Below, piece after piece: positions 1 through 28,961 of a DNA stretch of 28,961 bases; the first letter of the stretch is position 1; each line of letters starts with the position of its first letter. Under the pieces are notes generated by a model. It did not search any database, was not told where the DNA came from, and was given only the letters and a program-made list of their open reading frames with translations. Source of the DNA: a virus; the IMG/VR virus record IMGVR_UViG_3300047550_000477, positions 1 through 28,961 of that record; one strand, 5' to 3'. The translations under genes were made by a program, and so were the position numbers.

Positions 1-1142
1 GTCCCCAGGGAAATGACTTCGACAAGAGCCTCATCTACTTCAATGAGGAGGGTCCCGTCAATGAGTGGTGGTTGGCCTTTCAGGTCGCTACCACAAAGGG
101 ACTGGACAAAGCAACAATGGAGGATCGAATCAACTGGACTCGATCAAACCATGAGATGATCAGCAGAATCGCTGAGGATCCAGAGGGGTCAATCTCCGAA
201 TGGTCAAAGGCTGAGGAACCATGGTGTTTCTTGGCTGCTGTCCTTGAGTATCACCAGTGTGTGATCACAAAGGAAAAGACAACCTCTGGTCTTCCTGTGT
301 CTGTTGATGCTACTTGCTCTGGTCTCCAACACTTGTCAGCCCTTGCGCTTGATAAGACAGCTGCTCAGATGGTCAATGTGGTCCCCACCCAAAAGCCGTC
401 TGATGGGTATGCTATCGTTGCTGAGAAGGCCAAAGAGGTCCTTCCAACTCATCTCCACCACCTGATGAACCGTAAACTAACCAAGCGCACCGTCATGACC
501 ACTCCTTATGGGGTCACAGAGGGAAGCGCAAGGGACTACATCCGACAGGAACTCAAAGGGGTGGAGCTTGAGAAGGGTGAACTCCAGGCCATCGTCAAGG
601 CCGTCTATCGGTACGCAGTGAGGAAGGTCTTTGCCGGTCCTTGTGCGTCGATGGAGTTCATCCAAAGGGTTGCTGGTCAGAAGATGAAGGAAGGAAACAC
701 CACCATTGAGTGGGTCACCCCTTCTGGATTCACCGTGGTCCAAGAGTATCGGAAGACGGAACTAAAGCCCGTCCAGACGCGTCTTCTTGGTCAACGGGTT
801 CAGACCTGGCTCAACAAGGAATGGGAGGATCGAGCAGTTGACACCAACAAGGCCCGAACTGCTTCTAGTCCCAACCTGATCCACAGCCTTGATGCTGCCC
901 TTCTACATCTGGTCTTTGCTGACTGGACCAAGCCCTTTACGGTCATCCACGACTGTATTCTTGGCAGGTCCTGCGACATGGAACAGATGGCCACTGCCAT
1001 ACGAGACAAGTTCGTTGAGATCTATTCAAGGCCGATCCTGAAAGAGTGGTCGGAATCACTTGGAGTAGAGTTTGACGAAAGTGTTATGCAAAACACCCTG
1101 GACATCAATGATGTTCAGAACTCCGCTTACTTCTTTTGCTAA
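1..1142 (+). CDS. T7-like single-subunit RNA polymerase, C-terminal part
   Basis: This is the end of the phage RNA polymerase, which transcribes the middle and late phage genes. The gene is open from the window edge (first full codon at position 3), so its start lies outside. The TTG at 72 is only an internal codon. The polymerase motifs are in order: motif A with VDATCSGLQH (catalytic Asp codon at 306), the motif B/O-helix TKRTVMTTPYG (Lys codon 483 and Tyr codon 507, the same eight-residue spacing as T7 K631 and Y639), and motif C IHSLDAALLH (Asp codon 891). The C-terminus ends in the aromatic tail AYFFC, comparable with the FAFA end of T7 RNA polymerase. The next gene starts 2 bases after the stop. 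Identification is secure. Promoter specificity cannot be read from this part. Confidence 0.97.
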   Translation, partial: PQGNDFDKSLIYFNEEGPVNEWWLAFQVATTKGLDKATMEDRINWTRSNHEMISRIAEDPEGSISEWSKAEEPWCFLAAVLEYHQCVITKEKTTSGLPVSVDATCSGLQHLSALALDKTAAQMVNVVPTQKPSDGYAIVAEKAKEVLPTHLHHLMNRKLTKRTVMTTPYGVTEGSARDYIRQELKGVELEKGELQAIVKAVYRYAVRKVFAGPCASMEFIQRVAGQKMKEGNTTIEWVTPSGFTVVQEYRKTELKPVQTRLLGQRVQTWLNKEWEDRAVDTNKARTASSPNLIHSLDAALLHLVFADWTKPFTVIHDCILGRSCDMEQMATAIRDKFVEIYSRPILKEWSESLGVEFDESVMQNTLDINDVQNSAYFFC

Positions 1143-1144
1143 AC

Positions 1145-1465
1145 ATGGATCAATCAACTCCTATTCAAGAAAACATCAACGAAGCCATTGAGCTGACTGG
1201 ATTCAACCCCCATGTTGTTGAGTTTCTCTATGCGGAATATGAAGAGAACAAGTCCTGCGATGACCAACACTTCTTTGAGTATCTTGGTGAGCTTCTGGGT
1301 GATGCTGCTTTTGTGATCGCTGCTTCCAAGGGTCTTGGTGTTAATGGTTGTCTGGCTGCCTATGAGGTTGGCTACGACATCGTCAACGAAGGCTTTGCTG
1401 AAGAGGATCTGGAAAGCCTGATCGATAACATTGAGCTTGAGGGTCTTCCTTCCACCGAAGACTGA
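1145..1465 (+). CDS. Small acidic protein of unknown function
   Basis: A 106-residue protein that I do not recognise. It is strongly acidic, with Glu/Asp spread over the whole length and an acidic C-terminus (LEGLPSTED). It has no signal peptide or membrane segment. I chose the ATG at 1145, two bases after the polymerase stop, over an in-frame TTG nine bases upstream. The gene lies between RNA polymerase and the ssDNA-binding protein, where T7-like phages keep small accessory or host-takeover proteins (T7 gene 2, an inhibitor of host RNA polymerase, is nearby in T7). A nucleic-acid mimic or RNA polymerase modulator is possible from charge and position only. There is no sequence proof. Confidence 0.75.
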   Translation: MDQSTPIQENINEAIELTGFNPHVVEFLYAEYEENKSCDDQHFFEYLGELLGDAAFVIAASKGLGVNGCLAAYEVGYDIVNEGFAEEDLESLIDNIELEGLPSTED

Positions 1466-1479
1466 TCCACAACTCGTTA

Positions 1480-2079
1480 ATGTCCCATCGCTATTTACTT
1501 GTGTCTGAAGGCCGTTTCATCATCACCACAACGCTTGAAGGTTACATCAATGCGTTGAAGCCTGCTGGAAAGTTCAACAACTGTACCATCAGCTTCCGCA
1601 TCTCTGAAGAGGACCTGCCTAAGTTCGACAAAGCATTTCAAAAGGGTGTTGCCCTGAAGAAGAGCGAACTTGGAGGAAAGCGTTGCCTGGAAGAGCTTCC
1701 CAAGTGGGACGAGGAGGGACTTGTTAAGTACTCCTACGGTGGAGATGCTTCGTCTCCTATGTTCCCCTGGGTGGACACCGATGGCGTACCCATTGATCTT
1801 GAAACACAGATCTGGAAGGGTACGGTTGTCAAACTAATCATTGATCTTCGCCCCTACGCTTTTGGCACTAAGGTTGGATGTTCCCTCAAGGTACGAGGGG
1901 CTCAAATTCTCAAGTTGGTTAGCTCTGGAGGCTCTGACAGCGGCGGGCTGGATGAAGCTAAAGTGGCAGCTCTCTTTGGCAAGACGGATGGATTCAAGAC
2001 TGATAGCCCTGCTTTTGAACCCTCCGAAGACCCAGGTCCTGGCCCCTCTGATTACGAAGACGACGATCTTCCATTCTGA
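1480..2079 (+). CDS. Single-stranded DNA-binding protein (T7 gp2.5-like)
   Basis: A 199-residue protein in the T7 gene 2.5 position, directly before endonuclease I and primase-helicase. The body is basic and mixed and probably forms an OB fold. The last 30 or so residues are a flexible Gly/Pro/Asp tail ending in DDDLPF. T7 gp2.5 also ends in an acidic tail with a terminal Phe, which contacts DNA polymerase and helicase. The DDDLPF tip looks even more like bacterial SSB (DDDIPF). The role inferred is to coat ssDNA at the phage fork and recruit the replisome. The stop overlaps the next start by one base (TGATG at 2077-2081), which suggests translational coupling. The N-terminal fold is assigned mainly by tail and context. 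Confidence 0.85.
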   Translation: MSHRYLLVSEGRFIITTTLEGYINALKPAGKFNNCTISFRISEEDLPKFDKAFQKGVALKKSELGGKRCLEELPKWDEEGLVKYSYGGDASSPMFPWVDTDGVPIDLETQIWKGTVVKLIIDLRPYAFGTKVGCSLKVRGAQILKLVSSGGSDSGGLDEAKVAALFGKTDGFKTDSPAFEPSEDPGPGPSDYEDDDLPF

Positions 2080-2459
2080 TGCCAAAGTACCGGAGCCGAC
2101 TTGAAGAGAGGCTAGCCCGGTGGCTCGAACTTAACGGACAGTCGTTTGAGTATGAGACACTCCGTCTCAATTACACCGTTTCAGCTGTGTATACCCCAGA
2201 CTTTATCTTGCCGAATGGTATTATCCTTGAGGCCAAGGGCTACTTCAAGCCTGAGGATCGAAGGAAGATGCTTGCCGTCAAGAAACAGAACCCCGATCGG
2301 GACATTCGTCTGGTGTTCCAAGCCCCATACAATACGCTCACAAAGACCAGCAAGACTACCTACGCTCAGTGGGCAGAGAAGCACGGGTTTTTGTGGGCCC
2401 CTTCCTACGACCTTCCCATCGAATGGTTCGACAGCATGACTCCGAATCAGAGTTCGTGA
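2079..2459 (+). CDS. T7-like endonuclease I (Holliday junction resolvase, gp3)
   Basis: A 126-residue homologue of T7 gene 3 endonuclease. That enzyme resolves branched DNA before packaging and helps degrade host DNA. The catalytic set of the family is visible: Glu9 in SRLEER, Asp41 in YTPDFILPNG, and Glu51 and Lys53 in ILEAKG. These match T7 E20, D55, E65 and K67. The motif DIRLVFQ and the downstream AEKHG segment also match. It is somewhat shorter than T7 gp3 (149 residues) because the N-terminal arm is shorter. The start overlaps the SSB stop by one base and the end overlaps the primase start by 37 bases, so the three genes form a coupled replication block. Confidence 0.96.
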   Translation: MPKYRSRLEERLARWLELNGQSFEYETLRLNYTVSAVYTPDFILPNGIILEAKGYFKPEDRRKMLAVKKQNPDRDIRLVFQAPYNTLTKTSKTTYAQWAEKHGFLWAPSYDLPIEWFDSMTPNQSS

Positions 2460-4042
2460 GGCATGAGCCCTGTTCAGTTTGCGGGAGTAGCGATGCCAAT
2501 GGCCTCTACACTGATGGTCATTCATATTGCTTCTCCTGCGGTCACTGGGACGCCGGCTCAGACAATCCAATCACCCGCCCCCACAGCAGTCGTCGCATCA
2601 TGGAACTTACTGGGGACATCGTTCCCCTTCGGACCAGAAACCTCCTTGAAGAAACCTGTCGCAAATTCAACGTTCGCCTTGATAGGGATTCGAAGGTTAT
2701 TCAGTTTCCCTACTACTCACAATCTGGACAGCTCATTGCGTATAAAGCTCGTGATGTTGAAAAGGATTTTCGGTGGGTAGGAAAGAACGAAGACCACACT
2801 CTCTTTGGACAACAACTCTGGGGACAGGGTAAGTCCATTGTTATCACAGAGGGTGAGTTCGATTGTCTCAGTGTCTTTCAGGTCCGCAACAGCTGGCCGG
2901 TGGTCTCCGTCCCCAATGGAGCCCAGGGCGCCAAGCGTGCCCTCCAGCACCAGCTCAAGTGGCTGATGGGGTTCGAGGAGATCATCCTCCTCTTTGACAA
3001 TGATGATGCCGGTATCCAAGCAGCACAAGACTGTGCGAGTCTCTTTCCACATGATCGGCTCTTCATTGCCAGAACCAGCCCCTACAAGGATGCCAACGAG
3101 GCCCTGATTGCAAAGGACAACGACGCCATCAGGCAGGCCCTCTGGAACAAGAAACCCTACTCACCAAAGACCGTCATTGATGGGCGTGAACTTTTCGATC
3201 TGGCCACTCGTCCCCTTCATGGTAGAGACGCTGACTGGCCTTTCGCTGATCTCAACTCCATCACCGGAGGACTTCGCAGAGGCGAGCTGGTTACGGTTAC
3301 TGCCGGATCAGGAGTTGGTAAGTCCACATTCTGTGGAGAGGTAGCCCAGAGGTTGGTTGACCAGGATCAAAGCGTGGGCTATATTGCCCTGGAAGAGAGT
3401 CTCCAACGGACTGCTCTTCGCTTGATGTCCGTCAAGGCCAACCGACCCCTTCACCTCAACAATGAACTTCCAACAGATGATCTCAAGGCAGCGTTCGAAG
3501 CATCGCTCGGTACCGGTAGGGTTTATCTGCGAGATGGTTTTGGTTCTGTGGACCCTGATGCAATTCTTTCCGACTGTCGATTCATGGCACTCGCCAAGGA
3601 GGTTGGGTGGATCATCCTCGATCACCTCTCAATCTTGATGAGTGGCAATGATTCCCATGATGAAAGGAAGCTGATTGACTTAACGATGACCAAGCTCCGT
3701 TCCTTTGTGGAGGAGACAGGCATTGGTATGATTCTAATCAGTCACCTCAAGCGTCCACAAAACGACAAGGGTCACGAAGATGGAGCACAGGTCAGCCTTG
3801 GTCACCTTCGTGGATCACATAGCATCGTGCAACTTTCTGACATGGTGATTGCTCTTGAGCGTAACCTATCAGCAGGAGATAGCACATCCAACATAAGAGT
3901 TCTGAAGAATCGATTCAACGGCAAGACTGGTCCTGCTGGTGCCGTATCCTTTGATGGCAACACCGGAAGGATGATTGAAACCACCATCACTCAACTAACC
4001 AAGTCCCCCTCTAACGTTCCTGATGACTACTCTGACTTCTAA
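2423..4042 (+). CDS. Bifunctional DNA primase-helicase (T7 gp4-like)
   Basis: A 539-residue primase-helicase that unwinds DNA at the fork and lays down primers. I chose the ATG at 2423 because the N-terminus then aligns with T7 gp4 (HDSESEFVRHEPC), with zinc ligands C17, C20, C36 and C39 at the T7 positions. The TOPRIM primase domain shows ITEGEFDCLSV and LLFDNDDAG. The DnaB-type helicase shows Walker A GSGVGKST (residues 295-302), a Walker B region IILDHLSIL and the ISHLKRP segment. Position 60 is an in-frame ATG (2600), near where T7 starts its zinc-free 4B form, but I see no ribosome binding site before it. The gene overlaps the endonuclease gene at its start and a small zinc-ribbon gene at its end. 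Confidence 0.97.
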   Translation: MVRQHDSESEFVRHEPCSVCGSSDANGLYTDGHSYCFSCGHWDAGSDNPITRPHSSRRIMELTGDIVPLRTRNLLEETCRKFNVRLDRDSKVIQFPYYSQSGQLIAYKARDVEKDFRWVGKNEDHTLFGQQLWGQGKSIVITEGEFDCLSVFQVRNSWPVVSVPNGAQGAKRALQHQLKWLMGFEEIILLFDNDDAGIQAAQDCASLFPHDRLFIARTSPYKDANEALIAKDNDAIRQALWNKKPYSPKTVIDGRELFDLATRPLHGRDADWPFADLNSITGGLRRGELVTVTAGSGVGKSTFCGEVAQRLVDQDQSVGYIALEESLQRTALRLMSVKANRPLHLNNELPTDDLKAAFEASLGTGRVYLRDGFGSVDPDAILSDCRFMALAKEVGWIILDHLSILMSGNDSHDERKLIDLTMTKLRSFVEETGIGMILISHLKRPQNDKGHEDGAQVSLGHLRGSHSIVQLSDMVIALERNLSAGDSTSNIRVLKNRFNGKTGPAGAVSFDGNTGRMIETTITQLTKSPSNVPDDYSDF

Positions 4043-4181
4043 TGATCTTTGTTCCTGCGGTTCTGAATCCTTTTTCTACTCTGAGGAGTATCCGCAAGGC
4101 TACTTTTGTACGGAGTGTGGAAAGCCCGACGCCGCCACGCAAATTGCCCTTGAAGCCGAACAGCCTGGATTCTGGTCATGA
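4023..4181 (+). CDS. 52-residue zinc-ribbon protein
   Basis: A short gene in a different frame from primase-helicase, overlapping its last 20 bases. The product has two cysteine pairs typical of a zinc knuckle or ribbon, LCSCGSE (C10, C12) and FCTECGK (C29, C32), with a short aromatic linker and an acidic tail. Its stop forms an ATGA overlap with the next gene (ATG 4178, TGA 4179-4181), the usual sign of a real coupled phage gene. No Shine-Dalgarno is visible. The function is unknown. Such mini-ribbons can bind nucleic acid or act as adaptors, and its place between primase-helicase and DNA polymerase suggests a replication or transcription accessory. A competing frame from 4042 lacks any such pattern. 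Confidence 0.75.
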   Translation: MTTLTSNDLCSCGSESFFYSEEYPQGYFCTECGKPDAATQIALEAEQPGFWS

Positions 4182-4483
4182 TTGATTATTCCACCAAGGT
4201 CAACATTTCTATTTCTCAGAAGCATGGGCTTGATGACTATCCTGACCATGACTTCACCCTTTCCTTTGATGCTGCCGACTTTACTGTCATACAGTGGTTC
4301 AATGTGTTTGAAAAGATTCTGACTTATGTAGGATTCTCAGAGAAAACCATCGTTAATGGAGCAACAGGGCTTGCCTTTAATGAAACACGCAGCCATAAGG
4401 ACATGAAGTCCGCCTTTGATAGCTTCGAACTATCAGACTTCACCACCACCATTGACGAGAACGTACATGAGGCTCCTTTTTGA
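4178..4483 (+). CDS. Hypothetical acidic protein upstream of DNA polymerase
   Basis: A 101-residue protein that I do not recognise. It is soluble, acidic and rich in Phe and Asp (for example DDYPDHDFTLSFDAADF near residues 19-35). It has no cysteine pairs, membrane segment or nucleotide-binding motif. The gene is linked at its start by an ATGA overlap to the zinc-ribbon gene and overlaps the DNA polymerase start by 17 bases, so it is probably made together with the replication proteins. A small replisome accessory role is inferred from position only. Confidence 0.75.
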   Translation: MIDYSTKVNISISQKHGLDDYPDHDFTLSFDAADFTVIQWFNVFEKILTYVGFSEKTIVNGATGLAFNETRSHKDMKSAFDSFELSDFTTTIDENVHEAPF

Positions 4484-6251
4484 CATTGAAACAAATGGAC
4501 TTCCTCGGCAAGGGTTGAGTCACATCCACTGTATTGTTGCCAAAGATCTTGATACCAATCAGGTCTTTCGATACAACGATACCGGAGCATCAGAGTCCGT
4601 CACTACTGGAGTTACCCTCCTGGAAGAAGCGGATGAGCTGATTGGACACAACATCGTTGGCTTTGACATCCCAGTCATTCAAGGCCTCTACCCATTCTTC
4701 AACCCTAGAGGATTGGTGCGAGATACCTTGATTATGAGTCGGATGTTCTTTCCGGACATTCTTTCCAGAGACTTCCGCAAGAAGCCGATCGGAATGCCGA
4801 GCAAGTTGTTTGGCAGACACTCTCTTGAATCCTGGGGCTATCGCCTCGGTGATTACAAGGGTCAGTTCGCCAAGACAACGGACTGGTCAGAATGGTCAAA
4901 GGAGATGGAGGACTACTGCGAACAGGATGTCCACGTTTGCATGACCCTGTTTCAGTTGTTCTCTGATAAGCTGAACAAGTTCGAAGATTCCATTCAACTG
5001 GAACACGACGTGGCAGCCATCATGGCCAAGCAGGAAACCTCTGGATGGCCCTTTGATGTCAAGAAGGCGCAGCAACTAGAGTCCGTTCTCAGAACAGAAA
5101 TGGACCAGCTTGCTGATCAGATGCGTGCCACCTTCCCTTATGTGGATGGAGGACAGATGACTCCTAAGCGTCCCAACGCGACACGGGGGTACATCAAGGA
5201 CGCACCATTTACAAAGCTCAAGGAGTTCAATCCCACAAGCCGCGACCACATCGGCTGGGCCTTCATGACCTGGAGGGACTGGAAGCCTGAGGTATTCACC
5301 GACACCGGACGACCAAAGATCGATGAAGGAATTCTACAATCCATCGGAACAATGGAGGCCGATACATTTGGACGGATCTTGGAACTTCAAAAAGCTTTGG
5401 GTCAACTCAGTGACGGAGCCAATGCGTGGCTTAAGATGGTTACCAAGGATGGTCGCATACACCATACCTGCCAACTTGCCACGAACACAGGACGGAATGC
5501 CCACAGTCGTCCTAACCTTGGCCAGACTTCCTCTGATCCTCGTTGCCGCGAGTTGTTTGGCCCTGGCAAAGGTATGCGTCAGGTTGGTGCTGATGCTTCT
5601 GGACTTGAGCTGCGTATGCTTGGCCACTATCTTGCTTTTTATGACGCAGGTGCCTTCGCAGATGTTGTTGTCAATGGAGACATTCATCAACAGAATGCTG
5701 ATCGGGTTGGCTGCTCCAGAAAGGATGTCAAGACCCTGACCTACGCCTTCATCTACGGAGCATCTGATCGAAAGATCGGGGCATCCTTGGATAAGTCCCT
5801 GGATGAAAAGAAGGCTGCTCTGCTCGGTAAGGACATCCGCAAGAAGTTTCTTGAGGCCATTCCTGGTCTTGATCAACTCCTCAAGGCAGTCAATAAGAGG
5901 GCAGAATCAGATGTCCTCAGGGGTCTTGATGGTCGTCCCATCCGCCTCCAAGGAAAGAAACACGCAGCCCTCAACTACCTACTTCAATCAGCTGGTGCCA
6001 TTGTTTGCAAGAGATGGAACGCCATTGCTTATCAACAAATGGTACATCAACTTGGCTACAAATGGGACATTGACTTCCAATGGCTCGGATGGATCCACGA
6101 CGAAATACAGCTTGCTGTTCAACCACACCTAGTTAATGATGCCAAGTTCCAACTCGAATGGTCGATCGTCCAAGCGGGGGAATACTACAAACTCCGCGTC
6201 CCCCTCGCGTCTGAAGCAAAAGAAGGAGCTTCGTGGGCAGAATGTCACTGA
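4467..6251 (+). CDS. Family A DNA polymerase with 3'-5' exonuclease (T7 gp5-like)
   Basis: A 594-residue replicative polymerase. The ATG at 4467 gives MRLLFDIETNG, which places exonuclease residues D6 and E8 as in T7 gp5. The exonuclease domain continues with HNIVGFDIP and the DYCEQDV motif. The polymerase domain has motif A GADASGLELRMLG (D376), motif B KTLTYAFIYGA and motif C WIHDEIQ (D545), and ends in SWAECH like the T7 end (WAICH). It is about 110 residues shorter than T7 gp5 (704). From memory of the T7 sequence, about 40 of the missing residues fall between TFPYVDGG and NPTSRDHI, where T7 carries the thioredoxin-binding loop. The gene overlaps both neighbours. Confidence 0.97.
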   Translation: MRLLFDIETNGLPRQGLSHIHCIVAKDLDTNQVFRYNDTGASESVTTGVTLLEEADELIGHNIVGFDIPVIQGLYPFFNPRGLVRDTLIMSRMFFPDILSRDFRKKPIGMPSKLFGRHSLESWGYRLGDYKGQFAKTTDWSEWSKEMEDYCEQDVHVCMTLFQLFSDKLNKFEDSIQLEHDVAAIMAKQETSGWPFDVKKAQQLESVLRTEMDQLADQMRATFPYVDGGQMTPKRPNATRGYIKDAPFTKLKEFNPTSRDHIGWAFMTWRDWKPEVFTDTGRPKIDEGILQSIGTMEADTFGRILELQKALGQLSDGANAWLKMVTKDGRIHHTCQLATNTGRNAHSRPNLGQTSSDPRCRELFGPGKGMRQVGADASGLELRMLGHYLAFYDAGAFADVVVNGDIHQQNADRVGCSRKDVKTLTYAFIYGASDRKIGASLDKSLDEKKAALLGKDIRKKFLEAIPGLDQLLKAVNKRAESDVLRGLDGRPIRLQGKKHAALNYLLQSAGAIVCKRWNAIAYQQMVHQLGYKWDIDFQWLGWIHDEIQLAVQPHLVNDAKFQLEWSIVQAGEYYKLRVPLASEAKEGASWAECH

Positions 6252-6984
6252 TACCCATCTTAGGGTTGATGCTGACTTCTTTGCCTATCGAGCCTGCCAA
6301 TCAGCAGAGATCGAGTTGGATTGGGGTGATGATCTGATCACCATTGCCAGCAACTTCCGGATCGTTCTTGAGATCTTTGAGGGTGAGCTTGACAACCTCC
6401 GAAAGCGGTTCGACAGCGATCACATCACCCTTTACTTCTCCGACACCAAGAACTTCCGTAAGAGCCTGTCTCCTGACTACAAGGGTAAGAGAACCAAGCG
6501 CAAACCGGTAGGATACAAACGCCTGCTGGAATGGTGCGCCAAGCATTACAAAACTGTTCGTTACCCTAATCTGGAGGCTGATGATGCTCTTGGTCTGGAG
6601 TGTCACCTTGATCCTTCTGACTTTATTCTGGTCAGCCCGGATAAAGACATGAAGCAGATCTCCTGCCGCCTCTTCAATGGGGACAGCGAGGTCAATGTGA
6701 CCCCAGAGGAAGCTGACTACTGGTTCTGGACCCAGTGCCTGACTGGAGACCCAGTGGATGGCTACAAAGGAGTGCCAGGCGTTGGTTCCGTGGGGGCCAA
6801 GAAGATCCTTGACAAGGCCCAAGATCCATGGGATGCTGTGGTCACTGCCTACGAAAAGGCAGGACTCACCGAGGAGGACGCCCTACTCAACGCTCGTCTG
6901 GCTAGGATCCTTCGTCCGGGCGAATACAACTCAACCACGAAGGAACCCATCCTATGGACGCCACACGTTTCACCTTTGGACTAG
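6136..6984 (+). CDS. 5'-3' exonuclease, flap-nuclease type (T7 gp6-like)
   Basis: An up to 282-residue exonuclease that removes RNA primers and degrades host DNA in T7-like phages. The FEN/PIN-like motifs are visible: VDADFFAYRA, DTKNFRKS, the basic arch KGKRTKRKPVGY, LEADDALGLE, SPDKDMKQI and the helix-hairpin DNA-binding segment VPGVGSVGAKK. The C-terminal LARILRPGEYN resembles T7 gp6 (ARILRFNEYN). The start is uncertain. The only ATGs in frame before the first catalytic Asp are 6136 and 6139, which overlap DNA polymerase by about 115 bases and give a low-complexity N-terminus. A rare start codon after the AAGGAG near 6224 is an alternative. Function is secure. Confidence 0.92.
   Translation: MMPSSNSNGRSSKRGNTTNSASPSRLKQKKELRGQNVTDTHLRVDADFFAYRACQSAEIELDWGDDLITIASNFRIVLEIFEGELDNLRKRFDSDHITLYFSDTKNFRKSLSPDYKGKRTKRKPVGYKRLLEWCAKHYKTVRYPNLEADDALGLECHLDPSDFILVSPDKDMKQISCRLFNGDSEVNVTPEEADYWFWTQCLTGDPVDGYKGVPGVGSVGAKKILDKAQDPWDAVVTAYEKAGLTEEDALLNARLARILRPGEYNSTTKEPILWTPHVSPLD
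6940..6945 (+). promoter_or_regulatory. Shine-Dalgarno for the gene at 6954
   Basis: AAGGAA lies 8 bases before the ATG at 6954, inside the exonuclease coding region. It is one of the clearer ribosome binding sites in a genome where many starts lack one, and it supports the small membrane-protein reading frame over the overlapping frame. Confidence 0.6.
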
Positions 6985-7235
6985 AGATCAGTCTGGTCCT
7001 TATTGTTCTCTACTTTTTGGATAGAAACCTTTTCCATTATGTGGACCTACTACTTCGAAGCTCAAGAACCGCAATCAGTCTACAAGTCTATAAGAGAGTT
7101 CTTGGATTCCGACTGTGGCTCGACCGACAAGCCCTCAACCGTAGAGGACCCGTGGGCCGAATCTGGAACGCCTACTCCCTCTGGAAAATCCGAACCAACC
7201 CAGCCTACAAAGAGTTCTTCCAACCCCGTGACTAA
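6954..7235 (+). CDS. Small putative membrane protein of unknown function
   Basis: A 93-residue protein with one likely N-terminal membrane segment (about residues 10-22, EISLVLIVLYFLD). A basic, aromatic C-terminal half follows (for example GRIWNAYSLWKI and YKEFFQ). The start is supported by AAGGAA 8 bases upstream. It overlaps the exonuclease end by 31 bases, and its stop overlaps a GTG start of the DUF3310 gene (GTGACTAA). I do not recognise the family. The Trp/Tyr-rich tail looks protein-like, whereas the same DNA in the competing +1 frame reads as a low-complexity Ser/Pro/Thr stretch, so I favour this frame. An inner-membrane accessory protein is the most that can be said. Confidence 0.65.
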   Translation: MDATRFTFGLEISLVLIVLYFLDRNLFHYVDLLLRSSRTAISLQVYKRVLGFRLWLDRQALNRRGPVGRIWNAYSLWKIRTNPAYKEFFQPRD

Positions 7236-7443
7236 GTATTCCCCCTCTCACTATCAGCGTGGCAAGGTTCAGGTTTGGGACTTCATCAGTGACCAGAAGC
7301 TGGACTTCCTTTGTGGCAATGTTGTCAAGTATGTTTGCCGAGCAGGGCACAAGGATTATGAGTCAGAGCTGGATGATCTGCTGAAGGCAAAGGCCTACAT
7401 CGAAAAGAAGATTGCTCAAGTCTCTGAGGGTCGCAATCGATGA
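7228..7443 (+). CDS. DUF3310 domain protein
   Basis: A 71-residue protein carrying the whole DUF3310 signature: SHYQRGKVQVWDFI, then LCGNVVKYVCRAGHKD and a helical LLKAKAYIEKKI end. DUF3310 proteins are common in phages, sometimes labelled nucleotide-kinase-like, but their activity is not established. Two starts are possible. GTG at 7228 overlaps the preceding stop by 8 bases and gives a domain-sized protein. ATG at 7039 would add 63 residues, mostly low-complexity (residues such as STDKPSTVED and PTPSGKSEPTQP). I prefer 7228. The stop overlaps the MazG-like start (ATGA at 7440), placing it in the nucleotide-metabolism cassette. Confidence 0.85.
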   Translation: MTKYSPSHYQRGKVQVWDFISDQKLDFLCGNVVKYVCRAGHKDYESELDDLLKAKAYIEKKIAQVSEGRNR

Positions 7444-7814
7444 TCAGCCCATCACTACTCCAGCAGGCCATCACCTTCCGACAGGCGATGGAGCAACCGA
7501 TCAACACTCTGGATGAGAATGTCCACGAGCTTCAAGCCCGGCTAATTGATGAGGAATACAATGAGTGGCACTATGCTTTTGATGATGAGCATGGTGATAC
7601 ACCTATTACGGACCAATTAAAGGAGCTGGCAGACCTCGTGTTCGTCTGCTACCAATACGCAGCCGCTCGTGGCTGGGACCTGGACACCGCTATGAGAAGG
7701 GTGTTCGAATCAAACATGAGCAAACTGGTCGATGGGAAGCCCCAACGTCGAGCAGATGGTAAAGTGATGAAGGGGCCCAACTACCAACCACCCATTCTTG
7801 ACGACCTCGTATGA
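7440..7814 (+). CDS. MazG-like / HisE-like nucleotide pyrophosphohydrolase
   Basis: A 124-residue all-alpha NTP-PPase of the MazG/phosphoribosyl-ATP pyrophosphohydrolase group. The helix LQARLIDEEYNEWHYA carries the metal-binding EExxE-type pattern (DEEYNEW). The second ligand helix is LKELADLVFVCYQYAA, with Glu and Asp four residues apart. The C-terminal part (FESNMSKLVDGKPQRRADGK) is typical of phage members. The family hydrolyses nucleoside triphosphates to monophosphates plus pyrophosphate. In phages it has been linked to nucleotide-pool cleaning or (p)ppGpp control, which is unproven here. It is joined to DUF3310 upstream and RNR alpha downstream by ATGA overlaps, consistent with work on the dNTP pool. 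Confidence 0.88.
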   Translation: MISPSLLQQAITFRQAMEQPINTLDENVHELQARLIDEEYNEWHYAFDDEHGDTPITDQLKELADLVFVCYQYAAARGWDLDTAMRRVFESNMSKLVDGKPQRRADGKVMKGPNYQPPILDDLV

Positions 7815-9250
7815 CCAGCTACGCTGACCTGGGAGACCTCCCTAACACCATCGCCCGGACCGGCCGCGTTCAATCGTGGATCGACAATCCGGAGTCTCGC
7901 CTTCCCGTCAGTTGCACCGTGTTTGTCGTTGAAGACAGCATGGAGGGACCCGAAGGCATTGAAGCCTCTTGGCGCTTTGTCTCACACGCTCTCCGTAACG
8001 GTGCTGGAGTTGCTGTTCACCTTTCCAAGCTTCGTCCGCAGGGCGCTGATAATGGGCGTGGTCTTACTGCGTCTGGCCCTGTTTCTTTTGCTCGCATCTA
8101 TTCTGCTCTTAATGAAACGCTCAGACGTGGTGGAGTCTACAAGAACGGAGCTGTTGTTTGTCATCTTGACTATACTCATCCCGATGCTATTGATTTCATC
8201 CGTGCCAGTCGTTCAGATCTTGCGTGGGTGAAGCGATGCCTCAATGTTGACAAGAACTTTCTTGATGTTGCTTCTCCAGAACTGGTAGCAGCTACCCTTG
8301 ATGGAATCAAGAAGGGCGACCTCTGGCTTAACAAGATCCGCTACGACAGCAACGGAAAACGAATCTATGGAAATGTCTGCCTTGAGGTTTATCTTCCTAG
8401 TCGTGGCACTTGTCTTCTTCAGCACGTCAATCTCGGTGCTTGTGCGGTCGATGACCTAGTGCCAGCATTCGTGGAGGGGATGAGTTCCTTGATCAGTCTT
8501 CACGGTCAGACAGGTGTTGGAGAAACAGGAGAATATCTACCACCAGAAGTGGACCGCCAGGTAGGCTTAGGAATCTTGGGTTTGGCAAACTTCTTGGCAT
8601 ACTACAACGTATCCTACAAAGAGTTTGGAAAGGCCCTGGATGCTTACTTCACACGTCGTCTCACCGGCTCTAAAGCCGAAGTCCTTGTCAACGAGCTTGC
8701 AACTGCGATTGACACAGCAGCACAGCTGGCCCGTCAAGCTAAGATGGATCGGGCGTTTGCTATTGCCCCTACCGCTTCTTGTAGTTACAGCAACATTGAT
8801 CTTCGGGGCTACACTACCGCTCCAGAGTTGGCTCCTCCTATTAGCCGTCACATTGATCGTGACTCGGGAACGTTTGGGGTTCAGTCGTATGATTATCCGC
8901 CCGATTGCGAGATTGCTTCGGAAGTAGGTTGGGATGACTACAAGCGGGTGGCAGATGGAATCGTCCGTCTGTTTACCAATACTCGTTTGTTCCATGGCTA
9001 CTCCTTCAACAGCTGGAGTGATGTGGTCACCTATGACGAACAGTTCCTTGATAATTGGCTGACCTCGCCACAGACTTCCCTCTATTACGCTCTTCAGGTA
9101 ATGCCTGACACCCAAGCCAAGGATGATGCCCTGGCTGCCCTGGATGATGACTTTAAGGAACTGTTCTCCTTTGAAGAAGAGGTGGATCCTGATTGTGGTT
9201 GTCCGAAAGTTAAACAGATTGATGAGCCCTGTATTCCCTGTGGAGAATGA
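7811..9250 (+). CDS. nrdA: Class I ribonucleotide reductase, catalytic alpha subunit (short form)
   Basis: A 479-residue alpha subunit that reduces ribonucleotides to deoxyribonucleotides. The active-site residues are present: Cys35 (E. coli NrdA C225), NVCLE at 188-192 (N437, radical-forming C439, E441) and Cys211 (C462). The loop PTASCS, the tyrosine pair Y425-Y426 of the radical path and a Cys-rich redox tail (CGCPK and PCIPCGE) are also present. The YY pair and the adjacent beta subunit make it class I, not class II. It is far shorter than E. coli NrdA (761): the ATP-cone and most of the N-terminal helical domain are absent, so overall activity control by ATP/dATP is probably lost. The ATGA overlap upstream shows the short form is genuine, not a mis-called start. 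Confidence 0.92.
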   Translation: MTSYADLGDLPNTIARTGRVQSWIDNPESRLPVSCTVFVVEDSMEGPEGIEASWRFVSHALRNGAGVAVHLSKLRPQGADNGRGLTASGPVSFARIYSALNETLRRGGVYKNGAVVCHLDYTHPDAIDFIRASRSDLAWVKRCLNVDKNFLDVASPELVAATLDGIKKGDLWLNKIRYDSNGKRIYGNVCLEVYLPSRGTCLLQHVNLGACAVDDLVPAFVEGMSSLISLHGQTGVGETGEYLPPEVDRQVGLGILGLANFLAYYNVSYKEFGKALDAYFTRRLTGSKAEVLVNELATAIDTAAQLARQAKMDRAFAIAPTASCSYSNIDLRGYTTAPELAPPISRHIDRDSGTFGVQSYDYPPDCEIASEVGWDDYKRVADGIVRLFTNTRLFHGYSFNSWSDVVTYDEQFLDNWLTSPQTSLYYALQVMPDTQAKDDALAALDDDFKELFSFEEEVDPDCGCPKVKQIDEPCIPCGE

Positions 9251-9975
9251 CTACTCTATCGCCGTATGATCAAGTAATTGCCCGGAAAAGACGTTGGACG
9301 CCGGTTGCTGTCCAAGCTGGTAAACTGGTTGAAGGGGCAGAAGAAGCGATCCGTCGTGCTCTCTGCCTCCGTCACCTGGAGCTGCCAGTGCGTGAGTTCC
9401 TTCAGCAAGGATTGGAAAAGGATCTTCCTAAGACCCCTGGTGTAAGGGAGGCCCTGCTTTCTAATCAGCTTGATGAAGAGCGTCACGATCAGGCCCTGAA
9501 CTATGTTGTTGCTGCTCACGGAACCAATCCAAAGGCCGAAGCAGAATCACAGCACATCCTCAAGGCCTGGCTAGAAGCTCCAGAACACCCCATCCTAAAG
9601 GCCGCCATCCTTGAACGCAGTGTCTTCTTTGTCATCCTTCCCTTCTTCCGATTCAACGGAGACATCGGAATCCGTACCACAGCAGCAGACATCAGCAGAG
9701 ACGAGCAAACTCACGTTGCCGTCCACTCAATGGTCTGCTCCGAGCTGGGCCTCAAGTCCACATCAAGCCTCAATCGATTACGCCGAGCGACTGTTGGATG
9801 GGTAGTGGATGCTTTGTCTTCTTCGGAAAACAAGTATCTGGATAAGGACTTCTGGTTGAAGCAGTCTGATTCCCTTTACGAACGAGGCAAGGCTCCTGGC
9901 CTTTCCGATACCAAGCGTGCTCGGATGCCAGCATTCTTTGAAGCCTCCAACACCGATCTTCCTCAGTATGGCTAG
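9247..9975 (+). CDS. nrdB: Class I ribonucleotide reductase, small beta subunit lacking the radical tyrosine
   Basis: A 242-residue ferritin-like beta subunit, which makes the radical used by the alpha subunit. Two ExxH metal motifs are present: E77-x-x-H80 (DEERH) and E153-x-x-H156 (DEQTH). E123 (ILERS) is the likely bridging Glu and E45 the likely first ligand, so the six-ligand dimetal site looks complete. The residue four after H80, where E. coli has Tyr122, is Leu84 (HDQAL), so a stable tyrosyl radical at that place is ruled out. It is much shorter than E. coli NrdB (376). A tyrosine near the C-terminus (LPQYG) could serve the subunit radical path. The start overlaps the alpha stop (ATGA). 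Such subunits have been easy to miss and call hypothetical. Confidence 0.88.
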   Translation: MTTLSPYDQVIARKRRWTPVAVQAGKLVEGAEEAIRRALCLRHLELPVREFLQQGLEKDLPKTPGVREALLSNQLDEERHDQALNYVVAAHGTNPKAEAESQHILKAWLEAPEHPILKAAILERSVFFVILPFFRFNGDIGIRTTAADISRDEQTHVAVHSMVCSELGLKSTSSLNRLRRATVGWVVDALSSSENKYLDKDFWLKQSDSLYERGKAPGLSDTKRARMPAFFEASNTDLPQYG

Positions 9976-10177
9976 TCCGTTTTTGGATGAAGAGACCCTG
10001 CCTCTGACCCGTGTGGTTGGAGGTCAGGTTGATCTAATCAAGTTGATTGAGGAACTGGATCAGATGTATCCAGATGTCTATCCAGAACATACTCTTCCAG
10101 AAAAAACATTGGCCTTCCAAGCGGGGGCCATTTCCATCATCCGCTATCTCAAAGGAAAGACACAATCATGTGCCTAG
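9968..10177 (+). CDS. Hypothetical 69-residue protein between RNR and head genes
   Basis: A small acidic to neutral soluble protein (MASPFLDEETLPL at the start, IIRYLKGK near the end) that I do not recognise. It appears to be mainly helical, with a central EELDQMYPDVYPEH segment. The ATG at 9968 overlaps the beta-subunit stop by 8 bases, and the end overlaps the next gene by 10 bases, so it is translated within the same chain. It is at the boundary between nucleotide metabolism and head assembly. Its role is unknown. Confidence 0.75.
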   Translation: MASPFLDEETLPLTRVVGGQVDLIKLIEELDQMYPDVYPEHTLPEKTLAFQAGAISIIRYLKGKTQSCA

Positions 10178-10383
10178 GTGCCCCCTCCGTTCCCGCAATG
10201 CCGCCTCCGCCGAAGCCTCCTGCTCCACCGGAACCGGTTATCACCAGCAAGATTCCTACCCAGGTAGAGCCTGCTAAATCCATGAGGGCCTCTGCTCGTC
10301 AAGCAGCCCAAGGTCCTTCAGCTCTGCGTATTCCCCTCAGTACTGGTGGATCTACCCAGACTGGACTCAACATCGGTAAGTAA
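10168..10383 (+). CDS. Proline-rich virion assembly protein (T7 gp7.3-like)
   Basis: A 71-residue protein with a polyproline N-terminal third (PPPPKPPAPPEP), a basic middle (SMRASARQAA) and a Gly/Ser-rich end, LSTGGSTQTGLNIGK. T7 gp7.3, a small protein needed for tail assembly and found just before the portal gene, has a similar ending (RSSGGGINI). Position and C-terminal pattern support a positional homologue. Overall identity cannot be judged by eye. A clear ribosome binding site, AAAGGAAA at 10151-10158, precedes the ATG by 9 bases. The stop is followed directly by the portal gene in a TAACA-ATG context. Confidence 0.7.
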   Translation: MCLGAPSVPAMPPPPKPPAPPEPVITSKIPTQVEPAKSMRASARQAAQGPSALRIPLSTGGSTQTGLNIGK

Positions 10384-10385
10384 CA

Positions 10386-12071
10386 ATGGAAAGTCAAACT
10401 GCCGCTTCTAGGTATGCAAGACTATCTAGCGACAGGACGATCTTCCTTGATACTGCTAGAGACTGTGCTACCCTAAGCATTCCCCATTTGCTGACGCCCA
10501 CGGGCTCAATGAATGGTCAAAAGCTACCAACTCCGTGGCAATCGATTGGAGCCAAGGGGGTCAATGTAATGGCCTCCAAGCTGATGCTCAGTCTCTTTCC
10601 AGTCAACACCACCTTCTTCAAGCTCCAGATCAACGATGGTAAGATAACCAACGATCCACAAATCGATGCCAAGGTCAGGTCAGAAATCGATCTGAGTCTG
10701 GCAAAGATGGAACGGGTGGTGATGCAATCCATTGCTGAATCCCAAGATCGGGTGATCCTTCATCAAGCCATGAAGCACCTGATTGTGACGGGCAATGCCC
10801 TGGTCTTTATGGGTTCCAAGGGTGTCAAGCTTTATCCTCTGGACCGCTTCGTTGTGGTTCGTGATGGAGAAGGCGAGCCGATTGAGATCATTACGGTTGA
10901 GTCCGTTGATCGTCAATTCCTTCCAAAGGAACTCCAAACTACCAACAATCGCAACATCAATGCTGTTGATGATACCAGTGGGACTGCTCCGATTGCGGAC
11001 ATTTCTGTTGGTGAAGGCGAGGCCGTTGTTTACACATGGGCCAAGCTGATCAACAACCAATGGATCTGGAAGCAAGAGGTTGATGGACAGATCGTTCCCA
11101 ACAGCCTGAGCAAGGCTCCAAAGAATGTGACTCCTTGGCTTCCCCTTCGCTTCAACGTTGTTGATGGTGAGGACTACGGTCGTGGTCGCATCGAAGAGTT
11201 TCTTGGTGATCTCAAGTCCCTGGAAGCGTTGATGCAAGCCATGGTGGAGGGCAGTGCTGCTGCTGCAAAGGTGGTGTTCCTGGTCAGCCCTGCTGCCACA
11301 GTGAAGCCGTCTAACCTTGCTAAGGCAGGCAATGGTGCCATCATTCAAGGTCGTCCAGAGGATGTGTCGGTGGTCCAGGTCGGCAAGGCCCAGGACTTCA
11401 GCACCTCCTTCAACATGATCCAGAGTCTTACGCAGAGACTCTCAGAGGCCTTCCTGATTCTCACGGTCAGGCAGTCCGAACGTACAACCGCAGAGGAGAT
11501 CAGGGCCACCCAGCAGGAGCTTAACGAGCAGCTTGGTGGTATCTATGGTAATCTGACGGTTGAACTGCTTCGTCCCTACCTCAATCGAAAGCTTGCGGTT
11601 CTTCAACGTTCTGGAGAAGTTCCTAAGCTTCCAAAGGGAATTGTGTTCCCAACGGTGATTGCTGGTCTGGAAGGAGTTGGTCGTGGTCAGGATCGGGAAT
11701 CTCTCATGATGTTCCTCCAGACCATTTCTCAATCTCTTGGGCCTGAGGCCATGATGAAGTTCATCAATCCTGATGAGGCAGTCAAGCGTCTTGCTGCTGC
11801 TCAAGGCATTGACATTCTGAATCTGGTCAAGACCCAAGAACAACAGAATGCTGAGATGCAACAGATGCAACGTCAGCAGGCACTCCAGTCCTTGACGGAT
11901 CAGGCCGGACAGTTTGCCGGTAGCCCGTTGATGGATCCCACAAAGAACCCTCAAGCATTAGATGGCATCACCCAGACGCTCCAAAACATTACAGGCGGTG
12001 GAGGAGGAATACTCCCAACAGGACAACAGCCTCCAGCTCAACCAGGAACAGGAGGAGTCCCTGGAGCTTAA
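10386..12071 (+). CDS. Portal / head-tail connector protein (T7 gp8-like)
   Basis: A 561-residue portal protein, which forms the ring at the packaging vertex and joins head to tail. It has the expected T7 gp8 size (536). The N-terminus contains the typical segment LPTPWQSIGAKGVNVMASKLMLSLFPVNTTFF (at about residues 47-78). A mid-protein stretch, DYGRGRIEEFLGDLKSLEALMQ, is characteristic of podoviral portals. Next comes RTTAEEIRATQQELNEQLGG with the wing/crown helices. The C-terminal tail is Gln-rich and then Gly/Pro-rich. The last 110 bases overlap the frame of the following small gene. Confidence 0.96.
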   Translation: MESQTAASRYARLSSDRTIFLDTARDCATLSIPHLLTPTGSMNGQKLPTPWQSIGAKGVNVMASKLMLSLFPVNTTFFKLQINDGKITNDPQIDAKVRSEIDLSLAKMERVVMQSIAESQDRVILHQAMKHLIVTGNALVFMGSKGVKLYPLDRFVVVRDGEGEPIEIITVESVDRQFLPKELQTTNNRNINAVDDTSGTAPIADISVGEGEAVVYTWAKLINNQWIWKQEVDGQIVPNSLSKAPKNVTPWLPLRFNVVDGEDYGRGRIEEFLGDLKSLEALMQAMVEGSAAAAKVVFLVSPAATVKPSNLAKAGNGAIIQGRPEDVSVVQVGKAQDFSTSFNMIQSLTQRLSEAFLILTVRQSERTTAEEIRATQQELNEQLGGIYGNLTVELLRPYLNRKLAVLQRSGEVPKLPKGIVFPTVIAGLEGVGRGQDRESLMMFLQTISQSLGPEAMMKFINPDEAVKRLAAAQGIDILNLVKTQEQQNAEMQQMQRQQALQSLTDQAGQFAGSPLMDPTKNPQALDGITQTLQNITGGGGGILPTGQQPPAQPGTGGVPGA

Positions 12072-12228
12072 TCCAGAGGACTATGAGGTTCCTATTGAGC
12101 TGAGTACCCGTAACAAATACGCAGGCAAGCCCAAGGTTCGAGCAAACAAGTCTCGTCCTTTGGTGGGTAGCCATGGTCCTAAAGTTCACACCCCAACCTT
12201 TGGCGTCGTTCGCGGCGTCTACAACTGA
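11962..12228 (+). CDS. Small hypothetical protein between portal and scaffold
   Basis: Up to 88 residues. The first part is Gln/Glu-rich (SQQDNSLQLNQEQEESLELN) because it is read out of frame over the portal tail. The second part is basic and ordered-looking (RNKYAGKPKVRANKSRP, then VHTPTFGVVRGVYN). Its stop overlaps the scaffold start by one base (TGATG at 12226-12230), which is good evidence that it is translated. The start is unsure. ATG 11962 is the longest choice; GTG 11998 is an alternative. T7 has no gene at this place. A structural or assembly role is guessed from context only. Confidence 0.6.
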   Translation: MASPRRSKTLQAVEEEYSQQDNSLQLNQEQEESLELNPEDYEVPIELSTRNKYAGKPKVRANKSRPLVGSHGPKVHTPTFGVVRGVYN

Positions 12229-13088
12229 TGCAAGAAACCACTTTCGATTCAACTGACGATCTTGATGCAAAGGAGGCCCAACGGGCTGAAGAAGCTCGTC
12301 TCCTTGATGTTGGCGAAAAGCTAATCGAGCAAGAACAGGAACGTGAGCAGCGCAAGTATGACCAGGCCCGAGAGGATGCTGAGTCAGAGCTGCGCTATGC
12401 TGGTAAGTTCAAGTCTGCTGAGGATCTTGAGAAGGCCTACAAAGAGCTGGAAAAGAAACTCGGACAGAAGGAACCTGAGCCCGCTGAGGATGCTGAGGTA
12501 GAGGAAGAAGAAGCCTCTGAGCAGGAAGAGGAAGCCACAACCGAAGAGGAGCCGGAGATCTCGGAAGAGGCCCAGTTCCTCAAGGAGGCATCCGAGGAGT
12601 ACTACTCCAACAACAACCAGCTCAAGCCTGAGACCCTTAAGCGGCTCAAGGAACTGCCCTCCGAAAAACTTGTGGAGGCGTATCTCAATAGCATTAAGGA
12701 TGCTCCAGCAGCTCCTCCTCAGGTGCTTACGGATGCTGATGCCCAGTCCATCATCAATTCTGTTGGTGGCAACGAGGCATACAACCAAACCCTTGCTTGG
12801 GCAGCAGACAATCTTTCTCCTACCGAAGTTGCTGCGTATGACAACGTAGTCAACAGCGGAAACAAGGATGCGATCTTCTTTGCTGTTCAGGCACTTAACC
12901 AACGATACAAGGACTCCGTGGGCTTTGAAGGACAACAGGTCTCTGGAAAGAACGTCCGTAATTCCATCAAGGGATTCCGTTCTCAGGCCGAACTAGCTCA
13001 GGCCATTAGTGATCCGAGGTATCGCAACGATCCAGCATACCGTATGGATGTTGAAGATCGTCTGGCTGCTTCTGGAGATCTGCTCTGA
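12228..13088 (+). CDS. Capsid scaffolding protein (T7 gp9-like)
   Basis: A 286-residue scaffold that guides capsid assembly and is lost from the mature head. It is very acidic and mostly helical, with heptad-like charged coiled-coil sequence in residues 15-85 (EQEQEREQRKYDQARED) and an extreme Glu run at about residues 85-120. The C-terminal part, which in this family binds the capsid protein, is more mixed and ends MDVEDRLAASGDLL. Size (T7 gp9 is 307) and position between portal and capsid fit. The start overlaps the preceding stop (TGATG). The long non-coding RNA-like region begins directly after the stop. Confidence 0.93.
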   Translation: MQETTFDSTDDLDAKEAQRAEEARLLDVGEKLIEQEQEREQRKYDQAREDAESELRYAGKFKSAEDLEKAYKELEKKLGQKEPEPAEDAEVEEEEASEQEEEATTEEEPEISEEAQFLKEASEEYYSNNNQLKPETLKRLKELPSEKLVEAYLNSIKDAPAAPPQVLTDADAQSIINSVGGNEAYNQTLAWAADNLSPTEVAAYDNVVNSGNKDAIFFAVQALNQRYKDSVGFEGQQVSGKNVRNSIKGFRSQAELAQAISDPRYRNDPAYRMDVEDRLAASGDLL

Positions 13089-13100
13089 TCTAGTGCCCGC

Positions 13101-13182
13101 GTCCGTGGCTTTGTAACGGCGAATGTACACCGGATGGATTCCCGGTGGATGGTGAACCGTCCCGCTGCCTTTCGGCGCGGAC
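13101..13182 (+). ncRNA. Predicted three-way-junction RNA domain upstream of the tRNA-like element
   Basis: The pairings were found by eye. They are mutually compatible and nest into a three-way junction. The outer stem is GTCCG 13101-13105 with CGGAC 13178-13182. Arm one is ACGG 13116-13119 with CCGT 13157-13160, topped by a 6-bp hairpin CACCGG 13128-13133 with CCGGTG 13142-13147. Arm two is CGCTG 13163-13167 with CGGCG 13173-13177 (one G-U pair). No open frame of note crosses it on the + strand. An alternative outer pairing (CCGCG 13097-13101 with CGCGG 13176-13180) competes. It may form one RNA together with the tRNA-like element that follows. Confidence 0.5.
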
Positions 13183-13195
13183 AACCGAATAAAAC

Positions 13196-13311
13196 ACCCC
13201 CTAAGCCTATCCATTGGAAGCTCAAACCTGGGGGTCGCTAGGTCGATAGCCCAATGTAGAGGCAGCCAGGACAACTGGAACTCAGTGCTGGTGCAAATCC
13301 AGCTCGACCTT
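13196..13311 (+). ncRNA. tRNA-like structure with D-loop pseudoknot, upstream of the capsid gene
   Basis: The tRNA-like core is 13240-13311. The acceptor stem AGGTCGA 13240-13246 pairs perfectly with TCGACCT 13304-13310. Then come T8-A9, a D arm (GCC 13249-13251 with GGC 13261-13263), and a T arm GCTGG 13287-13291 with CCAGC 13299-13303 closing a 7-base loop TGCAAAT (normal: TTCAAAT). A discriminator T follows, with no encoded CCA. The 23 bases between D and T arms have tRNA length but form only a 4-bp stem (CCAG 13266-13269, CTGG 13275-13278) with a 5-base loop, so no decoding anticodon exists. Upstream, ACCCCC 13196-13201 pairs with GGGGGT 13230-13235, and its loop CATTGG 13212-13217 is perfectly complementary to CCAATG 13251-13256 in the D arm, a likely pseudoknot. 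Published phage tRNA-like candidates with pseudoknots exist (TLS-PK families); a match was not tested. Confidence 0.7.
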
Positions 13312-13475
13312 TTGAGGATGGGATAACCTCGTTAAAAACCCAGTTCGAACTGGAGTATTGGCCCTCTGCGGAGGATACCCAATACAACGGACGTATTACC
13401 CAAAAACTGAATACCTCAAATCCGGATAAAACTCAAGTACTTGAAAACGTGATAAACCTACTTTCTTAAAAGACA
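13312..13475 (+). promoter_or_regulatory. Structured leader of the major capsid mRNA
   Basis: This non-coding stretch between the tRNA-like element and the capsid start is dense in inverted repeats. GAGG 13314-13317 pairs with CCTC 13327-13330. A perfect 14-base palindrome, CCAGTTCGAACTGG, lies at 13340-13353. GTATTGG 13355-13361 pairs with CCAATAC 13379-13385, enclosing CCTC 13363-13366 with GAGG 13371-13374. GTATT 13393-13397 pairs with AATAC 13410-13414. A 12-base palindrome, TCAAGTACTTGA, lies at 13433-13444. The last 30 bases are A/T-rich and unpaired, with no Shine-Dalgarno before the ATG at 13476. T7 has its strongest promoter here (phi10). I could not identify a phage promoter sequence. 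Confidence 0.5.
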
Positions 13476-14477
13476 ATGACTGCAACTCTTACTCAACTCG
13501 GTCAGTCTAACAAGGCCGGCGACACTAAAGCTCTGTTTCTGAAGCTCTTCACCGGTGAGGTGTATGAAGCATTCAGAAATGCTACCATTGCCAAGGGTCT
13601 GGTTCAGAACCGCACCCTCCGTAACGGCAAGGAAGCTCAATTCATCCACACCGGTCGCATTTCGGCTGGTTACCACACTCCTGGCACCGCCATCCTCGGT
13701 TCGGGTGATCCTCGTGTGGCTGAGACCACCATCGCAATGGACGACCTGCTGGTTGCCTCTGCGTTCGTTTATGACCTGAACGAGACCCTGGCCCAGTATG
13801 ACATCCGCGGTCCTATCGCTCGTCAGATCGGTCAGAGCCTGGCTGAGTTCTATGATCGTCGGATCTTCCGCGTTCTGGATCGTGCTTCGGGACTGTCTGC
13901 TGCTGTGACCGGCGAGCCTGGTGGTTTCCGTGTGAACCTGGGTGCCAACAAGGAGTATGATGCTCAGGCCCTCGTGGACGGTTTCTTTGAAGCCGCTGCC
14001 CGCCTGGACGAGATCGCTGCTCCTAAGGATGGTCGTGTGGCCGTTCTGAGCCCCCGTCAGTACTACGCCCTGATCAGCCAGGTTGACACCAACATCCTGA
14101 ACCGTGAGTACGGCAACACCCAGGGTAACCTGAACAGCGGCGAAGGTCTCTATGAGATCGCCGGCATCAAGATCTACAAGTCGAACAACATTCCGTTCCT
14201 CGGCAAGTATGGCTCGCCCAGCGGTGCCAACATTGATGCTGCTGCCGTTACCGGTGAGAACAACAACTACGGCATTGCTACCGACTTCACCAATGCCTGC
14301 GGCCTGATCTTCCATCGTGATGCTGCTGGTGTGGTTGAAGCCATCGGTCCTTCGGTTCAGACCACTGGTGCTGATACCAAGGTCATCTACCAGGGTGATG
14401 TGATCGTGGGCCGTCTGGCCTATGGTGCTGGCCCTGTCCGGGTGTCCTGTGCCGGTGCTTTCCGCAACGTTAACTGA
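13476..14477 (+). CDS. Major capsid protein (T7 gp10-like)
   Basis: A 333-residue capsid protein of the HK97 fold as found in T7-like phages. T7 gp10A is 345 residues. The N-terminus (MTATLTQLGQSNKAGDTKAL) and segments such as LKLFTGEVYEAF, GYHTPGTAILGSG and FYDRRIFRVLDRAS are of cyanopodovirus type. The C-terminal part contains the strand-rich VIVGRLAYGAGPV region. Codon use is visibly more biased (GGC, ACC, CTG, CGT) than in neighbouring genes, as expected for the most abundant virion protein. It is flanked by the structured leader upstream and a strong terminator downstream, so it is probably expressed as a separate high-level unit. I see no gp10B-type frameshift extension. Confidence 0.97.
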   Translation: MTATLTQLGQSNKAGDTKALFLKLFTGEVYEAFRNATIAKGLVQNRTLRNGKEAQFIHTGRISAGYHTPGTAILGSGDPRVAETTIAMDDLLVASAFVYDLNETLAQYDIRGPIARQIGQSLAEFYDRRIFRVLDRASGLSAAVTGEPGGFRVNLGANKEYDAQALVDGFFEAAARLDEIAAPKDGRVAVLSPRQYYALISQVDTNILNREYGNTQGNLNSGEGLYEIAGIKIYKSNNIPFLGKYGSPSGANIDAAAVTGENNNYGIATDFTNACGLIFHRDAAGVVEAIGPSVQTTGADTKVIYQGDVIVGRLAYGAGPVRVSCAGAFRNVN

Positions 14478-14481
14478 TAAC

Positions 14482-14504
14482 TCCTAATTCGTAGAAAATT
14501 AGGA
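14482..14504 (+). other. 8-bp hairpin after the capsid gene
   Basis: TCCTAATT 14482-14489 pairs perfectly with AATTAGGA 14497-14504 around a 7-base loop, directly between the capsid stop and the terminator. It is A/T-rich and not followed by a T run. It may protect the 3' end of the message or act as a processing site. Confidence 0.5.
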
Positions 14505-14511
14505 ACAAGTT

Positions 14512-14547
14512 AGGAGGTTCTGGAAATGTCCGGGGCCTCCTTTTTTT
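14512..14547 (+). terminator. Intrinsic terminator after the major capsid gene
   Basis: A continuous 13-bp stem links 14512-14524 to 14529-14541 (AGGAGG with CCTCCT at the base, three G-U pairs, then CTGGA with TCCGG) around an AATG loop, and T7 follows at 14541-14547. The position equals that of Tphi, the T7 late terminator behind gene 10. Partial termination here would raise capsid message relative to the tail genes. Confidence 0.9.
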
Positions 14548-14581
14548 ATTATTATCTTTAGTCGTCCCTGACTCTCGTCCA

Positions 14582-15196
14582 ATGACATTCGCAACCACGC
14601 AGCTTGAAGCTGTTAATCAAATGCTGACTGGCATCGGACAGGCTCCGGTGACTTCACTCGACACGTTCAATCCAGAGGTGGCCACGGCACTTAGCATCCT
14701 GGATGATGCCAACCGCTCTGTTCAAGGAGAAGGGTGGAACTTCAACACCGAATACAAGTACCCCTTCGTGTCTGATGCAAGCGGCATCATTGCTGTTCCG
14801 ACAAACGTTCTTCAGATTGCGGACAACAAGATTGCTAACGTACAGAAATACCAGACCGTATTGCGGAATGGCCAGCTCTACGACAAGATTAAACACACCT
14901 TTACCTTTCCGGTCAACACCACGATCTATTGTGATGTGATCTGGGCCTTTGACTTTGAAGATCTTCCACAGGTGTTCAAGGACTACATCGTGATCAAGGC
15001 GACCCGCATCTTCTATGATCGAGTGGCTGGGGACATCGATGCTGTGAAGTTCCGGATCTTTGAATCAGATGAAGGCATGGCTCGTGCCAACTGTCTGTCC
15101 TACGATACCCAGACCTCCGAAGCCAACGTGTTTGGTATTGAAACAGGACAGAACTACTACATCTCCTACACTCCTTACCGGGCACTGGCACGCTGA
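14582..15196 (+). CDS. Tail tubular protein A (T7 gp11-like, adaptor)
   Basis: A 204-residue adaptor that joins the portal to the tail nozzle. T7 gp11 is 196 residues. The N-terminal signature LEAVNQMLTGIGQAPVTSLD, followed by ALSILDDANRSVQGEGWNFN, is diagnostic of the family. Later segments such as LPQVFKDYIVIKATRIFYDR also fit. The stop overlaps the gp12 start by one base (TGATG at 15194-15198). No Shine-Dalgarno precedes the ATG; the upstream 35 bases are a T/A-rich spacer after the terminator. Confidence 0.96.
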   Translation: MTFATTQLEAVNQMLTGIGQAPVTSLDTFNPEVATALSILDDANRSVQGEGWNFNTEYKYPFVSDASGIIAVPTNVLQIADNKIANVQKYQTVLRNGQLYDKIKHTFTFPVNTTIYCDVIWAFDFEDLPQVFKDYIVIKATRIFYDRVAGDIDAVKFRIFESDEGMARANCLSYDTQTSEANVFGIETGQNYYISYTPYRALAR

Positions 15197-18177
15197 TGGC
15201 TACTATTTCTCAGAAAATTCCCAACCTGATTGGTGGGGTATCTCAGCAAGCAGATGCGTTTAAGTTGGCTGGTCAGCTAAGATCCTGTACCAACTACTTT
15301 CCAGACCCAGCCTTTGGTCTGATTAAGCGTCCTGGCTTGAAGGCCATTGGAGGACTGAGTGGAGCTGGAAGCGGGGCGGCGTGGTTCTTTGCCACCAGAG
15401 ATGATCAAGAACGCTACATCATCCAGTTTGCTTCCAACGGTGTGCCAAAGATCTGGGATGCTGATTCTGGGGTAGCCAAGACCATCAACACTCCAGCAGC
15501 ATCGGCAACCACCTACGCAACCTATACCAGCCCAACCGACCTGGAACTGCTCCAGATCAACGACTACTACTTTGTGTTGAACAAGAAGGTGGTCACCAAG
15601 ATGGCCACTGGTAATGGTACTTCAAGTGCTGCCAAGGTTAACTACGCATTCGTCAACATTAACACTGTTGGCGGAGACATGAAGTATACCATTACTCTTA
15701 ATGGTGTTGTTGACTCGTTCTTTACTACTGCATCTAACCATGGTGGGTTAAGTACCATCCTAACAGCATTAACATCAACAAACGATACTAACACCGAGAA
15801 GGGCATCAATAGAGCAGGAAGTGGATTTACAGCAACAGCAGTTGGTAATTCCATTTACATCACAAAGAATGATGGAGCTGCCTTTGACATCAAGGCAACT
15901 GGAGGACCATCAGGATCCGCGTTGGAGGCCTACAGAGATGAAGTTCCATCGATCACGGTTCTACCAAAGCAGTTTAGAAATGGCGCCATCCTAAAGGTTT
16001 CTGGAGACAAGACTGTCAATGGTGATGACTACTATGTGAAGTTCGTCACCAGCAATGGAGAAAACTATGGGGCAGGCGTTTGGAAGGAGACCATTGGTCC
16101 TAGTGTTCCCCTAAAGTTTGATGCCACAACAATGCCCCACGCACTTATCCGTGAGGCAAACGGCACCTTTACCTTTAGGAACCTGGATTCAACAGCGGTT
16201 ACCCAAACAGCAACCATCACTGGTGTTCCTCAAACCATTGCCATTACCAACAACACCATTGGTCAGTATAAGATTGGAGAAAGCTTTGCGGTCTCTGGTG
16301 GAACAGGTAAGGACCTGCGCCTTGAGGTTACTTCTACCGATACTCGAACCGTCACCACCACTTCCACAAACGTTTCTACAACGGATTACGTTTCCAGGTA
16401 TACCGTAGCTACTACAGTTTATACTGGTGGACGTGGAGGTGGAAGCTATATCAACTATTCCTACCGCTATGACTGGTATGTTGGTGGTGTGAAGGTTGCT
16501 GCCACTACCAACCTTAATGCCGTTGTCAGTGGAAATAGAACAATCACTCAAGTTGGTGCCTTCACTGCTCAGGTGGGAACCAACCCTACTAAGTCAGGCA
16601 TTCAGATTGTTGATTCATTTCCAAATGCGGTCACCGGTGTTCGAATTGTCCGTGCTGGACAGGGCTACACCGCAAACGATGTGGTTACTTCCGATCGTGG
16701 AAGCACCTTCACCATCACAGCTGTTGGAAATGCAACCGGTACCGTAGACGAGATTGCCAATCAGTATTGGAACTCAAGGGTTGTTGGTGATCTGGAAACC
16801 AATCCCAATCCTACCTTTATTGGGTATCCGATCTCGGGCATCAACTTCTTTAAGAATCGTCTGATCTTCTTCAGCAACGACAACGTGATTTGCAGTCAGG
16901 CTGGAAGCTACTTTGACTTCTTTGCCAGCACCGTCATCACCATTGTTGATAGCGATCCGATTGACATCTCTTGTGGATCACAGAAGCCAGTTCAGCTGAC
17001 TCATGCCCTTCAAGTTCCACGAGGATTGATGCTGTTTGCGGACAACGCTCAGTACATCCTAGAAACATCCACAGAGGCATTCAGTCCATCAACTGCTGAG
17101 ATCAATCTGGTTTCTAAGTTCAGTCAGGATGCAACCATCTCTCCGTTGGATTCCGGCAACTCCTTCATGATTCTGGATCAAACGGTCAGGGCCGCCAGCA
17201 TCAGGGAAATGTTGGTCACCGACTCTTCCACAAAGCCACAGACGGTTGAGATCACTAGAACCATTCCCTCGTACATTCCAGGAGATGTGATTTCCTTCAA
17301 GGGCAGCACCATTTCCAACACGTTGGCCATCTTGTCCCTACAAGAACGGAATGCTATTTACCTCTATCGGTGGCTCGTCAGTCAAGACAAGGCTCTGATG
17401 AACAGCTGGTTCAAGTGGATTCTTCCTGGAACCATCTCTTTGGTTGACTTTGACAATGAGCACATGTACGTTGTCACCAACCAACCAACCCCATTCCTGA
17501 GTAAGATCAATCTGGTCACGGAGTCCTCCAGCGGGGCGTTGCTCTATGATGGGACCTATGTGGATACCAGACTGGACTTGTACGATTACAATCCGGTGAA
17601 GGTATACTTGTCTGGAACTGATCAAACCAAGCTCTGCTTTAAGGAAGAGATTGAAAGCTTTACTGGAACTGCTGTTGCTGTTTCCTTGGATCCACAGAAT
17701 CCAGGCCTGGTCAACAACCTTCCACTCCAGTTTGATGATGATTCACCTGCTGGTCAACGGTACTTTGTGTTGGTGGATGGAAACCAGACATCCCTTCCGT
17801 GGGCCCTTGGTGTAGGATATGAGGCAGAAGCAACCCTTCCTGCTCTCTACTACAAACCAAGCGAGAACGCCTCCGACACCCTTAATGTTCCTACCATCTA
17901 TCGGATCGACATCAGCAGCTACAACTCTGGACCTTACAGCGTTAAGGTGAGTGCTGATGGAAGAGAAGACTACTTGGCAGAACTTCCACAAATCACAGCC
18001 AACCAATACCTGGCACAGACCCTACCAATGCTAAGGAATCCAACCAATACGATTCCTATCATGGCTAAGGCAGATCAGGTAGACATCACAATCAAAGCTG
18101 ATTACCCCCTCCCAACCGCTATCACAAGCCTAACATGGCAAGGATCCTTCACAACCAGAGGAGTGCTGAGGCAGTAG
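15196..18177 (+). CDS. Tail tubular protein B (T7 gp12-like, nozzle) with inserted domains
   Basis: A 993-residue nozzle protein of the short tail. The N-terminus (SQKIPNLIGGVSQQADAFKL, then LIKRPGLKAIGG) and the core region GYPISGINFFKNRLIFFSNDNV with ITRTIPSYIPGDV are typical of gp12. It is about 200 residues longer than T7 gp12 (794). The excess is most obvious at about residues 335-520 (nucleotides 16198-16755), a Thr/Ser/Val-rich stretch with two similar beta modules (around GQYKIGESFAVSGGTG and GQGYTANDVVTSDRG) separated by a Gly/Tyr-rich linker (GGRGGGSYINYSYRYDWY). Such modules resemble beta-sandwich decorations of phage tail proteins and may contact the cell surface. The 3' end overlaps gp13 by 43 bases. 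Confidence 0.94.
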   Translation: MATISQKIPNLIGGVSQQADAFKLAGQLRSCTNYFPDPAFGLIKRPGLKAIGGLSGAGSGAAWFFATRDDQERYIIQFASNGVPKIWDADSGVAKTINTPAASATTYATYTSPTDLELLQINDYYFVLNKKVVTKMATGNGTSSAAKVNYAFVNINTVGGDMKYTITLNGVVDSFFTTASNHGGLSTILTALTSTNDTNTEKGINRAGSGFTATAVGNSIYITKNDGAAFDIKATGGPSGSALEAYRDEVPSITVLPKQFRNGAILKVSGDKTVNGDDYYVKFVTSNGENYGAGVWKETIGPSVPLKFDATTMPHALIREANGTFTFRNLDSTAVTQTATITGVPQTIAITNNTIGQYKIGESFAVSGGTGKDLRLEVTSTDTRTVTTTSTNVSTTDYVSRYTVATTVYTGGRGGGSYINYSYRYDWYVGGVKVAATTNLNAVVSGNRTITQVGAFTAQVGTNPTKSGIQIVDSFPNAVTGVRIVRAGQGYTANDVVTSDRGSTFTITAVGNATGTVDEIANQYWNSRVVGDLETNPNPTFIGYPISGINFFKNRLIFFSNDNVICSQAGSYFDFFASTVITIVDSDPIDISCGSQKPVQLTHALQVPRGLMLFADNAQYILETSTEAFSPSTAEINLVSKFSQDATISPLDSGNSFMILDQTVRAASIREMLVTDSSTKPQTVEITRTIPSYIPGDVISFKGSTISNTLAILSLQERNAIYLYRWLVSQDKALMNSWFKWILPGTISLVDFDNEHMYVVTNQPTPFLSKINLVTESSSGALLYDGTYVDTRLDLYDYNPVKVYLSGTDQTKLCFKEEIESFTGTAVAVSLDPQNPGLVNNLPLQFDDDSPAGQRYFVLVDGNQTSLPWALGVGYEAEATLPALYYKPSENASDTLNVPTIYRIDISSYNSGPYSVKVSADGREDYLAELPQITANQYLAQTLPMLRNPTNTIPIMAKADQVDITIKADYPLPTAITSLTWQGSFTTRGVLRQ

Positions 18178-18674
18178 AACTCATTCGCCCAGCCACCATT
18201 GAAGATGCCTTTTATGTAGCGGAACACCTACAAGAGGATGATAGAAAAGAGGTTGAGGGTCTTGGTCACATTCCGACCTTGGCCCTTACCCTTTCCATTC
18301 GTCATTCGGAAATAGCGGTCACCTTTATCAACCCAGAAGGTAACCTCTGCGGAATTGCGGGGGTATCCAGAACAGATGCCCATTGCGGAGCCATATGGAT
18401 GCTAACCACGCACCATGTCCGTCCGTATCCAAAACTATTCGTAAAGGAAGCAAAAAGATGGGTCGATCAATTGACTTCCTATGATGTACTCCACAACGTG
18501 GCTGATCCACGAAACACACTTCACATGAAGCTGCTCCACATGCTTGGATTTAAGAAGCTCATGTATCGGACCGTGGGTCCCAACTGCTTAACCTATGTAG
18601 AATTTGCTAAACTAACAAAATGTGTACTGCCGCAATCGCAATCGCTGCCGTCAGCGCAGTTAGTTCTGGATTAA
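18135..18674 (+). CDS. Internal virion protein A (T7 gp13-like, GNAT-like fold)
   Basis: A 179-residue protein between gp12 and gp14, where T7 has gp13 (138 residues). The order of segments is that of the acetyltransferase-like gp13 group: IRPATIEDAFYVAEHL, then CGIAGVSRT, IWMLTTHHV, a helix FVKEAKRWVDQL, VADPRNTLHMKLLHMLGFKK. The last strand pattern (FxxMLGFKK) is the usual GNAT end. In T7 it is needed for correct virion assembly, and catalytic activity is not established. It starts at an ATG within the gp12 end (TAAC-ATGG context). The C-terminal 18 residues lie over the gp14 start and may be less constrained. Confidence 0.85.
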   Translation: MARILHNQRSAEAVELIRPATIEDAFYVAEHLQEDDRKEVEGLGHIPTLALTLSIRHSEIAVTFINPEGNLCGIAGVSRTDAHCGAIWMLTTHHVRPYPKLFVKEAKRWVDQLTSYDVLHNVADPRNTLHMKLLHMLGFKKLMYRTVGPNCLTYVEFAKLTKCVLPQSQSLPSAQLVLD

Positions 18675-19201
18675 CTTCCATTGCTTCGTATCAAGCACAG
18701 CAGCAACAGTATCAAGGAGAGATGGCGGCCTATCAGGCCTCTCAAGCGGCCTACAACCGTCAGATCCAATTGAATGCTGAGGCAGCCAACCGTGCCTATG
18801 TGGCCGATCAGATGCGTCTCAAAAATGAATACGACAAGGCAGCCGTGGATGCACAAAAGGTCATGGCCACTGCCCTTCAAACCCAAGGCAAGGTTCTGGC
18901 TTCTGGAAGGGTTGGTAAGTCCATTGGCTTGCTGGCTCAAGATGCTGAACGTACCTATGGCAAGGACATGGCTACCCTTGGCATGAACCTTGGCTATGCC
19001 AACCAGGATTATCTATTGAGGGGCCAAGAAACCTATCAACAGGCTCAAACTGCCAACGCCGCTGCGGCTGCCAATAGAATGATCAAACCCAGTGCTCCAA
19101 GTGCGCTTGGACTCGTGTCGGGTATTGGTGGGTCACTGATTGGAGGATTACAAACATATAATGAATTTGCTCCGCCAAACAAAAAAATCGGAAAAGGCTA
19201 A
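18620..19201 (+). CDS. Internal virion protein B (T7 gp14-like)
   Basis: A 193-residue core/ejection protein. T7 gp14 is 196 residues. The start MCTAAIAIAAVSAVSSG matches the short hydrophobic start of T7 gp14 (MCWAAAIPIAISG). A long Ala/Gln-rich helix follows (residues 20-150), and then a Gly-rich hydrophobic segment LGLVSGIGGSLIGGLQ. Gp14 is ejected into the outer membrane to open the DNA-entry channel. It overlaps gp13 by 55 bases and is followed by gp15 after 3 bases. Confidence 0.9.
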   Translation: MCTAAIAIAAVSAVSSGLTSIASYQAQQQQYQGEMAAYQASQAAYNRQIQLNAEAANRAYVADQMRLKNEYDKAAVDAQKVMATALQTQGKVLASGRVGKSIGLLAQDAERTYGKDMATLGMNLGYANQDYLLRGQETYQQAQTANAAAAANRMIKPSAPSALGLVSGIGGSLIGGLQTYNEFAPPNKKIGKG

Positions 19202-19204
19202 CCA

Positions 19205-22200
19205 ATGGCTAGTATTTATGAATCACAGGGGCCTCAGGTACAGCTTGGCGGTCCTACCGTTGGTGGGGAATTTGCTCCTGTTAGAGCTTATGATCCTAGC
19301 CAACAGATGCTGGAGGCAGTTGATCGAAGGGCACGTCTTCAAGAGCGTGATGTCCAAGAGTTGACTGCCTTCAGTTCCACCCTTAGTAAGTTTGTCCAAC
19401 AACAAGGAGAGGAGTGGAAGAAAAGGCAAATTGCTAAGGGCTTCTCTGCCTTCCTCAATAAGCGTGGTCCTCAGGTCACACCTCAATACCAACAGGAACA
19501 TAAAGAAGCGGAAACGCGTCTAAAGGAGGCAGCCCAGCGAGACAATCAATTAGCCAATGCGGCTGAAACGATTCCTGGAGCTGAGGGTGTCAGTGCGGGC
19601 ATTCGCAACAACTCTCCTGCTCTAAAGGGTTGGGAAGCTTATGGCTACAGCATTGCTCAGGCACAGAATGCTCCGTTTTCTCTGGCAAACTACATCAACG
19701 ATGCCAGAAATCGAAACGTAAAGATCTTTGATCCAGACAACAATACAGAGATCACCCTCAGTCCGCGTATGGGAAGGGCTCAAGCTGAAAGGGCCCTTGA
19801 ACTACTTACGGAACAGTGGTCGATTGATACTGGCATTTCAAAGATCAATCCTCAGGTCTTGATGGAACATGCTGGCAACAACATTGCCATCACCAAGATT
19901 CGCTTGATGGAAGATTGGGGCAAAGAACTGGATGCTAATGCCAAGGCACAGCAGAAGGACGTTGCCTTTAAAGAAGGAGTGTCTATCCTTGGAGGTATCA
20001 CAGATACTGGCACAGCACAGTCTGCTTCGATGTCCTTGGAAAAGGCTCTTGCGGCATATGGCTATCAAGAGATCAATGAGGAATTTCCAAAGATGCTTTC
20101 TGCGGCCTACAATGAAAAGGTAGCAGCAGGTGATCAGATTGGTGCAACTGCCCTTTTAACGAATCTTGGTGGTACCAAACATCCTTCAGGGGTTGGCACC
20201 TATCGGGAACGCTTCTTACCGACATTCCAAGAGCTTGAAGGTAAACTTCGGGACTTTGGAGCCGATCAAGAAAAGGCTCAGAAGGCAGAGCAGCTCGCAT
20301 TGTTCATGCAAGAAGCTGAGAGATACAATGCTCTTCCAGCAGCTCAACGAGATGTAGCAATCAACGATCCAACAAATGGTCTTGCTACACGAATGCGTCT
20401 TGCTGGAATGTCGGAGGATGAAGTTAGAAATGCTCGTACAGGAGGCAGTACTTCATTTGAGATAGCCTTGCTGGCTGGCATTCGTAATGGTAGTATGTTG
20501 GTTGGTGCTAATAAAATCACCAAGTCAATTCTTGATACCTATCTGGCCAACGGCACCATCGATAAGAGTGTCTATGATCAAGCAGTAGCTAATCCAGCAC
20601 TTGCTCAGCAGCAGACGGTTAATGATGTCTTCAAGGATGCCAAGGATCAGGCAGTAAATTTGATTCGTGCGTGGCAAACCAAATCATTTACCGGCTCTAT
20701 TGTGCCATCAGAAGCTTCCAAGGCACAGGCTAAGGTGGTTGCAGAAGTAGCCATTGCTAAGGCCATGTCCAAATATCAGGGCACCATCCAGGCACAGGTA
20801 GATGCAAATCAACCCATAAATCTTGTTAAGGTTTCTCAAGATCTTGCAGCCCTAGCTCGCCAAGAATTGAGTGACACTAACTCCTCCTACTATTGGAATC
20901 CAGATACTCATTCTGCTCCAAACATTGAAAAGGCAACGGATAAAGCTCCGTCTCTTGTCCCTCCAACCTTTACTACAACCCTACCAAAGAACGTCATAGA
21001 CGCAGTTACCAATCGAATCTCATCCACAGCGACTCCTGTTATTCCTCCAGACGCAGTTGACATTCCTGCCCAGATGATTGCTAATGAACAATTAGCGGTC
21101 AATCAAGGGGGCAAGATTTCAGATAGCATTGTGCGAATTGCCAAAGCTTCTGGATACAAGGACGTTAATCGGTACCTATCCGATCAAGCCACTAAAAACG
21201 GCATGACCTGGACACCGAACGCTGATCAACAAACATTCCTACGAAATGCAAAAGCAGTTTCTCCTAGCATCGCTGCTCGTCTTGCCGGTGAGCTTACACC
21301 TTCCGAACGACGCCGCCTTATCCAACAACTGGACACACTACGGCAGCAGCAGCAAACAAAGGCCTCGCTTCAAGTACAGTCGGCGCCTGGGGGAACCTTT
21401 GCTACATTCCAGAATGATTTGATTCAGAAGGAAGGGGGTGGTACTAATCCTTATGGACAGTACAACTTTGGGGTTGCCCGTACTGGTCCCGCCGATCCAA
21501 ACCTTACCAATCTCAAGGTAAGAGATGTTGTTCGTGGTGACTACATGATCAATGGTCAGCGTGTTATTCACTTTGGAGCCTACCAATTCAATGCAAAAAC
21601 TTTTGAAACTGTAGTCAAGAATGCTGGTATTCCTATGGATGCTCCATTCAATAAGGAAACCCAAGATCGTGCATTCCAGGCCGTGGTTATGAATGGTGCC
21701 TTACCCAATAGGAGCCGTCTTAATGACTACATGTCCGGCCGGGTTTCAGACACAGCAGCCAATCGTGCCGCTGCCATTCAGGACCTTCAGAATGAATGGA
21801 CATCCATGAGGAAGCTGACTCCAGCAAAGCTTGGATCCTATCTTCAGAACATGAGGATGGAAAGGCAGCAAGGAGGAGTAGATCCGAACCTGATTAAGCT
21901 TCCTGCTCCACAGCGGACCGTTAGGATTGGTCAGATGCTTCTCAATATGGGTGCTAAGATTTGGCAACATCCAAACTTTGACATCAATAAAGGGTACATT
22001 GAACAGGGTGGTGGCAGGGTTGGTAGGCGAAACTATGCCTCCAAACATCACGTTGCCAGTGCTCTTGATCTTCCTCTTCAAAACAATAGCGTTACACAAC
22101 TCGACAGGGTGTATGATTATCTGAAAAACAATGCTGCGGCATTGGGTGTCACCGAACTGTTCTGGGACCGTAAGGGTTATTACCAGAACGGTAAGTTGAT

Positions 22201-22261
22201 TGGCGGGCCACGGTCCAATGCCATTCCTGGTCATGATGATCATCTCCACGTTGCATTCTAA
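19205..22261 (+). CDS. Internal virion protein C (gp15-like) fused to lysozyme-like and M15-peptidase-like domains
   Basis: A 1018-residue core protein; T7 gp15 is 747. Residues 1 to about 720 are helical core-protein sequence (MASIYESQGPQVQLGG at the start). Residues about 728-870 look like a lambda-R type lysozyme/transglycosylase: FQNDLIQKEGGG with a candidate catalytic Glu, HFGAYQFNAKTFE (cf. GRYQ) and ETQDRAFQ. Residues about 905-1018 look like an M15-type D,D- or L,D-peptidase: KHHVASALD (H948-x2-A-x-A-x-D955) and a terminal HDDHLHVAF. Together they would cut both glycan strands and peptides when DNA is ejected through the wall. In T7 the transglycosylase is instead at the start of gp16. 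The gp15 assignment is firm by position. The enzyme domains are by motif. Confidence 0.88.
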   Translation: MASIYESQGPQVQLGGPTVGGEFAPVRAYDPSQQMLEAVDRRARLQERDVQELTAFSSTLSKFVQQQGEEWKKRQIAKGFSAFLNKRGPQVTPQYQQEHKEAETRLKEAAQRDNQLANAAETIPGAEGVSAGIRNNSPALKGWEAYGYSIAQAQNAPFSLANYINDARNRNVKIFDPDNNTEITLSPRMGRAQAERALELLTEQWSIDTGISKINPQVLMEHAGNNIAITKIRLMEDWGKELDANAKAQQKDVAFKEGVSILGGITDTGTAQSASMSLEKALAAYGYQEINEEFPKMLSAAYNEKVAAGDQIGATALLTNLGGTKHPSGVGTYRERFLPTFQELEGKLRDFGADQEKAQKAEQLALFMQEAERYNALPAAQRDVAINDPTNGLATRMRLAGMSEDEVRNARTGGSTSFEIALLAGIRNGSMLVGANKITKSILDTYLANGTIDKSVYDQAVANPALAQQQTVNDVFKDAKDQAVNLIRAWQTKSFTGSIVPSEASKAQAKVVAEVAIAKAMSKYQGTIQAQVDANQPINLVKVSQDLAALARQELSDTNSSYYWNPDTHSAPNIEKATDKAPSLVPPTFTTTLPKNVIDAVTNRISSTATPVIPPDAVDIPAQMIANEQLAVNQGGKISDSIVRIAKASGYKDVNRYLSDQATKNGMTWTPNADQQTFLRNAKAVSPSIAARLAGELTPSERRRLIQQLDTLRQQQQTKASLQVQSAPGGTFATFQNDLIQKEGGGTNPYGQYNFGVARTGPADPNLTNLKVRDVVRGDYMINGQRVIHFGAYQFNAKTFETVVKNAGIPMDAPFNKETQDRAFQAVVMNGALPNRSRLNDYMSGRVSDTAANRAAAIQDLQNEWTSMRKLTPAKLGSYLQNMRMERQQGGVDPNLIKLPAPQRTVRIGQMLLNMGAKIWQHPNFDINKGYIEQGGGRVGRRNYASKHHVASALDLPLQNNSVTQLDRVYDYLKNNAAALGVTELFWDRKGYYQNGKLIGGPRSNAIPGHDDHLHVAF

Positions 22262-22263
22262 CT

Positions 22264-22337
22264 TGGGAACCAAAGGGACTTTCTTGCGGGGAGGTCCCTT
22301 CCCACAAACATTTACCATTCGCCCTTGCGGGGGGTTT
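22264..22337 (+). other. Hairpins in the gp15-gp16 spacer with a repeated CTTGCGGGG element
   Basis: The 82-base spacer holds a 7-bp hairpin, AAGGGAC 22273-22279 with GTCCCTT 22294-22300, which can extend outward with TGGGA 22264-22268 and TCCCA 22300-22304. The string CTTGCGGGG occurs in its loop (from 22283) and again at 22324-22332, followed by a short T run at 22335-22337. The second copy (CCCTTGCGGGG) is like the stem of weak phage terminators. A processing or leaky termination site is possible. Confidence 0.4.
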
Positions 22338-22343
22338 CATTAA

Positions 22344-24671
22344 ATGCCTAGCCTTACTGATTCGTGGGATTCTCAGTATTCATACCAAGACACCACATCA
22401 GTGTCTGCGCTGGATTCTGGGAAGACTAATTCTCAAATTGAAGAAGAAAATCGCAACAAGCAAACAAAGGCTGCGATTCAAAAATCTAGACAGATTAAAG
22501 AAAAGATCGCAACCGATAAAGCTGCGAAGCGAGCCAAGGGTCGTCCCAAAAGGAATCGGCAGACTTGGAATCCGGCTGAGGTTGCTGGAAAGGCCATCAG
22601 TGGAGCCGTATTGGCACCGTTTGAGGCTATCAGTGATGCAGCAGCCCCCATCGTTGCTGCGGGTGGTGAATTTGTTGACAAGAACATCTATGGCATCAAA
22701 GATGTCAAGCAACTAGAAAAGCGAAAGCAAGTAAGGCTTGGCAAGGAAAAATCAGACCTGGCTGTAAAGGTTGAGCAGACTCGCGGTGAAAGGCAGAAGC
22801 AACTGAAGCCCATCGCTGAAACCGCCAAGATGCTGCTTAAGGGTTCTGGCCCAGGCATCATTGAGGACTATGGTTCACGAGCCATCACTGCTGGTCAGGA
22901 GATCATTGCCCGCACAGGCGAGATGATTGGTGCCCCTGTGGCCCCTGAACAGGACCCTAGAAGCGATAGGTACATCAAGGCCCAGATCGACTTTGGACTC
23001 ACTCCAGAGGATCCTATGATGGCCAAGGGGGCTGAACTCCTGAAGCTGATCAATGGTGCCAGGATGCTGAGAAGGATTACACCTGGAGATGTCAGCAAGA
23101 ACAAGATGGCTAGCTTCACTCGTGATCGAGGGCTGGACTTCTTTGCTGGCTTTATCCACGCTGATACTTCTGATAAGGGTGGTCCTACCTTGCTTGCTAG
23201 GTTGGACGAAGCTCTTCCTGAAAACCTACGTCAGTTCGTCCCTTCTGCTGTTCTTGGCGATCCTGATTATGACAGTGAGGCTCGGTATCGAATCCTTGCT
23301 GGTCTTGAAGACATGGGTTTTGGTATCGTTGCTGATGCTCTTGGTTCTACCTTTAAGGCTATCGATGTATTCCGTAAGAAACTGCGTCCATTTGGCAAAG
23401 CAGTCACCGATGAAACCAGAGCAGAAGCCATTGACGCGTCTGTGAAGGTACTAAACAAGGAGCTGGACAATGCTACTTCTAAGGCTACCGTAAAGGAAAC
23501 CGAAGAGGCCATTCGATGGGAAGATGCTGACCAGCTAACCCGCGATGAGGTTCTCAATAAGATTGATGACATCAAGCGTCGTCAATCCGATCCTTGGGAA
23601 GATGGTACTGAGCTTAAGAAGCAGTTGGATGCTGCCAACGATGAACTCAAGGACATCGACAACAACATTCTTCAACGTTCAGAAGGCCTACCCAGTGGAG
23701 GCAGCAGGACTCAAACCGCTGCTGACATTGGTAAGTTTGACATTCCTGAGGCTATCCTTCAGAACCGTGTTTGGATTACTGATGCGGCAACAAAAAATGC
23801 CAACATGACTGATGGTTGGCGGGCCAAGATCGATGAAGCTCTTTCGTATTACAAAGATAATATGGAGAGCCTGTACCGTAGGTTTAAGCCTTCGGAGGTC
23901 AAGCGGATTGTTACCGCAATCGATCAACAGGTCCTAGACAGCTATCAGTCCGTTCTGGATACCGCTAGATCGGCAGAAGAAGTCCAACAGTCACTGCTTG
24001 AGGCCTTCCGTAAGGAGGGGCAAACCTTTACTGGTGAGGTTGGTACTGAACAGATCAAAACCAAAGCCATCGTTGTCACCCAAGCAATGATGAGGCGTCT
24101 GTCTGAAAAGGCAGCCAACATTGGTGATGATTATCTGAGATCTGAAGGTGCTGGTCTTCCTGAGGGCAACCACTTTGATCGACTTGTGGATCAGGTGGCT
24201 GGTCTTGCCATGCTCCGCAAAGAGTCGTGGTCCCTTGAGGCTGGTCGTCGTCTTGCTGTTGGTAAGTCTTGGAAGGGCACTCTGGATGAACTGGCTGCTC
24301 GGGAAACCGAAGAAGGTGGCACTGTTCTCACCACAAAGCTGCTGCGTAAGTGGGCAGATCATGTGAAGTACCTGATGAGGACTGGAGATCCTGCTGCTCG
24401 TACAGAGGCTCGTCAGATGGCCCTTGCTATGGCGTTGTCTGGTGGAGATCCTGCTAAGACCATCTCCTTTGCTCAAACCGTGATTCGGTACGCAGGCAAG
24501 AAGGCCCTTGGAATGTTCTACAACAACATTCTGTCTGGACCAAAGACCATCATCAGGAACCTTTCTGGTGCTGCTTGTGTATCAGCCTACCATGATCGGC
24601 ATTCGCGGCATTATGGAAGGCAACGATCGCCTTATTGGAGCTGCTGGAGAGGGCTATGCTGCCATCTTTAA
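22344..24671 (+). CDS. Internal virion protein D (T7 gp16-like), N-terminal reading frame of a split gene
   Basis: This frame encodes 775 residues, but only about the first 744 look like natural gp16. After SGPKTIIRNLSGAA the frame degenerates into a Cys/His/Arg-rich tail (AYHDRHSRHYGRQRS). The protein continues naturally in the +1 frame as VYQPTMIGIRGIMEG. Joining the two at about 24576 gives about 1350 residues, close to T7 gp16 (1318). Gp16 is the largest ejected core protein and forms the DNA conduit across the inner membrane. The N-terminus is basic and disordered-looking and lacks the lysozyme-like domain that T7 gp16 carries. Here that activity appears on gp15. Either the base at 24575/24576 is an extra T (error or mutation), or two polypeptides are made. 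Confidence 0.85.
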   Translation: MPSLTDSWDSQYSYQDTTSVSALDSGKTNSQIEEENRNKQTKAAIQKSRQIKEKIATDKAAKRAKGRPKRNRQTWNPAEVAGKAISGAVLAPFEAISDAAAPIVAAGGEFVDKNIYGIKDVKQLEKRKQVRLGKEKSDLAVKVEQTRGERQKQLKPIAETAKMLLKGSGPGIIEDYGSRAITAGQEIIARTGEMIGAPVAPEQDPRSDRYIKAQIDFGLTPEDPMMAKGAELLKLINGARMLRRITPGDVSKNKMASFTRDRGLDFFAGFIHADTSDKGGPTLLARLDEALPENLRQFVPSAVLGDPDYDSEARYRILAGLEDMGFGIVADALGSTFKAIDVFRKKLRPFGKAVTDETRAEAIDASVKVLNKELDNATSKATVKETEEAIRWEDADQLTRDEVLNKIDDIKRRQSDPWEDGTELKKQLDAANDELKDIDNNILQRSEGLPSGGSRTQTAADIGKFDIPEAILQNRVWITDAATKNANMTDGWRAKIDEALSYYKDNMESLYRRFKPSEVKRIVTAIDQQVLDSYQSVLDTARSAEEVQQSLLEAFRKEGQTFTGEVGTEQIKTKAIVVTQAMMRRLSEKAANIGDDYLRSEGAGLPEGNHFDRLVDQVAGLAMLRKESWSLEAGRRLAVGKSWKGTLDELAARETEEGGTVLTTKLLRKWADHVKYLMRTGDPAARTEARQMALAMALSGGDPAKTISFAQTVIRYAGKKALGMFYNNILSGPKTIIRNLSGAACVSAYHDRHSRHYGRQRSPYWSCWRGLCCHL

Positions 24672-26397
24672 CTCAGTTCTTGAGGCGTCTCAGGTTGCTG
24701 GTCAAACCTTTAAGAGTGGTGTTCCGGCAGGCTGGAGCAGCGCAAACCTTGTATCAGAGGTAGAAATGAAGGCCATGATCGATGGTCTTGAGTTGGCTGC
24801 TACCAATGATACTCAACGCATGGTTGCTGGTCACATTCGATGGTTGGACTCCTTCCTGAGGTGGACAGAACTTCCCAAGCGTCTCATGATGTCTTCGGAT
24901 GACTTCATCCGTACCATGGCAGTTCGACAGAAGATTGCTGAAGATGCCTTTATCTATGCTTCAGAGAAGGGCGCCAAGAACTTCGCTGAAACCATGGAAC
25001 ATGCCATGATCGCTATGGGTCGTGGTATTGACGTTAAGACCGGACAGATCACGGACAAGGCACTTCGTCAGTACGCTGATGAGGTTACCTTTACCAACGA
25101 CCCCGGCACCTTTGCCAAGAAACTGGAAGAGTTGGTCAGCATTGAAGTCAAGGGACTTGCCCCTGGTAAGTACATCCTTCCCTTCATTCGGACCCCTGCC
25201 AACATCATGGGTTACCAGCTCGGATTCACGCCGTTGATTGGTAAGTTCATGTCTGGGTACCGTAAGGCCCTTCAGGCTGGAGATGAGCTTACTCTTGCTG
25301 AACTGCGTGGTAGGGAATCCGTTGGTTCTCTCCTGCTGTCCATTGGATACACCGCTGGTGCCAGTGGAACAGTGACTGGTAATGCTCCGTATGATCCGGC
25401 TGAACGTGAACGGTGGAGGCAACAAGGCATTCAAGCCCGTTCGGTTAAGGTTGGGGACAAGTGGGTCTCTTACTCTTGGTTCGAACCACTATCCAACTGG
25501 ATTGCTGCTGCGGCTGATCTTGGTCACCTTTCTCGTTATGGTGACATTGAAGACTTCAACCAACTTGGTGCTGCTCTGACTTATGCCATTGCTGGAAGCT
25601 TTGTTGAGAAGAGTTATCTAACCAACTTGGATGGAATTTCTGTTATCCTGAATCCACAGGAATCGTGGTCTAAGCTTGTCGGTAACAATAAGGACATTCC
25701 TGGTAATCCAAATACATTTCTGGACACGGTATCTACTGCTGGTTTGAATTTTGTCAACACGCAGATCGTGCCTTGGACTGGAGCCAGAAAGGCCTGGGCC
25801 AATGCCAGCGACCCTTACTATCGTGAGTATGACAGTCTGTTCCAAAAGACTCTTGCTCAAATGTGGCCTGGAATCAGCAAGATGGCTCCTTATGAGCCGG
25901 ACATCTTGACTGGTAAGCCTATGCTTCGATCCACAGGCGGTCCTTTTAACGCTAACGTTCCGTTTGAAACCCTTGATGAGAATCAAAGTCCTGTTGCTCA
26001 GAAGCTCCTTGAATTAAACATTTGGCATAAGAAGTACAGCGAACTCCAGCGAGCAACCACCGGTCAACTATATACCGGCAAGGAGCGAGCAGAGGTCAAA
26101 CAACTTATTGCCGACATGGGATTGGAAAAGGCTTTGGCCCGGCACTTTGCTTCCAAAGAATTTAAGGCGGATGAAATGAAGTGGAAGGAGAGTTCTCTTA
26201 CACCACAGGAACGTCTTGTCGAGCCCTACTACAAGCGTAGGACAGAGGAGATCTTTAATGAATACATCAATGCTGCTAAGCGACAGATGGAGTCAACCAA
26301 TGAGGGCTTCATTGAACGCAAGAACAGGTTCCTCATGGAGCAGGGGCAGCAGCGAGGTGGTATTTATGATCTTGTCAAATACAGTCAACAGCAGTAA
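24592..26397 (+). CDS. Internal virion protein D (T7 gp16-like), C-terminal reading frame of a split gene
   Basis: The continuation of gp16 in the +1 frame, 601 residues if translation starts at the ATG at 24592. The frame is open upstream to before 24508, but that part is not protein-like. No Shine-Dalgarno is seen before 24592. The sequence is helical with internal-membrane-like segments (for example VGSLLLSIGYTAGASGTVTG) and ends in a charged coil (YDLVKYSQQQ). It contains the conserved-looking stretch KYILPFIRTPANIMGYQ, a hallmark of gp16-type ejection proteins of many podoviruses. If the frame break is real, this part would be made by re-initiation or frameshifting. Otherwise it is simply the second half of one gene. 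Confidence 0.85.
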   Translation: MIGIRGIMEGNDRLIGAAGEGYAAIFNSVLEASQVAGQTFKSGVPAGWSSANLVSEVEMKAMIDGLELAATNDTQRMVAGHIRWLDSFLRWTELPKRLMMSSDDFIRTMAVRQKIAEDAFIYASEKGAKNFAETMEHAMIAMGRGIDVKTGQITDKALRQYADEVTFTNDPGTFAKKLEELVSIEVKGLAPGKYILPFIRTPANIMGYQLGFTPLIGKFMSGYRKALQAGDELTLAELRGRESVGSLLLSIGYTAGASGTVTGNAPYDPAERERWRQQGIQARSVKVGDKWVSYSWFEPLSNWIAAAADLGHLSRYGDIEDFNQLGAALTYAIAGSFVEKSYLTNLDGISVILNPQESWSKLVGNNKDIPGNPNTFLDTVSTAGLNFVNTQIVPWTGARKAWANASDPYYREYDSLFQKTLAQMWPGISKMAPYEPDILTGKPMLRSTGGPFNANVPFETLDENQSPVAQKLLELNIWHKKYSELQRATTGQLYTGKERAEVKQLIADMGLEKALARHFASKEFKADEMKWKESSLTPQERLVEPYYKRRTEEIFNEYINAAKRQMESTNEGFIERKNRFLMEQGQQRGGIYDLVKYSQQQ

Positions 26398-26416
26398 TTT
26401 TCATTCCAAATAACCA

Positions 26417-27244
26417 ATGGCTGTTACCGAAGCTTTTTATACGGGGAATGGTAGTACGGTTCTGTACTCTATTCCCTTTTCTTACATTGATGAAGCTGAT
26501 GTTAAGGTCACTTTTGATGGGGTGGCTACGACAGCATTTGTCTTTGCTAATGCTAACACGATTCAATTCAATACTGCCCCAACTTTTGGGGTTCGGATTC
26601 GAATTTACCGTGAAACCTTTATAGATGTTGCTTCTTCCACATTCTATCCAGGCTCTTCAATTAAAGCGGATGACCTAAATGATAACTTCAATCAGACTTT
26701 GTTTGCTTCGCAAGAAGTAAGAAACAACACGTCTGGATTGGTTTCATTCTATCGTCTGCCTCAAAATAGACAGCTTTTCGCAACTACAACGGTTCAATCT
26801 CTTTTTGATAGAGCCACAACTCTTGAAAATGGAGCATTGTATTCGATTGAAGCATCTATTATACTCTCGCGTCCCCTATGGACTTATTCAGCTCACAACA
26901 TTGAGTTTGGATATTCTGTCAACGATCAAAGACTTCAAGTTCGCTCTAAAATTGCACTAAGTGTTACTGATGGTGCGTTTGGGAATCTAGGTACGGAGTG
27001 GGAAAGTTTCTTGACTGGAACTAATTCTTTGACAGTTACCGGTCCAACAGTTGCTGGGTATGATGTCATATCCATTTCATGTTCAATGCAAGGAACAGTT
27101 GTTGGAAGAGGTCTGCCTGATTATCCCAGAATTAGATTTACTGCTACTCCTAGTGGACCTGGCGGGTATTATTACGTTTTGGCTGGGTCTTACATTAAAG
27201 TGACTCGTACAGAACCCAGGGTTGGAACCTGGATTGCTCTTTAA
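26417..27244 (+). CDS. Tail fibre protein (T7 gp17-type N-terminal domain, short)
   Basis: A 275-residue fibre. Residues 1 to about 110 match the T7 gp17 tail-attachment domain: VTEAFYTGNGSTVLYSIPFSYIDEADVKV near the start, then a VRIRIYRET strand and SIKADDLNDNFNQTLFASQEVRN. The rest (about 165 residues) is a beta-rich domain ending in YYYVLAGSYIKVTRTEPRVGTWIAL, which probably binds the host surface or anchors further fibre proteins. It is half the length of T7 gp17 (553). The gene is visibly richer in A and T than its neighbours, as often seen for exchanged host-recognition genes. It starts in a TAACCA-ATGG context without Shine-Dalgarno. Confidence 0.88.
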   Translation: MAVTEAFYTGNGSTVLYSIPFSYIDEADVKVTFDGVATTAFVFANANTIQFNTAPTFGVRIRIYRETFIDVASSTFYPGSSIKADDLNDNFNQTLFASQEVRNNTSGLVSFYRLPQNRQLFATTTVQSLFDRATTLENGALYSIEASIILSRPLWTYSAHNIEFGYSVNDQRLQVRSKIALSVTDGAFGNLGTEWESFLTGTNSLTVTGPTVAGYDVISISCSMQGTVVGRGLPDYPRIRFTATPSGPGGYYYVLAGSYIKVTRTEPRVGTWIAL

Positions 27245-27259
27245 TATACCCTTAGATAG

Positions 27260-27394
27260 ATGGCCAAACCAAAGGGCTCAATGAATAAGGTCGTTCACGT
27301 TCCCGGCCCCCCGAAACGAACCAGACAGGGGCAGGGACAACGTTCCTTACCGAACCACGGACGTAAGCAGCTTCGTGGTCAAGGCAAATCCTAA
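27260..27394 (+). CDS. 44-residue basic protein of cyanophage type
   Basis: A short gene in the gap between the tail fibre and holin candidate. The product starts MAKPKGSMNKVVHVPGPP and ends NHGRKQLRGQGKS. It is strongly basic (Lys/Arg) with Gly/Gln and has no hydrophobic segment. Short proteins ending in a similar RGQG-K/R motif recur, as I recall, in marine T7-like phages, but no function is known to me. It could bind DNA or RNA, or be a minor virion component. No Shine-Dalgarno is present; the nearest upstream bases are T/A-rich. Confidence 0.65.
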   Translation: MAKPKGSMNKVVHVPGPPKRTRQGQGQRSLPNHGRKQLRGQGKS

Positions 27395-27408
27395 CCATTT
27401 TATCAACC

Positions 27409-27606
27409 ATGATTACCTTCTTCGGTCTGAAGCTGTCCTATGAGGCAGCCGTCTTTTTTGGACTCTTCGTTGCTTCTGAGCTGATTGGTGTGAGCAAGTA
27501 TCGCTCCAACAGTGTTGTTCAGCTTCTCCTCAAGGTTGTGGAGGCCGTCAAGCCCCATCGTACTGAGGATGACCAGATCAATCGCGTTAAGGACCTCTTT
27601 AAGTGA
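27409..27606 (+). CDS. Putative holin or small membrane lysis protein (T7 gp17.5 position)
   Basis: A 65-residue protein with one clear membrane segment (residues about 9-29, LSYEAAVFFGLFVASELIGV). A short basic region follows, and then an amphipathic charged C-terminus (EDDQINRVKDLFK). Size, single or hairpin membrane segment and charged end fit phage holins. Its GTGA overlap with the downstream cysteine-peptidase gene makes a lysis pair likely. It stands where T7 has the holin gene 17.5. Direct pore formation is not proven by sequence. Confidence 0.65.
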   Translation: MITFFGLKLSYEAAVFFGLFVASELIGVSKYRSNSVVQLLLKVVEAVKPHRTEDDQINRVKDLFK

Positions 27607-28154
27607 CCCACATTCTGCTGCCAGTAGCTCAGTACTACCCTCAAACAGATAGTAATACGGCTCACGCAGACAGGATGTGCTTTTCTAGTACAATGGCGAT
27701 GGGGGTCAAGTACCTCTGCCCCTCTGCCTTGTACGGACGCAACGCTGATGATCAGTATCTCCAGACTGTTCTTAAGTTTGGAGACACCACAAACTCACAG
27801 GCACAGATCAAAGCAGCAGCCCAATACAACGTCAAGGCCACGTTCTTTACCAATGGAAACGTCCAGAGCCTTTACGATCGGCTGTTTGCTGGCATTCCTG
27901 TGCCTGTGGGCTTTCTTCATCATGGACCAGCTTCTGCCCCACGAGGCGGTGGGCACTGGATTCTGTTGATTGGAGCCACCGACACCCACGGCATCTTTCA
28001 TGACCCCTATGGGGAACTTGATAATGTCAATGGTGGGTATCCAAGGCGAGGGGTTGGAGGGAAGTCCGTTAGCTATTCCTGGAAGAACTGGACCAAACGC
28101 TGGGCGGTGGATGGTCCCAACACTGGATGGTTCATGGACCTACGACGAATCTAA
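27603..28154 (+). CDS. C39-like cysteine peptidase, candidate endolysin
   Basis: A 183-residue papain-like peptidase. The catalytic set is readable: Cys26 in ADRMCFSST, His118 in GGGHWILLIGA and Asp134 in FHDPYGEL, with the usual Gly-rich approach to the His. The C39/papain-like fold cuts peptide bonds and in phages can act on peptidoglycan cross-links. No signal peptide or membrane segment is present, so export would depend on the holin candidate just upstream. The two genes are joined by a GTGA overlap (GTG 27603, TGA 27604-27606). No other lysozyme or amidase gene of T7 gp3.5 type is seen in the window. The role as endolysin is inferred from fold and neighbour. Proteolytic virion maturation is an alternative. 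Confidence 0.75.
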   Translation: MTHILLPVAQYYPQTDSNTAHADRMCFSSTMAMGVKYLCPSALYGRNADDQYLQTVLKFGDTTNSQAQIKAAAQYNVKATFFTNGNVQSLYDRLFAGIPVPVGFLHHGPASAPRGGGHWILLIGATDTHGIFHDPYGELDNVNGGYPRRGVGGKSVSYSWKNWTKRWAVDGPNTGWFMDLRRI

Positions 28155-28167
28155 GACCCCTGAGCAG

Positions 28168-28194
28168 CTTTTTCTCTCTCTCTTTTTTCTCTTT
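28168..28194 (+). other. 27-base polypyrimidine tract
   Basis: An uninterrupted C/T run lies in the spacer between the lysin stop (28154) and the next start (28208). It is followed by GTGGAG. No stem precedes it, so it is not a standard terminator. Confidence 0.6.
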
Positions 28195-28196
28195 GT

Positions 28197-28200
28197 GGAG
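28197..28200 (+). promoter_or_regulatory. Shine-Dalgarno deciding a GTG start at 28208
   Basis: GGAG lies 7 bases before the GTG at 28208. It favours that start over upstream in-frame ATGs (for example 28127), which would add a non-protein-like Ser/Phe stretch read from the polypyrimidine tract. Confidence 0.55.
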
Positions 28201-28207
28201 CATTCTT

Positions 28208-28432
28208 GTGACTGCAACAACCTATTCAATTCCAGTTGGTCGGTACTCAGCTGAGCAGGTTTCGGATGGCCTGAGCATTCCTGAGCACGACTACGTTAGC
28301 CTGTCCAACTACAGCGGGGCAAACCCTGGCACCATTGTCTTTAAGAATGGTGGTGCTTCTGGTCAAACCGTGGCCACCCTTACCCTTACCTATGATGGTA
28401 ATGGGAACCTTCTTACTGTTACCAAGAGTTAA
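28208..28432 (+). CDS. Small structural-type protein of unknown function
   Basis: A 74-residue beta-rich protein (from TATTYSIPVGRYSAEQ at the start to LTLTYDGNGNLLTVTKS at the end). The pattern TIVFKNGG...LTYDGNGNLLTV recurs in small proteins near tail-fibre genes of marine phages. The GTG at 28208 is chosen for its Shine-Dalgarno. The stop codon overlaps the Shine-Dalgarno (AAGGAA 28431-28436) of the next gene, so the two are probably translated in sequence. A fibre-associated or virion-decoration role is inferred from position. Confidence 0.65.
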   Translation: MTATTYSIPVGRYSAEQVSDGLSIPEHDYVSLSNYSGANPGTIVFKNGGASGQTVATLTLTYDGNGNLLTVTKS

Positions 28433-28444
28433 GGAATACCTACA

Positions 28445-28961
28445 ATGGCATATAAATTCAACCCGTTTACGGGTAAACTAGAGGAGTACGGGCCGGTCCT
28501 TACGGGAACTGGTACGGTTTCTGCTGCTGCGGATGGCACCGCTGGGGCTCCTGGCATTGCGTTTGCAAATGACCTTAATACTGGCATCTACCGACCTGGC
28601 GCGGATCAGCTTGCGATCAGCACCGGCGGCACGGGTCGGTTGTTTGTTGACTCCGCAGGCCGCGTAGGGATTGGCGCTTCTCCAAGTACTGCGTTGCACG
28701 TCATCGCGGCAGATACCGAACTTCAAGTTCAATCCACAACAAGCACAAATGGATTTGTTCGCTTCCTGAATACGTCCGGCTCGATGTCAATCGGCATGAG
28801 CGGTGCTGCAACAAACACATTGTTAATCTACGACCGCACAAATAGTCAAAGTGTTTACCTCTACGATGGTGGAGCAAGCGGCTACCATGTTTGGTATCAA
28901 AATGGAACCGAACGCGCCCGCATCGACAGCTCGGGACGCCTGTTAGTTGGCACGTCTAGTG
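28445..28961 (+). CDS. Tail-fibre-like protein, N-terminal part (runs off the window)
   Basis: An open frame of at least 172 codons with no stop before the window end. AAGGAA sits 8 bases before the ATG. The protein starts MAYKFNPFTGKLEEYGP and contains fibre-type repeats: NDLNTGIYRPGADQLAIST, GRVGIGASPSTALHV and ERARIDSSGRLLVGTS. These GxVGIG / SGRLLVGTS motifs are typical of long phage fibre or spike proteins, which often end in a self-cleaving chaperone domain; that end is not visible here. Codon use (GCG, CGC, GGC, ACG) differs from the preceding structural genes, which suggests recent exchange. It probably serves host recognition alongside the short gp17-like fibre. Confidence 0.85.
   Translation, partial: MAYKFNPFTGKLEEYGPVLTGTGTVSAAADGTAGAPGIAFANDLNTGIYRPGADQLAISTGGTGRLFVDSAGRVGIGASPSTALHVIAADTELQVQSTTSTNGFVRFLNTSGSMSIGMSGAATNTLLIYDRTNSQSVYLYDGGASGYHVWYQNGTERARIDSSGRLLVGTSS

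Follow-up and report, generated by a model that had tools for sequence, protein, structure and literature searches.

The window, which is the whole 28,961-nt stretch of viral DNA analyzed here (IMG/VR record IMGVR_UViG_3300047550_000477), reads as a fragment of a T7-like cyanophage. All features described below lie on its plus strand. By PHROG assignment, the locus of interest is flanked by a head assembly (scaffold) gene (ORF 12228–13088; phrog_1052, E 1.5e-59), ending in a TGA stop codon at 13086–13088, and by the gene for the major head (capsid) protein (13476–14477; phrog_267, E 1.1e-76), whose product shares 71.8% identity with the capsid protein of Synechococcus phage S-CBP2. The 387-nt gap between them (13089–13475) contains the region for which a preliminary description had proposed a three-way-junction RNA domain (13101–13182). 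It also contains a capsid-leader pseudoknot (13314–13342), read from the sequence as a GAGG/CCTC hairpin whose TGGG loop pairs with CCCA (layout GAGG-loop-CCTC-GTTAAAAA-CCCA). By eye, the S-CBP2 capsid leader re-forms the loop/tail pairing with other bases. Capsid relatives were collected from viral contigs; 358 were confirmed and the best 80 kept, 73 of them with at least 450 nt of upstream sequence. The gap before the capsid gene proved modular across these best 80 of 358. An inserted frame resembling a homing endonuclease (WAAGLFEGEGSI) was seen by eye before the capsid gene in L163, L164, L175, L177 and L184–L186.

An H-type pseudoknot (13095–13121) begins 6 bases before the start of the originally described domain. 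Its first stem, S1, pairs 13095–13097 with 13107–13109, and its second, S2, pairs 13100–13101 and 13103–13106 with 13116–13121 around a bulge at 13102. The core consensus is GCC-CG-YG(N)CCGU-GGC-NUUNUA-ACGGCR, with S1 formed by GCC/GGC and S2 by YG.CCGU/ACGGCR. A search pattern leaving Y and R free matched 99 viral stretches, which were not verified individually. Among 35 distinct viral cores, drawn from 66 viral contexts that included the chance loci L362 and L382, the Y6-R27 pair was C-G in 23, U-A in 10, U-G in 2 and C-A in none (Fisher p 3.6e-7), compared to p 0.43 for the same pair in 29 bacterial matches of the pattern. Alignment of 29 distinct cores gave pairing in every cell, with 2 pairs changing on both sides and a covariation score reached by 0/500 shuffles. 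S1 was invariant, with GCC and GGC found in 26/26 distinct places when both strands were left free; as it never varied, covariation gives this stem no independent support. Isolates P60, S-CBP42 and Syn5 (3/10 isolate gaps) carry a pseudoknot with GCC/GGC as S1 but an unrelated S2, a configuration found in 0–1% of shuffles per gap; the same scan returned no GCC/GGC pseudoknot in the remaining 7/10. S-CBP42 was left out of the covariation alignments, having been misplaced by MAFFT. A coding origin of the conserved ARVRGxxTA reading was rejected, as the loop length varies from 4 to 6 nt and third codon positions are nearly fixed.

Further downstream, a bulged-U hairpin, CCGC-U-GCC/GGC-GCGG (13162–13180), is paired in 96.8% of cells across 21 sequences, and 4/8 of its pairs change on both sides. 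Taken together over these 21 sequences, the pseudoknot and the bulged-U hairpin were paired in 98.5% of cells, dropping to 29–51% when the partners were slid, and 0/500 shuffles reached their covariation score. The region does hold a genuine, conserved domain of structured RNA and, as the preliminary description held, amounts to more than a simple leader. Two further arms lie between these structures: a CACCGG/CCGGTG hairpin (13128–13133/13142–13147, loop 13134–13141), kept by eye in window-like near relatives, and a possible, weak short hairpin GATGG/CCGTC (13148–13161, strands 13148–13152 and 13157–13161), both read from the sequence. The structure of the pseudoknot element is well supported by the aligned sequences; its function we infer.

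The five helices proposed to follow the scaffold gene were borne out in part. Complementary stretches are present and the 80 bases are structured, but the three-way-junction topology is wrong. Strands of the proposed closing stem are indeed complementary (13101–13107 GTCCGTG, 13176–13182 CGCGGAC), yet across 21 homologues they paired in 81.6% of cells versus 80.4% for shuffled columns. Their pairing was matched by 39/500 shuffles and their covariation score by 134/500. The stem also uses S2 bases and conflicts with the conserved pseudoknot. Minimum-energy folding lent the junction no support either: the 98 nt from 13089 to 13186 folded to -37.1 kcal/mol, no better than shuffles (z -0.94; 39/200 equally good), and with a different closing stem. 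The whole scaffold-capsid gap gave z -1.76, and minimum-energy folding alone is uninformative for this region. The original observation is partly right: the gap does contain an RNA element that is conserved and unusually placed.

At the levels searched, Rfam does not contain this structured RNA family. No gathering match was obtained in the window; positions 13095–13182 gave none up to E 5, and the homologue L225 none up to E 2. In a permissive Rfam scan of 13000–13560, Twister-sister (13258–13338) and Plastid-ycf2 appeared at E 1.1 and 1.7; both fall well short of the cut-off and were rejected as chance. To our knowledge, none of the self-cleaving ribozyme classes fits the element. The cyanophage manA and wcaG RNAs are likewise structured, and in S-CREM1 share a tRNA-rich stretch with an abiF RNA, but differ in sequence and structure; neither has an Rfam match to the gap region. 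The element was also compared with passages of Weinberg 2010 (PMC2864571). Titles and abstract openings of the literature on cyanophage pseudoknots, on cyanophage capsid, intergenic regions and RNase P, on pseudoknots, stop codons and phage mRNA stability, and on noncoding RNA of cyanophage podoviruses do not describe it.

The pseudoknot was found in 28/73 capsid relatives, 19 of which also have an abiF RNA; the other 45/73 have neither, indicating that the element is optional. The capsid-leader motif accompanies all 28 pseudoknot carriers and 37/45 of the relatives without it. The preliminary description had held that relatives keeping the capsid leader without the region would speak against the domain, and such relatives exist for part of the set. 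T7-like records having the core contain 1 or 2 copies each. Beyond cyanopodoviruses, the core occurs once each in the L245 and L358 records, three times in L398, and also in L305, L329 and L395, the last of which encodes a portal and a capsid protein. L245 and L358 are termed siphovirus-like from a portal-like protein in L245, with no family match. The order in L245 is stop codon, 6 nt, pseudoknot, T-arm and intrinsic terminator, so the element there takes a 3'-UTR place; this terminator was identified by reading the sequence, and a terminator scan puts it on the other strand. A 3' RNA of approximately 200 nt, comprising pseudoknot and T-arm behind a gene, with a terminator in L245, is plausible for both L245 and L358. 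In L398, each of the three copies is followed within a few nt by a ribosome-binding site. In L445, from a second capsid clade with psbA upstream, the order is pseudoknot, arms, abiF RNA, tRNA and capsid leader behind this other upstream gene.

Apparent bacterial homologues were rejected: 30 stretches in 257 billion bases were judged chance by their loops, and the 29 distinct ones lacked covariation. These (L403–L432) stand outside the viral counts. BLAST of the core against the phage collection gave short chance matches only, and among the matches listed for a first, loose pattern most were GC-rich chance stretches. Dropped as chance before counting were L362, L382, L228, L239, L252, L255, L256, L267, L269, L271, L295, L307 and L236. 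A further chance locus, L285, was dropped from the counts of T-arm/F-hairpin partners, leader motif and stop spacing, and kept in the 61-copy offset count given below.

Placement relative to the upstream gene is tightly constrained. Of 61 copies of the core, 33 have a stop triplet at offset 6 ahead of it; the 26 other offsets average 2.7 copies. For 44 copies, the core follows 6–9 nt after the end of an open frame at least 20 codons long, with 31 at 6 nt (as in the window, spacer 13089–13094), 8 at 7, 2 at 8 and 3 at 9. The proteins upstream of these 44 copies fall into 12 families (BLASTP E 1e-3, last 150 codons), and the 6-nt spacing occurs in 10/12 of them.

A second constraint lies downstream. 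In the window this position is occupied by a tRNA-like element (13241–13310), read from the sequence with a GGTCGA/TCGACC acceptor and a T-arm at 13287–13303; ARAGORN does not call it as a tRNA, and it has no Rfam match as one. True tRNAs occupy the same place in L156 (RF00005, 45.3 bits), L189 (38.4 bits) and L159. In general, though not always, the domain precedes a tRNA-like element, next to which the preliminary description had placed it. Across 63 distinct copies, a T-arm lies within ~300 nt downstream in 23 and a conserved "F" hairpin (GCACCUCA..GU.GGA) in 21, with both in none. Nine of the 19 copies with neither sit directly behind one, and four of the remaining 10 (L153, L191, L192, L345) show by eye a tRNA-like element missed by the T-arm regular expression. 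The tRNA position of the window-like clade holds good tRNAs in some relatives; in others it holds, by eye, degraded tRNA-like forms or an acceptor and T-arm without an anticodon arm, and the anticodons differ and, by eye, are often degraded. This variation suggests that the element has been retained as a substrate for processing rather than for decoding.

Several modules were noted in this part of the gap. Mini tRNA-like elements precede the capsid leader in L143, L147, L162, L170, L201, L132 and L133, and consist of an acceptor stem, a short GGTG hairpin and a T-arm with TTCGATT or TTCGAGT, with no anticodon arm. The conserved hairpin GGCACCUCANAGUMGGACC stands ahead of the capsid gene in place of the tRNA-like element in L225, L242, L258 and L283, and in isolates S-CBP1, S-CBP4, S-SRP01 and DSL-LC07. 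An optional module, CCTCTGGCTG..GAGGCAT..TTTACGTG inside a GCCYACAC/GTGTRGGC stem, lies upstream of the abiF RNA or tRNA-like element in L124:1409–1441, L126, L128, L129, L132 and L133, with a variant in L143; a search for it matched 8 viral stretches.

Directly before the tRNA-like element of the window lies a candidate abiF-type (AbiF antitoxin) RNA (13197–13235). It matches the full-length RF03085 model, with outer and inner stem and the conserved CAAAC, at 33.9 bits (E 2.3e-4), below the cut-off of 37; S-SZBM1 and S-CREM1 score 55.7 and 52.2 bits, respectively. Across 16 viral copies, which were pre-selected for a stem, 8/9 pair positions are paired in all and the ninth in 11/16, with compensations. 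The abiF RNA never occurs among the relatives without the pseudoknot, and in S-SZBM1, S-CREM1 and several contigs a tRNA starts a few nt after it. No AbiF protein (PF07751, Abi_2) was found in 22 and 12 records searched, many of them fragments, nor in the window record. Passages on the C. difficile relative RCd22 describe it as binding and neutralizing AbiF in cis and in trans (PMC12373285), and the part of the S-CREM1 paper concerned with its own abiF RNA reports the RNA and proposes no anti-AbiF action (PMC9964418). The phage abiF RNA may be a decoy against host AbiF. The window copy keeps the stem and conserved loop bases of the known abiF RNAs (RF03085; RCd22, AbiFr), but differs in its sub-cut-off score and in having no abiF gene in the record, and the family does not describe 13101–13182.

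The order common to these loci, as read from sequence, is stop codon, 6 (up to 9) nt, pseudoknot, variable arms, bulged-U hairpin, and then a tRNA or tRNA-like element or the conserved hairpin. Tentatively, and with somewhat less than even confidence, we read the region as a cis-acting punctuation element of the late transcript that caps the upstream message. The downstream element would be cut, by RNase P where it is tRNA-like, leaving a new 3' end on the upstream message, here that of the scaffold. The pseudoknot would then block 3'-to-5' exonucleases just past the stop codon, so that the upstream message retains its coding end, and the capsid message would begin afresh with its own structured leader. 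In the window, the segment from pseudoknot to cut also carries the abiF-type RNA and could be released as a decoy for host AbiF toxin. The covarying structure, the stop spacing, the alternating downstream partners, the 3'-UTR place in L245, the position of abiF RNA just before tRNAs, the one or two copies per T7-like carrier and the variable, often degraded anticodons would all fit this role. Against it, 45/73 relatives do without the element, and exonuclease protection alone leaves the exact 6-nt spacing unexplained.

Another possibility, which we consider rather unlikely, is that the pseudoknot is a 5'-leader element of the capsid message, stabilizing its 5' end or tuning downstream translation. 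The L398 copies ahead of ribosome-binding sites would fit this better than capping of the upstream message, as would the second copies located after a T-arm or F hairpin, directly ahead of the capsid leader. The copies in T7-like carriers also stood at the pre-capsid junction where inspected. However, the spacing is tight to the upstream stop codon, whereas in the window hundreds of nt separate the pseudoknot from the capsid start, and in L245 the terminator stands between the pseudoknot and the next gene.

We regard it as improbable that the pseudoknot is part of a stable trans-acting noncoding RNA (~200–220 nt or shorter) with an abiF antitoxin mimic as its payload. The constant company of the pseudoknot wherever abiF RNA occurs (19/73 relatives), the lack of AbiF protein in the records searched and the activity of RCd22 in trans would favor such an RNA; most pseudoknot copies are nevertheless without abiF RNA, and the window match falls under the Rfam cut-off. 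Programmed stop-codon readthrough stimulated by the pseudoknot is unlikely, and we give it very little weight. A spacer of 6–9 nt before an H-type pseudoknot is that of known recoding signals, and in the window the frame stays open for 50 codons past the stop. Across the 44 copies, however, extensions range from 0 to 97 codons and are unconserved; neither the conserved in-frame extension nor the leaky stop context of a readthrough signal was found. T follows the stop in 33/44 and the stop itself is TAA in 16/44, both of which favor termination, and copies at 7 or 8 nt and differing loop lengths shift the frame. A DNA-level element, such as a binding site or a recombination junction between gene modules, would account for unrelated genes meeting at one conserved sequence, but is hardly credible given that paired columns covary on either side of an unchanging single-base bulge and that isolates keep the pseudoknot with another S2 sequence.

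For capping of the upstream message, the nearest published logic may be the 3' end of MALAT1 and NEAT1 (mascRNA/menRNA), where, in passages of PMC10869381, a tRNA-like substrate of RNase P lies immediately behind a protective fold. Those are eukaryotic lncRNAs with a triple helix in place of an H-type pseudoknot and no stop-codon spacing, and cleavage in the phages is what we infer. The tobamovirus 3' UTR, with its upstream pseudoknot domain, also runs from stop codon through pseudoknots to a tRNA-like structure; this likeness is one of layout, and tobamoviruses differ in being RNA viruses with several pseudoknots and an aminoacylatable end. It is conceivable, if on balance doubtful, that several phage lineages share an undescribed device, in which a pseudoknot 6 nt past the stop codon and an exchangeable cleavage element yield MALAT1-like protected ends, and that in some cyanophages the excised segment is an AbiF-antitoxin mimic directed against host defense.

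This structured RNA occurs in abundant cyanophages, with related forms in isolates in culture, and also in phages unrelated to them. No ordinary role readily accounts for its spacing from stop codons. An RNA that likely acts against AbiF would, in addition, lie within the capsid operon. Under the proposed capping of the upstream message, phages would separate capsid from scaffold messages using host tRNA enzymes.
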